Origin: an uncultured Kordiimonas sp.
GTDB lineage: Bacteria; Pseudomonadota; Alphaproteobacteria; Sphingomonadales; Kordiimonadaceae
Length of the DNA: 64,000 nt
Direction of reading: 5' to 3'
Assembly (NCBI GenBank): GCA_947503625.1
Contig: CANNEK010000001.1
Location: forward strand, 248,001-312,000
The notes beneath the pieces are model-generated. The model was not told the DNA's origin. It was given only the letters and a program-made list of their open reading frames with translations, and made no database searches. This document shows, piece after piece, positions 1-64,000 of this stretch (its first letter is position 1; the number at the start of each line of letters is the position of its first letter). Made by a program: the position numbers and the translations under genes.

Positions 1-2
1 TG

Positions 3-689
3 GCTGGTGCGTTACTTGAAAATGTTAATACCCGGATCGCATTTGTTGACGATACGCTCGCGTCGTCAAACCTGAAGACTGATGATTTGCTGGAAAAAAT
101 GACACCCGAAACCGTTGCTGTTGGTGGGCCTTATATTCCGGAACTCGGCTTTGACGGTGTGTTTGATGAGTTTGACGGGATGACTTTTGTCTCACTGCAA
201 GAAAAAAGTCAGCGCCTTAAGATGGTCACAAATGCGCTCGATAGTTACCCCATTGGCAAACCAGCCGAGAAATTTTATCTGTCCAGTCGTTTTGGCAGAC
301 GGCGCGATCCTATCAAAAAAACCTGGGCCCACCATTCGGGTCTGGATTTGGCTGGATGGCCCGGCACTCCAATAACAGCGACAGCGCCCGGTAAAGTAGT
401 TTATTCGGGATGGTTTGGCCCGTATGGCAACATGGTCGAAATCGATCACGGTAATGGCTTCAGAACCCGATATGGGCATATGAAAAAACTAAGAGTTAAA
501 AAGAACGAAAACGTAATTTTGGGGCAACAACTGGGCGACATGGGCAAAACTGGCCGGGTAACAGGTACACATGTTCATTATGAAGTTTGGTTCGATGGCA
601 AACTCAAAGACCCTATGCCCTTCATGAAGGCAGCAAAAAATGTTCTCAAAATCCAGGGACGATATGAAGAAACCAATGAACAATCCTAA
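3..689 (+). CDS. M23 family metallopeptidase (5' end outside window)
   Basis: Frame is open from the window edge; SSRFGRRRDP...HSGLDLAGWPGTPI...GNMVEIDHGNGFRTRYGHM...GTHVHYEV LytM/M23 motifs. Confidence 0.9.
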   Translation, partial: AGALLENVNTRIAFVDDTLASSNLKTDDLLEKMTPETVAVGGPYIPELGFDGVFDEFDGMTFVSLQEKSQRLKMVTNALDSYPIGKPAEKFYLSSRFGRRRDPIKKTWAHHSGLDLAGWPGTPITATAPGKVVYSGWFGPYGNMVEIDHGNGFRTRYGHMKKLRVKKNENVILGQQLGDMGKTGRVTGTHVHYEVWFDGKLKDPMPFMKAAKNVLKIQGRYEETNEQS

Positions 690-1125
690 TCCTAACCCGC
701 GGTCAGGCGCATCGCCTACACCGTCAATTGTTGGCCCAGACGTCCAGATCGAAGGTAACGTGAAAACCGTTGGGGAGCTACAACTGGACGGCTCTATCAA
801 AGGAGACCTCGTATGCGGAAGCCTTGTGATGGGTGAAAGTGGCAAGGTTGATGGCACTATTGCCGCGGAAACAGTAACTGTGCGTGGCTCCGTAAAAGGC
901 GAAATTCGCGCGAAATCGGTACGGCTGGAAAAAAGCGCCGTCGTTGAAGGCGACGTATATCATGAGAGCCTTTCGGTCGAAGCCGGTGCCAAATTGACCG
1001 GCCGTTTTGCTCATACATCTGGAAAACCGGGTTCAGCGCCACAACAAACGGCGGAAACACCGTCTTTTGTTGAAGCAAAGAAAAACGCGGCAGAAACTGA
1101 TGCAAAGAAGACTGCAGCAGGATAA
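664..1125 (+). CDS. Bactofilin (polymer-forming cytoskeletal protein)
   Basis: DUF583-type beta-helix repeats (IEGNVKTVGELQLDGSIKGDLVCGSLVMGESGKVDGTIAAETVTVRGSVKGEI); start at MKKPMNN with upstream AGGG; overlaps the M23 gene by 26 nt. Confidence 0.9.
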   Translation: MKKPMNNPNPNPRSGASPTPSIVGPDVQIEGNVKTVGELQLDGSIKGDLVCGSLVMGESGKVDGTIAAETVTVRGSVKGEIRAKSVRLEKSAVVEGDVYHESLSVEAGAKLTGRFAHTSGKPGSAPQQTAETPSFVEAKKNAAETDAKKTAAG

Positions 1126-1149
1126 GCTCGCGCACCTGAGCACAAAAAA

Positions 1150-1176
1150 GGGCGCATCGTAATGCGCCCTTTTTTT
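1150..1176. terminator. Bidirectional intrinsic terminator between convergent genes
   Basis: AAAAAA-GGGCGCAT-CGTA-ATGCGCCC-TTTTTTT. Confidence 0.9.
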
Positions 1177-1197
1177 ATTGAATGGCTTGATGTCGAT

Positions 1198-1785
1198 TTA
1201 ACTCAACTCACTTTCGGCCGAGATGATTTTATTGACAATTCCGTACTCTTTGGCCTGTTCACAGTTCAGCCAAAAATCCCGGTCCATATCTGTTTCCAGC
1301 TTTTTAAGTGGTACGCCTGTCGCATCGGCAAAAATCTTATTGAGCCTTGAGCGCATCTTCACGATTTCCTGTGCAGCAATATCAATATTGGTTGCATCGC
1401 CCCGAACCCCGCCACTCGGTTGATGTAGTAAAAAGCGTGTATTGGGAAGCGCATACCTGTTTTTCTTGCTGGCGGCCACATAGATAAGCGCACCCGCACT
1501 TGCCACCCAGCCAGTGCCAAGAACACGTACTTCGGGTTTGATAAATTTTATTGTGTCGTGGATCATGTCTCCAGATTCCACGTGACCACCCGGCGAAGAT
1601 ATAATCACTGTAATCGGATCATCCGACACATGTGCCATTGCCATAAGACGCGCACATGTTTCCCGGGCAATCTCCTGATTGATTTCACCGGTAATGAATA
1701 TCTTTCGGGCATCAAATAGCAGCTTTTGAATATGCTCGCTGCCGGCCTTTACTTTGTCTTCACTATCGTTTTCATCTTTGTACAT
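1198..1785 (-). CDS. ClpP-like serine protease (divergent ClpP family)
   Basis: ISSPGGHVESGDMI, GWVASAGALIYVAA (Ser), LHQPSGG (His), MDRDFWLNCEQAKEYGIVN (Asp region). Confidence 0.85.
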   Translation of the reverse strand: MYKDENDSEDKVKAGSEHIQKLLFDARKIFITGEINQEIARETCARLMAMAHVSDDPITVIISSPGGHVESGDMIHDTIKFIKPEVRVLGTGWVASAGALIYVAASKKNRYALPNTRFLLHQPSGGVRGDATNIDIAAQEIVKMRSRLNKIFADATGVPLKKLETDMDRDFWLNCEQAKEYGIVNKIISAESELS

Positions 1786-1808
1786 TACTGTTCCTCTGTG
1801 GAATGAAA

Positions 1809-2937
1809 TTAATCAATATCGGACACATCGGCGCTCCCGCCATGCACCCGTGCGGCCAGCGCCGCGGCCATGAAGGGGTCCAGATCACCATCCAGGACTT
1901 TGTCCGGCTGCCCTGATTCTTCGCCCGTTCGCAGGTCTTTAACCATTTGATAGGGCTGCATCACATACGAGCGAATCTGGTGACCCCACCCAATTTCAGT
2001 TTTCTGAGCGTTAACGGCATTCGCTTCTTCTTCCCGGCGCCGAAGCTCTTCCTCATACAGGCGAGCCTTCAGCATGCTCATCGCTTCCGCCCTGTTCTTG
2101 TGTTGAGATCGCTGGTTTTGGCACTGCACAACAATACCTGAAGGCTGGTGCGTAATACGAATTGCACTGTCTGTGGTATTTACGTGCTGACCACCAGCGC
2201 CCGATGCCCGGTAGGTATCGACCTTGAGGTCCGCGTCGTTGATCTCAATATCAATCGAGTCGTCAATGACCGGATACACCCACACAGAGGCAAAGCTCGT
2301 GTGCCTGCGCGCGTTGCTATCATAAGGGGATATGCGTACCAAACGATGAACGCCAGACTCGGTTTTCATCCATCCATAAGCGTCTTCACCCTTCACAAGC
2401 AACGTTGCAGACTTAATCCCGGCCTCCTCGCCCGGCATATACTGGACCGTTTCGACTTTAAACCCTCGCTGCTCGGCCCATCGGGCGTACATCCGCAGCA
2501 GCATATTGGCCCAGTCCTGGCTCTCAGTGCCGCCGGCCCCTGAATGAATTTCTATATAGGTGTCGTTACCATCGGCCTCTCCGGACAGGAGAGCCTGTAA
2601 TTCGGCTTTCTTCGCAGCGGTCGCCAATGTGGATAACTGCTCGACCGCTTCGTTCTCCATATCGCTGTCGCCATCCAATTCAGCCAGCTCCAGGATTTCA
2701 AGCGTGTCGCTCAGGTCGGTCTCTATGGTACTCACAGCCTTTATCGCATCATCAAGCTTGGTGCGTTCACGCATCAACTTCTGAGCGTTTGCCGGATCAC
2801 TCCAGAGATCAGGGTCTTCTGCAAGCGCGTTCAGCTCCTCAAGTCGCAATAGTGCCTGATCCCAGTCAAAGATGCCTCCTCAGCAGTGCCATTGACTGCT
2901 GGAGTTGGTCGACGGTTGCCTGAGCTTCCGCGCGCAT
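1809..2937 (-). CDS. prfB: Peptide chain release factor 2, with programmed +1 frameshift
   Basis: GGQHVN in [17 protein letters not shown]; the short zero-frame [26 protein letters not shown] stops at the CTTTGAC slippery site and continues in +1 as [22 protein letters not shown]. Confidence 0.97.
2865..2880 (-). promoter_or_regulatory. RF2 programmed frameshift signal AGGAGG-CAT-CTT-TGA-C
   Basis: Minus strand reads AGGAGGCATCTTTGAC; the SD-like element lies 3 nt before CTT TGA C. Confidence 0.97.
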
Positions 2938-2989
2938 ACGCAAATTCCCTTTCACATCGCATTGCCAAAACCCGCGATCCAAAACAGGA

Positions 2990-5515
2990 TCAGTAGATTC
3001 CACCAGTGCCTTTTCGAATTGAACTTTTGGTTTTACCGATTGGGAGCGAGCCGTCAAGCACTGCGAGTTGACCTGCACGAGGTTCCGTACCTGGTTTGAA
3101 GGCTTCGAGAATTACGCGCACGTCGCCAGGACCAGCAGGTGCGCCGGTTTCAGCGTTGACACGCACAAGGCGAATGCCGGTCGGTGTTCGGAAAGGAACA
3201 CCAGGTTGTCCTCTGAGTGCATCCTTCATGAAGTCTCGAAATACCGGCACTGCAACGCTTGAACCCTCTTCGTTCAGCCCAAGAGAGCGAGGTCGGTCAA
3301 AACCCGTGAATACACCAACCACCAAATCCGGCGAAAAGCCCACAAACCAAGCGTCGTTGCCATCATTTGTGGTGCCGGTTTTTCCCGCAAGCGGCTTGCC
3401 CAGAACCCGAATCTTGCGCCCCGTACCGTTTTCCACGACTCCCTGCATCATGGAGACCAGCTGGTACGCAGTTAACGGGTCAAGCATTTGCTCCCTGTCA
3501 TCAGGGATCGGTGGCTCATCGATGTTGAGAGCCCAATCAAGTTCACACGCTTCACAAACGCGTTCATCGTGCTGATAAATGGTGCGCCCGCGTCGATCCT
3601 GAATACGATCAATAAGTGCCGGTTTAATCTTGCGGCCACCATTGACGATCATGCCATATGCCGCCGTCAGCTTGAGCAATGAGACTTCGCCTGCCCCAAG
3701 GCTCGCGGCGAGCGTAGGTTCCATGTTTTCATGGAGCTCGAAGCGTTTGGCATAATCCATAACCGTACCCATACCCAGATGCTGCGCGAGGCGAACGGTC
3801 ATCAAATTACGAGACTTTTCAATACCCAAGCGAAGGGTACTGGGGCCGTAGAACTTATCACTACTGTTTTTCGGTTTCCATTTACCCAGCCCCTGCCCCT
3901 GATCAATCACGAAAGGTGCGTCAAGTACAAGGCTGGATGGTGTGAAGTCGCGGTCAAGTCCGGCTGCATACACAAACGGTTTAAAAGCGGAGCCTGGCTG
4001 CCGCTTGGCCTGTGTTGCGCGGTTGTATTCGCTTGAGCTAAAATCATAGCCGCCTGCCATAGCCAACGTTCGGCCAGTATGGGGATCCATTGCAACCAAA
4101 GCGCCCTGAATTTCGGGGATTTGACGCAAGCCAAACACCGGGAACCCTGTGATTTCCCTGCCGTCGATGTCATAAAAATCAGGTAGCGTTACACTTTCTG
4201 CGTCGGATACCTTTTCCACCGCAACAACATCGCCCATCGCCAGCACTTCACCAACGTCCTTCACTTTTGGACCAAGGCGCTCACCGCTCCTCCAGGCACG
4301 TGCCCACTCCACCTCTGCAAATGGAACAAAGCCATACTCACCGGTTTTCAGGCCAACCACTGCCCCTTCGGCGCGCACTTCATGCACAACCGCGTGAAGC
4401 CATGAGGGAACACCAAGCGGTGTCTTTACTGCCGCTAACCTTTGTTGCCAAACGTCATCAACATCGAGGCGGCCAATGGGCCCACGCCACCCATGGCGGC
4501 GATCATAGGCAATAAGGCCTTCACGCAGGGTGCGCTCGGCTATCGCCTGCAAACGGGGTTCAAGAGACGTTCTTACCGAAAGCCCGCCCTCGTAAAGGAT
4601 TTTCGTTCCATACATGCTGCCGACCTGGCGGCGCACCTCTTCTGCGAAATAACCTGCTTCAAACCGGGCGTCACCCCCGCGAGCCCGCAGCACGATCTGC
4701 CGTTTCGATGCTTCATTATATGTGTTTTGGTCGATATAACCGAGCACAAGCATTCTGGACAGCACCCAATTCCTGCGCCCTATAGCCCGTTCCCGGTTCC
4801 GGACCGGATGATAGTTGTTGGGGGCTTTCGGCAAAGCTGCCAGATAAGCCATTTCGTCGACCGTCAGCTCATTAAGCGACTTGTTAAAATAGTTGAGTGC
4901 CGCCGCTGCAACGCCGTATGAGCGGTTTCCGAAGTAAATCTCGTTCAGGTAAAGTTCAAGGATACGATCTTTCGAAAACGCTCTTTCGATCCTTAGTGTA
5001 AGGATCATTTCCTTAATCTTACGGTCGAGCTTCTGGTCGAGTGTTAGCAGGAAGTTTCTGGCCGTTTGCTGGGTTATTGTCGAACCGCCCTGCAGAGGCC
5101 TGCCCTGAATGACGTTCAAGACATTTCGTATATTACCGCGCACCATACCCATATAATCAAGGCCCGAATGCTCGTAAAAATTTTTATCCTCAGCCGATAA
5201 AAAAGCCTGAATCAGCTCTTCAGGAATTGCCTCTATTGGCACAAACAGTCTTTGTTCTTTGGCGAACTCGGTCAAAAGACTGCCGTCACCAGCATGAATT
5301 CTAGTAACAACAGAAGGCTCGTAATTTGCCAGCTGGCGGTAGTCTGGCAAATCCCTGCCATAATGAATGATCGCCCACAAAACGAGCGCCACCACCGAGA
5401 TGGCCCCGACAGCACCGGAAATCAGCGCAAACTTCACAAGCCGACGCCACAAAGGTCTCTTCACCTTTGTTGGTCCCGGGTCCGCTACATTTTCCATTTC
5501 CGTATCGCTATTCAT
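2990..5515 (-). CDS. mrcA: Penicillin-binding protein 1A
   Basis: Transglycosylase EDKNFYEHSG, GGSTITQQ; transpeptidase PGSAFKPF (SxxK), SRN, GKTGTTND. Confidence 0.95.
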   Translation of the reverse strand: MNSDTEMENVADPGPTKVKRPLWRRLVKFALISGAVGAISVVALVLWAIIHYGRDLPDYRQLANYEPSVVTRIHAGDGSLLTEFAKEQRLFVPIEAIPEELIQAFLSAEDKNFYEHSGLDYMGMVRGNIRNVLNVIQGRPLQGGSTITQQTARNFLLTLDQKLDRKIKEMILTLRIERAFSKDRILELYLNEIYFGNRSYGVAAAALNYFNKSLNELTVDEMAYLAALPKAPNNYHPVRNRERAIGRRNWVLSRMLVLGYIDQNTYNEASKRQIVLRARGGDARFEAGYFAEEVRRQVGSMYGTKILYEGGLSVRTSLEPRLQAIAERTLREGLIAYDRRHGWRGPIGRLDVDDVWQQRLAAVKTPLGVPSWLHAVVHEVRAEGAVVGLKTGEYGFVPFAEVEWARAWRSGERLGPKVKDVGEVLAMGDVVAVEKVSDAESVTLPDFYDIDGREITGFPVFGLRQIPEIQGALVAMDPHTGRTLAMAGGYDFSSSEYNRATQAKRQPGSAFKPFVYAAGLDRDFTPSSLVLDAPFVIDQGQGLGKWKPKNSSDKFYGPSTLRLGIEKSRNLMTVRLAQHLGMGTVMDYAKRFELHENMEPTLAASLGAGEVSLLKLTAAYGMIVNGGRKIKPALIDRIQDRRGRTIYQHDERVCEACELDWALNIDEPPIPDDREQMLDPLTAYQLVSMMQGVVENGTGRKIRVLGKPLAGKTGTTNDGNDAWFVGFSPDLVVGVFTGFDRPRSLGLNEEGSSVAVPVFRDFMKDALRGQPGVPFRTPTGIRLVRVNAETGAPAGPGDVRVILEAFKPGTEPRAGQLAVLDGSLPIGKTKSSIRKGTGGIY

Positions 5516-5597
5516 CTGTCAGTTGATCTTGCCAATTTCATGCGCACGCTTCTGCCCTATTTTGACATGGCAATCAATTGTGACGTTGATAAGGCAA

Positions 5598-6830
5598 TCA
5601 GCGACTTTGAGCTACAATTGAGGAGAAGTATCTGTCAATAGCCCTGCGTGCGGATTGAGCGATCAGTTTCTGGCCTTTTGAGCTGTTTAGAAACTTTGCG
5701 CTTGCTCTGTTGGTGAGATACCCGGCCTCAAGCAACACTGACGGAACATCCGGCGCTTTCAAAACACCCAAATTGGCATAACGATGCGCGCGCTCAAGCA
5801 TCGGAACGTTACCCCGCATCTCTGACACGAGAATTTCGGCAAACTGCGCGGAATAATTCATGGTCTCCCGCTGGGCCAGCTCGATCAATATCCCCGACAC
5901 ATCATCTTCAACAACCTCGAGGTTTACACCTGCTATCAGGTCAGATTTGTTTTCCCGAGCTGCCAACCGCGCCGCCTCCTTGTCGGATGCAGTTTCAGAT
6001 AGATTATAAACGCTGCCACCCCGTATTCTGGAATTCTTGATCGAATCTGCGTGAATACTGATAAACAGATCTGCATTATAACGTCGCGCAATTCTAAAGC
6101 GTTCACGGACTTTGTGAAAAATATCGCGGTCGCGGGTCATATAAACTTCGTAGCGGCCGGTTTTGTTAAGTTCGTCTCGTATCGCGCGCGCAATTTTAAG
6201 TGTGATTACTTTCTCATGAACACCGATGACACCCAGGTTGCCTGGGTCGATACCGCCGTGTCCCGGATCCAAAACAATAATGTGTTTTCCATCCCGGCGC
6301 CTTGAATTGGATACTTCCGGTGTTGCCTGGGTTTTCGCTGCATATCGCGAGCGCTGGCTTTTCGATGCATTAACTGCCGCAAGAAATTCGGTACGGCTCG
6401 AGGGTTTTATGTCAACGACATAGCGTTTACTGCGGCCGGATGTTGCTGGCAGCGTAAAAGCGTTCGAAACAACTGCCGGACGTTTGAGATCAAGGACAAT
6501 TCGATACGTGCCTTCACTAAACAAGCCGTGTCGATAGCCTTCAACAAGGCCGAGCGACTTGACACTATCGCCACCCTTCCAACTCACGTCTGGTAAATCG
6601 ATAACGATACGATACGGGTCCGCCAGCAAGAATATGGCTGGTTTGCTGTCGCCCGCAAGGTCGATAACAAACCGTGTTGTGTCACCATTTTCGCCAAAAC
6701 GAACACCAGAAACATCAGCAGCATGTGTGACACGAACAGGCAATACCATTAAAAACAGGATAGACACCAAACCCAAACGGGCGAACATCCTCAAAACAAA
6801 CGATTCTTTCAGCATCAAAAAGTTCTTCAC
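5598..6830 (-). CDS. N-acetylmuramoyl-L-alanine amidase (AMIN + Amidase_3)
   Basis: IVLDPGHGGIDPGNLG, FISIHADS, VLLEAGYLTN; N-terminal AMIN-like region. Confidence 0.93.
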   Translation of the reverse strand: MKNFLMLKESFVLRMFARLGLVSILFLMVLPVRVTHAADVSGVRFGENGDTTRFVIDLAGDSKPAIFLLADPYRIVIDLPDVSWKGGDSVKSLGLVEGYRHGLFSEGTYRIVLDLKRPAVVSNAFTLPATSGRSKRYVVDIKPSSRTEFLAAVNASKSQRSRYAAKTQATPEVSNSRRRDGKHIIVLDPGHGGIDPGNLGVIGVHEKVITLKIARAIRDELNKTGRYEVYMTRDRDIFHKVRERFRIARRYNADLFISIHADSIKNSRIRGGSVYNLSETASDKEAARLAARENKSDLIAGVNLEVVEDDVSGILIELAQRETMNYSAQFAEILVSEMRGNVPMLERAHRYANLGVLKAPDVPSVLLEAGYLTNRASAKFLNSSKGQKLIAQSARRAIDRYFSSIVAQSR

Positions 6831-7367
6831 GTAAGTTGGGCCCGCCCGGCGGAGAGGCGATGCTATTGTTGCAAATTCGCATAAAAATACTAGATGCAGG
6901 ATGAATCGATCTCAAGAGAAACTGTTATCTTATTTCAAAAACGTGTCAGCAAATGCAAGTGGTTACCGCTCTTTCCGGCAAACCAGCGATCAAAAAATTA
7001 TTCGTTTGTATTGCAGGCAATAGTTCACTATCTTGGATATGCGAGTTTACCGACTTGCCGCCTGATTTGCGGCGGGTCACGGTTTTCCCAAGAACGGAAA
7101 GGCAGACGACACCCAATTGATGTCGCACCTGACCCGGAAAACCCAAAAAGGATAAGAACAGGCAATGGCCAACAGGCTTTGCGTATTTGCAGTAATACTC
7201 ATGAACCGTCTGAGCTTTTTCGGGCGGACGCAATGGTTTGTGCTCCATTCTTTTTCTGCGCTTATCTACTCCAACCTAAATTCATCATTTATAAAACCGG
7301 TTTTCGCCAGCGCCCCCCTCTTTCGAGGGAGTGAGACAACGCGGCGAACCGTTCGGAGTACTATTTT

Positions 7368-10202
7368 ATGTCAACTAGAATGCTTATTGACGCGCGTCAT
7401 CCTGAGGAGACGCGGGTTACAGTTGTTAAAGGAAGCCGTGTAGAGGAATTTGACTACGAATCAGCTTCAAAACGTCCCTTAAAAGGCAACATCTACCTGG
7501 CGCGGGTGACCCGCGTAGAACCTTCGCTTCAAGCTGCGTTTGTCGAGTATGGCGGTAATCGCCATGGTTTTCTGGCGTTTAGCGAAATTCACCCTGATTA
7601 TTATCAAATTCCTTTGGAAGACCGACAGGAACTCATTGAAGCGGAAACCAAGGCGGCTCTCGAACGTGCTCAGGAACTGGACGCCAAACTTGAAAAAGAA
7701 GCCAATGAGGAAGAAAAGAAAAAACCTCGCCGGGGACGCAGGCGCAAAAAATCTGACATAGAAGCTGATGCAACTGAAAAGACTGAAGCTGATACGTCCG
7801 ACGATGGCGATATGCCGGAAAGCGCATCTGGTGATGACAAACCGGCAAAAGCCGATTACGAGGCTGACGCCGCCAGGAATTCCGACGACACTTCAGATGA
7901 TGCCGAAGATTCTGTCGAAGAAGTCGCGAAAGGCAAAGACAGTGACGAGGCCGACAAGGACGATGAAATCGCAGAAGCTGCGGCACGTCGCCACGCCCTC
8001 AGAGCCCTAAAACGCCGCTATTCCATTCAGGAAGTAATTAAACGCCGCCAGGTTCTGCTGGTTCAGGTGGTTAAAGAAGAACGTGGCAATAAAGGCGCTG
8101 CTCTCACCACCTATATGTCACTTGCCGGGCGTTACTGCGTACTGATGCCTAACAGCACGCACTCTGGTGGCATCAGCCGTAAAATCGCCAATGCCTCTGA
8201 TCGCCGCAACCTCAAGAAGATTATCTCTTCTCTCGAAGTTCCTGACGAAATGGGTCTCATTGTACGTACCGCCGGCATGGAGCGGACAAAGTCAGAAATC
8301 AAACGGGATTACGACTATTTGCTGCGCCTGTGGAACGGCATCCGTGATTTGACGCTTCAATCGGTCGCCCCGACTCTGGTGTATGAAGAAGGCAACCTGA
8401 TCAAACGCACTATTCGCGACCTTTATACGCGCGACATCGACGAAATTCAGGTCGAAGGGGAAGAAGGATATCGGGCAGCCAAGGACTTTATGAAGCTGCT
8501 TATGCCCAGCCATGCTAAAAAAGTGCAGCATTACCAAGACCCTATTCCCCTCTTCCATCGCTATCAGGTTGAAAGCCACCTTGAGGCGATGTACCAGCCC
8601 GTGGTTCAGCTCAGGTCGGGCGGATATATTGTTATCAACCCAACAGAAGCCCTGATTTCAATCGACGTGAACTCTGGCCGTGCGACCAAAGAGCACAATA
8701 TCGAGGAAACAGCTCTCAAAACCAATCTGGAGGCCGCTGAAGAAGTGGCCCGCCAGTTGCGCCTGCGCGATATGGCCGGGCTTGTCGTCATTGATTTCAT
8801 CGATATGGAAGAGCGCTCCAACAACCGTTCAGTTGAACGCCGAATGAAAGAGGTTCTGAAATCTGATCGGGCCCGTATCCAGGTTGGCCGCATTTCCAGC
8901 TTTGGGTTGATGGAAATGTCGCGACAACGCCTTCGCTCGAACCTTCTTGAAGTCTCTATGGAAACCTGCAAGACCTGTTCCGGCATGGGCATCGTGCGCT
9001 CTATTGAGTCCGCAGCCTTGATGGCACTTAGAAACCTTGAGGAAGAAGGTATTCGTGGCCGCAGTTCGCTGGTTCGTGTTACCGTATGCCCTGATGTTGC
9101 GGTGTATTTACTTAACAAAAAACGTAACATCCTTACCGGTTTTGAAACCCAGTACGATTTTGAAATTGAAATACTGGCACAGCCCTCAATGGGTCCATCC
9201 GATATCGAAATAACACGGGAAGCTATCGCTGAAGGCAAAGCAAGTGCGAGCGATCAGGTTGTTAAACCAGACACAGAAGCAGCCGATATGCCATCAGCAC
9301 CTGTTCAGTCCCCAGTAGCGGATGAAGACGAAGAACGACCACAACGCAAGCGCCGCAGGCGTCGGCGTCGGCGTCGTGGTGGGTCGGAAGACAATCAGGA
9401 ATCTGGCGCGGTCGATAACGACGAAAATAAATCTGAAGATGACGCGCCTTCGCAAGATGCCAAATCGGATGACGAAGGCGGAGAAGAGAATCGCAAGCCT
9501 CGCCGACGCAGAGGCAGCCGTGGTGGCAGACGCCGTTCCGAGCGCGCTCAGAACGAGAATGAGCAAACAGAAAATTCAGCATCAGACCCGGCTGAAACCA
9601 AAAACGAAACGGAAACGCCACCAACACCGGCGGCAAACGCAGATGATGCGGAAGAGAAACCACGTCGCCGTCGTCGTCGTGTGCGCAAACCGGATACAAC
9701 CGAGACTGTAGAAACCGACGTGAGTGTTCCACAGGACGAGGTGCTGGCCGAAGAGAAACCAAAAGCGCGCCGGTCTCGCAGTAAGAAAACTGACGAAGAG
9801 CAAACACCCAGCGACACCAAGCCGCCTGTTGCAAGCGCTGATGCGGTCAAAGACGATGAAACAAAAGTCAAAAAACCTCGCCGGCCCAGGAAAACTGCAG
9901 AATCGAAAGATGATTCTGACGGTGACGCTGAGAAAAAGCCCCGAGCACGCCGGGCGAAGAAACCGGCCGACGATGTCGCTCTGGCTAAAACTTCAAAAGC
10001 TGAAGAACCGGCGCCGAAACCCAGAGGCCGCCCTCGTAAAGCGGCTACTGCCAAAAAGGATGATAATAAGCCGGATATTACGACTTCTTCTGCAGCAGAA
10101 ACTTCGGCACCTAAAGCGCCGCACGCAGATACACCCGGCAATACCGGTGGTGGCGATGGCCAGCCAAAACGAAAAGGCTGGTGGCAACGAACCTTTGGAT
10201 AG
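7368..10202 (+). CDS. rne: Ribonuclease E/G family (RNase E)
   Basis: N-terminal MLIDARHPEETRV, S1 domain split by an acidic insertion, catalytic VVIDFIDME, Zn-link-like CKTCSGMG; long Arg-rich/acidic C-terminus. Confidence 0.95.
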   Translation: MSTRMLIDARHPEETRVTVVKGSRVEEFDYESASKRPLKGNIYLARVTRVEPSLQAAFVEYGGNRHGFLAFSEIHPDYYQIPLEDRQELIEAETKAALERAQELDAKLEKEANEEEKKKPRRGRRRKKSDIEADATEKTEADTSDDGDMPESASGDDKPAKADYEADAARNSDDTSDDAEDSVEEVAKGKDSDEADKDDEIAEAAARRHALRALKRRYSIQEVIKRRQVLLVQVVKEERGNKGAALTTYMSLAGRYCVLMPNSTHSGGISRKIANASDRRNLKKIISSLEVPDEMGLIVRTAGMERTKSEIKRDYDYLLRLWNGIRDLTLQSVAPTLVYEEGNLIKRTIRDLYTRDIDEIQVEGEEGYRAAKDFMKLLMPSHAKKVQHYQDPIPLFHRYQVESHLEAMYQPVVQLRSGGYIVINPTEALISIDVNSGRATKEHNIEETALKTNLEAAEEVARQLRLRDMAGLVVIDFIDMEERSNNRSVERRMKEVLKSDRARIQVGRISSFGLMEMSRQRLRSNLLEVSMETCKTCSGMGIVRSIESAALMALRNLEEEGIRGRSSLVRVTVCPDVAVYLLNKKRNILTGFETQYDFEIEILAQPSMGPSDIEITREAIAEGKASASDQVVKPDTEAADMPSAPVQSPVADEDEERPQRKRRRRRRRRRGGSEDNQESGAVDNDENKSEDDAPSQDAKSDDEGGEENRKPRRRRGSRGGRRRSERAQNENEQTENSASDPAETKNETETPPTPAANADDAEEKPRRRRRRVRKPDTTETVETDVSVPQDEVLAEEKPKARRSRSKKTDEEQTPSDTKPPVASADAVKDDETKVKKPRRPRKTAESKDDSDGDAEKKPRARRAKKPADDVALAKTSKAEEPAPKPRGRPRKAATAKKDDNKPDITTSSAAETSAPKAPHADTPGNTGGGDGQPKRKGWWQRTFG

Positions 10203-10207
10203 CAATT

Positions 10208-10240
10208 TAAAAAAGCGGCGAGATATCGCCGCTTTTTTTT
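10208..10240 (+). terminator. Intrinsic terminator after rne
   Basis: AGCGGCG-agatat-CGCCGCT-TTTTTTT. Confidence 0.9.
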
Positions 10241-10341
10241 GTGTAATGCAGCGCTCAAGGTAAAGTGCATTTGCAAAGGCGTGTAGAACAAAAACCACAG
10301 AAATACCGTATTTCAATCACAGGCTTGTTAAGCGATATTCA

Positions 10342-11805
10342 TTGACGGTTCAGGCCCATAAGCATAGCTTGGCCGCAGTTTTGGAGCGTATTTTGATTAA
10401 ACCGGTTAAACAGTCAATCGCGGCGCTGATGGTTACCTTGCTTGTTGGCATGCAAGCGACGGCACAGTCCCTTTTGCGTGATGCGGAAACCGAAGCATTT
10501 TTCCGTGAAGTCTCATATCCGATTTTTGAGGCTGCCGGGTTAACGCCGCAGTCTGTTCACATGTACCTGCTGAACGACAAGTCGATTAACGCATTCGTGA
10601 CCGGCGGCCAAAACATCTTCTTTCATTCCGGGCTGATTCTCGCTGCTGACGATGTTGATGAGTTGTTAGGAGTGCTTGCGCACGAGACCTGCCATATTTC
10701 CTGTGGTCACAGGATCAGTCGCGGCGATGCTGCTGTATCGGCCGGATCGTTCAGTATTCTATCGCTTGTACTCGGAGCCGCTGCAATTGCCCTTGGTGGT
10801 GGTGACGCCGGCATTGGCATTCTTGCGGCCGGCCAAACCGTTGCCCAGCGCCAATTTCTGGCGTACACACGTGGTCAGGAAAGCGAAGCCGACCTCGCCG
10901 GAGCGCGCTATCTTGAAGCAGTAGGCATCTCGCCTACGGGCATGATCCGTTTTTTCGATAAACTACGCGATCAGGAAATTCTGGCACAGGTACGACAAGA
11001 CCCATATGTGCGAAGCCACCCCCTTAATCGCACCCGTATTCTGCAACTTCAGCAAACGGCGGCCAGTAGTCCCTATTACAACACGCCCCCCAATGAGTTC
11101 ACCAACGAACGCTTCAAACGACTTCAGGCGAAGCTCGCCGGTTACCTTGACCATCCGCGCCAGACGCTTCGGAAATACCCACCCGGCGATAAAAGTATAG
11201 CAGCCCGCTACGCGAGGGTTTACGCATACAATAAAGCACTCGAGTGGGATTTGGCCCTCGAGGAAGCGAATGCTTTAATTGCAGCAGAACCAAACAACCC
11301 CTATTTCTATGAGATCAAAGGTCAAATTCTTTTCGAAAATGGCAGGATAGACGAAAGCGTACCGGTGCTCGAAAAAGCCGTGCAGCTTGCGCCTCGAGAG
11401 CCTTTGATCGCAACAGCGCTTGGTCAGGCGCTCGTGTCCTATGAAGATGCGGAAAAAATGGAGCGCGCTGTCCCAATTCTGAAATCAGCAACACGCCAGG
11501 ATCGAACCAACACTTTCGCGTGGTTCAACCTTGCCAAAGCCTACAGCTGGCTCGATCAGCAGCCACAGGCAAGCCTTGCCACTGCAGAACGCTTCTACTC
11601 TGGCGGCGCCGCAGCACAGGCACTGACGCACGCACGCCGTGCCATGGATGGTTTTGACACCGGCACACCTGAATGGCTTCGGGCCCAGGATATTATGATC
11701 GCTGCAGAAGAAGCTGCCAGAAACCAGCGCGGACAGCGAAGACGCTTTCAACCAACCTTTTCTGTAACGAGAAAACGTTCAGAGACTAACAGTAACGAGT
11801 TTTGA
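10342..11805 (+). CDS. M48 family metalloprotease with TPR repeats (BepA-like)
   Basis: LAHETCHISCGH (HExxH), ESEADLAGARYL, C-terminal TPR-like repeats. Confidence 0.9.
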   Translation: MTVQAHKHSLAAVLERILIKPVKQSIAALMVTLLVGMQATAQSLLRDAETEAFFREVSYPIFEAAGLTPQSVHMYLLNDKSINAFVTGGQNIFFHSGLILAADDVDELLGVLAHETCHISCGHRISRGDAAVSAGSFSILSLVLGAAAIALGGGDAGIGILAAGQTVAQRQFLAYTRGQESEADLAGARYLEAVGISPTGMIRFFDKLRDQEILAQVRQDPYVRSHPLNRTRILQLQQTAASSPYYNTPPNEFTNERFKRLQAKLAGYLDHPRQTLRKYPPGDKSIAARYARVYAYNKALEWDLALEEANALIAAEPNNPYFYEIKGQILFENGRIDESVPVLEKAVQLAPREPLIATALGQALVSYEDAEKMERAVPILKSATRQDRTNTFAWFNLAKAYSWLDQQPQASLATAERFYSGGAAAQALTHARRAMDGFDTGTPEWLRAQDIMIAAEEAARNQRGQRRRFQPTFSVTRKRSETNSNEF

Positions 11806-11806
11806 G

Positions 11807-12583
11807 ATGAAGATTTTTGGACAAAAAATTACCACCGTTCTAGTGGCTATCGGGTTCGCAATCTCTCCTGCTTCAGCGCAAGAGCAGAAGGTTGACCCTG
11901 CCGAACGGGAAAAGATCGAGCGGGTCGTTCAGGACTATCTGATGGAGAACCCCGAGATTATCGCTATCGCTATTCGAGAGTTACAACGCCGCCAGCAGGT
12001 CGCGCAGATGGGACCCGCCATCCAGATGTATCGCGACTACCTGGAAAAAGACCCTGAAGCCCCAGTCATAGGAAACCCGAACGGCGATGTTACAATTGTT
12101 GAATTTTTCGACTATCGCTGCGGGTTTTGCCGTCGTCACTTCCCTGAAGTCATGCGTCTGGTGCGCGATGATGGTAACATCCGCCTCATTCCTCGCCAGT
12201 TCCCAATCCTGGACAGGCAAGGCCAGACCCCGGTTTCCTATTTGGCTTCGCGTGCGGCTCTTGCCGCGCAAAAACAGGGCAAGTTTGAAGAATACCATAT
12301 CGCTTTGATGACATCTGAAGGTTCCTTAACCGAGGATCAGTTATACACTATCGCTGCTCGTCTCGGCTTGAACGTTGAACAGTTGAAGGCTGATATGAAC
12401 GACAGGCTCGTCGTGAAATCCGTCCAAAACACGCTGGCCATCGGAAAAGACATCGGCTTCGAAGGCACTCCAGGCTATATCATTGGTGATGATGTTGTCA
12501 CGGGAGCCGAAGGATACGGTCGCTTACTGGAAGCTGTGAACCGGGCCCGGGCAAACAGCGGACCGATTGCCAGCGCTGAATAG
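11807..12583 (+). CDS. DsbA family thioredoxin-like protein
   Basis: Signal peptide; FFDYRCGFCRRHFPEV CxxC; EGTPGYIIG cis-Pro region. Confidence 0.92.
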   Translation: MKIFGQKITTVLVAIGFAISPASAQEQKVDPAEREKIERVVQDYLMENPEIIAIAIRELQRRQQVAQMGPAIQMYRDYLEKDPEAPVIGNPNGDVTIVEFFDYRCGFCRRHFPEVMRLVRDDGNIRLIPRQFPILDRQGQTPVSYLASRAALAAQKQGKFEEYHIALMTSEGSLTEDQLYTIAARLGLNVEQLKADMNDRLVVKSVQNTLAIGKDIGFEGTPGYIIGDDVVTGAEGYGRLLEAVNRARANSGPIASAE

Positions 12584-12607
12584 CTTCCGTCATTGAAAAG
12601 TAGAATT

Positions 12608-12631
12608 AAGGCCGCGTTTTGCGGCCTTTTC
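12608..12631. terminator. Intrinsic terminator between convergent genes
   Basis: AAGGCCGC-gttt-tGCGGCCTTTT. Confidence 0.8.
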
Positions 12632-12636
12632 TGTTT

Positions 12637-13428
12637 CTATATCAAGCCCGACAACGGTGAACTCGGGTCGGCATATTTTTTCTTCGGCATGCGCCCTGCC
12701 TGATACGCGAGCCTGCCGCTTTCTACGGCCAGTTTCATTGCGCGCGCCATTTTCACAGGATCTTTCGCTTCGGCAATCGCGGTGTTCATCAATACGCCAT
12801 CACATCCAAGTTCCATCGCCACAGATGCGTCAGATGCCGTGCCGACACCGGCGTCCACCAAAACAGGCACATTTGCCTGCTCGATCATCAGACGTATCTG
12901 AACCGGGTTTTGAATTCCAAGGCCGGACCCTATGGGTGCCCCCAGCGGCATGATCGCCACACACCCCATGTCTTCCAGCTTCGCAGCAGCAATCGGGTCA
13001 TCGCTGCAATAAACCATAACCTTGAAACCTTCCTTGATCAGGGTCTGCGCAGCTTCAAAGGTCTCTATCATGTTGGGATATAGTGTTTTCTGGTCGCCCA
13101 ATACTTCCAGCTTAACCAGATCCCAACCTCCTGCCTCGCGTGCCAGTCGCAGTGTTCGAATCGCACTGGCTGCGTCAAAACAGCCTGCAGTGTTGGGCAG
13201 GTAAGTGATTTTTTTAGGGTCCAGGTAGTCCACCAACATAGGCTGGTCAGGGTCGGACACATTAACCCTGCGTACTGCAACAGTAACAATTTCAGCACCC
13301 GATGCCACAACCGCCTTGGCAGTTTCTTCAAAATCCCTGTATTTACCTGTGCCGACAATCAACCGTGAACTATAGCTCTGGCCTGCGAGGGTCCAGGCAT
13401 CTTTGGCACCAAATTCCGTTTGCGTCAT
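12637..13428 (-). CDS. thiG: Thiazole synthase
   Basis: [38 protein letters not shown]. Confidence 0.95.
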
Positions 13429-13433
13429 GTGCG

Positions 13434-13652
13434 CTATCCTCCGCCTATAAAATGAACAATTTCCAGTTGATCGCCGTCTTCAAGAATCACGTCCCGGAAC
13501 AAAGACTTTGAAACAATCTCAAGATTTCGCTCCACCGCCACCTTTTTGGGGTCGAGAGAAAGGCTTTTGATGAAATCCCAAACCGTCAGGTCTGCGTCAA
13601 CTGTCCTTGGTTCACCGTTCACTGTAATTGATAAGGTCAATGCTTGCCTCAC
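13434..13652 (-). CDS. thiS: Sulfur carrier protein ThiS
   Basis: [10 protein letters not shown]...[10 protein letters not shown]...[14 protein letters not shown]; start set at GTG ([13 protein letters not shown]). Confidence 0.85.
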
Positions 13653-13785
13653 AAGGTTTAGATGAAAAGCCGGAATGAAACCGAAAGGAAAAACAACCAA
13701 CAAAAGTACGGTTCCGGCTTTGCACGCCATCATTATGGCATTATACAAGAGGCTTCAAGCGATCTGTCGAGAGAGTGACCCGCTG

Positions 13786-14229
13786 ATGGTAAAAAAAATT
13801 GCTGTTCTAAATGGCCCGAACCTCAATCTACTGGGAACCCGGGAGCCAGACACATATGGAACCACCACTCTTGAAGAAATTCATGCGCTCACCGAACAAC
13901 AAGCGAAGAAACACGACCTTGTTGTTGAATTCCGGCAGTCCAACGTTGAAGGTGAACTGGTAAACTGGGTTCAGGAGGCCGCTAAAGACAGAGCGGGCAT
14001 CATCCTGAATGCTGCAGCTTACACACACACATCTATCGCATTGCACGATGCCATTGCGGCGATTGAAACCCCGGTAATCGAAGTTCACCTGTCAAATGTG
14101 TTCGCACGAGAAGAATATAGGCACCATTCCTATATTTCTGACGTGGCAGCAGGGGTTATCTGCGGTTTTGGTGCAACGGGATATATGCTTGCGGTTGACG
14201 CAATAGCCAGTATGCTGCGCGACAAATAA
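13786..14229 (+). CDS. aroQ: Type II 3-dehydroquinate dehydratase
   Basis: VLNGPNLNLLGTREP, QSNVEGELV, NAAAYTHTSIALHDA, EVHLSN. Confidence 0.96.
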   Translation: MVKKIAVLNGPNLNLLGTREPDTYGTTTLEEIHALTEQQAKKHDLVVEFRQSNVEGELVNWVQEAAKDRAGIILNAAAYTHTSIALHDAIAAIETPVIEVHLSNVFAREEYRHHSYISDVAAGVICGFGATGYMLAVDAIASMLRDK

Positions 14230-14274
14230 ATGCAGCCTGCATAATTGATATTGGGACATCAAGGGGAAGACTGA

Positions 14275-14751
14275 ATGTCGAAGATTAAAGAATATAAGGA
14301 ATTGATCCGCGAGCTTGCCGAGCTTCTGGATAAATCGACCTTGTCAGAGATCGAAGTGGCGGAAGATGATTTCAGCATCCGTGTCGCCCGTGAAGTCCCG
14401 GGTGCCGTTAACTATACAGCCCCGGCAGCAGCGGCGCCTGCTATGCCTGTACCGCCAGCACCTGCCCCTGCCGTACCAGTTGCGGAAACCGCACCTGCGG
14501 CTGGCGCAGCAAACCACCCTGGTACCGTTCCTTCACCAATGGTTGGTACGGCGTATGCCTCTGCCAGCCCGGATGCAGACCCCTTCATCAAGGTTGGTGA
14601 TGCCGTCAAGGAAGGCGATACGCTTCTGATTATCGAGGCAATGAAAGTGATGAACCAGATCGCTTCGCCCAAATCTGGCACAGTTAAAGAAATCCTGTTT
14701 GCCGATTCCCAGCCCGTGGAATTTGGTGAAGCCCTCTGTATCATTGAGTAG
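14275..14751 (+). CDS. accB: Acetyl-CoA carboxylase biotin carboxyl carrier protein
   Basis: Pro/Ala linker; biotinylation motif [10 protein letters not shown]. Confidence 0.95.
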
Positions 14752-14762
14752 GAGCTCCGCTC

Positions 14763-16109
14763 GTGATTAAAAAGGTCCTGATCGCTAACCGCGGCGAGAT
14801 AGCGCTTCGCATCCATCGTGCCTGCCATGAGATGGGCATCAAAACAGTTGCAGTCCATTCGACAGCCGACGAAGACGCCATGCACGTGCGCCTTGCGGAC
14901 GAGAGTGTTTGTATCGGTCCGCCTGCGTCTGTAGACAGTTATCTTAACATGCCAGCTATCCTGACAGCGGCCGAAATCACGGGCGCGGATGCAATCCACC
15001 CTGGTTACGGCTTCTTGTCGGAGAATGCGAAATTCTCGGAAATTGTTACAGACCACGGCATCGCTTTTATCGGCCCTTCAGCCGAACACATCCGGATGAT
15101 GGGTGACAAGATAACCGCAAAGGAGACAGTCAAAAAACTTGGTATCCCGGTCGTTCCCGGATCTGAAGGCGGCATCACCGATGACCAGGAAGCCTTCAAG
15201 GTAGCCAAGGAAATCGGACTGCCCGTTATCATCAAGGCGTCTGCTGGTGGTGGTGGACGCGGCATGAAAATTGTTCGTGAAGAAAGCGAGCTTTCGTCAG
15301 CGTTGCATGCGTGCCGGACCGAAGCCAAGGCAGCGTTCGGTGACGATGCCGTTTATATCGAAAAGTTCCTTACCAAACCCAGGCACATAGAGTTTCAGTT
15401 GATCGGCGACAGTCATGGCAACTGTATCCATCTGGGAGAACGTGACTGTTCTCTCCAGCGCCGTCACCAGAAAGTTCTTGAAGAGGCACCTTCGCCCGTT
15501 ATCGATAGCGAAACCCGCGAGCGCATGGGCTGCATTGTGGCAAAAGCCATGGCAGACTTTGGTTATTGCGGTGCAGGCACCATCGAGTTTCTGTATGAGG
15601 ATGGCGAATTCTATTTCATCGAAATGAACACGAGGGTTCAGGTCGAGCATCCCGTTACCGAGATGATCACCGGCATCGACATTGTACGCGAACAAATTCG
15701 TGTCGCTTCCGGCGAAAAACTCTCCTACACACAAGACATGGTGCGTTTCTTCGGTCATGCCATCGAATGCCGGATTAATGCCGAGCATCCGTTTACATTT
15801 GTACCAAACCCGGGGCACGTTACGCAGTACCACCCTCCGGGGGGGCTAAATGTACGCTGTGACAGCGCGGTTTACGCAGGGTATCGAATTCCGCCTTTTT
15901 ATGACAGCATGATCGCCAAATTGATCGTCTCTGGTTACACAAGAGAAGGCTGTCTGTTACGCCTGAAACGCTCGCTCGAGGAATATGTTATCGACGGCGT
16001 GATCACAACGATCCCTCTGCATCAGGCATTGATGGAAAATGAGGATTTTCTGGCAGGTGATTATGATATCCATTGGCTTGAAAAGTTCCTGGAAGAACGC
16101 GCGAAATAG
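14763..16109 (+). CDS. accC: Acetyl-CoA carboxylase biotin carboxylase subunit
   Basis: [57 protein letters not shown]. Confidence 0.97.
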
Positions 16110-16151
16110 TTTTTCGCCAAACTCGCATTGCTCTGGCGCTTTCGAGGCGCC

Positions 16152-16811
16152 ATGAGCACATCTGAGATTACGCCCGACCTGCTTCTAAACGCCTATGCCT
16201 CAGGTATTTTTCCGATGGCAGACAGCCGGTCTGACCGGGATATATTTTGGGTGGACCCAATAGAGCGCGGTGTGCTGCCACTTGACAGTTTTCATATACC
16301 CAAGTCCCTTAGAAAGCTTGTTCGACAGGACAAATTCACCGTGTCCATCAACACAGCCTTCCGAGACGTTGTAGTCGCCTGCGCCGCGCCTGCTGCGGGA
16401 AGAAATAACACCTGGATTAGCGAAACCATTGAAGCTTTGTATACCGATCTTCATCAACGGGGATTTGCACACTCTGTCGAGTGTTGGCTGGACAACAAAC
16501 TTGTTGGTGGCCTGTATGGTGTCAGCCTTGCAGGTGCGTTTTTTGGTGAAAGCATGTTTCATGTCGAGACAGGTGCCAGCAAAGTAGCGCTTGTTCATCT
16601 TGTCGCCCGTCTGAACGCTGGCGGTTTTACTCTTCTGGACACACAGTTCGGTACAGCGCATCTAGCGCAGTTTGGGGTAATTGAAGAACCCCGAGATGCT
16701 TACCACCAACGTCTCAATAAGGCGCTGGCTGTGATGGACACAGACTTTTATCGACTGGATACAGGGCTCTCGGGTGACGTTATTTTGCAGTTGATAACCC
16801 AAACGTCGTAA
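16152..16811 (+). CDS. aat: Leucyl/phenylalanyl-tRNA--protein transferase
   Basis: LLNAYASGIFPMADSR, WVDPIERGVLPL, GGLYGVSLAGAFFGESMF, LLDTQFGTAHL. Confidence 0.95.
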   Translation: MSTSEITPDLLLNAYASGIFPMADSRSDRDIFWVDPIERGVLPLDSFHIPKSLRKLVRQDKFTVSINTAFRDVVVACAAPAAGRNNTWISETIEALYTDLHQRGFAHSVECWLDNKLVGGLYGVSLAGAFFGESMFHVETGASKVALVHLVARLNAGGFTLLDTQFGTAHLAQFGVIEEPRDAYHQRLNKALAVMDTDFYRLDTGLSGDVILQLITQTS

Positions 16812-17224
16812 ACCGCATGCTCGAGCGCATTGAGCGATGGGCTTGAAGCAACCATCCAGCCTTCAAATACACTCTGGTGCTCGCCAGAACGCTTGAGGTC
16901 ATTGATCTCGAGGTACGCGAACGTCTCGGGTGTCTCGATAGGCGGGCGGGTCCGGCAATATTTGGCGCGAATTGACAAAGTGCCAAAACGTACTTCTTGC
17001 TCGATTGGCAATTCTATTTCGGTAATACGCGCCGTGATTTTATCGAGTGCACGCAGAACCACAACATCGCCAGCCTCGGTCGCCAGATCATCAGGGAAAA
17101 TATCTTGCGCGTTTGCGCTGCCCACCATGAACACAATCGAAGCCAAAATCACTGACTTCAAAACAGTAGATAATGATGTGTTAGTTCGATTCACCATCGT
17201 TACCGCCATAGATGAACTTGCCAA
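16748..17224 (-). CDS. DUF2155 domain protein
   Basis: Signal peptide; RALDKITARITEIELPIEQEVRFGTLSIRAKYCRTRPPIETPETFAYLEI, typical of the NDUFA12/aat neighbourhood in alphaproteobacteria. Confidence 0.85.
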   Translation of the reverse strand: MASSSMAVTMVNRTNTSLSTVLKSVILASIVFMVGSANAQDIFPDDLATEAGDVVVLRALDKITARITEIELPIEQEVRFGTLSIRAKYCRTRPPIETPETFAYLEINDLKRSGEHQSVFEGWMVASSPSLNALEHAVYDVWVINCKITSPESPVSSR

Positions 17225-17636
17225 TCAGTCCCAACAAATCTACGGCATCCTGTGTTTCACTGATCTCATCACCAGGTGCCAGTGTCTCGTCCATGCCGCC
17301 GGGCAACAAGTTCATGTAGGTGCCGCCAAGCAACCCTTCCGCAGTGATAGCCACCGCCGTATCCGTCGGCAGCTCCAAATCACGGTTCACGGAAAATGTG
17401 ACGATGGCCTGATAAGATACCGGGTCCAGAGTACTGTCTACAACTGTGCCGACCTTAATGCCAGCCATACGCACGTCACTACCAAGACCAATACCATCAA
17501 TGCGGTCAAACCGGGCAGAGAGAGTATACCCACCACCGGCACCCATATCTGTACGGTCGTAGGCAAAGACCAGAAACCAGCCTGCGACAAGCAATACAAG
17601 AGCACCAATGAGAGATTCAACGAGGTTGCTAGACAT
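17181..17636 (-). CDS. mlaD: Outer membrane lipid asymmetry protein MlaD (MCE domain)
   Basis: Single TM; ARFDRIDGIGLGSDVRMAGIKVGTV, LLGGTYMNLLPGG. Confidence 0.9.
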   Translation of the reverse strand: MSSNLVESLIGALVLLVAGWFLVFAYDRTDMGAGGGYTLSARFDRIDGIGLGSDVRMAGIKVGTVVDSTLDPVSYQAIVTFSVNRDLELPTDTAVAITAEGLLGGTYMNLLPGGMDETLAPGDEISETQDAVDLLGLIGKFIYGGNDGESN

Positions 17637-17681
17637 AGACCAATCCAGGTTGTTGGAGGTTCAACATAAAGTCCAAGTAGA

Positions 17682-18080
17682 CTATGGACGCCACGCTTCA
17701 TAGTCGGAGGCAGTCGCGGCTCGTTTTCCACCGGCCTGCTCTGCACCACTTGGGAAGTATGCATTGTCTGTACCTGTCAGATTAGGCAGATGGTCTTTTT
17801 CCCAGGCTTTGGTCGGCAGGGGCTTCTCGCTTGGCAAATCATCGCTCGTATAGTGTAACCAGCCATGCCAATCCGCGGGAACCCTCGATGCTTCAACCGG
17901 ACCGTTGCGGTATATCACCCAACGACGACGACCATTCTTTTCCTGATAATAGATATTGCCCTGTTCGTCTTCACCAACTTTCACACCCTTCCGGCGCGTA
18001 AACAACATCGTGCCAAATGTTTCGCTGTTCCACCATGTGAAGATGGGGGATGAGAAAAGTTTTGAAATCAAACCGGCCAT
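17682..18080 (-). CDS. NADH:ubiquinone oxidoreductase 17.2 kDa subunit (NDUFA12) homologue
   Basis: RRKGVKVGEDEQGNIYYQEKNGRRRWVIYRNGPVEASRVPADWHGWLHY. Confidence 0.92.
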   Translation of the reverse strand: MAGLISKLFSSPIFTWWNSETFGTMLFTRRKGVKVGEDEQGNIYYQEKNGRRRWVIYRNGPVEASRVPADWHGWLHYTSDDLPSEKPLPTKAWEKDHLPNLTGTDNAYFPSGAEQAGGKRAATASDYEAWRP

Positions 18081-18381
18081 ATTCTATTCCCGATACTCAA
18101 TATTAATTCGCTAGGCGGCATACCATAGAGCAACATAAACTCTTAAAATACCGTTTCGTCGCCCGTTTATCATGTTTGTCTGGCGAGGGAAAGACAATGG
18201 GAACATGTTTCTACCGATTCCCGCTTTTCAGCCTGTTAGATCACCTGCCCGTGCCATTTTAATACATACCGGCGAACCCACATGGCTACAGCGCCATTGT
18301 GTGCAGAATAAGGCTAAATTTTGCGACTCATTGCGGTCAGGCGATTCGAACAGTCACAGCTTGTGCCATCCGCTGTGTCAA

Positions 18382-18470
18382 CCACAACATATTGAAAAAA
18401 TGGCTTGTACGAAGCGGTTTTTCACCCCTAAACTTGTGTCCTAGAAAGCAAAGACGTCCATATGTTGTGG
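18382..18470 (+). promoter_or_regulatory. Pair of inverted NrdR-box-like elements upstream of nrdJ
   Basis: CCACAACATATTG (18382-18394) and CCATATGTTGTGG (18458-18470), 12/13 identical as inverted copies. Confidence 0.35.
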
Positions 18471-18600
18471 GTTCTTTGGCTGAAATTATGGGGAAATCCC
18501 GGGTAGATGTTAAGGGCGCATCTGCTTTTTTGCAAAGGCTGGAAGCATAAAGATATGCACCGCCCAAGCGTGTAAAATTTGACTTCCAAGGGGGAAAAGC

Positions 18601-21600
18601 ATGCGTATAGAGCGCCGGTTCACCAAAGACTATCCATGTCCGTATGCGGCACTTGAATGGCGATCAGCTGTGAGTGAAATTCGCAATCCGGACGGATCTA
18701 TCGTTTTTCATATGGATGGCGTCGAGGTTCCAGAGAGCTGGAGCCAGGTAGCAACCGACATCATAGCGCAAAAGTATTTTCGTAAAGCTGGTGTTCCCCA
18801 GGCCCTCAAGCCGGTTAAGGAAAAAGACGTTCCCAGCTGGCTTTGGCGCAAACAGGCGGACAAAAAAGCTCTGGCCAGCATGCCCGAGGAAAAACGCTAT
18901 AGCAGCGAACAATCGAGCAAACAGGTGTTTGATCGCCTGGCTGGTACGTGGACATATTGGGGCTGGAAAGGCGGCTATTTTGATAGCGAAGAAGACGCCC
19001 GCACCTTTTTTGACGAAATGCGTTATATGCTTGCCAACCAGATGGCGGCGCCGAACAGCCCGCAATGGTTCAATACCGGCCTGCACTGGGCTTACGGGAT
19101 TGATGGTCCTGCGCAAGGGCACCATTACGTGGACTTCGAAACGGGCAAGCTGACGCGGTCCAAAAGCAGTTACGAGCACCCTCAACCGCATGCATGCTTT
19201 ATTCAGTCGGTGTCGGATGATCTGGTGAACGAAGGCGGCATTATGGACCTTTGGACCCGAGAAGCCCGGCTCTTCAAGTATGGCTCAGGCACCGGTTCAA
19301 ACTTTTCCAATGTACGCGGCAGTGATGAACCTTTGTCAGGTGGTGGTAAATCCTCAGGTCTTATGAGCTTCCTGAAAATTGGCGACAGAGCCGCTGGTGC
19401 TATCAAATCAGGCGGGACGACACGCCGTGCCGCCAAGATGGTGGTCGTGGACATCGACCACCCTGACATCGAAGAATTCATCAATTGGAAAGTGATCGAG
19501 GAGCAGAAAGTCTCTGCTCTGGTTTCAGGTTCAAAGCTTAATGAAATTCATTTAAACCGGATCATGAAAGCCTGTCACGATGCCAAGGATAAACTTGATG
19601 ACGCAGCCTTTGATCCCAAAGCAAACAAAGAACTGAAGAAACAGATCGTAGCTGCACGCAAGGTGATGATTCCTGAAAACTATGTTCAACGCGTCATTCA
19701 GTTTGCCAAACAGGGCTACGCGTCGATTGACTTCAAAACCTACAATACTGATTGGGATTCAGACGCTTATCTGACGGTATCAGGCCAGAACTCCAACAAC
19801 TCCATCCGCGTATCGGATGATTTCATGCGCGCCATCAAGGGCGAAGGTGACTGGTCATTGAAACGGCGCACCGACGGGTCTGTCTCGCGCGAAATTGCAG
19901 CGAAAGACCTTTGGCGGGACGTTGGCCAGGCTGCCTGGGCATGCGCCGACCCCGGAATCCAGTTCCACACCACCATCAATGACTGGCATACCTGCCCCAA
20001 CTCTGGCGAGATCCGGGCTTCAAACCCCTGCTCTGAATATATGTTCCTCGACGACACGGCATGCAACCTTGCATCGCTGAATCTGATGACTTTCCGCAAT
20101 AGCGATGGAACGTTCGCGGTTGAGAACTTCAAGCACGGCGTGCGCTTGTGGACAATGGTTCTTGAAATCTCTGTATTGATGGCACAGTTCCCGTCAAAAG
20201 AGATCGCACAGCTTTCCTATGAATACCGCACTCTGGGAATTGGTTACGCCAATATTGGTGGACTACTGATGAGTAATGGCCTCGGTTACGACAGCGACGA
20301 AGGCCGTGCACTCTGTGGTGCGATCACTGCCCTGATGACAGGCGAAAGTTACGCGACAAGCGCTGAAATGGCATCAGAACTCGGGTCTTTCCCCGGCTAC
20401 GCCAAAAATGAAGACCACATGCTGCGTGTAATCCGGAACCACAGGCGGGCGGCTTACGGCCAGAAAGACGGTTACGAAGACCTCAGCACAAACCCTGTCG
20501 CGCTTGATATTGGCAACTGTCCAGACCAGTTGATCACTGTTGCCGCCGCAGATGCCTGGGACCGTGCCCTTGAAATTGGCGAGAAGCACGGCTTTCGCAA
20601 TGCACAGTCGTCGGTTATCGCCCCAACAGGCACAATTGGCCTGGTAATGGACTGCGACACAACCGGCATTGAACCTGACTTCGCCCTGGTGAAATTCAAG
20701 AAGCTTGCTGGCGGTGGTTACTTTAAAATCATTAACCAGATTGTACCGCAAGCTCTCAAGGTTCTCGGGTATTCTGCCAAGCAAGTCAAAGACATTGAAA
20801 AATATGCCGTTGGACATTCAACCATCAAGGACGCTCCGGGCATCAATCACGCGAGCCTGAAGGAAAAGGGCTTCACCGACCGGGAAATTGATCTGGTTGA
20901 AAGCCAGCTTGCCAACGCATTTGACATCAAGTTTGTTTTCAACCACTTCACGCTCGGCTCGGACTTCTGCAAAGACACTCTTGGCCTGACGACAGAGCAG
21001 TTGAATGATTATTCCTTCAATCTTCTGGAGGCTATCGGCTTCTCGAAGAAAGACATTGAAGACGCCAACTTATATTGCTGCGGTGCAATGACCCTGGAAC
21101 TCGCGCCGCACCTGAAAGAAGAGCACTATAGTGTTTTCGATTGCGCAAACCCGTGCGGAAAAATAGGCAAACGATCTCTGTCGTGGGAGAGCCACATTCG
21201 CATGATGGCTGCGGCTCAGCCGTTTATTTCAGGCGCCATTTCCAAGACCATCAACATGCCCAATAGCGCTGAGGTTGACGAATGCATGGCTGCTTATGAA
21301 CTAAGCTGGTCTCTTGCCCTGAAAGCTAACGCTCTCTATCGCGATGGCTCTAAACTGAGCCAGCCATTGAATGCATCATTGCTGGACGACGAAGACCTTG
21401 ATGAAACACTTGAGGACAAGTCTGTGGCGGAAAAAACCGGTGTTGTTGCAGAGCGTATTGTTGAACGAATCGTCGAAATTGAACGCGAGGCCGCCAAGTC
21501 ACGCAAACGCTTGCCGGAGCGACGTAAAGGCTATACCCAAAAAGCGATCGTCGGGGGGCACAAGGTTTACCTGCGCACCGGTGAGTATGACGACGGTTCT

Positions 21601-22278
21601 GTTGGAGAGATTTTCATCGACATGCATAAGGAGGGCGCGGCTTTTCGGTCTTTGATGAATAATTTCGCCATCGCGATCTCCATAGGCCTTCAGTACGGCG
21701 TGCCTCTGGAAGAATTTGTAGATGCCTTCACTTTCACACGCTTCGAGCCATTCGGTCGAGTGGAGGGCAATGATACCATCAAGATGGCAACCTCCCTGCT
21801 GGACTATATCTTCCGTGAACTGGCAATATCATATCTGGGCCGCGAGGATCTTGCCCACGCAACTCCGGCCGACCTGATGCATGATACGACAGGTCGCGGC
21901 GACAAGAATGACGGGCTGCCGGAGCTGAACGATGACGTCTCACAAGCCCTTGAACGGGTTCAGAAATTTGCATCATCTGGTTATGTGCGCGGCAGCAATC
22001 TTGTGGTGCTGAACACCAACAAGGCAAAACCCAGAGACTCGGAAGATAGCGAGTTGGAAACAGTTGCAGTTGCAGCTGCCAGTGTAGCCACCGCTTCTGT
22101 ATCGGTTGGCTCCGCAATGACCAACGGCGGGACGGATGCCACAAGCGATGCACGGATGGCTGCAAGGATGAAGGGATACGAAGGTGACGCCTGCGGCGAG
22201 TGTGGAAACTTTACACTCGTACGCAACGGCACATGCATGAAATGCGACACCTGCGGCTCCACAAGCGGTTGTAGCTGA
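18601..22278 (+). CDS. nrdJ: Vitamin B12-dependent ribonucleotide reductase (class II)
   Basis: [36 protein letters not shown]-terminal Cys-rich [31 protein letters not shown]. Confidence 0.96.
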
Positions 22279-22338
22279 CCAAGGCTAACCGCAATCTGGT
22301 TTACCACCCACTAACCCGTCCCTGTGGGTGGTCATCTC

Positions 22339-22367
22339 GGGGAAGGCTTGCCTTCCCCAATTTTTTT
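22339..22367 (+). terminator. Intrinsic terminator after nrdJ
   Basis: GGGGAAGG-CTTG-CCTTCCCC-AATTTTTTT; preceded by a second hairpin CCACCCA...TGGGTGG. Confidence 0.9.
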
Positions 22368-22509
22368 GCTCGTGAGTCTGAACTGCAACGCGGTTCCCTA
22401 TCCTGAGATGGGGTCAAATGACCGTCAGTTGTTAACAATTTCATCGTGATTTTTACCAATTGTTTACCAGCGTCGCCGATACTGCTAGCGGCTTGGGTAT
22501 ATACGTGGG

Positions 22510-24309
22510 TTGAGTAAGGAAATGAGTTTGTTCGAGGGCCAGAAAGTCTTGGATATGGCAGAAGTGCCCTCGCAGTCTATTGCACCTTCAGACGTGGCTG
22601 ACTTTTCAGAAAAGCCTTTCGTGAATGCGGATGCAATTATTGAAGCCTTACCGTACGGGGTCGTTTGTTTTACCGTTTTGGATAATGGCGACATTCTGGT
22701 TCAGGAAGCCAACCTTACCGCGAAGTCTTTGTTTGAAATACAAAACTCCAGACCATTACCTGTTCCGCTGGACCGAATCTGGCATCCACGCGATAGCGAG
22801 AGCCTCGCCAACGGGATCAGGCATGCTTTTCAGCAAAACCAGCCTCACTCGCTTGAACTGGTAAAGTATCGCGAAGGTCACGAGCAATATCTGACCTGCC
22901 AGTTGCAGCCAATTCGCGGCTCGCTCACACATGAACGACAGATTTTATGCACTCTTGAAGACCATACTGCTGAAAAACTGGCCGAAAAGAATATCATGCA
23001 TCATGCGTTTCACGATGCACTTACCGGACAGCCGAATCGGGTACTGTTTCGAAACAAGCTTGAAGAAACAGTTATGAACAGCCAGCGGGGTCATAACTCG
23101 ATTGGTTGCGCCGTAATCGTCGTCAACATTGATCGTTTCCAACAAATTAATGAGAGCTTTGGTCACAGTGCCGGAGATCGTTTTCTAATTTCCATGGCTT
23201 CAACGCTGCGCAGGTGTATCAACAGCGGCGATATTCTTGCGCGCCTGTCAGGCGATGAGTTTGCCATTCTGGTGCCAGAGGCAAGCGATACCGAAACTAT
23301 TCTTAAGACATGTGACCGCATCCACACTGCCATGCAACAGCCTTATGATCTGGACGGAAATGAAGTCTTCACATCAGTCTCGATTGGCGTGGCAAACAGT
23401 ATCTCAAGTGCAACACATCCAGAAGACCTGATTCGCGATGCAGATTTTGCCATGCACCGCGCCAAGCTCGCCGGCAAGGCACGAACCGAGGTATACCATC
23501 GAGGTTCGCATCAAGTCGCACGGTCACAATTCCATCTGGAAACAGAACTTCGTCGGGCTGTGGAAAGGGAAGAGCTGCAGCTCTATTACCAGCCAATCAT
23601 TGATGCCCGCACATCAGAGCTGCGGGGGTTCGAAGCCCTCACCCGCTGGAATCACAAAGACCATGGTTTTGTCTCGCCAGTTGAATTTATTCAGCTTGCC
23701 GAAGAAACCGGCATCATTGTGCCGCTGGGCCGCTGGGCCGTTGAAGCCGCGTGTATATGTCTGAAACACTGGTCCATGGAGGTTGGTGAAGACAATATCG
23801 TACCCGTCAACGTCAATGTATCAGGTGTTCAGTTTGCCCGGGACGATGTTGCTCTTATGGTCGAGACGGCTCTCAAGAAATTTGACCTTCCCGGCAAGCT
23901 GTTACGAATTGAACTAACCGAGAGTTCGATTATGGCAAATCCAGAACGAATATCTGATTCCTTAAATAAGATCAGGGCCTTAGGCGTTAAGGTTGCGCTT
24001 GATGACTTTGGAACAGGGTACTCATCACTCAATTATCTACACCAGTTTCCAATCGATATTATCAAGATTGACAGAGCGTTCATCAGCCAGATCAAACGCG
24101 GAAATACACAGTATAAAATCCTCGAAATGATCGGCATGCTGGCACAGAACCTGGGTCATGAAGTGGTCGCAGAAGGCCTGGAAGACAAAGACCAGGTTGA
24201 TATGGTCACCGAAATGGGTTTTGCCTTCGCCCAGGGGTTCTATTATTCACCCCCCACCAATGGTTTTGACGCCACCGAAATGATACGCGGTAAACTTCCC
24301 TGGCGTTAA
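22510..24309 (+). CDS. PAS-GGDEF-EAL protein (degenerate SGDEF; intact EAL)
   Basis: RLSGDEFAILV; GFEALTRW, ELTESSIM, DDFGTGYSSLNYL, EVVAEGLE. Confidence 0.95.
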   Translation: MSKEMSLFEGQKVLDMAEVPSQSIAPSDVADFSEKPFVNADAIIEALPYGVVCFTVLDNGDILVQEANLTAKSLFEIQNSRPLPVPLDRIWHPRDSESLANGIRHAFQQNQPHSLELVKYREGHEQYLTCQLQPIRGSLTHERQILCTLEDHTAEKLAEKNIMHHAFHDALTGQPNRVLFRNKLEETVMNSQRGHNSIGCAVIVVNIDRFQQINESFGHSAGDRFLISMASTLRRCINSGDILARLSGDEFAILVPEASDTETILKTCDRIHTAMQQPYDLDGNEVFTSVSIGVANSISSATHPEDLIRDADFAMHRAKLAGKARTEVYHRGSHQVARSQFHLETELRRAVEREELQLYYQPIIDARTSELRGFEALTRWNHKDHGFVSPVEFIQLAEETGIIVPLGRWAVEAACICLKHWSMEVGEDNIVPVNVNVSGVQFARDDVALMVETALKKFDLPGKLLRIELTESSIMANPERISDSLNKIRALGVKVALDDFGTGYSSLNYLHQFPIDIIKIDRAFISQIKRGNTQYKILEMIGMLAQNLGHEVVAEGLEDKDQVDMVTEMGFAFAQGFYYSPPTNGFDATEMIRGKLPWR

Positions 24310-24415
24310 CATAGCCAGGTACTTTCCCGCAATTCCAACGCTTCTCGCCCTTGACGCGGCTGCTTTACCTCCCCAAATAAGGAGAAAGCCCCTAATAACA
24401 TTCAAGAGGAAAACC

Positions 24416-25015
24416 ATGAGCGAGGAAAGCCCAACACCAGAACCGGCTGAAGACACACCCAGGAAAAAGCCGGCAGCCAGGAAAACCAGCGCCAAATCTA
24501 CAACGGCTGCAAAGAAGCCCGCGGCGCGGAAAGCAACAACAGGCAAAGCTGCTGCGCAAAAAACGACGCGAAAAGCCACTGGGGCAGCCAAGTCTGCTGA
24601 CACAGGAACCGGAGCGGTGAAAACCGAAACTCCGGCGAAGGCGGAACCTGCCCCGGACACAGCTTCGAAAAAAGCGGCAACGCCAGAGCAAGAGCCCCGG
24701 CAGGCGGGTGACAAAAACGACTATGATGCTTCAAAAATGGTTGAAGACCTTAAAGGCAGAGACTGGCCGAAAATCATCCAGCGCGCGTTATTGATGTTCT
24801 TTTTTGGTGTTTTGGGATGGATCACTCTTTCCCTCGCCTTCTTCCTTGCGGCGGCGCAGGTCGTGTTCACTATATTTGTCGGTGAGGCTAACCCTGCCCT
24901 CACGCGCCTGATAAAACAGGGCGGCAACTATATCCGTGATGTACTGGATTACCTGAGTTTCGGGTCAGATGAATGCCCGTTCCCTTTTGGCCGGAGGCTT
25001 CCCGACGCCGACTAG
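24416..25015 (+). CDS. DUF4389-like membrane protein with histone H1-like Lys/Ala/Pro-rich N-terminus
   Basis: N-terminus KKPAARKTSAKSTTAAKKPAARKATTGKAAAQKTTRKA; C-terminus DWPKIIQRALLMFFFGVLGWITLSLAFFLAAAQVVFTIFVGEANPALTRL. Confidence 0.75.
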   Translation: MSEESPTPEPAEDTPRKKPAARKTSAKSTTAAKKPAARKATTGKAAAQKTTRKATGAAKSADTGTGAVKTETPAKAEPAPDTASKKAATPEQEPRQAGDKNDYDASKMVEDLKGRDWPKIIQRALLMFFFGVLGWITLSLAFFLAAAQVVFTIFVGEANPALTRLIKQGGNYIRDVLDYLSFGSDECPFPFGRRLPDAD

Positions 25016-25042
25016 TTGGGCAACCGATAGTTCAAAAAGTTA

Positions 25043-25064
25043 CAGGCCCGGCATATTGGGCCTG
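25043..25064 (-). terminator. Hairpin between convergent genes, likely terminator for the minus-strand small ORF
   Basis: CAGGCCC-ggcatatt-GGGCCTG; the minus strand continues TAACTTTTTG. Confidence 0.6.
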
Positions 25065-25074
25065 CAAGCAGTGG

Positions 25075-25170
25075 CTACATATTGACGGCTGCAAACAGCA
25101 TCTTCGCGCCTAGCCATATTGCCAGAGTTGCAAATCCAGCTGTCACCAAAGCCAAGGCATAGTCAAACAT
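25075..25170 (-). CDS. Candidate 31-aa single-pass membrane protein (not in ORF track)
   Basis: MFDYALALVTAGFATLAIWLGAKMLFAAVNM; SD GGAG 7-8 nt before ATG; 29 nt downstream of the GDPD gene. Confidence 0.55.
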   Translation of the reverse strand: MFDYALALVTAGFATLAIWLGAKMLFAAVNM

Positions 25171-25199
25171 TGTCGTCTCCGTTTGCTGTCTCTGTTCTT

Positions 25200-26162
25200 T
25201 TACCGGTAATCTTCACGAAACTTCACGCCTGTATCGGCAAAGTCGGTGAAAAATCCGTCAATTCCCGTATCAAACAATAGCTTAAGCTCTTCCTGCGGTG
25301 AATTAAAGCCCTCAGGAAGAGCGTCATTGCGGACAGTCCAGATATGAACAACCTTTTCCGCACGGTGCAACCTGTCGATCAGGCCGTTGGAAGCAAATGA
25401 TGCGTCGAACAAAAGCGCTTTATTCAAACCAAAACCCGAGACCACATCAAAATAACTGTCAAGGTCCACATCAAGGTCAAACCACTTGTTTGCTGCATTG
25501 TATTTCCCTGCCACCAACAACACCAGAGGTGCGTTTGTCAATGGTGCGATTTCACGTATGAAAACTCCATCAAAGCATTGAAAATACATTGGAATGCCGT
25601 CTCGCCTCAAGCCCGCAAACACATCACTCAGCTTCGCAGCCAAATCGGTTGCAACAACTTGCTTGAACAGATCGGGACGCTTCATTTCGATATGCAGCCC
25701 GACAGTCTGGCCACTTGCTTTTGTTTCCATGACCAGTGAACGAATTTCATCAAACGTCGCTATTTCAAGCTGGTCATCAAAAGACTTGTCCCGGCCCTTG
25801 AAAGGTTGGCGTGCGCGCAGAGTTTTGAGTTCCGCGAGAGTAAAGTCCATCACAAACCAGTCCGTTTTGTCGCCCAGCGTTCGCTGGCGATCAGCAAATT
25901 CAGGCTTGCTGGCAACATTAGTGGTGCTTGAGAGATATATATCATGCCTGGAAACCAACACACCGTCTTTGGTCATAACCAGATCAGGTTCGATAAAGTC
26001 TGCTCCCTGCTCTATCGCAAGTCGGTACGCTTCAATAGTATGCTCTGGCAGGTAACCGCTAGCGCCCCTGTGCGCGATTACAATCGGTTCATCGGCTGTC
26101 ACCGATGTGGTTCCCATAACACCCATCATTCCCAACATAAAACAAGCGATCACTCTTAACAT
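25200..26162 (-). CDS. Glycerophosphodiester phosphodiesterase
   Basis: IAHRGASGYLPEHTIEAYRLAIEQGADFIEPDLVMTKDGVLVSRHD; signal peptide. Confidence 0.95.
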   Translation of the reverse strand: MLRVIACFMLGMMGVMGTTSVTADEPIVIAHRGASGYLPEHTIEAYRLAIEQGADFIEPDLVMTKDGVLVSRHDIYLSSTTNVASKPEFADRQRTLGDKTDWFVMDFTLAELKTLRARQPFKGRDKSFDDQLEIATFDEIRSLVMETKASGQTVGLHIEMKRPDLFKQVVATDLAAKLSDVFAGLRRDGIPMYFQCFDGVFIREIAPLTNAPLVLLVAGKYNAANKWFDLDVDLDSYFDVVSGFGLNKALLFDASFASNGLIDRLHRAEKVVHIWTVRNDALPEGFNSPQEELKLLFDTGIDGFFTDFADTGVKFREDYR

Positions 26163-26313
26163 GCCTGCATCCTTTTAGCATTGCGGTTTCAATCCTGCTG
26201 GCAAGCATCCCGCCAGCCGGAATTGAGCATAGCCTGCACCATTCACATGTCACCTTTATTTCACAACTTGACCCGAACGAATTCATGCTATCTTTTTAAC
26301 TGGGGAGACCACA

Positions 26314-26751
26314 ATGGATTTGGTGCAGATATTCGGTTCACTGATTTCGATCGCCGTATTGGCGTACGTTGCCAGTCGGCTTTTTCCTGCGAAAACAGCG
26401 CTGACAAATGAACGGGTACTCCTTAACGTTACCCGCTATTGTCCCGATATCGACTTCGCCCCAAGCGAAGCTAAAGTCATTGTAGACAAACGCAAAATAA
26501 CCGCCCTACTGCTATTTCCGGCGCGGCACCACGGGCTCGCGGTTGCCACGGCCTTGGGTGACCGGGTGGTGGTTCGGCATTTTCCCGACCTGAATGATAT
26601 TTCACTCGAACGAACCAGCCAGGGGGTCAAAATCGATACCGGAGATTTCACCCAACCTTCTGTGAAGTTCGATCTCAAGGAAGAGGATGCGGATGCTGTT
26701 TTCGCAGCATTGGGCGGCACCACAACTCAGGGAGAACCTTCTCATGCTTGA
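26314..26751 (+). CDS. Hypothetical membrane-anchored protein
   Basis: N-terminal TM; overlaps the sterol desaturase-family start by 8 nt (translational coupling). Confidence 0.7.
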   Translation: MDLVQIFGSLISIAVLAYVASRLFPAKTALTNERVLLNVTRYCPDIDFAPSEAKVIVDKRKITALLLFPARHHGLAVATALGDRVVVRHFPDLNDISLERTSQGVKIDTGDFTQPSVKFDLKEEDADAVFAALGGTTTQGEPSHA

Positions 26752-27685
26752 CCTTCCAGCACCCACACAGCTGGCAGTACCCGCGTTTGTGCTCCTTGTG
26801 ACAATAGAAATGATCTATGGCTGGAAAAGCGGCCGGGCACGATATGAAGGCAAAGACACATTCACATCGCTGATCATGGGGCTGGGCAGCACAATTGCCG
26901 GCGCGTTGACTGCGACATTCGCCATTGGCCTTGCCTATTGGGTTTGGGAAAACTTCAGACTGTTTGATTTTGGAACCGCGGCATGGGTTTTTGTACTGGC
27001 TTTCATTCTCGACGACCTGGCTTACTACTGGATTCATCGTATGGGGCATCGCATGCGCTGGATGTGGGCAGCCCATGTGATCCATCATTCAAGCCAGCAC
27101 TATAATCTCTCAACGGCCCTTCGTCAGACATGGACTGGCGCATTCACACCCGGCATTCTGTTTAAAATGCCGATCTTCCTGCTGGGTATAGAACCGGCAA
27201 TCGTCTTCTTTTGTGCAGGGCTAAACCTCATTTACCAATTCTGGATTCACACAGAAGCCATCGACAAAATGCCGCGTTGGTTCGAGTATATCTTCAACAC
27301 ACCCAGCCACCACCGTGTGCACCACGCCAACAACCCACGTTACCTTGATGCCAATTATGCAGGTGTTTTTATGGCGTGGGACAGAATGTTTGGGTCTTTT
27401 ATCCCGGAACAGAAAGATGAAGCCTGCCGCTATGGTCTGGTCACTGACCTCGGGACCTTTAACCCTCTGCGCGTCGCCTTCCATGAATGGGTGGGTATAT
27501 TCAGGGATATCGGGGGCGCCAAACGCTGGAAAGACCGTGTGTTGTTTTTGCTCGCTCCTCCCGGCTGGACACCTGATGGCAGCAGAATGACCAGCGACAT
27601 GATCCGTAACGCCTGGAAAGCAAGGCAGTTAGAAACACCAAAAAATAGCGATCAGGATGATGAGAATACCGTTGCAGCAGAATAA
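26744..27685 (+). CDS. Sterol desaturase / fatty acid hydroxylase family protein
   Basis: His-box motifs WIHRMGHRMRW, HVIHHSSQHYN, FNTPSHHRVHHANN. Confidence 0.93.
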   Translation: MLDLPAPTQLAVPAFVLLVTIEMIYGWKSGRARYEGKDTFTSLIMGLGSTIAGALTATFAIGLAYWVWENFRLFDFGTAAWVFVLAFILDDLAYYWIHRMGHRMRWMWAAHVIHHSSQHYNLSTALRQTWTGAFTPGILFKMPIFLLGIEPAIVFFCAGLNLIYQFWIHTEAIDKMPRWFEYIFNTPSHHRVHHANNPRYLDANYAGVFMAWDRMFGSFIPEQKDEACRYGLVTDLGTFNPLRVAFHEWVGIFRDIGGAKRWKDRVLFLLAPPGWTPDGSRMTSDMIRNAWKARQLETPKNSDQDDENTVAAE

Positions 27686-27718
27686 ATACTGCTCGTTTGC
27701 GATTGGCGTTGGCTGTGA

Positions 27719-27883
27719 TTAACCTCGGCGTTTTTTATCGATCAAAAAACCAATAACGCCACCAATAACACCTCCCCCGAGTGCTTCGAGGCTTGGTATA
27801 TACGGCAACCAAAGGCCAACAATGACGCCACCAAGCAAGCCCGCAAATACCATCACACCTGTAACTGTCGGTTTTTTATCCAT
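27719..27883 (-). CDS. Candidate 54-aa Gly-rich two-TM small protein (not in ORF track)
   Basis: MDKKPTVTGVMVFAGLLGGVIVGLWLPYIPSLEALGGGVIGGVIGFLIDKKRRG. Confidence 0.55.
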   Translation of the reverse strand: MDKKPTVTGVMVFAGLLGGVIVGLWLPYIPSLEALGGGVIGGVIGFLIDKKRRG

Positions 27884-28053
27884 GATGTACCAACCTTTCC
27901 GCGACCGGTTATAGAGTTCCTAACCCAATCGTCAATCAATTAACGCTTGCGAATCTGCGGCATTTTAGCCATTGTCCCGGCAAAATCAGGAACCGCCGGG
28001 CGCGGTAGTTTTATGGTGTGCCTCCCCGCACCCAACTGCATAAGGAGACGTTC

Positions 28054-29235
28054 ATGTCACAGGAAAAAATCGTTGTTGTAGGAATGGCCCGCACCCCTAT
28101 GGGTGGTTTGCTTGGTGACCTGTCTACTGTGCCGGCCAACGAGCTTGGTGCCGCCGCGATTTCAGGTGCACTTGAAAGCGCCGGTGTTGATGGATCGGCT
28201 ATCGATGAAACCATTATGGGCTGTGTGCTTCCGGCCGGTCAGGGACAAGCGCCCGCACGTCAGGCGAGCAAGAAAGCAGGCATCCCGGACGCAACTGGTG
28301 CCGTGACACTGAACAAGGTCTGTGGCTCTGGCATGAAAGCCATGATGAATGCCCACGACAGCATCCTTGCTGGCACCAACAATATTGTTGTGGCAGGTGG
28401 CATGGAAAGCATGTCCAAAGCTCCTCATATGATGCCGGCGATGCGATCCGGCATTAAATTCGGTGGTAGCGACATTGTTGACCATATGGCTCTCGACGGA
28501 TTGGTGGACGCTTATGAAGGCATTCCCATGGGCAACTTCGCCGAGCTGTGCGCAGAGCACTATCAGTTCAGTCGCGAGGCTCAAGATGCATATTCTATCG
28601 AGTCCCTGCAGCGCGCTCAAAAAGCCATCGAAAACGGTGACTTTGACGGCGAAGTTGTTGCTGTGACCGTGAAATCACGCCGCGGCGACACCGAAGTTAC
28701 AACCGACGAACAGCCGATGAAGGCGCGTCTGGACAAGATCCCCACCCTGCGCCCCGCTTTTAAGAAAGACGGCACAGTGACCGCCGCCAACGCCAGTTCA
28801 ATTTCTGACGGCGCTGCCGCAGTCGTTATGATGTCAGCAAGTGAGGCATCCGAGCGCGGTCTCACGGCACTTGCCACCGTACGCGGCCATGCAACGCATG
28901 CCCATGAACCACAATGGTTCACCACGGCGCCGGTTAAGGCGATGCAGAAAGTTCTGGATAAGGCCGGCTGGTCTATTGACGATGTCGATCTCTTCGAAAT
29001 CAACGAAGCGTTTGCAGTAGTACCAATGGCAGCCATGCAGGAGTTGGGCATCGACCACGCCAAGGTTAACGTGAATGGCGGTGCCTGCGCCCTTGGTCAC
29101 CCAATTGGTGCATCGGGCGCACGTATTTGTGTTACGCTGATCAACGCCTTGAAAAAACGGGGCCTCAAGAAAGGTGTTGCTTCCCTGTGCATTGGTGGTG
29201 GTGAAGCAACTGCAATGGCGATAGAAATCGAATAA
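28054..29235 (+). CDS. Acetyl-CoA C-acyltransferase (thiolase)
   Basis: NKVCGSGMKAMM, GGMESMS, NVNGGACALGHPIGASGARI, CIGGGEATAMAIE. Confidence 0.96.
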   Translation: MSQEKIVVVGMARTPMGGLLGDLSTVPANELGAAAISGALESAGVDGSAIDETIMGCVLPAGQGQAPARQASKKAGIPDATGAVTLNKVCGSGMKAMMNAHDSILAGTNNIVVAGGMESMSKAPHMMPAMRSGIKFGGSDIVDHMALDGLVDAYEGIPMGNFAELCAEHYQFSREAQDAYSIESLQRAQKAIENGDFDGEVVAVTVKSRRGDTEVTTDEQPMKARLDKIPTLRPAFKKDGTVTAANASSISDGAAAVVMMSASEASERGLTALATVRGHATHAHEPQWFTTAPVKAMQKVLDKAGWSIDDVDLFEINEAFAVVPMAAMQELGIDHAKVNVNGGACALGHPIGASGARICVTLINALKKRGLKKGVASLCIGGGEATAMAIEIE

Positions 29236-29254
29236 CGAGCAGAACGAGGCTGGC

Positions 29255-30391
29255 ATGATCCTTTCTGAAGAACAACGTATGGTGCAGGATATGGCGCGGG
29301 CCTTTGCCCGCGACGAAATCGCACCGCGAGCTGCTGACTGGGAAAAAGCGGGCGAAGTGCCATCCGACTTCCTGCGTCAAATGGGTGCGCTTGGCCTTAT
29401 GGGCATGACCGTTCCGGAAGAATGGGACGGCGCGGCAACAGACTATACATCTTATGCTCTCGCACTTGTAGAGATCGCAGGCGGTGATGGCGGTTTATCT
29501 ACCTTGATGAGTGTTAACAACGCACCTGTATGCGCGGCCATTCTGGCGAACGGCACAGATGCCCAGAAAGAACAGTTTCTGAAGCCACTGGCCCGTGGTG
29601 ATATGATTGGCGCTTTTTGCCTGACGGAACCCCAGGCCGGGTCAGACGCATCGCAACTAAAGACGAAAGCTGCACGCACCAATAGCGGCTGGAAATTGAA
29701 TGGCACCAAGCAGTTCATTACCTCGGGGAAAATTGCCGGTGCAGCGATTGTGTTTGCTGTAACTGACCCCGACGCCGGTAAAAAAGGGCTGTCTGCGTTT
29801 TTGGTGCCAACCGACACCCCCGGCTACACAGTTGCAAGCGTTGAACACAAGCTTGGCCAGAAATCCTCAGATACCTGCCAGATCGTATTTGAAGATATGG
29901 AGGTCCCGACAGACTGTTTGCTGGGTGCAGAAGGCGACGGCTACAAGATCGCACTTTCAAATCTGGAAACAGGGCGTATCGGCATTGCCGCGCAATCAGT
30001 TGGCATGGCCAAAGCGGCTTACGAGTATGCCCTTCAGTATGCCAAGGAACGTGAAACCTTTGGAAAAGCCATCATTGACCATCAGGCTGTTGGTTTCCGG
30101 CTGGCAGATATGGCCACCGAACTCAAGGCTGCCGAACTGATGGTTCTGGATGCCGCTGCCAAAAAGGATGCTGGAGTGCCATGCCTGCAAGAAGCCTGCA
30201 TGGCAAAGCTTTTTGCCAGCGAAACAGCCGAGAAAATATGCTCGGCTGCTATTCAGACGCTGGGCGGGTACGGATATCTGTCCGAGTATCCGGTGGAACG
30301 CATATACCGCGATGTAAAAGTTTGCCAGATTTATGAAGGCACGTCAGATATCCAGCGCATGGTAATTAACCGTCAGATCAAGGCAAGCTGA
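29255..30391 (+). CDS. Acyl-CoA dehydrogenase
   Basis: FCLTEPQAGSDAS, KQFITSGKIA, YLSEYPVERIYRDVKVCQIYEGTSDIQRMVI. Confidence 0.95.
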   Translation: MILSEEQRMVQDMARAFARDEIAPRAADWEKAGEVPSDFLRQMGALGLMGMTVPEEWDGAATDYTSYALALVEIAGGDGGLSTLMSVNNAPVCAAILANGTDAQKEQFLKPLARGDMIGAFCLTEPQAGSDASQLKTKAARTNSGWKLNGTKQFITSGKIAGAAIVFAVTDPDAGKKGLSAFLVPTDTPGYTVASVEHKLGQKSSDTCQIVFEDMEVPTDCLLGAEGDGYKIALSNLETGRIGIAAQSVGMAKAAYEYALQYAKERETFGKAIIDHQAVGFRLADMATELKAAELMVLDAAAKKDAGVPCLQEACMAKLFASETAEKICSAAIQTLGGYGYLSEYPVERIYRDVKVCQIYEGTSDIQRMVINRQIKAS

Positions 30392-30413
30392 TCTGACGGC
30401 TTCCAGTTTCAGT

Positions 30414-30956
30414 CTAGAAACTGAAGAGTAGCCCGGCGCCGATGCTGGTGATATCGGCTTCGTCACTTACGGCATGATACTGGCCACGTAAACGCACGCC
30501 AAACCAGCTGCTTGCCATATATTCAAGGCCAGCTTCAAACATAACGCCATCTGAAGAACCCATGTTCTGTACTTCGTTGGCAAGGTCAACTGACGTGTAT
30601 CCGGCACCACCGTACCACATCAGTTTGTTGTTTGGTGTGTATCCAAGCTTTGCAATGATGCTGGCGCTGCTGTCAAACAAATCAAAATTCGTATTGATAG
30701 CGTCAGAATCAACAATCATGACGGCGCCTTCAACGCCGTACACAAGACCGCTGTCCGTTTGCTTGCGCAACCCTGCAAAAAAATCGACAAAAGCACCGTC
30801 GCCGCCAGAGCTATAGTCGCCGTATCCAGCCCCTGCCCCCAGATACAGGCCACTAAAGCGTTTCGTATCCTGTGTTTCAGGAGAAGTTTGCTGCGCCACA
30901 GCAGCAGGCGCAAAAAATAGCCCAAAGCATGTGATAAGTATGTTTGCTCGTTTCAT
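30414..30956 (-). CDS. Outer-membrane beta-barrel family protein
   Basis: Signal peptide MKRANILITCFGLFFAPAAVAQ; alternating amphipathic strands; terminal Phe. Confidence 0.7.
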   Translation of the reverse strand: MKRANILITCFGLFFAPAAVAQQTSPETQDTKRFSGLYLGAGAGYGDYSSGGDGAFVDFFAGLRKQTDSGLVYGVEGAVMIVDSDAINTNFDLFDSSASIIAKLGYTPNNKLMWYGGAGYTSVDLANEVQNMGSSDGVMFEAGLEYMASSWFGVRLRGQYHAVSDEADITSIGAGLLFSF

Positions 30957-31039
30957 GATGATCCCCAATCGAGTTGATTTTCTGCAATTGCAGACACGAA
31001 CAGACATAAGCGTGTAATTAAGACAATAATGTGGCAAAC

Positions 31040-31852
31040 TCAAACGCGCGAAAGCATGCTCTCGATTTCAGTCAGCATGTCGTAGGTTGCCTTTTTACCA
31101 AGCGCGATCAGTTCATCGGCTTTGGTAAAATCAGCCATATCAATGTGGCCAATGCGCGGTGTAATCACAACGTCGGGTTTATCCGCCGTCAGGTTTGCCT
31201 GGCTCAGGCTTCGAAGCGCTAGCGACCAGCCTGCTCTGGCCGTTTTCATGGCCGCAAGCGATGGTTTTTCTCCATCCGGGTCAAACCCCAATCGGCGTGC
31301 CCTGCCCTGAAAGTCACCTTGTAGGTCAACTGCAATAATCTTGTCTGCGCCCAGATCTCGAGCAGCGGTGACAGGCACAGGGTCAACTATGCCACCATCG
31401 ACCAGCAACAGTCGACCGGTTTCCACTGCAGGCAACATACCTGGAATGGCCGACGACGCCCGAAGTGCCGTAACAACATCACCGGCATCCAGAGCTACCC
31501 GCTCCCCTGAATAGAGATCTGATGCAATGGCTGCAAAGGGCTTTGGCAATTGTTCGATGGTTCGGTGGCCGAAATGCTGGCGCAGACGCTGTTCTATTTT
31601 ATCAGCACCCAGCAGACTGCCCTTGGTGAAACCAAGCTGTCCCATGGAAAGCATATCACGCAGCGATACTTCCCGCGCGACATCTTCGAGCTCGTCAACA
31701 ATGTCCGCTGCGATGCAGGCACCAACGATCGAGCCAATGCTGGTACCCGAAACAACATCCAGTGGAACGCCCTCTGCTTCCAGAACGCGCACCACGCCAA
31801 TATGGGCCCAGCCCAGCCCAGCTCCGCCGCCCAATGCCAAACCAATCGCCAT
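31040..31852 (-). CDS. Patatin-like phospholipase (RssA-like)
   Basis: LALGGGAGLGWAHIGVVRVLE, SGTSIGS (GxSxG), VDGGIVDPVP. Confidence 0.93.
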   Translation of the reverse strand: MAIGLALGGGAGLGWAHIGVVRVLEAEGVPLDVVSGTSIGSIVGACIAADIVDELEDVAREVSLRDMLSMGQLGFTKGSLLGADKIEQRLRQHFGHRTIEQLPKPFAAIASDLYSGERVALDAGDVVTALRASSAIPGMLPAVETGRLLLVDGGIVDPVPVTAARDLGADKIIAVDLQGDFQGRARRLGFDPDGEKPSLAAMKTARAGWSLALRSLSQANLTADKPDVVITPRIGHIDMADFTKADELIALGKKATYDMLTEIESMLSRV

Positions 31853-32016
31853 GATTTTATCCTTGTTGTTTATCCAGACGTAAGCACGGATTGGAAATGT
31901 GCAAGCAGTTCGTCCCACAAGTCCATCATTTGGCCTGTTTCTCGGCGGGCGACATTGATCCGCCATTTTTCTTGCAGGATAGTCTGGAAAACTTGGTAGA
32001 CACAGGAAAAGACACA

Positions 32017-32580
32017 ATGAAAAAACTGATGATATTCATGGCGATGACCGGATTGATTTCCTATGGCGCTTTGGCTCAGGATGAAGTCCCGGAAGCTTCG
32101 AAAGCACCTCTGAAAGCAATGGAGATTCTTGCTTCATTTGCCGGCACCTGGCAGGTGCAAATGAGTTATTCGCCGGACGACGGCGCGACCTGGCAAATGC
32201 TCCCGGCGGCAAGGCATGAAGTTTCTTTCCGTGAGAAAAACCTGATCCTCACCGAGCAACCCATGGAAAGCAATCCAAACGCTTTCCAGTCTGCATCCTA
32301 CTATAGCTATGATCAGTACCGCGAACTGTACCGGGTTGCTGTTATGGACGATACATGGGGGTTGCTGGATGTCTATGAAGGCAAGCCGGAAGGCGATAAA
32401 CTGATCTTGACCAACCTCAAATCAGGTACTTTTTTTCCAACCGGCGATGGTCGCTGGAGAGCATTTAAACTGATGCTTGATCTGACGGGCGATACCGAAC
32501 GCATGTTGATCGTGGAAAAATCGGATGACGGTGGCGCAAGCTGGCAGCCTAACTTCAAAGTTTCCTATACAAAACAATAG
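32017..32580 (+). CDS. Secreted hypothetical protein (DUF1579-like)
   Basis: Signal peptide MKKLMIFMAMTGLISYGALAQ; FAGTWQVQMSYSPDDGATW... Confidence 0.6.
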   Translation: MKKLMIFMAMTGLISYGALAQDEVPEASKAPLKAMEILASFAGTWQVQMSYSPDDGATWQMLPAARHEVSFREKNLILTEQPMESNPNAFQSASYYSYDQYRELYRVAVMDDTWGLLDVYEGKPEGDKLILTNLKSGTFFPTGDGRWRAFKLMLDLTGDTERMLIVEKSDDGGASWQPNFKVSYTKQ

Positions 32581-32727
32581 GAAATCCTGGAATTTCATGC
32601 ATTACCTTCCCGAAATTTCACACAAGAACTTAAATCAAGGGGTCATCTTCTATTCAGGTGGCCCTTTTGGCTATCAAGGTCGGTTTTTTCTCCAGCTTCT
32701 CCACTTTTGGAGGATATTTTCCGCTTT

Positions 32728-33708
32728 TTATCGGCTCCGATACCAAAAAGGGTGAGTATCGACCGATGGATCATTCGTTAATCGCAGGATGACACCCATT
32801 TTCACATCTACCAAATAGATGTCTATGTTGCCTTTTTCCGCATAGTCGGCAGTAAAGGCGATCCAGTCACCATCAGGTGACCAATGAGTTTCATACTGCC
32901 AGTGAGAAATGCTGTTCCCGATCGAATGAATGCCTTTGCTTTCGCTTTTTGTTAGATTTTCGGCAGCCGAACCATCCGGTTTCATCCGCCAAACATCTGT
33001 GTAACCCGCTTTATCCTGCCGTAAATGCGCAATCCATTTGCCATCCGGTGACCAGCTGGGTGCAAACGCATGGTCCGTGTCTGTCGGTATTCGCCGCTTT
33101 CCAGAGCCATCAATCCCAACAAGTGCTAAATGCAGACGCTCCCCGACAAAAGCGTCATAGACGACCTGTTTACCATCCGGTGAAAAAGCCGGATTTCGGG
33201 CATGTTCATCCTCATCATTGGTCAGATTGCGATTGCCACTGCCATCAGAGTTTATGATAAAGATATCGCCTTTCCCACGGAAATAGGCTTCACCCTTGTT
33301 CACAATCCGCCGGTAGACCAATCTTGACCCGTCAGGAGACCAGCTCGGATCGTAAGCATACTGCGGGTCCCTTGTCAGCCGTCGCGGGCTGCTGCCATCA
33401 AGGTTGGAAACACCAATCTTCCATCCCCCATACCGATAGGTGGTAAAGGCAAGCCGCTTTCCGTCTGGTGAAATACCGGGCTCGTATTCCCCACGTCCCG
33501 ACACCGAAGCCGACACATGAAGGTGGCGGTCTTCGCCGTTCATCGCCACGCTGAACAGAGACAATTCTCTACTGCCACCCTCCGCAGCATAAAGGATACG
33601 CATGTTTCCGGGTTCAAGGGCTTTACCCGCCAGCGCAATATCCGCACCGAAGCATGGCAGTGACAAAAAAATGATGCCTGAGAGCAAAACCGGGATCAAA
33701 TTCATCAA
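32728..33708 (-). CDS. TolB-like beta-propeller (PD40 repeats) protein
   Basis: Repeated F/WSPDGxxL/I/V motifs (ISPDGKRLAFT, WSPDGSRLVYR, FSPDGKQVVYD, WSPDGKWIAHL, WSPDGDWIAFT). Confidence 0.9.
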   Translation of the reverse strand: MMNLIPVLLSGIIFLSLPCFGADIALAGKALEPGNMRILYAAEGGSRELSLFSVAMNGEDRHLHVSASVSGRGEYEPGISPDGKRLAFTTYRYGGWKIGVSNLDGSSPRRLTRDPQYAYDPSWSPDGSRLVYRRIVNKGEAYFRGKGDIFIINSDGSGNRNLTNDEDEHARNPAFSPDGKQVVYDAFVGERLHLALVGIDGSGKRRIPTDTDHAFAPSWSPDGKWIAHLRQDKAGYTDVWRMKPDGSAAENLTKSESKGIHSIGNSISHWQYETHWSPDGDWIAFTADYAEKGNIDIYLVDVKMGVILRLTNDPSVDTHPFWYRSR

Positions 33709-33845
33709 ACACCTCCATCTATGCAGGCACAGTACACCACTCTCCCGTCGACCTTAGGCCAAACATGTTGAAGGGGCAGACGAGCGGGCAAAACGCCGAA
33801 AAAGCCTGCTGGATCGCCAAAAGGTCAAGCGTCCGTGATTTGAAC

Positions 33846-34460
33846 ATGCCAGGAGTCTGTGTCAGTTTGTGCGCCGTGAACCATTCAGATTTAACAGCTC
33901 TTGTTACGGAAATTCGTGCGTGCGCCATATGTGCGGCATCGCTTCCGCACGGCGTTCGACCAGTACTTCAGGTTAGCCCCGGTGCGAAAATCCTGATCGT
34001 TGGACAGGCACCCGGTCGCCGTGTCCATGAGACGGGCATCCCATTTGATGACCCGAGCGGGAATCGCTTGCGGCACTGGATGGGTGTCGACAGGGAAACA
34101 TTTTATGACGCAGAAAAAATTGCCATTGTGCCAATGGGGTTCTGTTACCCGGGCACGGGCAAATCCGGCGACCTGCCGCCAAGGCCAGAGTGCGCAGCAA
34201 CGTGGCGCAATCAGATCATGGATAGCCTCGGCTCAATCGAACTGACTCTGGTTATTGGTCAATATGCCATTGGATGGCATTTACCGGAGGGCGGCAAACT
34301 GTCAGTTACAGAGACCGTCAGGAACTGGCGCAATCACTGGCCGGAAAAACTGGTTTTGCCTCACCCAAGTCCGCGCAACAACATTTGGCTGAAGAAGAAC
34401 CCGTGGTTTGAAAACGAACTGCTTCCCCCTCTTCAGAAACGCGTGAAAGCCCTGCTTTAG
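33846..34460 (+). CDS. Uracil-DNA glycosylase family protein
   Basis: ILIVGQAPGRRVHETGIPFDDPSGNRLRHWMG; LPHPSPRNNIWLKKNPWF. Confidence 0.88.
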   Translation: MPGVCVSLCAVNHSDLTALVTEIRACAICAASLPHGVRPVLQVSPGAKILIVGQAPGRRVHETGIPFDDPSGNRLRHWMGVDRETFYDAEKIAIVPMGFCYPGTGKSGDLPPRPECAATWRNQIMDSLGSIELTLVIGQYAIGWHLPEGGKLSVTETVRNWRNHWPEKLVLPHPSPRNNIWLKKNPWFENELLPPLQKRVKALL

Positions 34461-34633
34461 CGTTTGCAAGGCCTGACGCTAAAATCAACCATGATGCGGC
34501 TGTAACCGACCCTAAATTCACAGAACCGAAGCTTGATGCCGGGCGCGTGCCCCTATTTAGAAAAAACCTGAGGAAGCAGTAACTGCCATTCAAAATATTT
34601 TCGGGAAAATCTCGCGCAGATAAGGCCAGACAA

Positions 34634-34664
34634 GAAAAAGGCCGGAGCTACATAATCCCGGCCT
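34634..34664 (-). terminator. Intrinsic terminator for ssb
   Basis: Minus strand AGGCCGGGATTATGTAGCTCCGGCCTTTTTC. Confidence 0.85.
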
Positions 34665-34695
34665 CATGATCATTAATTGTAGTGTATATCAGCTC

Positions 34696-35199
34696 CTAGA
34701 ACGGGATTTCATCATCCAGATCAGCAGCGCCGCCAGCAGGCGCTGATTGACCACCCCCAAAGCCGCCGCCCTGTGACTGTCCACCACCCTGTGATTGACC
34801 ACCATAGCTGGACTGGTTGTCGCTGAAGCCACCGCCTGCACTGTCGTTCCTGCCATCCAGCATCGTCAATTCGCCTCGGAAACGCTGAAGCACGACTTCA
34901 GTTGAATATTTTTCAACACCCGACTGGTCTGTCCATTTGCGCGTCTGCAACTGGCCCTCAACATATACCTTTGAACCTTTTTTCAGGTAGTTCTGTGCAA
35001 CCTTGGCCAGATTCTCGTTAAAAATAACCACCCGGTGCCATTCGGTTTTATCGCGCCGTTCGCCGGTGTTTTTATCGCGCCAGTTCTCTGACGTTGCCAC
35101 CGACAGGTTCACCACAGGATTACCATCCTGCATTGTCCTTACTTCAGGGTCCCGGCCCAAATTACCTACCAAAATTACTTTATTTACACTGCCTGCCAT
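34696..35199 (-). CDS. ssb: Single-stranded DNA-binding protein
   Basis: [21 protein letters not shown]...EWHRVVIF...DLDDEIPF acidic tip. Confidence 0.97.
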
Positions 35200-35333
35200 C
35201 AGGGCCCCCTTTTACTCAAATATCAAGTTGCCAAAACCCGAAACAATCGACAGATCGTCCAGAAGGCAACTCTTGCTGGCGCGCACTTTAGACCATTGGC
35301 ACTCCTCCATGCAAAGTCTTATTGGAAATTTTT

Positions 35334-35348
35334 GTTCATTTTTTGTTC
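35334..35348. promoter_or_regulatory. LexA (SOS) box GTTC-N7-GTTC
   Basis: GTTCATTTTTTGTTC, 134 bp upstream of the ssb start. Confidence 0.8.
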
Positions 35349-35474
35349 TTGTTTTAGACACCTTGTCTTTTTTCGGCTCGCCGTATGCATGTTGCAACTC
35401 ATCGCGCATGGCTGGCTCAGGCTTTCTGTCGGGATAGACTGACACTGGGAAACCAGATTTCCGGAGGGGACAAA

Positions 35475-36026
35475 ATGAACAAATCCACATATTTTGCCGC
35501 TGCGCTTGTCGCGAGCTGCTTCGCCGCCGAAACGTCAACAGCACAGCAGCAGAGCCAAACACCGCCGCCGCCCTGTACAGCCGATGAAAAGTTTCGGGAT
35601 TTTGATTTCTGGATTGGCACTTGGGAAGTAACACCTTGGGCTGGTGGTGCTGTTGCCGGCCACAATGTGATTGCGCCGGCAGAAGGCGGCTGCCTGCTAA
35701 CCGAAAACTGGACCAACGTGCAAGGGGGCACCGGGCGGTCGATCAACTTTTATAACCCGAACACGGGAAAATGGCGCCAAGTATGGATCGCGGGCGGATA
35801 CTCGATAGATATCGAAGGCGGCCTGAAGAATGGTTCGATGGCTCTCGAAGGGAGCATCTTCTATTATGGGCAGAAAAATACGGCGCCTTTCAAAGGAACC
35901 TGGACGCCACAGGAAGACGGCAGCGTGCGCCAGCACTTTGAACAGTTCAATCCTGAAACGAAGGAATGGGCCACCTGGTTTGATGGTCGGTATGTGAAAA
36001 CACAAAATGTTGCATCAAACAACTGA
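35475..36026 (+). CDS. Secreted hypothetical protein (DUF1579-like)
   Basis: Signal peptide MNKSTYFAAALVASCFAAETSTAQ; DFDFWIGTWEVTPWAGG; SD GGAGGGG. Confidence 0.7.
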   Translation: MNKSTYFAAALVASCFAAETSTAQQQSQTPPPPCTADEKFRDFDFWIGTWEVTPWAGGAVAGHNVIAPAEGGCLLTENWTNVQGGTGRSINFYNPNTGKWRQVWIAGGYSIDIEGGLKNGSMALEGSIFYYGQKNTAPFKGTWTPQEDGSVRQHFEQFNPETKEWATWFDGRYVKTQNVASNN

Positions 36027-36115
36027 TATGGTTCAGACCTAGGTGCAATCGCGCATACCTCCGGGTCTAAAGGGACATGAAATAGCAGGCAAGTAAATCG
36101 GCTGTTAAGCTGTTT

Positions 36116-36526
36116 CTATTCACCTGCACCATATCCAGCTTCAAATTGTTGCGCGCCGGGGACCGGCAGCACACCGTCCATACGACTGCGAGTATAGATT
36201 TCGAAGCTGATATCAATGCCGGAAGGGTCGTCCAGCGTGGATGTACTGACATCCACCTGATCCCTCTTCTCCATGCCATCCCATTGAAGTGGCGTTCCGC
36301 ATTCTAAACAAAACCGTCGAATGGCAGCGGAGCTTGCCGAGTATTCGCCTGTAGGTTTGCTGATCCACTTGAATTGACCTGTAGGAACCAGTGTGCCGAC
36401 CATAAACGGCGCGCCAGAGTTCTTTTGGCAGTCCCGGCAATGGCAATTGCCAGTCTCGTGGCCAGTCAAATCAATTTCATAGCGCGCTTTGCCACACAGG
36501 CAGCCGCCTTGTCGGATATCTGTCAT
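36116..36526 (-). CDS. GFA family protein
   Basis: GGCLCGKARYEI, NCHCRDCQKNSGAPF, RRFCLECGTPL. Confidence 0.93.
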   Translation of the reverse strand: MTDIRQGGCLCGKARYEIDLTGHETGNCHCRDCQKNSGAPFMVGTLVPTGQFKWISKPTGEYSASSAAIRRFCLECGTPLQWDGMEKRDQVDVSTSTLDDPSGIDISFEIYTRSRMDGVLPVPGAQQFEAGYGAGE

Positions 36527-36560
36527 TGTTACCTCGATTTTTGTCAGGAGTGAACTTATT

Positions 36561-36575
36561 GTTCTTTATTTGTTC
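36561..36575. promoter_or_regulatory. LexA (SOS) box GTTC-N7-GTTC
   Basis: GTTCTTTATTTGTTC, between GFA and uvrA, 92 bp upstream of the uvrA ATG. Confidence 0.85.
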
Positions 36576-36588
36576 CTATTTTCAATTT

Positions 36589-36609
36589 ACTGTCAAGCCG
36601 CTTGACAGT
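36589..36609. repeat. Perfect 9-3-9 palindrome in the uvrA promoter region
   Basis: ACTGTCAAG-CCG-CTTGACAGT. Confidence 0.9.
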
Positions 36610-36667
36610 GGACCATTTCCGGCCCACTTCATGTGCCAATAGTGGTGGGCTTTATCGGATCATATGT

Positions 36668-39517
36668 ATGCTGACTGAAATCTCAGTGCGCGGCGCGCGC
36701 GAACATAATCTCAAATCGGTGAATGTAGACATTCCACGTGACCGGCTCGTGGTAATCACCGGGCTTTCAGGATCAGGGAAATCATCTCTCGCGTTCGATA
36801 CGATCTATGCTGAAGGCCAGCGCCGCTATGTAGAATCATTAAGCGCCTACGCACGACAGTTTCTCGAGATGATGCAGAAACCGGATGTCGATCACATTGA
36901 AGGCCTCTCGCCTGCGATTTCGATTGAACAGAAAACCACCAGTAAAAACCCGCGCTCCACAGTCGGTACTGTCACCGAGATATATGATTATATGCGGCTT
37001 TTGTGGGCTCGTGTAGGCGTACCCTATTCACCCGCCACAGGCCTGCCAATCGAGAGCCAGACCGTCAGTCAGATGGTTGATCGCATTATGCTGATGGAGG
37101 AAGGCACCCGAATTTATCTGCTGGCACCAATTGTACGCGGCCGGAAGGGTGAATACCGCAAGGAGTTTGCCGATCTGCAAAAACGCGGATTTCAACGCGT
37201 GAAGGTAGACGGCGAGTTCTACCTGATTGAAGAAGTGCCGACGCTCGACAAGAAGTACAAGCACGATATCGATGTAGTGGTTGATCGGCTGGTGCTGAAA
37301 ACCGGCCTGGAACAACGGCTTGCGGACAGTGTCGAAACAGCGCTTGATCTGTCCGACGGCCTCGTGGCGTTTGAAACAGCAACCGATACACCTGAACGAC
37401 ACCTCATGTCTGCCAAGTTTGCCTGCCCTGTGTCCGGCTTTACAATAGAGGAAATTGAACCCCGACTGTTTTCTTTCAACAATCCATTTGGTGCTTGCCC
37501 CGAGTGTGACGGCCTTGGCAGCAAATTGTATTTCGACCCCGGCCTCGCCGTCCCGGACAAGTCAAAGACCATTCGGTCCGGCGCACTGGCACCGTGGGCC
37601 AACAAGGCAAACAACCCGTCACCCTTCTATTTTCAGGCGCTGGATGCGGTTGCCAGCCATTTTGATGTATCTCTTGATGTGCCCTGGAAGGACCTGCCCG
37701 AAAAAGCCAAGAAAGCCTTCCTGTTCGGGACCGGCTCCACTTCTGTCACCATCGTTTATGCCGATGGGAAACGCAGGTTTGAAGTCAACAAGCCTTTTGA
37801 AGGTGTATTGAACAACATCGAACGACGCTGGCGCGAAACCGACAGCAACTGGATGCGTGACGAGCTTTCCAAATATCAGTCGTCAACAACATGTACAGGC
37901 TGCAAGGGCGCACGCCTTAAACCCGAGGCACTGGCAGTGAAAATCGATGGCACCCACATCAGCGACGTGACGGCTCTATCCGTTGTTGCAGCTCATCAGT
38001 GGTTCACCGACCTGCCTAAACATCTTACTGAAAAACAACAGCAGATCGCTGAGAAGGTACTGAAGGAAATTCAGGACCGACTTGGTTTTTTGAATAACGT
38101 GGGCCTGAAATATCTTACGCTGAGCCGTTCTTCCGGAACGCTATCGGGCGGAGAGAGCCAACGCATTCGCCTTGCCTCACAAATCGGTTCCGGTTTAACA
38201 GGCGTTTTATACGTGCTTGACGAGCCTTCCATCGGCTTGCACCAGCGCGACAATGACAGATTGCTCGAGACGCTCAAAAACCTGCGGGATATTGGCAACA
38301 CCGTCCTTGTGGTGGAACATGACGAAGATGCTATTCGTACCGCCGATTATGTGATTGATATGGGGCCTGGCGCCGGAGAGCACGGAGGCAAAATTGTCGC
38401 CGAGGGCAAGCCAGACGCTGTAATGCGAAACAAAAAAAGCCTAACAGGTCAATATCTTACCGGAGTACGCAGCGTTCCAATACCCGCCAAACGACGCCCC
38501 GGCAAAGGCAAACACCTGACCGTCAGGGGCGCGACCGCAAACAATCTCAAAAAGGTAGACGGCAGTATTCCTCTGGGCACACTGACGTGTGTCACCGGGG
38601 TTTCGGGTTCTGGCAAATCCACCTTTACCATCGAAACGCTATATAAAGCTGTTGCCAAGCACCTGAACAAAAGCCGCGTCGTGCCGGGCCCACATGAAAG
38701 CGTTGACGGACTGGAGCATCTGGACAAGATCGTCGATATTGATCAGAGCCCGATTGGGCGTACGCCGCGCTCCAACCCGGCAACTTACACAGATGCTTTT
38801 ACCCCTATTCGCGATTGGTTCTCTGGCTTGCCCGAAGCGCAAGCACGCGGTTACAAGCCCGGACGCTTCTCTTTCAACGTTAAAGGTGGCCGTTGCGAAG
38901 CCTGCCGCGGCGACGGCATGATCAAAATCGAGATGCATTTTCTACCGGACGTGTATGTGCAATGTGATCAGTGCAAAGGCAAACGCTACAATCGAGAAAC
39001 TCTCGAAATACGCTTTAAAGACAAATCGATATCTGATGTTCTTGATATGACAGTTGAAGATGGCGTGAAGTTTTTCAAAGCTGTTCCTGCGATCAGAAAC
39101 AAACTGGAAATGCTTGAGAAAGTGGGTTTGGGATACATCCGTGTTGGACAGCAGGCTACGACCCTGTCAGGTGGCGAGGCGCAACGCGTGAAGCTGGCCA
39201 AGGAGCTGTCAAAACGCTCCACAGGCAAAACCCTCTACATTCTTGATGAGCCTACAACCGGCCTTCATTTTGAGGACGTGCGCAAACTCATGGAGGTTCT
39301 GCAAGCGCTGGTCGAGCAAGGCAATACTGTTGTGGTGATCGAGCATAACCTTGAAGTGATCAAGACTGCTGACTGGATACTGGATCTTGGGCCTGAAGGC
39401 GGTGACGGTGGTGGCGAAATTGTGGCCATAGGCACGCCTGAAGATGTCGCATTGAATTCAAAAAGCTACACAGGCCAGTATCTTTCGGCTGTACTTGCAC
39501 GACAGGCAGCAGAATAA
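36668..39517 (+). CDS. uvrA: Excinuclease ABC subunit A
   Basis: [38 protein letters not shown] signatures, Zn-finger cysteines. Confidence 0.98.
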
Positions 39518-39710
39518 CAGTACAGACAGTACAGGCTGCACCACAATCAAGTTGATGCAGCCTTCGTTCCTGTCGCTACCACATCAAACTATTAAGCTGT
39601 GCTTCATATGTGTTGAACCATTATGATCAGCATATTGGTGGACCGACACATTGATGCCATGATGTCACACATGATGTTTGGCAAAACATGCACGGAACAG
39701 GAGTAATTCC

Positions 39711-41336
39711 ATGAAACCAGCCACTCGCGCTTCTTTGCTTCCCCTTCTGGGCCTCTTGGCTGCCCCAAACGCCATGGCAGACACGTTTGACATTACAGCG
39801 CCTATATCGGCGGTCACGCTATACCGTGATGGTGGCGCCGTTGTAACGCGGCGTGCAACGGTATCATTGCCCGCGGGAAACCATACGCTGGAAATTGACG
39901 GACTGACCCGTGATCTTGATGAGGGTTTTGGGGTCCGCGCCCGTTTCATCGAGAACAATAGCTCCATTGCGCAGGTTCATCTGCGAGAAAAATTCAGTGA
40001 TGCGGTTGTTTCTGACGCACAAGCAGCTCTCGCATCCCAAATCGCAGCACTGGAAAGCGAAAACGGTGGGGATCGCGCTTCGATTGAAGCCATCAATATC
40101 CAACTGCGATTCGTCGAGAAACTGGGGTCCAGCACAGGCGACAAAATCGCAGCAACTGCAAGCAGCACAGACGCCATATTTGATGCAATGCAGAAATCAC
40201 TCGCATTTGTTCGAACCAATAGCGCTGAGTTGATCAGTGAACGCCGTGCTCTTGAAACAGCAGTATCAAAACGCACGGACAGGATCACCGCTTTGCGCCG
40301 CCAACTCAATCAGACTGGTGAAACGCGAACAAGCGAAAACCAGGTAAGCTTGAACATAAATTCGGCAGGCGCCGGACAAACTACGCTTGAGCTTTCCTAC
40401 ATGGTGAATGACGCAGAATGGTCTGTAGAGACAGAAGCAGACCTGAACAGCGATACCGGTGAGGTAAAAACGAGGCTTTATGCGTTAGTCAGCCAACAAT
40501 CAGGTGAGGACTGGAACAGCGTGCCGTTGAAGCTTTCGACATCATCCCCTTCTCGCAATATCAGTCATTACAAGCCACTCCCGGAGTATCTGAACCTGCA
40601 GGACCCAAGGAACCGCCCGCTCCCCATGCAAACGCGGAAACTTGCTTCTGAAGCGGCATTCGACACCGAAGAAATCGTGGTTACCGGCAGCCGCATTCGA
40701 TACGATCAGACACGGTTTGATGCAGCTTTTTCTATCGACAATTCAACTACAGTTGACGCGGATGGATCCGTTGAACGCTTCCTGGTGGAACAAACACTGA
40801 CAAATGCAAATGTCATATTGCGCGCGACGCCACGGATCAGCCCTGAAGCCTATGTCTACGCAGACGCGACATTGACGGAATTCCCATACTTGCGGACACC
40901 GTCCGTTAGCCTGACGAGAGATGGAACCTATGTTGGCAACGCCATTTGGCCTGATCTTAAACCGGATACTGTGCTGGAGCTTCCTTTCGGCTCGCTCGAG
41001 CGGGTAAGCATTGAGACCGTGACGCTGCCCAGCGAAGACGGTGATAGCGGTATCTTCAATAAACGGATGAACCGAGAGGAAAAGAAACAGTTCCGCATTA
41101 CCAATGGTAATGATGCGGCAGTGACTATGGAAATTTTCGGCCTTTTGCCAAACTCAATGAATGAAGACCTGAAAGTCGAGCGGTTACGCGGTTCAACAGC
41201 ACCAACCGAAACGGACATCGGTGGCCAACCCGGAGTGATCATGTGGCGCAAAACACTGGCGCCTGGCGAGGCATGGGAAATCAACCATTGGTATAAAGTT
41301 TCGTTTCCGGAAAACAAACAGCTGGTGAGGCAATAA
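39711..41336 (+). CDS. DUF4139 domain-containing secreted protein
   Basis: Signal peptide; N-terminal ITAPISAVTLYRDGGAVVTRRATVSLPAGNHTLEIDGL; C-terminal APGEAWEINHWYKVSFPENK. Confidence 0.85.
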   Translation: MKPATRASLLPLLGLLAAPNAMADTFDITAPISAVTLYRDGGAVVTRRATVSLPAGNHTLEIDGLTRDLDEGFGVRARFIENNSSIAQVHLREKFSDAVVSDAQAALASQIAALESENGGDRASIEAINIQLRFVEKLGSSTGDKIAATASSTDAIFDAMQKSLAFVRTNSAELISERRALETAVSKRTDRITALRRQLNQTGETRTSENQVSLNINSAGAGQTTLELSYMVNDAEWSVETEADLNSDTGEVKTRLYALVSQQSGEDWNSVPLKLSTSSPSRNISHYKPLPEYLNLQDPRNRPLPMQTRKLASEAAFDTEEIVVTGSRIRYDQTRFDAAFSIDNSTTVDADGSVERFLVEQTLTNANVILRATPRISPEAYVYADATLTEFPYLRTPSVSLTRDGTYVGNAIWPDLKPDTVLELPFGSLERVSIETVTLPSEDGDSGIFNKRMNREEKKQFRITNGNDAAVTMEIFGLLPNSMNEDLKVERLRGSTAPTETDIGGQPGVIMWRKTLAPGEAWEINHWYKVSFPENKQLVRQ

Positions 41337-41405
41337 AAGTTTCGCTGACGACTTTGCCCGCCCCCCGGAACAAAAGAGATATGCGATGCTTTCCCTACGC
41401 CCTTA

Positions 41406-41462
41406 AACAGTTTTTAACTGTTATTGTGGATGTTTAAAGGCGGCACCTATAGTGACTATAGG
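41406..41462. repeat. Two perfect 7-3-7 palindromes upstream of a substrate-binding protein gene
   Basis: AACAGTT-TTT-AACTGTT (41406-41422) and CCTATAG-TGA-CTATAGG (41446-41462). Confidence 0.85.
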
Positions 41463-41492
41463 AAATTGACCGCCCTTTTAAGAGCATCCTGC

Positions 41493-42383
41493 ATGATAGT
41501 GAAAAGTCTGGAAACAAGTAAGCCAAGGAAACTACTTGTTTTCTTGTCTTCAGGTACCATTTTCTTCGCCACCATGGTGAGTTCTTTCACCGCACACGCT
41601 CAAGACGGGAAAACAGAATCAGCAACCATAGGTATAGAAAACTCGCAATCAATCGTCATTGCGATGCGGCACGATGTGCACCCCTATGTCGTCAACAGCG
41701 GCACCAGCGGGCTCGAGGTTGACATTGTCAACGCCGTTTTTACGCATACCAAATACACTCCTTCCTTAGTCCAACTGCCGCGCGTGAGGATGATTCAGTC
41801 TTTCAATTCAGGGAACTTTGATGGCATTTTAACCTCGAACGTGTCCTTGAACGGCGAAGGCTGCATCACAGACTGGTATATCAAGCACCAAAACGTTGGG
41901 GTAACACTCTCCCAGCGCGAAATCGCCGTGGAAGATATTACAGATATTGCCAAATTATCGATCATAACTTTCGATGGTGCGACGCGCTTTCTTGGGCCCA
42001 AATTCGCTGCAGAGACACGCAAAAGTCCAAGGTATGTGGAGTCCTCCGACCAAAACGTCCACATCGCGTTGCTATACAATGGATACTTCGATGCCGCCAT
42101 CGGTGACGAATGGATTTTGAAACTTGCTCAGGTCAACCAGAAGAAAAAGTCCGGTACATTCCGCCCTTTGACTATTCACCGGGTGTTACCCACGACTTTT
42201 TACGCCGCCCGTTTCCAGGAACAGACGATATGCAACGCATTCAACGCGGGTTTGAACAAGATCAGAAAGTCCGGACTCTATGACCGGATAGCCCGAGGCC
42301 ACTACGATGAGATATCGGCTCAGATCTCAACATATGAAAATGAAGTGGCGTCGGCAGAAGAACCCACACAAACCAAAAACTAG
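41493..42383 (+). CDS. Periplasmic substrate-binding (SBP_bac_3-like) protein
   Basis: Signal peptide ending AHAQ; bilobal SBP-like pattern (VIAMRHDVHPYVV...GLEVDIVNAVF). Confidence 0.7.
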   Translation: MIVKSLETSKPRKLLVFLSSGTIFFATMVSSFTAHAQDGKTESATIGIENSQSIVIAMRHDVHPYVVNSGTSGLEVDIVNAVFTHTKYTPSLVQLPRVRMIQSFNSGNFDGILTSNVSLNGEGCITDWYIKHQNVGVTLSQREIAVEDITDIAKLSIITFDGATRFLGPKFAAETRKSPRYVESSDQNVHIALLYNGYFDAAIGDEWILKLAQVNQKKKSGTFRPLTIHRVLPTTFYAARFQEQTICNAFNAGLNKIRKSGLYDRIARGHYDEISAQISTYENEVASAEEPTQTKN

Positions 42384-42402
42384 CTCAAGGGCACACTCTG
42401 CC

Positions 42403-42945
42403 TTAAAAGCTGCTGCCGGGCTGCTGCAAAAAAGTAATCTCTTCCGGCGTGCTCTGCCTACCTAGAATAGCGTTGCGGTGAGGATAACGCCCAAACCTGT
42501 CGATAATCGCCTTGTGGGCATGTTCGAACTTCAAGTTATCCTCCAGTCCCGGCTCACTAAAAAGCTGAACAGCCTGCATATGAATGGCCTTACTTTCGCT
42601 GTGCATGAACGGCATATAGAGAAAAGACTTCTTATCCACACTCCAGTTCTCATGCATATTCAACGCGACGGCCTCCTGAGACAGGGCAAGCGCGAGGCTG
42701 TCTGAAGCAAAGGCACACGCATCATCGCGGTAGATGTTCCGGGAAAACTGGTCCAGCACAATAATTTCGGCAAGCCGCCCATCAATCCGGTTACGCCAAT
42801 GAGACAATTCGCCCGCATGGGCTGCTCCGTGAACATCGCCAAACTTCCTTCTGATCAAACTGTCAAACGTTGCAGATTTTTTCCACCAGGCTTCCGGGCC
42901 TGCTTCAGTAAACCAAAAATACAGAATATCTTCAGGTGTCATCAT
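42403..42945 (-). CDS. DUF924 family protein
   Basis: ILYFWFTEAGPEAWWKKSATFDSLIRRKFGDVHGAAHAGEL, IIVLDQFSRNIYRDD. Confidence 0.93.
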   Translation of the reverse strand: MMTPEDILYFWFTEAGPEAWWKKSATFDSLIRRKFGDVHGAAHAGELSHWRNRIDGRLAEIIVLDQFSRNIYRDDACAFASDSLALALSQEAVALNMHENWSVDKKSFLYMPFMHSESKAIHMQAVQLFSEPGLEDNLKFEHAHKAIIDRFGRYPHRNAILGRQSTPEEITFLQQPGSSF

Positions 42946-42965
42946 AATCTCATCGTTCGATTTAT

Positions 42966-44117
42966 CTATTTGTGCCCCGGTGTTATCCGCACCAGAGCTT
43001 CGGCAAAACGCGCTGCCTTCGTCATTGTATTTACGTTCACCCTACCCGCTGTGTCAGCCATTGTATGTATTTGCGGCATTAATCCTTGCCGATCATAGGA
43101 TGCGAGTGTGATAGCCTGAATATCGTCACGAACAAACCACACGCTGTCGAAATCTCCCACTTCATGCGATCCGTCAGTGACTTCACGAAAGATCTCGTTC
43201 GAACCTGTCAGAACATCAGCTGAACTCGTCAGGTCATTGTTATAAACTACAGGCGTAAAACCGCCGCTTTTTGTAACAAACTTCAACTGGTCGCATCCGA
43301 CTGTATCAAGATTAATCAGATAGGTCTCTCTTGACTTGAGTTCTTCCCGGTGTGTCTGCCAATAATGTTGAGCGCCCAGCATGCCGACCTCTTCCGCTGA
43401 TGTTATCACCAGTCTGACCTCAGCGTCATCCGGCATATGTCGCCAAAGGTGACTGGCTGCCATAGTCGCTGCAGCCACGCCTGAAAGATTATCGTTCGCT
43501 CCCTGCGTATATCCAAAACGCCAAAAATCAATGGACGCCAAAACAGCCAGTCCTATCAACGCACCTATAAAAACAAGCCGGGTTGCCAGATCAATTTCAT
43601 AGCCAAACCCGGCAACCATCGGCACAAGCACACCCAGGGCAACAATTCCCGTTGCCAGATAGAGAGCCGTGCGAAAATTCTGTACCTGCCCCGGTCGGTA
43701 AGCGAAAGACGCGGGCGCACTATCCAGATGAGCCATCAGGATATACAGCCGCTTGCCATTGCCCTTGCTTGCAACAAGATTGGCGGTTGTGTTTTGCGCG
43801 CCCCACCAAATCAAGGGGCTTACCCGCCAGTCAAAAAACAGAAAATAACTCACAAACCCAAGCGCACCGAGTAACATCATCATCACGGGCATCATGTTGG
43901 CGCCCAGAACAGCGACAGACGCGACAATGATGACGGACCAGAAAAACCTGAGGTAACTTGGCGGGGCGTCGAAGCCTTCTTCTGTGATCTCAACCTCAAA
44001 TTCTGCGGTAAGGATCGTAATCAGCGCTTCACGAGCTTCCATTTCCTCTTCCGAACCAACGCCTCGGTGAGGCCATTCGCCTAATTTTTCGAATATATCT
44101 GTGGCAATCAGCGGCAT
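42966..44117 (-). CDS. M28 family peptidase with embedded TM helices
   Basis: LMAHLDSAP, GANDNLSG, TSAEEVGMLG, INLDTVG, HTMADT. Confidence 0.88.
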   Translation of the reverse strand: MPLIATDIFEKLGEWPHRGVGSEEEMEAREALITILTAEFEVEITEEGFDAPPSYLRFFWSVIIVASVAVLGANMMPVMMMLLGALGFVSYFLFFDWRVSPLIWWGAQNTTANLVASKGNGKRLYILMAHLDSAPASFAYRPGQVQNFRTALYLATGIVALGVLVPMVAGFGYEIDLATRLVFIGALIGLAVLASIDFWRFGYTQGANDNLSGVAAATMAASHLWRHMPDDAEVRLVITSAEEVGMLGAQHYWQTHREELKSRETYLINLDTVGCDQLKFVTKSGGFTPVVYNNDLTSSADVLTGSNEIFREVTDGSHEVGDFDSVWFVRDDIQAITLASYDRQGLMPQIHTMADTAGRVNVNTMTKAARFAEALVRITPGHK

Positions 44118-44223
44118 CCCTGATCCCTATGGTTCAAATTGGCTTTGTACGTCGCTTTTTCCTTACATTATGAAACGGGCTTCGGTAAACAGGCGCGATG
44201 AATTCAAATGAATAGGAAACCAG

Positions 44224-45552
44224 ATGAACAAACCCGTTCATATCGTTGGCGGCGGACTGGCCGGTTCTGAAGCGGCGTGGCAGATTGCCTTAAGAGGCGT
44301 ACCTGTAGTGCTGCATGAAATGCGCCCGGTGCGCAAGACAGACGCACATCATACCGATGGGCTTGCGGAACTCGTATGTTCCAATTCATTCCGTTCCGAT
44401 GACGCCGAGAATAATGCAGTAGGTCTTCTGCACGAAGAAATGCGCCGGATGAATTCCCTGATTATTAGAGCCGCGGACAAACACAAGGTGCCAGCCGGTT
44501 CGGCACTGGCCGTGGACAGGGACGCCTTTTCCGAAGAAGTCACCGGCGCACTTGAAGCACACGAGTTGATCACCATTGAACGCGAGGAAGTGAGTGGCTT
44601 GCCGCCGGAAGACTGGGACAGCGTTATTGTCGCGACGGGCCCCCTTACGTCACCCGCACTCTCGGAAGCGATACTGGAGCTGTGCGGTGAAGACAGCCTT
44701 GCTTTCTTCGACGCGATCGCACCAATCATCTACAAGGACAGTATTGATTTTGATATAGCCTGGTTCCAAAGCCGCTATGATAAGGGCGAAGGTGCAGATT
44801 ATATAAACCTGCCAATGGACCAGGCCCAGTACGAGGGTTTTATCGAGGCCCTGAATACAGGCGAAAAAGCCGATTTTAAACAATGGGAAAAAGACACGCC
44901 TTATTTTGAGGGCTGCATGCCGATTGAAGTGATGGCGGAGCGTGGCCCCGAAACACTGAGGTTTGGCCCCATGAAACCCGTAGGCTTGCAAAGTCCGCAC
45001 ATAGACGGGCAGTGTCACGCTGTTGTTCAGCTAAGGCAGGATAATAAACTCGGCACGCTCTACAATATGGTGGGCTTTCAGACCAAGCTGAAATACGGCG
45101 AACAAACCAGAATATTCAAAACCATACCCGGCCTTGAAAACGCAAAATTTGCTCGCCTGGGTGGACTGCACCGCAACACCTTCATCAACAGCCCGCTGGT
45201 TCTGGATGGATTGATGCGAATGAAAGCAGACCCTCGACTAAGGTTCGCCGGGCAGATTACCGGTGTTGAAGGTTATGTGGAAAGTGCGGCGATGGGATTG
45301 ATAACAGGTGTTTTTGCCGCAACTGAACGCCTTGGCGGAGCCCCGGTGGTTCCACCCGTCACCACCGCCTTTGGTGCACTGATCAACCATATTACCGGCG
45401 GCGCTGATGCAAAGACTTTCCAGCCCATGAATGTCAACTTTGGGCTGTTCCCGCCAATGGAAGGGCGATTAAAGCGCAGGGACCGCAAACCGGCAAAAGC
45501 CAAGCGCGCACTCGACGATTTACAGGGCTGGATGGAGAGCCTTGACGCATAG
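44224..45552 (+). CDS. trmFO: tRNA (uracil-5-)-methyltransferase, FADH2-dependent
   Basis: [60 protein letters not shown]. Confidence 0.97.
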
Positions 45553-45603
45553 ACAGGTCTCATTCACTGTGCGCAAACTTGTTCAGGCACAGAGGATAAT
45601 CGA

Positions 45604-46998
45604 ATGACCGCCAAAATCCGCTTGGCAACTGCGTTAATAGTTGCAGCAACCAGTTTTTCAACCGCGGCGCAAGATGCACCGGAACTATCAGACCAAACGG
45701 TAGAAACAGCGCGGACGCTACGGGACGCTGCTTTGAACGATGGCGGCGCCTATACTATTCTGGAATCGTTGACAACCGAGGTCGGGCCAAGGTTGGCGGG
45801 AAGTATCAAGGAACAGGAAGCGATTGACTGGGCAGTTGCCAAATTCAATGCGCTCGGGTTCGACAAGGTATACACCGAACCCGTAACGGTGCCAAAATGG
45901 GAACGTATATCGGAAGAAGCCCGCGTCGTTGCGCCTTTCTCGCAGCCATTGTTAATAACCGCGCTCGGCAAGTCTGCTTCAACACCCGCGGGCGGCGTCA
46001 CAGCCGAGATCATGCATTTCGCAACATTCGAAGATCTTCAGGCAGCCAGCACAAGTGATGTTGAAGGCAGGATTGTATTCATTTCCAATCGCATGGAGCG
46101 TCACAGAACTGGTGCCGGATATGGCCCTGCGGTGCAGGCGCGCGGGCGTGGTGCCAGCGAAGCCGCTCGTAAGGGTGCAGTTGCAATTGTTATACGCTCG
46201 ATCGGCACTGACAGCCACCGCCTGCCCCACACCGGCGGCGTCAACTATGAAGACGGCGCACCCCGCATTGCTGCGGCGGCGCTTTCCAACCCCGATGCAG
46301 ACCAGCTGGAACGTATCCTGAAACGTGGTGCACCTGTTTCGATGCATCTGAACATCCAGACAAAAGACCATGGCACGGTGGAAATGGCCAACGTGATTGG
46401 CGAGATAACCGGCAGAGAAGCCCCCGAGGAATATATTGTCCTTGGCAGCCATCTTGATAGCTGGGATCTGGGCACAGGGGCCGTAGATGACGGTGCAGGT
46501 GTTGCCATTACAATAGCTGCGGCAGACCTCATTAAACGATCACTTCCCAATCGCCCCAGACGAACAATCAGAGTTGTTTTGTTCGCCGCGGAAGAGATAG
46601 GCCTTGTGGGTGCGCGACAGTATGCAGAAGCGCATAGAAATGACGTTTCTTCTCTGATTGTTGGCGCAGAGTCAGACTTTGGCGCCGGACCGGTATGGGG
46701 GCTTGCAGCATCCGTGCGGCCAGAAGCGTTGTTGGTTGTGGACAAAATGGCCCAGTTGATGGGAACGCTTGGCGTTACCCGCGCAGACAGAGGGGCATCG
46801 GGCGGGCCCGATGTTGGACAGTTGGCTCGCATTGGCATGCCGGTGATGGACTTGCTACAGGACGGTACTGACTATTTCGACCTGCACCACACTGCAGACG
46901 ATACCCTGGACAAGGTTGATCCGGAAAACCTGAAGCAAAATATGGCTGCCTGGGCCGTTTTCGCCTACATCGCGGCGGAATGGCCTGGCCGGTTTTAA
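45604..46998 (+). CDS. Secreted M28 family peptidase with PA domain
   Basis: GSHLDSWDLGTGAVDDGAGVA, AAEEIGLVGA, ESDFG, HHTADDTLDKV. Confidence 0.93.
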   Translation: MTAKIRLATALIVAATSFSTAAQDAPELSDQTVETARTLRDAALNDGGAYTILESLTTEVGPRLAGSIKEQEAIDWAVAKFNALGFDKVYTEPVTVPKWERISEEARVVAPFSQPLLITALGKSASTPAGGVTAEIMHFATFEDLQAASTSDVEGRIVFISNRMERHRTGAGYGPAVQARGRGASEAARKGAVAIVIRSIGTDSHRLPHTGGVNYEDGAPRIAAAALSNPDADQLERILKRGAPVSMHLNIQTKDHGTVEMANVIGEITGREAPEEYIVLGSHLDSWDLGTGAVDDGAGVAITIAAADLIKRSLPNRPRRTIRVVLFAAEEIGLVGARQYAEAHRNDVSSLIVGAESDFGAGPVWGLAASVRPEALLVVDKMAQLMGTLGVTRADRGASGGPDVGQLARIGMPVMDLLQDGTDYFDLHHTADDTLDKVDPENLKQNMAAWAVFAYIAAEWPGRF

Positions 46999-47023
46999 CC
47001 AGGCACTTTCAATGCTGCCAAAT

Positions 47024-47051
47024 AAAAAAGGAGCCTCTTGGGCTCCTTTAA
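47024..47051. terminator. Bidirectional terminator between convergent genes
   Basis: AAAAAAGGAGCC-tcttg-GGCTCCTTT. Confidence 0.85.
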
Positions 47052-47072
47052 TTCTTCCGTAGCTATGGTTTG

Positions 47073-47564
47073 CTAGTCGCGGCCAGCATTCGCTTCTGCA
47101 AGCTCAGCAGAAGCCTTTTCTGCTTTATAGCCGTCCAATGCCGTCCTGACAGTCTCCAGTGCGCGGCACCCTGTCGAACAAAGCCTTGCCAATTTGTCCC
47201 GGTTGGCTTCCGCGCGGTCTACCATGTCTCTTTTCAGGAATGCCACCGCCTGGGCCTCCAGCGCGGACTGAGCATTGGGGTCAATCGCCAAAGCCTGACG
47301 ATAATACTTAAGTCCCCGACCAACACGCCCCTGCACTTCATGGGTTTTACCAAGCCCGATCAAGGCATTGAGATTGGCCGGGTCTGCAACCAGTGCCCGC
47401 TCGTACAATACCAGGGCTTCCTCAGATTTTTCCGCTTTCAGGGCCATGGAAGCCTCACTGACGAGCATACGCGATGCGTCCTTGTACCTGTCATTTGCCG
47501 CCACTGTTCCTGTTGCGATCAAAGCTCCCGCCAAAGCCGCAGCTGTAAAAAACCTGATTCTCAT
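47073..47564 (-). CDS. TPR-repeat protein
   Basis: Signal peptide; VLYERALVADPANLNALIGLGKTHEVQGRVGRGLKYYRQALAIDPN. Confidence 0.85.
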   Translation of the reverse strand: MRIRFFTAAALAGALIATGTVAANDRYKDASRMLVSEASMALKAEKSEEALVLYERALVADPANLNALIGLGKTHEVQGRVGRGLKYYRQALAIDPNAQSALEAQAVAFLKRDMVDRAEANRDKLARLCSTGCRALETVRTALDGYKAEKASAELAEANAGRD

Positions 47565-47620
47565 TCAAACACCTCATAACTTTATCGACATCAATTTTCA
47601 CAGATTATAGCTGCAAAATC

Positions 47621-48088
47621 CTAATTGTCTGTATCTTTCCCGGTCAACTTTTTTCCACCCAGCCCGATTTTGGCGCGCAAATCCGGCCCTGCGTGGGAAT
47701 ATCCGATCATCAGTAAACAGCCGATCAACAGAACGCTATACTCCATGCCGTTGCGACCAAGACCAACAACAAACCAGCCTTCACCCGCATGCACCATCAG
47801 TATTCCCATCGAATAGATAAAGGCGTAACAGACGCACAGATACGGTATGAGGCGTGACCCCACGATCATCAGGATGGTACCTACTATTTCCAAAAGTGTG
47901 ATCGCCCAGGCAATGAGGATCCCCACCGGAAACCCCTGTGCGTCCAGAAAACCGCCAAACGGTTCAACAGCACCAGCGAGCATGCGTGCCCATCCATGCG
48001 CCGCCAAAAGAAGCGCAACGAGCGTGCGAAATGCTATCATGCTTCTTGGAATACCTGTTGCTGCTGCCATGTTTTTTTCTTGCGCCAT
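47621..48088 (-). CDS. DoxX family membrane protein
   Basis: AAHGWARMLAGAVEPFGGFLDAQGFPVG; four TM segments. Confidence 0.85.
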   Translation of the reverse strand: MAQEKNMAAATGIPRSMIAFRTLVALLLAAHGWARMLAGAVEPFGGFLDAQGFPVGILIAWAITLLEIVGTILMIVGSRLIPYLCVCYAFIYSMGILMVHAGEGWFVVGLGRNGMEYSVLLIGCLLMIGYSHAGPDLRAKIGLGGKKLTGKDTDN

Positions 48089-48127
48089 GCCTGCACTTTC
48101 AATTGTCGTTGCCCACCAACAACTTCA

Positions 48128-49453
48128 TCAAAACGAGGTTTTTTCGAGGATCGCAATAAAAAAGCCGTCAGTCTGGTGCATATGTGGGACGAGTTGCAGG
48201 AAATGCCGGTTTTTTGACAGTGTTTCGGGCGGAGACCCGGGCAAAACATCCAGCCAGACTGTTTTATAGTCCAGGGGTCTCCAGCCGTCAGGCTGTGCGT
48301 TCAGGAACCGTTCAACGACAACTTCATTTTCCTCTGGCAGCACCGAACAGGTCATATAGACAAGCCTGCCTCCAACCTTTACCAGGTTTGCACCCTCGGT
48401 CAGCAGGGAGTTTTGGGTGTCCGAAAAACCGGTTATCACCTCCGCGGACAATCTCCAGCGCTGATCCGGGTTGCGGCGCCAGGTCCCTGTACCGGTACAG
48501 GGCGTGTCAACAACAACCCTGTCAGCTTTGCCTGTCAAACCTGCCAGTACCTTTGCTCGCTGGTCTGCTGAAGAAGGCAGAACAGAACTTTGAACATTTC
48601 GACACCCTGCTCTTTGCGCTCTGGATTTCAAGGCATTCAGACGCTTGCCTGATATGTCGAACGAGTACACCTGCCCCTTGTTGTCCATCAGCGCTGATAT
48701 CAGCAAACTCTTGCCACCGGCGCCGGCACACAAATCAATCACACTCATGCCAGAAGCAGCCGCGGTCAAATAACAAGCGAGCTGTGCGGCTTCGTCCTGC
48801 ACCTCGATGGCGCCTCGGCGATACAACTCATCCCCACTGATATTGACCTTATTTCGGGATCTGTATCCAATTGGAGAATACCCCGTTTTTTCAATATCTT
48901 CATCAATATTCTTTAAGTGATTTATGATATTTTTTTCAGGCCTGTTCAGATTGCTTCTGATGTCAAGAGGTGCCGCCGTGTTGAGCGCACTCATGGCATC
49001 ATCGAACCTGTCTGAAAAACGGGCTCGCAACCCTTCTTCGACGCAGTCCGGCACTTCGTGTGTTGCAGAAAATAGCGCACCCTGCTCGTCGGCTGGCAAT
49101 CGGGCGATCATTGCCTTTTCACCAACGGCCAGCGTGTCAGGGCTGTGCGGTGCGGGATCGCCAAACAACTCCAGAGATTCCGGGTCTGTGCGCGCTAGGT
49201 GACTGAGCAACAAACCACGGCCAGATAGCTCTAGTCCGGCAACAGACAGGCGCCATGAATGTAAACCGCGACAGCGGATGACATCATAGGTTAGTCCGGT
49301 AATGGCCCGGCGGTCCTTGGATCCGATGAAACGTCGATTGCGGCAATAGTTTGCAACAACAACATCGGCCGGTGCGCCAAGCGTGCGTATGCCTTCCTCG
49401 ACCTCGTCAAGAATTTCAATAGCTGCCTGTAGTCGGGCTGCCGGGCGCATCAA
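48128..49453 (-). CDS. RsmB/NOP family RNA (cytosine-5) methyltransferase
   Basis: DLCAGAGGKSLLISALM, VDTPCTGTGTWRRNPDQRW, MTCSVLPEENE. Confidence 0.93.
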   Translation of the reverse strand: MMRPAARLQAAIEILDEVEEGIRTLGAPADVVVANYCRNRRFIGSKDRRAITGLTYDVIRCRGLHSWRLSVAGLELSGRGLLLSHLARTDPESLELFGDPAPHSPDTLAVGEKAMIARLPADEQGALFSATHEVPDCVEEGLRARFSDRFDDAMSALNTAAPLDIRSNLNRPEKNIINHLKNIDEDIEKTGYSPIGYRSRNKVNISGDELYRRGAIEVQDEAAQLACYLTAAASGMSVIDLCAGAGGKSLLISALMDNKGQVYSFDISGKRLNALKSRAQRAGCRNVQSSVLPSSADQRAKVLAGLTGKADRVVVDTPCTGTGTWRRNPDQRWRLSAEVITGFSDTQNSLLTEGANLVKVGGRLVYMTCSVLPEENEVVVERFLNAQPDGWRPLDYKTVWLDVLPGSPPETLSKNRHFLQLVPHMHQTDGFFIAILEKTSF

Positions 49454-49470
49454 CAGCTCCTTAGGCTGAT

Positions 49471-50955
<1,485 letters not shown>

Positions 50956-51137
50956 TTAGGGACTGTCGCCTTTGGATGAACGCCAGCCCGGCCTCTCAGT
51001 CTTATGTGGGAGAGGCAATATCCACGTGGATCCAGGGTTTGGATGTTCGCCGTTCAATACCGCGAAGTGCTGACAAAAACAACGGGATTCTTTGGCCATA
51101 TATAAAACAATTTCTAAACCGCCCGAAGAGTATGTGT

Positions 51138-51842
51138 TTACCCCTCTTTGAGACCTTTAAATCCCTGGGCCAGCACAAACCATTCTTTCGAGTCAGCCCG
51201 ACTGGCCGGCGGTTTGGCATGTTTCACCGATTTGAAGTGTTTTTGCATGCGGGTCATCAGCGTATTGTCACTGCCGCCCTGAAGTACCTTCGCGACAAAG
51301 GTTCCGCCCTCACCCAGTACTTTAATGGCGAAATCAAGGGCTGCTTCACACAGGGCCATCGTGCGTATCTGGTCTGTTTGCCGGTGACCGGTAGCCGAGT
51401 TTGCCATGTCAGACAAAACAACGTCCACCGGACCATCAAGTCCGGCCATGAGCCTTTCTTCTGTGTCTTTATCGAGGAAATCCATGACCAGGATATCAGC
51501 GCCTGATACAGGCTCCACTTCCTGAATATCGATACCTATAATCTGCGCGGTGGACGGCAGTTTTTCTGTAACCACCTGCAACCATCCGCCTGGCGCACAT
51601 CCTAAATCAACAACACGCTTCGAGCCCTTAAGAAACTGGTAACGATCATCAAGTTCTGCGAGTTTGAAAGCGGCCCGCGAGCGGTAACCCAAGCGGTTGG
51701 CTTCAGCAACATAGGGGTCGTTCAACTGCCGTTGTAACCATCGAGTTGAAGAAGGTTTGCGGCCACGCGCGGTTTTCACCCGTACTTTCGCGCCCCTTGC
51801 CCTGCTTCTCGTTTGCGATTGTCTATTCCAACCTTTTGACAT
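51138..51842 (-). CDS. rlmE: 23S rRNA (uridine-2'-O-)-methyltransferase RlmE
   Basis: RSRAAFKLAELDDRYQFLK, DLGCAPGGWLQV, SDMANSATGHRQTD; start overlaps the gppA stop (TAATG). Confidence 0.95.
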   Translation of the reverse strand: MSKGWNRQSQTRSRARGAKVRVKTARGRKPSSTRWLQRQLNDPYVAEANRLGYRSRAAFKLAELDDRYQFLKGSKRVVDLGCAPGGWLQVVTEKLPSTAQIIGIDIQEVEPVSGADILVMDFLDKDTEERLMAGLDGPVDVVLSDMANSATGHRQTDQIRTMALCEAALDFAIKVLGEGGTFVAKVLQGGSDNTLMTRMQKHFKSVKHAKPPASRADSKEWFVLAQGFKGLKEG

Positions 51843-53206
51843 TAGCTCGCCTTTTTATGTTTCTTGGCAGAATACTGCCTGTTTTTTTGTGGCTTGTCGT
51901 TTCGCGCGCGCTGCCTGGCGTGACGTGGCGGCTCGTCCATTTCCATTAGTCCGCGTAAAATACCTTCCCTGATACCGCGGTCGGCAACCCGTAAACTTGG
52001 AACTGGCCACATATCGAGAATCGCTTCAAGGATTGCACAGCCTGCGACCACAAGATCAGCACGTTCTTCACCGATACAAGGCTCTGCTGCGCGCTCTTCC
52101 GGCGTCATTTCGGCAACCTTTCGCGACAATACACCAATATCCCGGGACTTCATCCAGGCACCATCGACCCTGTCACGGATATAACGAGGCAACCCCAGAT
52201 GAAGGCTGGCAAGCGTCGTGACTGTACCGGATGTCCCCAGAAACTGGGTATGCCTGCCTTTCAAGACTGTACTCAATTGGTGCGCATCTTCAAATGCCTG
52301 AAGGTGTTCGGCCATCGTCGCGATCATTTTCTGATACTTTTTAGGCTTGGGTGTTTTACCGGGTTTTGAAAATTTCTCGGTTAGATTAACTACACCCCAG
52401 GGGACGGACATCCAGCCACATATTTCATTGGCCTTGCCGGGTCGGACTTTCACCCATATCAATTCGGTACTGCCACCGCCAATATCAAAAACCAGCACAT
52501 TCTTCTTATCTGGTGCAATCAGGGACTGACACCCCAGAACAGCAAGACGCGCTTCTTCTCCAGCAGATATGACATCAAGGTTGATACCGGTTTCACGTTT
52601 TACCCTGCTTACAAATTCATCGGAGTTTTCAGCAACGCGACACGCTTCCGTTGCCACATGGCGCATACAGGTAACGCTGCGACGTGCCAGTTTTTCAGCA
52701 CAAACCTTGAGCGCTTCTATGGTCCGATCCATCGCCTCTTCAGAGAGACGGTTGTCTTTACCGACGCCCTCGCCCAGTCGTACAATACGGGAAAAAGCGT
52801 CAATGACGCGAAAGCCGTTCTTTGTTTGTTTGGCTATCAAGAGTCGACAGTTATTCGTGCCGAGGTCAATAGCACTGTAAACAGCACTTTTTCGAGCAGA
52901 GTTTCCCTGATTCCTGCGACCATTGAGGACTTTTTTCGACTGATTGCTTTCAGCGGTTTCGCCTGCTGCAGGCTTCAGATGTTTTTCAGCTGTTAAAGAT
53001 TCTTCAGAAGGTCGGCGTTTTTTTCCGACACGCTTCTTCGAACGTTTCGAGGGTTTGTTGGCGAGATCGGCCTGCTGCTTTCCCGAGGACTGCTTACGCT
53101 TGTCACCTTTAGCATTCCTGCCTTCGGTGCCCGGTACTTTGTCCTTTTTCTTGGACTGTCGGGGCCGAACACCTGCGCCATCGTCAGCACGGATGTCCAG
53201 GGACAT
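51842..53206 (-). CDS. Ppx/GppA family exopolyphosphatase with basic N-terminal extension
   Basis: SAIDLGTNNCRLLIAK, FDIGGGSTELIW; about 105-residue Lys/Arg-rich N-terminus. Confidence 0.92.
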   Translation of the reverse strand: MSLDIRADDGAGVRPRQSKKKDKVPGTEGRNAKGDKRKQSSGKQQADLANKPSKRSKKRVGKKRRPSEESLTAEKHLKPAAGETAESNQSKKVLNGRRNQGNSARKSAVYSAIDLGTNNCRLLIAKQTKNGFRVIDAFSRIVRLGEGVGKDNRLSEEAMDRTIEALKVCAEKLARRSVTCMRHVATEACRVAENSDEFVSRVKRETGINLDVISAGEEARLAVLGCQSLIAPDKKNVLVFDIGGGSTELIWVKVRPGKANEICGWMSVPWGVVNLTEKFSKPGKTPKPKKYQKMIATMAEHLQAFEDAHQLSTVLKGRHTQFLGTSGTVTTLASLHLGLPRYIRDRVDGAWMKSRDIGVLSRKVAEMTPEERAAEPCIGEERADLVVAGCAILEAILDMWPVPSLRVADRGIREGILRGLMEMDEPPRHARQRARNDKPQKNRQYSAKKHKKAS

Positions 53207-53341
53207 TGTTTTTCTCTTTTTTCATCGCCGGGCTCATGCACGGCTCACTTAACTCTCCATTAGCATCAAACGTGAAGATTGCCAATGTCCGGCATGCCTA
53301 TCTCATTCGTTTTGGAGTTTTTGAAGGGCCTGAAGTCAAAT

Positions 53342-53356
53342 GTTCTATTTTTGTTC
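53342..53356. promoter_or_regulatory. LexA (SOS) box 1, GTTC-N7-GTTC
   Basis: GTTCTATTTTTGTTC. Confidence 0.85.
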
Positions 53357-53384
53357 TTGACTTCAGGTGTCGAGAAAATATAGA
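53357..53384 (+). promoter_or_regulatory. Sigma70-like promoter TTGACT-N16-TATAGA between two LexA boxes
   Basis: -35 at 53357-53362, -10 at 53379-53384. Confidence 0.7.
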
Positions 53385-53397
53385 ACATTACAGGAAC
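53383..53397. promoter_or_regulatory. LexA (SOS) box 2, GAAC-N7-GAAC (inverted orientation)
   Basis: GAACATTACAGGAAC. Confidence 0.85.
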
Positions 53398-53411
53398 ATT
53401 GGAGAGACTAC

Positions 53412-53600
53412 ATGACTGTTAGCCACCTTTTAATACTCGGAGTATTTGTTTTCATCGGCAGTTTAGGTCTGTCAGCTGTACAGGCTTCGACGTCCAGGAT
53501 GGTGCCACACATTAAAGCAAGCTTAAGGTTGCAAAAGTCATCTCTCTACGGGCAGCGCCTGGACGGAAAAGTCGTACGACGAAAATTAGCCTGGAAATAG
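53412..53600 (+). CDS. Candidate SOS-regulated small basic membrane/secreted protein, 62 aa
   Basis: MTVSHLLILGVFVFIGSLGLSAVQASTSRMVPHIKASLRLQKSSLYGQRLDGKVVRRKLAWK; SD GGAGAG 5 nt before ATG; twin LexA-box promoter. Confidence 0.75.
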   Translation: MTVSHLLILGVFVFIGSLGLSAVQASTSRMVPHIKASLRLQKSSLYGQRLDGKVVRRKLAWK

Positions 53601-53669
53601 ACACAAAAGCCTGTTTGCCGCACTGGTTGTGATAACCTGTCGAGAGTTTGATGCCACGATGGCGCTCAG

Positions 53670-53880
53670 GTCTAAAAATAGACAAAGTTGCTGATTAGGT
53701 TTCAGATAAAAATAAGGCGCGGTGCACAGCCAATATCGGCAACAGCACCGCGCCTATTCCGAGCGAAACCCCCAGGTGAGGCCCGGTATCAGATTGTTTA
53801 GGGCGGCAGCAAATTCATGCGCCGGAAAGCTGATTTCACCTCCCCAAGTTAATCAGCTTAAAGCCCATCCCAACTGATGG
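53670..53880. ncRNA. Candidate structured non-coding region with four hairpins
   Basis: GTCTA-AAAA-TAGAC (53670-53683); AGGCGCGGTGC-N19-GCACCGCGCCT (53715-53755); AAGCTGATT-N15-AATCAGCTT (53827-53859); CCATC-N6-GATGG (53865-53880). Confidence 0.35.
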
Positions 53881-54073
53881 AATGCCATCGAACTGGATTT
53901 GACCTTCGGTGTCAAGTTTCGTTCATAAAAAATTAACAAATGGATACGTGACAACAAGCAACTGTGACTTTTTTGCTTCGACTCTTATCGTCGTCCGCGA
54001 ATTCCACCAAACAAAGGTTGTCAAAGAATCATGGCTAACGCCCCCGGGAGCCTCTTCAGTAAGCCAGGCTAAA

Positions 54074-54937
54074 TTAGCCGATCGGCTCGCCCTGATATTC
54101 GGAGACCCGGCAATATTGATCCGCACTGATACGTTTGATACGAGAGCACAACGCATCAGCTTCCTGTTCGTTTATCAGTGGGCCTGCAACAAGCCTCATG
54201 AAAGTACCAATACCTTCCTGGCTCTGCACATAGAGAAGTGGCGTGAGACCTTGCAGGTCACTCGCATAAGTCTGAGCGAGGTTATTCCATCCGCCACTCA
54301 CTTGGTCTCGACTACGAAAGGAAGCGAGGTGGACACCAAAAAATGACTCTTCATTGCGCTCTACATTAGCAACTGGCGTAGCATCAGCTTCCACAATTTC
54401 ACTTGCGTCTGCCCCCGCCTCTGACCTGCCTGTCGGCGCAGCTTCCGCAATAAAGGAAGGTTCACTGTTGTCAGCCATCTCTACCGAGAACAGCCGGTTT
54501 TCCAACTTCTTGATCTGGTCTCGCATAACAGAAACATCGTTACGCACACGGGTAACAGATGCCTCTACCTGAGGGTCTTTCTGGACTGTCGCGACTTTGT
54601 TCGTGATATCGGATATCTGCGCCTCTTGCGCCCTGATATGCTGGACCAGTTCAACATAAAGCCTTTCCAGCGCATTGAACCTGTCACGCAAAGCGCGATG
54701 GTCCTCGGAGACATAGTCGACATTTTGCTCGAGAGCCTGCTGTCGTGCTTCAACAAGCACTTCCTCACCCTGCCACATTTTCTGGCTTGCACATGACGGC
54801 AATGTAATCATAAGACCTGAAATCAGACCTATTCGGGCAAATTTGGCCCCGATACCAGAAGTTTTCACTATTGCCTGTTTCATTTTGCCGACCTTCCGTA
54901 TGGTGTTAAGGCTTTGAATTCCCAACACATCGCTCAA
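54074..54937 (-). CDS. SPOR-domain lipoprotein with coiled coil
   Basis: Lipobox LPSC-AS; heptad-rich RALRDRFNALERLYVELVQHIRAQEAQISDITNKV; C-terminal FGVHLASFRSRDQVSGGWNNLAQTY SPOR. Confidence 0.75.
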   Translation of the reverse strand: MSDVLGIQSLNTIRKVGKMKQAIVKTSGIGAKFARIGLISGLMITLPSCASQKMWQGEEVLVEARQQALEQNVDYVSEDHRALRDRFNALERLYVELVQHIRAQEAQISDITNKVATVQKDPQVEASVTRVRNDVSVMRDQIKKLENRLFSVEMADNSEPSFIAEAAPTGRSEAGADASEIVEADATPVANVERNEESFFGVHLASFRSRDQVSGGWNNLAQTYASDLQGLTPLLYVQSQEGIGTFMRLVAGPLINEQEADALCSRIKRISADQYCRVSEYQGEPIG

Positions 54938-55042
54938 AGGAATTCAAAAGAACTTATTTTTCACAACGAAATAAGCAAAACTGGTGCCAACCTTCGCACC
55001 TTGATAATCAAAATCGCACTTCCGCGAAGTACCTTCTTATGA

Positions 55043-55789
55043 TTACTGTCGGCGCTCGCCTTTGGCTGCCATTCGTTTTCGGAAGCCCAGAACGGTGAAA
55101 GGCACGCTCGCAAGATAAAACACGCCTATGAAGAACATAACCGCCCATGTTCGTACAAAAAGACCCGCCAAAACAATACCGATGATCAACATGACGGGTA
55201 CAAAAAGGCTACGTGAAACCCGGAGCGCCTTAAGAGATAATGTCGGAATAGTGGAGACAATTAACAATGCAACGGCGACCCCGTAAAGACCGATACCGAA
55301 GCTATACTCCCTGATGGTGTCCGCGCCGGTCGCAAAGTCAAACATCATTGGCATCAGCAACAGCCCGGCTCCCATCGGCGCAGGTACGCCGGTCAGATAG
55401 CCAAACCGGGAACGGGGCTCCTCTTCATCGTCCAGCCTCGCATTGAAGCGGGCAAGCCGCAAAGCCATGGCCGTCGCATAAATAAGCGCAACCCCCCACC
55501 CCAGTCTATCGAGCCCTTCAAGTGTCCAAAGGTAAAGAACCACTGCCGGCGCAACACCAAACGCGACCACATCAGAGAGACTGTCCAGTTCCGCACCAAA
55601 ACGGCTGGTGCTTTTCAGCAACCGGGCCACTGTGCCGTCGAGGCCATCAAAAATACCCGCAAGCGCAATGGCTGCCACTGCGAGTTCCCATTTGCCCGCC
55701 AAAGCGAACCTGATTGATGTAACACCGGCCATGAAAGCACAAAGCGTTACAACATTGGGCAAAATCGTTCTTATGGAGACAGCACGCAT
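55043..55789 (-). CDS. pssA: CDP-diacylglycerol--serine O-phosphatidyltransferase
   Basis: DGLDGTVARLLKSTSRFGAELDSLSD CDP-alcohol phosphotransferase motif. Confidence 0.95.
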   Translation of the reverse strand: MRAVSIRTILPNVVTLCAFMAGVTSIRFALAGKWELAVAAIALAGIFDGLDGTVARLLKSTSRFGAELDSLSDVVAFGVAPAVVLYLWTLEGLDRLGWGVALIYATAMALRLARFNARLDDEEEPRSRFGYLTGVPAPMGAGLLLMPMMFDFATGADTIREYSFGIGLYGVAVALLIVSTIPTLSLKALRVSRSLFVPVMLIIGIVLAGLFVRTWAVMFFIGVFYLASVPFTVLGFRKRMAAKGERRQ

Positions 55790-55830
55790 CAGCTAAAATC
55801 TTTCCGGTGCCAGGCGTGAGCAATGGCCCA

Positions 55831-56493
55831 CTAGACCTTCCTGGCGATGATGGTTTCGCCGCCGATCATGGTTTGGCCAACTTCCACGGTCGCCTCAAGC
55901 CCTTCGTCCAGATATATGTCTGTCCGACTGCCAAAGCGGATAAGGCCAAACCTGTCACCGCGCATCACATCATCACCTTCCTTGAGGTCGCAAAGGATAC
56001 GGCGAGCTACCAGACCGGCAACCTGAGCAAACGCGATGTCATGACCATCTTCAGTTTTCATCCGAACGAGTTGACGCTCGTTCTCTTCACTGGCTTCACT
56101 TGCGGCAGCGTTCAGATATTTGCCGTGAACATAGGCCAGCGCCGTGATCTTGCCTGCAGCCGGTACACGGTTCACATGCACATTGAACACCGACAGGAAA
56201 ATTGACACGCGCATACGTGGTTTATCCCCCATACCAAGTTCCACCGGCGGCTTAGCCTCCACAACTGCACATACAGTGCCATCCGCCGGGCTTACGAGAA
56301 CACTTTTTGTCTGCGGCACAACACGGTTCGGATCACGGAAAAAATAAACACACCAGGCTGACAAAATCAGGCCGATCCAACCCAGTGTCGGGGCAATGAA
56401 ATAATACAGAAGCAATGCAACAATAAAAAACACTGCAATATAGGTGTGCCCCTCTTTGTGAATTGGGGTCATGACAACATCTGTTGCTTTCAT
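55831..56493 (-). CDS. psd: Phosphatidylserine decarboxylase
   Basis: FLSVFNVHVNRVPAAG, RFGSRTDIY autocleavage site. Confidence 0.95.
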   Translation of the reverse strand: MKATDVVMTPIHKEGHTYIAVFFIVALLLYYFIAPTLGWIGLILSAWCVYFFRDPNRVVPQTKSVLVSPADGTVCAVVEAKPPVELGMGDKPRMRVSIFLSVFNVHVNRVPAAGKITALAYVHGKYLNAAASEASEENERQLVRMKTEDGHDIAFAQVAGLVARRILCDLKEGDDVMRGDRFGLIRFGSRTDIYLDEGLEATVEVGQTMIGGETIIARKV

Positions 56494-56725
56494 TTAACGA
56501 GCTTTCTCATTCTTTGGCTTGTGGTGAACTTCTACACCAGTATCCTTATCAATTGCGCACACACTGGCCGATTTTCATAGCACAGGTCAAGGCTCGTGGC
56601 ACCGGTATCTCTTTGCATGAAGTCATATTTTTCCCAGGCGCGTTAACGCTTGTTTAAGGTGACTAGGCGATCTTTGTTTTCAGCAGTCAAGGGTGACTGC
56701 CAAACGAATATGGGCTCTACTTTCT

Positions 56726-57145
56726 ATGAAACTCCAGGAATCACTCGATCAGGTTGAAAGCCATCTGAAAACAATCGATGAGCAACAATTTGACCACCTT
56801 TCTTTCGAGTGGGAGGACATAAATTTTATTGTGGCCGCCGAGCAATGCCGTGATGGACGTGCGCAAATCCGCCTGAACGCCAATCTCGGTCAACTCTATT
56901 ATACGATTGAGAATTCGGCCCACAGAACCATGGCGATCGAAAAACTATACTCCAACAATCGGTCCGTGGACGGCGCTTATTCGATCAATGAAAGGGGCGA
57001 CGTGCTCTTTCAGAGCCTCACAACAACCAACGAAAAGCTGACAGGTACCAGACTGCTGGAAGCGTTAACAACAATCCTGCTGCAGGCTGAAGGCCACCTG
57101 AGAGCGCTGAAGTCCCACTTGAAGCCGCAAAATCTGGCAGCGTAG
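56726..57145 (+). CDS. Hypothetical protein, possible YbjN/CesT-like fold
   Basis: Acidic alpha/beta small protein MKLQESLDQVESHL...; fold assignment is weak. Confidence 0.6.
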   Translation: MKLQESLDQVESHLKTIDEQQFDHLSFEWEDINFIVAAEQCRDGRAQIRLNANLGQLYYTIENSAHRTMAIEKLYSNNRSVDGAYSINERGDVLFQSLTTTNEKLTGTRLLEALTTILLQAEGHLRALKSHLKPQNLAA

Positions 57146-57199
57146 CCAGAGCAGCTACACTATGTCTTCGAAGAACTTTCATTAAAGCGCTGATAACAT

Positions 57200-58213
57200 T
57201 CAGCTTTTAGGCGGAAGCTTGAATACCTGCCCCGGATAAATCAGATCAGGGTCGCTTATCTGCTCGCTGTTCTCACCAAAAATAAGAGTGTAGCGAACCC
57301 CGGAACCATACAGCTGCCGGGCAATCTGCCAGAGAGTATTGCCAGGCCGTACAAACACACCGCCTTCCGCAAGGGTTTGATCAATGGGTTCACCCGCATT
57401 GAATGGTTGTTCAACACGCAATTGCACCTGGCCGTCGCCGACCGTCTGGTCCACGCGAATTACATGTTCACCAACAGATAACGCTGCTTCGCCAACCGAT
57501 ACAGTCCACCGTCCGTTATCATCTGCACGAACACTTTCGACAAAATTACCGTCCAGATACAGCCGGACCTGAACACGCGGCAATGAACGACCGGTAACAA
57601 CCGTGCCGGTACCTGCACCGTAGTCTACCGTATCAACGCTCAGGCTTTCGCCGACCTCGGCAAATGCTGCCACGCCCGGTTTCTGCAAAACCGTGCTGGC
57701 GCCCTCGCCGTCCTTTGGTGTCAGCACCGCAACAACACCGTTTTGTCGCCGTTCGATGAAGCGTTCTGTTTCGCGTTCCGGAACGGAAACAACTACAACC
57801 TGTTCTGCTTCAGAAGGTTGTTGTGTGGTTTTGTCCAACGCTTTCAGGTTCAACTCTACGGAGCCAGCTTCCAGAGGCTGGTCAAGAATAATGACCCATT
57901 CTCCATCCTCGTTAGCGACCACCTCGGCGATTTTAACGCCGTTGGCAAACAGCTCAACATCGGCGCCGGCAGCCATTCTGCCAGCAATAACACCCGTGCC
58001 CCCGCGTGAGATGCGTACAAGATCAAATTCAGGAGTGGCCACGGAAGCTGCTGGTTCGTCTGATACAATTTCCTGAGGGGCGCTATCCAGCGCCTCGTCT
58101 GGCAGATCCACGTCGCCAGAAAAAACATAAAACGCTACAATGCCAAGGCCAACGGCCATAGCCAGAAAGGCAAGAGCATTATTTTTCCCAGATGCGTTTT
58201 TCAGCAGGGCCAT
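57200..58213 (-). CDS. LysM domain protein with N-terminal TM and Ig-like repeats
   Basis: C-terminal VRPGNTLWQIARQLYGSGVRYTLIFGENSEQISDPDLIYPGQVFKLP. Confidence 0.93.
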   Translation of the reverse strand: MALLKNASGKNNALAFLAMAVGLGIVAFYVFSGDVDLPDEALDSAPQEIVSDEPAASVATPEFDLVRISRGGTGVIAGRMAAGADVELFANGVKIAEVVANEDGEWVIILDQPLEAGSVELNLKALDKTTQQPSEAEQVVVVSVPERETERFIERRQNGVVAVLTPKDGEGASTVLQKPGVAAFAEVGESLSVDTVDYGAGTGTVVTGRSLPRVQVRLYLDGNFVESVRADDNGRWTVSVGEAALSVGEHVIRVDQTVGDGQVQLRVEQPFNAGEPIDQTLAEGGVFVRPGNTLWQIARQLYGSGVRYTLIFGENSEQISDPDLIYPGQVFKLPPKS

Positions 58214-58395
58214 ATTGTTTCACTACTCACCCAAGAAGGTGTCACTACTCACAACTGGGCGAGCGCTGTCGTTGGCACTTTACCCGGCTTCTTTAAACTC
58301 TTAACAATCCGGACGTTATTATTATAGAAAAATTTATCACAATCGTGTCAAAAGTTTGACCCACATAAAAATAACATAGCTAGGGAACACATAAA

Positions 58396-58965
58396 ATGAG
58401 CGACAAGAAGTTGATCGGAGCCGTTTGTGTCTATTGCGGCTCGCGACTGGGAAACAAGGACCTTTTTAAAAACCAGGCGCACGAACTGGGGCGGCTCATT
58501 GCCGATGCAGATTTAGCACTCGTTTATGGTGCGGGCAGCGTCGGGCTTATGGGTGTCGTTGCCAGATCCGCGCGAGATCACGGCGCTGATGTCGTAGGGA
58601 TAATCCCTTCACATCTGGACGATGTGGAGATCACACAGGCTGGCCTGACTGAATTACACGTCACGGACGATATGCATCAGAGAAAAAAAATGATGTTCGA
58701 GCGTTCAGACGCTTTTATCGTTCTGCCGGGCGGTCTTGGCACGCTGGATGAAACACTGGAGATGATGACGTGGGCGCAGCTTGGCCTGCACAGCAAGCCA
58801 ATCATTATCGTCAATTCAAACGACTATTGGTCACCCCTGCTGGAACTCGTGGACCATGTCGTGACGGATGGTTTTGCGGCACCGGAAAATGCAAAGTTGC
58901 TGACCGTTGTCCCCTCGCCTGAAGAAGCCATAAATGCTATTCAAAACATCAATCATGAGGAATGA
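58396..58965 (+). CDS. LOG family (TIGR00730) protein
   Basis: VCVYCGSRLG, VYGAGSVGLMG, PGGLGTLDETLEMMTW. Confidence 0.96.
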   Translation: MSDKKLIGAVCVYCGSRLGNKDLFKNQAHELGRLIADADLALVYGAGSVGLMGVVARSARDHGADVVGIIPSHLDDVEITQAGLTELHVTDDMHQRKKMMFERSDAFIVLPGGLGTLDETLEMMTWAQLGLHSKPIIIVNSNDYWSPLLELVDHVVTDGFAAPENAKLLTVVPSPEEAINAIQNINHEE

Positions 58966-59132
58966 GTTGTCGACACCCGCATAAGCCTTATAATTATGAC
59001 AACTTTGGTCAGTTTGGGCTTCAACTCAAGAGTGCTAGATGATAGGGTGCGCGCAATTTGTCAAATTGGGTCATCATGGCCAATTTCTCCAAACTTGTAT
59101 GACACAGACTTAATTAAACAGTTGAGGGACAC

Positions 59133-60347
59133 ATGAGTAAAATAGCTGTAAAAAATCCAATCGTTGAAATCGATGGCGACGAGATGACCCGCATCATCTG
59201 GCAGTGGATACGGGAACGCCTGATCCAGCCTTATATGGATGTTGATCTGCTCTACTATGATCTCTCAGTTGAAAAGCGCGACGAAACCAATGACCAGATC
59301 ACCATTGATGCTGCTAATGCGATCAAGGAACACGGCGTTGGTGTAAAGTGCGCAACGATCACACCCGACGAACAGCGCGTCGAGGAATTCGATCTCAAGC
59401 AAATGTGGCGCAGCCCTAACGGTACCATCCGCAATATTCTCGGCGGCACAGTTTTCCGCGAGCCTATCATCATCAAAAACGTTCCACGTCTTGTTCCCGG
59501 CTGGACACAGCCAATTGTTATCGGGCGTCACGCTTTCGGTGATCAGTATCGCGCAACAGATTTCCTGGTACCGGGTGCTGGCAAACTGACCATGAAGTTC
59601 GAGCCTGCAGATGGCGGTGAAGCCATAGAAAGAGAAGTCTACGAGTTTGCAGATTCAGGCGTGGCCATGGGCATGTATAATCTGGACGAAAGCATTCGCG
59701 ATTTCGGCCGGGCCTGCATGAACTATGGACTGGCACGCAAATGGCCTGTGTATCTGTCGACAAAAAATACAATTCTCAAAGCCTATGACGGTCGTTTCAA
59801 AGATCTGTTCGAGGAAGTCTTTGAAACTGAATTCAAAGACAAGTTCAAAGATGCGGGTGTTACGTATGAACACCGGTTGATCGACGACATGGTTGCGTGC
59901 GCTCTCAAGTGGGCAGGCGGTTTTGTCTGGGCCTGTAAAAACTACGATGGTGACGTGCAATCCGACACCGTTGCACAGGGCTTCGGATCACTTGGCCTGA
60001 TGACATCGGTGTTGATGACACCGGACGGAAAAACTGTCGAGGCAGAAGCTGCACACGGTACTGTCACCCGTCACTATCGACAGCATCAGGAAGGCAAGGA
60101 AACATCTACGAACCCGATCGCATCGATCTTCGCCTGGACACGGGGCCTCAAGTACCGCGGCATGATGGATGGCACACCAGAAGTTACCGATTTCGGTGAA
60201 TTGATTGAAAAAACCTGCATTGAGACCGTTGAAAAAGGTTCGATGACAAAAGACCTTGCTCTCTTGATCGGACCAAACCAGAGCTGGATGACCACTGGTC
60301 AGTTCTTCGACAAGATCGATTCTAACCTGAAAGAAAAAATGGGGTAG
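59133..60347 (+). CDS. icd: NADP-dependent isocitrate dehydrogenase
   Basis: [51 protein letters not shown]. Confidence 0.97.
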
Positions 60348-60369
60348 ATTTACCTTCATAGTTTTCTGT

Positions 60370-60402
60370 AAAGCCGCCAGCTGAATAGCTGGCGGCTTTT
60401 TA
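60370..60402. terminator. Intrinsic terminator after icd (convergent)
   Basis: AAAGCCGCCAGCT-gaat-AGCTGGCGGCTTTTTA. Confidence 0.92.
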
Positions 60403-61143
60403 TTGTCCGGTCCTGCCCGGATACGGTGCCAAAGGCTCAATCGCTTCGTTGATCCGCCGCCATATATCTACAGGCATGTGTCTGGAACAAATGATGCCGA
60501 CCTCCCGGGGTGGTCGCATGCCTGTTGGCTGAAAAGACACCAGACCTTCCGCTGACGAAAGGGTGTTCCTCAGATAACTCGTTTGTGCGGCATTAATGGG
60601 TGCAAAATGGACGCGGCCACGCGCGACCAGCAGACCCAGTTCCCTGTCTGAGCCCCCTATTTTAATGTGTCTATCACTTCCAAGGGCAAAAAGTTCTTTG
60701 GTAATGCCCATATAGTTTACATCATTGAGGAAGGCACCTCTCAACCTTGTGTCACGCAGCACATCCTCAATCGATTGATGGTCCTGAAACAGAGGCAGGT
60801 TCTCTTGTTTCACCACCAGCGCAGCACCGGGAAACCAGCCGATAGCCGCTGAAGCCAGAACATCGAACTGTTTCTGATGCAGTCCACTATAGCCCGCAGC
60901 ACATACAACATTGGCGCCGTAAGCGAGTTCCCGGATCAAACGACTGTAATTGGTTTGCCGCCATGAAACCCTGAGGCCTGCTTTTTTCAATATGGAAACA
61001 GTGATCCGGGCAATCTCACCCGTGACAGCGCCGCTTTCGACGTAGACATAGGGAGGATAATCTTCATGGAAAAACTGAATTGTATGCGTTGCCTCAGCCT
61101 CCTGAGCAAAAGCCGAGGTACTGGCCAACCCAAACAATAGCAA
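60400..61143 (-). CDS. Periplasmic substrate-binding (SBP_bac_3-like) protein; 5' end uncertain
   Basis: Signal-peptide core LLLFGLASTSAFAQ then TIQFFHEDYPPYVYVESGAVTGEIARITVSIL; no good canonical start in frame. Confidence 0.65.
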   Translation of the reverse strand: MLLFGLASTSAFAQEAEATHTIQFFHEDYPPYVYVESGAVTGEIARITVSILKKAGLRVSWRQTNYSRLIRELAYGANVVCAAGYSGLHQKQFDVLASAAIGWFPGAALVVKQENLPLFQDHQSIEDVLRDTRLRGAFLNDVNYMGITKELFALGSDRHIKIGGSDRELGLLVARGRVHFAPINAAQTSYLRNTLSSAEGLVSFQPTGMRPPREVGIICSRHMPVDIWRRINEAIEPLAPYPGRTGQ

Positions 61144-61238
61144 CCCAACCGCGATGGTTCTTCTAGTAAAAATACCGGTATCTCTTGCTTCAACATTTAT
61201 GTGAGACGCAAGTAGACATGTATCTGGTGAATATTTGG

Positions 61239-62477
61239 TTACTTCGCCTCTATCCAGTGACGCAAATCATCAAGCTGCATTTCCCGGTCATTAACGCTCA
61301 GGTATCCGGTTTCCACGTAATCTGACAAACGTGTGGCGGCATGATCATACATGCCCGCTGCTATATCCGGGAAAATGGAAAGCAGAGTATGAAGATCGAC
61401 ACTTTCCAGCCAGATAAGCTTGGCCCGTGTTCGGGCAACAGTTGAAGGCTGGCGCCCGCTATCCGAAATTATGCCACATTCGCCAAAAAAGTCACCGCTT
61501 GCCAGCGGTAAGGCGCGGTGTCGATAGAATGCGCTTATTTCCCCTGAAACCAGGCAGTACAGGCCGTTATGCATGTCCATTTTGTGAGTTAGCACCGTGC
61601 CGGGCGCAACGGTCAACGTTCTTACCCGCGACGCCATCTCCTTAGCAGCAGCAACCGATAGATTGCTAAAGATAGGAATGTCTTCAATAACCCTGACCGG
61701 AACGATAAATTCGCGCCTGTGAACCTCGTCCGAAAACCCGGAAGCAATAATCCCGATCGGGACTGCATAGAAGGCGAAACCAATCACCATCACAATTGAG
61801 CCCAGAATTTTACCTGCATCCGTGACCGGCACCACATCACCATAACCAACCGTCGTCAGTGTGGCGAGCGCCCACCACAACGCATCCGGTATGCTTCCAA
61901 ACGCACCTGGCTGAGCTTCACGTTCAACCATGTACGCAAGTGTTGCCGAGAAGAAAAGTATGCCAATCATGATAAGAAAGGCTGCCAAAAGAGCCCGTCG
62001 CTCCATGTAAAGCACGCGGGAGAGAGACGACAACGCCGGTGAATAGCGCACCAGTTTCAGGAGCCTCAGCAGTCTGAAAATTCTCAGTGCTCGCAGGTCA
62101 AGCCCCGTAACCGCACCGATGTAGAATGGCAGGATCGCCATCAAATCAATGATGGCAAGCGGCGAACGCATATATCGCAATCGCTTTCGCCACGCACCAT
62201 CGTTGTCGTCACTGGGGTTTTCCGCGCTGGCCCAAACGCGTAAAACATATTCAATTGTGAAGATCGAGACTGATATCGCGTCGAACAGCAGGAACTCAGA
62301 CTGATACTGCTGCCAAATGCCCGGCACCGTTTCCAGCGCCACGGCAACCACATTGGCAAGGATCATAACCACCATAAAATATTCGAAAAAAGCTGCACCA
62401 GCACCGCCAAAGCGGCCTAGCTCAAAAAAATCAGACGCTCGTCTGGTTAGACTTTCATGCTTTATCGAACTGGAAAT
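61239..62477 (-). CDS. Voltage-gated-type K+ channel with C-terminal cyclic nucleotide-binding domain; probable ATT start
   Basis: Filter TTVGYGDVVP; S4 LRALRIFRLLRLLKLVRYS; CNBD-like GTVLTHKMDMHNGLYCLVSGEISAFY; coding continues upstream of the track ORF (62375) to ATT at 62477 behind AGGGGGA. Confidence 0.8.
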   Translation of the reverse strand: MSSSIKHESLTRRASDFFELGRFGGAGAAFFEYFMVVMILANVVAVALETVPGIWQQYQSEFLLFDAISVSIFTIEYVLRVWASAENPSDDNDGAWRKRLRYMRSPLAIIDLMAILPFYIGAVTGLDLRALRIFRLLRLLKLVRYSPALSSLSRVLYMERRALLAAFLIMIGILFFSATLAYMVEREAQPGAFGSIPDALWWALATLTTVGYGDVVPVTDAGKILGSIVMVIGFAFYAVPIGIIASGFSDEVHRREFIVPVRVIEDIPIFSNLSVAAAKEMASRVRTLTVAPGTVLTHKMDMHNGLYCLVSGEISAFYRHRALPLASGDFFGECGIISDSGRQPSTVARTRAKLIWLESVDLHTLLSIFPDIAAGMYDHAATRLSDYVETGYLSVNDREMQLDDLRHWIEAK

Positions 62478-62510
62478 GTTGTATCCCCCTGCAGGCCAAA
62501 GACGCTGGTC

Positions 62511-64000
62511 CTAGCCTGCCAACTCGGTCTCCACGGCGTCAAGCGCAGCTTGGGCATTTGCCCCGTCCGGGCCGCCAGCCTGGGCCATATCAGGCCTGCC
62601 GCCCCCACCTTTTCCGCCAACAGCCTGCGCTGCTACTTTAACCAGATCAACGGCGCTGGTATTTTGTGTCAGATCTTCCGTAACACCAACCAGCACGGCA
62701 GCCTTACCATCGTTTACTGCCACCAGTGTCACAACACCGCTGCCGAGTTTTTGCTTGGCTTCATCAGCCAGGCCCCTCAGGTCTTTTGGGCTTACCCCGT
62801 TCAGCACCTGGCCAAGAAAGTAAACACCGTTAACAGACTTCGCTTCCGGGCCCGAGGCTGCTCCGCCGCCCATAGCTGCTTGTTTGCGGGCTTCAGCCAG
62901 TTCTTTTTCAAGGGATTTACGGTCGGCCTGCAAAGCGGCAACACGCTCCGCAAGTTCTTCAGGACTGGCTTTGATCATCGCTGCTGCTTCCTTCAAAAGC
63001 TGCTGCTGATGTACCAGGTGTGTGTGGGCCGCCGCACCGGTCAATGCTTCAATTCTTCTGACGCCGGACGATACTGCGCTTTCAGATGTAATGGTAAATA
63101 CACCGATGTCACCGAGGCGTTCGACATGTGTGCCGCCGCACAGTTCAACCGAGTAATCCTTGCCACCGTCGCCCTGTCCCATGGAAACAACGCGCACCTC
63201 GTCGCCGTACTTCTCACCAAACAATGCCATTGCACCGGCTTCAATTGCATCATCGTAGCTCAGAAGCCGCGTGACTGTTGGTGTGTTTTCCCGAATGATA
63301 TCGTTGACAGCAACTTCCACCTTCGCCAGTTCGTCAGCAGAAATGGCTTTGGGGTGAGAAACATCAAAACGCAGCTTGTCCGGTGCAACAAGCGACCCCT
63401 TTTGGGTTATATGCTCACCCAGTTGCTGGCGCAAAACCTCGTGCAAAACATGGGTCGCTGAATGGTTGGCTCGGAGCTGCCTACGCCGCTGACCATCAAT
63501 TTTCATGTCAAGCGCCTGCCCTATGGACAATTCGCCTTCATCCACATGTGAGACATGAACATGCAATGCGCCTACTTTTTTCATGGTGTCGGTAACGGAA
63601 ACATGCACGCCGTCTGCCGACAAAACTCCGGTATCGCCCATCTGGCCGCCAGACTCGCCGTAAAATGGCGTCTGATTGGTGACAATTAACGCATCATCAC
63701 CCGCTGAAACGGTGGAAACGACCGCACCGTCTTTCACGAGCGCAACAATCTGACCTTCCGCCTGTTCAGACGTATAGCCAACAAACTCTGTAGCGCCGTT
63801 CTCTTCGTGCAGATCGAACCAGACTGTTTCTGTCGCGGCGTCGCCCGACCCTGCCCATGCAGCCCGTGCCTTAGCACGTTGCTCATCCATCGATGCATTA
63901 AACCCGTCAACGTCTACGGAAAGTTTCTGCGTGCGAAGTGCGTCCTGTGTCAGGTCCAAGGGAAAGCCATAGGTATCATAAAGTTTGAAAGCCACGTCCC
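62511..64000 (-). CDS. alaS: Alanyl-tRNA synthetase, C-terminal part (N-terminus beyond window)
   Basis: [55 protein letters not shown]-terminal [13 protein letters not shown]. Confidence 0.97.

What the first reader, a model, noticed from the sequence alone, without database searches (positions are those of the whole stretch)
53342..53600. Small basic membrane/secreted protein under a twin LexA-box promoter
Two perfect LexA boxes of the alphaproteobacterial type bracket one promoter: GTTCTATTTTTGTTC (53342-53356) and GAACATTACAGGAAC (53383-53397), in opposite orientation and 41 bp apart start to start. The first abuts the -35 (TTGACT 53357-53362). The second overlaps the -10 (TATAGA 53379-53384). 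An SD (GGAGAG) and ATG follow at 53412. The 62-aa product has one hydrophobic N-terminal segment (HLLILGVFVFIGSLGLSAVQA, with a possible signal-peptidase site after VQA) and a tail with 10 Lys/Arg. Established: LexA in alphaproteobacteria binds GTTC-N7-GTTC, and small SOS-induced membrane proteins (SidA in Caulobacter, TisB in E. coli, YneA in Bacillus) inhibit division or depolarise membranes. I recognise no known family here. Inference: a new, tightly repressed SOS effector.
Basis: partly seen in the sequence, partly recalled or inferred. Interest (0 to 1): 0.9.

Follow-up and report, generated by a model that had tools for sequence, protein, structure and literature searches.

The report
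Conserved SOS-controlled small membrane protein
A tiny, so far undescribed membrane protein that a marine bacterium should make only when its DNA is damaged is kept, with the same double off-switch in front of it, across the Kordiimonas family, and is most likely the brake that stops damaged cells from dividing.

Summary
Every element of the finding is present at the stated coordinates. The genome is Kordiimonas-like. The same architecture (two opposed GTTC-N7-GTTC boxes clamping TTGAC...TATA, then an SD and a small single-helix protein) occurs in 25 of 30 genomes of the family and 35 of 121 of the order. In the rest of the class it is at chance (2 of 386; reversed control 3). The locus is syntenic beside ppx/gppA, and the ORF is under purifying selection. 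Boxes of the same type precede uvrA, ssb and lexA here. In two other alphaproteobacteria the same twin promoter drives imuA-imuB-dnaE2. LexA control is thus very well supported by sequence. The secreted reading is not: no signal-peptide n-region, VQA not conserved; the model is one helix (2-42) with a disordered basic tail, probably N-out/C-in. No described family matches. Most likely it is the SOS division inhibitor of this group: SidA-like in role, not a SidA homologue. Caulobacterales carry a different LexA-boxed 30-31 aa peptide at dnaE (probably SidA) with opposite charge polarity; 13 sampled genomes of this order lack it there. Function is inferred, not shown.

The parts
53342..53356 (+). 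LexA box 1, GTTCTATTTTTGTTC, abutting the -35
   Evidence: conserved in 35 of 121 order genomes
53357..53362 (+). -35 element TTGACT
   Evidence: TTGA directly behind box 1 in 29 of 35 aligned promoters, TTTAC in 5
53379..53384 (+). -10 element TATAGA, 16 nt behind the -35, overlapping box 2
   Evidence: A/T-rich end of the spacer in most relatives
53383..53397 (-). LexA box 2, GTTCCTGTAATGTTC read on the minus strand
53401..53406 (+). Shine-Dalgarno GGAGAG, 5 nt before the ATG
53412..53600 (+). 62-aa small membrane protein gene (stop included); helix at residues 2-42, hydrophobic core about residues 7-23, disordered basic tail
51842..53206 (-). Ppx/GppA phosphatase family gene, divergent neighbour that marks the locus in relatives (synteny, not claimed as part of the mechanism)

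Best explanation
A chromosomal SOS gene. LexA on the two opposed boxes covers the -35 and the -10 and keeps the promoter shut. After DNA damage, RecA-triggered LexA self-cleavage opens a strong promoter, and a leader of about 20 nt gives immediate translation. The 62-aa product inserts into the inner membrane as one helix, probably N-terminus out and basic tail in the cytoplasm, and acts as the DNA-damage division inhibitor of Kordiimonadales. The likely route is packing of its conserved F-x3-G-x2-G face against a divisome membrane protein (FtsW/FtsI/FtsN complex), which halts septal wall synthesis until LexA recovers. Shown by sequence: operators, promoter, coding capacity, conservation. Predicted: single helix. 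Strongly inferred: LexA control. Inferred: topology and division inhibition. Speculative: FtsW as the target.
For: Operator pair conserved with the gene and at chance elsewhere. Boxes of the same type at lexA, uvrA and ssb in this genome. The same twin promoter in front of imuA-imuB-dnaE2 in two other alphaproteobacteria. One gene at one syntenic place, under purifying selection. Single confident helix. Short leader with open SD. No SulA in the genome, and no SidA-like peptide with a LexA box upstream of dnaE in 13 sampled genomes of the order. Known SOS proteins of this build are division inhibitors acting on FtsW/I/N: SidA, DidA (PMC4211646), YneA (PMC13396833).
Against: No induction, binding, expression or phenotype data. 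The tail is poorly conserved. No homology to any proven division inhibitor. Small SOS membrane peptides can also be depolarising toxins. An unrecognised division inhibitor could exist elsewhere in the genome. Topology rests on charge bias only.
Confidence: 0.6

Rival explanations
1. An SOS-induced depolarising membrane toxin of the TisB/DinQ kind, which slows growth or makes persister cells.
For: Small, hydrophobic, cationic, LexA-boxed; a conserved structured RNA lies just downstream on the other strand.
Against: Leader of about 20 nt, whereas tisB mRNA uses a standby site about 100 nt upstream of a sequestered RBS (PMC7708055). The downstream RNA pairs with the mRNA no better than with shuffles (74 of 100 as good). 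The helix core carries no charge. Stable, syntenic, single-copy locus.
Confidence: 0.15
2. An SOS-induced modulator of another membrane protein (a protease, transporter or envelope enzyme) that does not act on division itself.
For: Many small single-helix membrane proteins bind and tune larger membrane proteins (general knowledge); neighbours are gppA and a SPOR-domain protein.
Against: In family f8 the gene lies elsewhere, away from gppA, so there is no fixed functional partner. The characterised SOS proteins of this build found in the open papers mostly act on the divisome.
Confidence: 0.2
3. A secreted or periplasmic basic peptide released by signal peptidase (part of the first reader's suggestion).
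For: VQA follows the hydrophobic segment in this one species.
Against: No Lys/Arg n-region in 37 of 37 members; VQA not conserved; continuous helix through the supposed site.
Confidence: 0.02
4. The transcript acts as an SOS-induced RNA and the ORF is incidental.
For: The transcript would be short.
Against: pN/pS 0.014/0.135 and 0.046/0.187 in two species pairs, with 7 of 8 and 8 of 13 differences at third positions; residue-level conservation across genera.
Confidence: 0.01

Closest known systems
SidA, SOS division inhibitor of Caulobacter (CCNA_02004)
   Same: LexA-controlled small single-span inner membrane protein of an alphaproteobacterium (PMC4211646, PMC10769358). A probable SidA relative in a Robiginitomaculum MAG even has the same twin-box promoter.
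   Different: About 30 aa against 62. The dnaE-linked peptides have a basic N-terminus and end near the membrane; here the N-terminus is uncharged and a basic tail follows. No alignment. Different locus (gppA instead of dnaE).
DidA, Caulobacter
   Same: 71 aa, single helix with short flanks; damage-induced division inhibitor acting on FtsN/FtsW (PMC4211646).
   Different: DidA is SOS-independent (activated by DriD); here two LexA boxes. Sequence of DidA not available here for comparison.
YneA (Bacillus), with ChiZ and SosA
   Same: SOS-induced, one N-terminal helix; YneA's helix finds FtsW (PMC13396833).
   Different: No LysM domain and no homology found; predicted tail faces the cytoplasm, not the outside.
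TisB and DinQ (E. coli)
   Same: LexA-controlled small hydrophobic proteins.
   Different: No long structured leader, no evident antisense antitoxin, no charges inside the helix core.

Membership tests
Alphaproteobacterial LexA (SOS) regulon | GTTC-N7-GTTC box overlapping the promoter, conserved with the gene | tested here: met
   same box type at uvrA, ssb and lexA
Alphaproteobacterial LexA (SOS) regulon | RecA/LexA-dependent induction by DNA damage | not testable with these tools
   needs RNA-seq or a reporter
SidA family | Sequence similarity to SidA or its probable dnaE-linked relatives | tested here: not met
SidA family | Position upstream of dnaE | tested here: not met
   the gene is beside gppA; no LexA box or SidA-like boxed peptide upstream of dnaE in 13 genomes; that Caulobacter sidA lies next to dnaE is from memory
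SidA family | Inhibits division through FtsW | not testable with these tools
   needs expression, suppressors and two-hybrid tests
SulA | Pfam SulA (PF03846) | tested here: not met
   no SulA in the genome; no Pfam match for the protein
YneA/ChiZ | LysM domain behind the helix | tested here: not met
   no Pfam match; disordered tail
Type I toxin (TisB-like) | Antisense RNA antitoxin and a regulatory leader | tested here: not met
   leader of about 20 nt; no excess pairing with the neighbouring RNA; an unseen trans-encoded RNA is not excluded

The most novel reading that the evidence does not exclude
Alphaproteobacteria evolved small-peptide SOS checkpoints at least twice: a dnaE-linked SidA type with a basic N-terminus in Caulobacterales, and this gppA-linked type with inverted charge polarity and a doubly clamped promoter in Kordiimonadales. 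Two unrelated helices would converge on the same divisome step from opposite orientations.
Probability: 0.3. Interest if true: 0.7.

Novelty: new member of a known kind. Interest (0 to 1): 0.57.

Why it matters
SidA is the only SOS division inhibitor of an alphaproteobacterium met in the open papers found here. This family gives a concrete candidate, with about 35 natural variants, for testing how one short helix can stop the septal wall machine. It also offers a two-operator promoter clamp unlike the single-box SOS promoters that make up about 97% of those in Caulobacter (PMC12700426).

Tried and rejected
Rejected: secretion and signal cleavage; chance boxes (control); antisense pairing with the downstream RNA; the downstream RNA being 6S RNA, which lies elsewhere in the genome. 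Alignment A2 contains one wrongly chosen locus stretch and was replaced by A3.

Full report
Observation. The sequence at 53342-53600 is as described: box 1 at 53342-53356, TTGACT 53357-53362, 16 nt, TATAGA 53379-53384, box 2 (opposed) 53383-53397, GGAGAG 53401-53406, ATG 53412, stop codon 53598-53600; 62 aa with 10 Lys/Arg, all behind the hydrophobic segment. The consensus scanner missed the promoter only because it demands T at the last -10 position.

Is it under LexA? The genome has one LexA, with a box of the same type at its own gene. Two more boxes of the window precede ssb (box at 35334) and uvrA (box at 36561), both canonical SOS genes. The opposed pair, with 24-30 nt between the boxes, was sought in whole genomes. 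It occurs in 25 of 30 genomes of the family and 35 of 121 of the order, but in only 2 of 386 other alphaproteobacteria, where the reversed control pattern hits 3. A scan of one genome each from about 85,000 species for the pair with TTGAC gave 22 places, named mostly Kordiimonas, Kordiimonadaceae or other alphaproteobacterial records. Two outsiders (L047, a Filomicrobium MAG; L050, a Geminicoccaceae MAG) sit in front of imuA-imuB-dnaE2, a known SOS cassette (genes recognised by me from the translations). That is an independent positive control for the architecture.

Is it a gene? Homologues lie in the same place: divergent from ppx/gppA (PF02541), with rlmE beyond it, and convergent with a SPOR-domain protein. 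The 37 sequences gathered are 34-77 aa long (median 62), each with one hydrophobic helix. The consensus core is about MTxxHLxxLxxFIxxGxxG(L/M)AAxQDA; G16 is invariant and F12 nearly so in alignment A1. A profile built from A1 scores most family members between 1e-12 and 1e-20, then drops to noise (the members used to build it match by construction, but G012-G029 placements agree with the independent box search). Close species pairs show pN/pS of 0.014/0.135 and 0.046/0.187, with 7 of 8 and 8 of 13 differences at third positions. Genomes without the perfect pair often keep one perfect and one degenerate box with the same kind of ORF beside gppA (G004, G027, G040), or a single box (G035, G043). 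Three same-genus genomes that lack the perfect pair (G002, G005, G010) also lack a gppA match. In family f8 the gene lies elsewhere, between a TPR-repeat gene and a gene for a GGDEF-like protein in several members, with the same twin promoter.

What is the protein? AlphaFold2 gives one helix, residues 2-42 (mean pLDDT 96-98 over residues 1-30), then a low-confidence tail. No Lys/Arg occurs in the first six residues of any of 37 members, while the part behind the helix averages a net charge of +4.2. By the positive-inside rule this suggests N-out/C-in and argues against a signal peptide. No Pfam, PADLOC or PDB match was found; an NCBIfam match to antiporter subunit G is far below its cut-off.

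How it probably works. LexA on both boxes blocks the -35 and the -10; damage releases it; a short leader with an open SD gives prompt translation. Known SOS proteins of this build are division inhibitors acting on the septal wall complex: SidA on FtsW and DidA on FtsN/FtsW, DidA being SOS-independent (PMC4211646), and YneA on FtsW through its membrane helix (PMC13396833). The genome has no SulA. The conserved GxxG face is a plausible packing surface (inference). The TisB alternative is weakened by the short leader (tisB mRNA uses a standby site about 100 nt upstream, PMC7708055), the uncharged helix core and the lack of antisense complementarity to the neighbouring RNA, but it is not excluded.

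Comparison with SidA. The scan also found, in a Robiginitomaculum MAG, a 30-34 aa peptide under the same twin promoter just upstream of dnaE. Searching the order of that genome revealed a set of 30-31 aa single-span peptides next to dnaE, nearly all with one or more LexA boxes. They start MKQ, MRR or similar and end GG or GAA just behind the membrane span. SidA is 29 aa (PMC4211646) and is CCNA_02004 (PMC10769358); that it neighbours dnaE is from memory, so calling this set SidA is likely but not proven. The window protein does not align with the Robiginitomaculum peptide, has the opposite charge polarity and a different locus. Thirteen sampled genomes of its order have no LexA box upstream of dnaE. 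So it probably works like SidA, but it is not filed as SidA. About 97% of Caulobacter SOS promoters carry a single box (PMC12700426), so the twin clamp is unusual.

Verdict. A real, conserved, undescribed SOS gene family with a good functional hypothesis. No paper in the library joins Kordiimonas and LexA. Interest is moderate to high; the function needs an experiment.

Noticed in passing
window 53704-53917, minus strand (RNA about 53885 to 53710): A conserved structured RNA of about 170 nt with its own TTGACA promoter (53915-53910, minus) and a strong terminator hairpin lies between the small gene and the SPOR gene in 18 Kordiimonadaceae loci. It has no Rfam match, is not the genome's 6S RNA, and 15 of its 38 predicted pairs show compensatory changes.
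   Followed up: partly
L060, L119-L133, L135-L138, L143-L147: Caulobacterales-type genomes carry a 30-31 aa single-span peptide next to dnaE, nearly always with LexA boxes: probably the SidA family, far wider than Caulobacter itself.
   Followed up: partly
L047 and L050: The same twin-LexA-box TTGAC promoter stands in front of imuA-imuB-dnaE2 in a Filomicrobium MAG and a Geminicoccaceae MAG.
   Followed up: partly
window 35334-35348 and 36561-36575: LexA-type boxes upstream of ssb (minus strand) and uvrA (plus strand), as expected for SOS genes.
   Followed up: yes
window 54074-54937, minus strand: A SPOR-domain protein, possibly a lipoprotein, is convergent to the small gene in most relatives. 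SPOR domains can bind septal peptidoglycan, so a division link is conceivable but untested.
   Followed up: no
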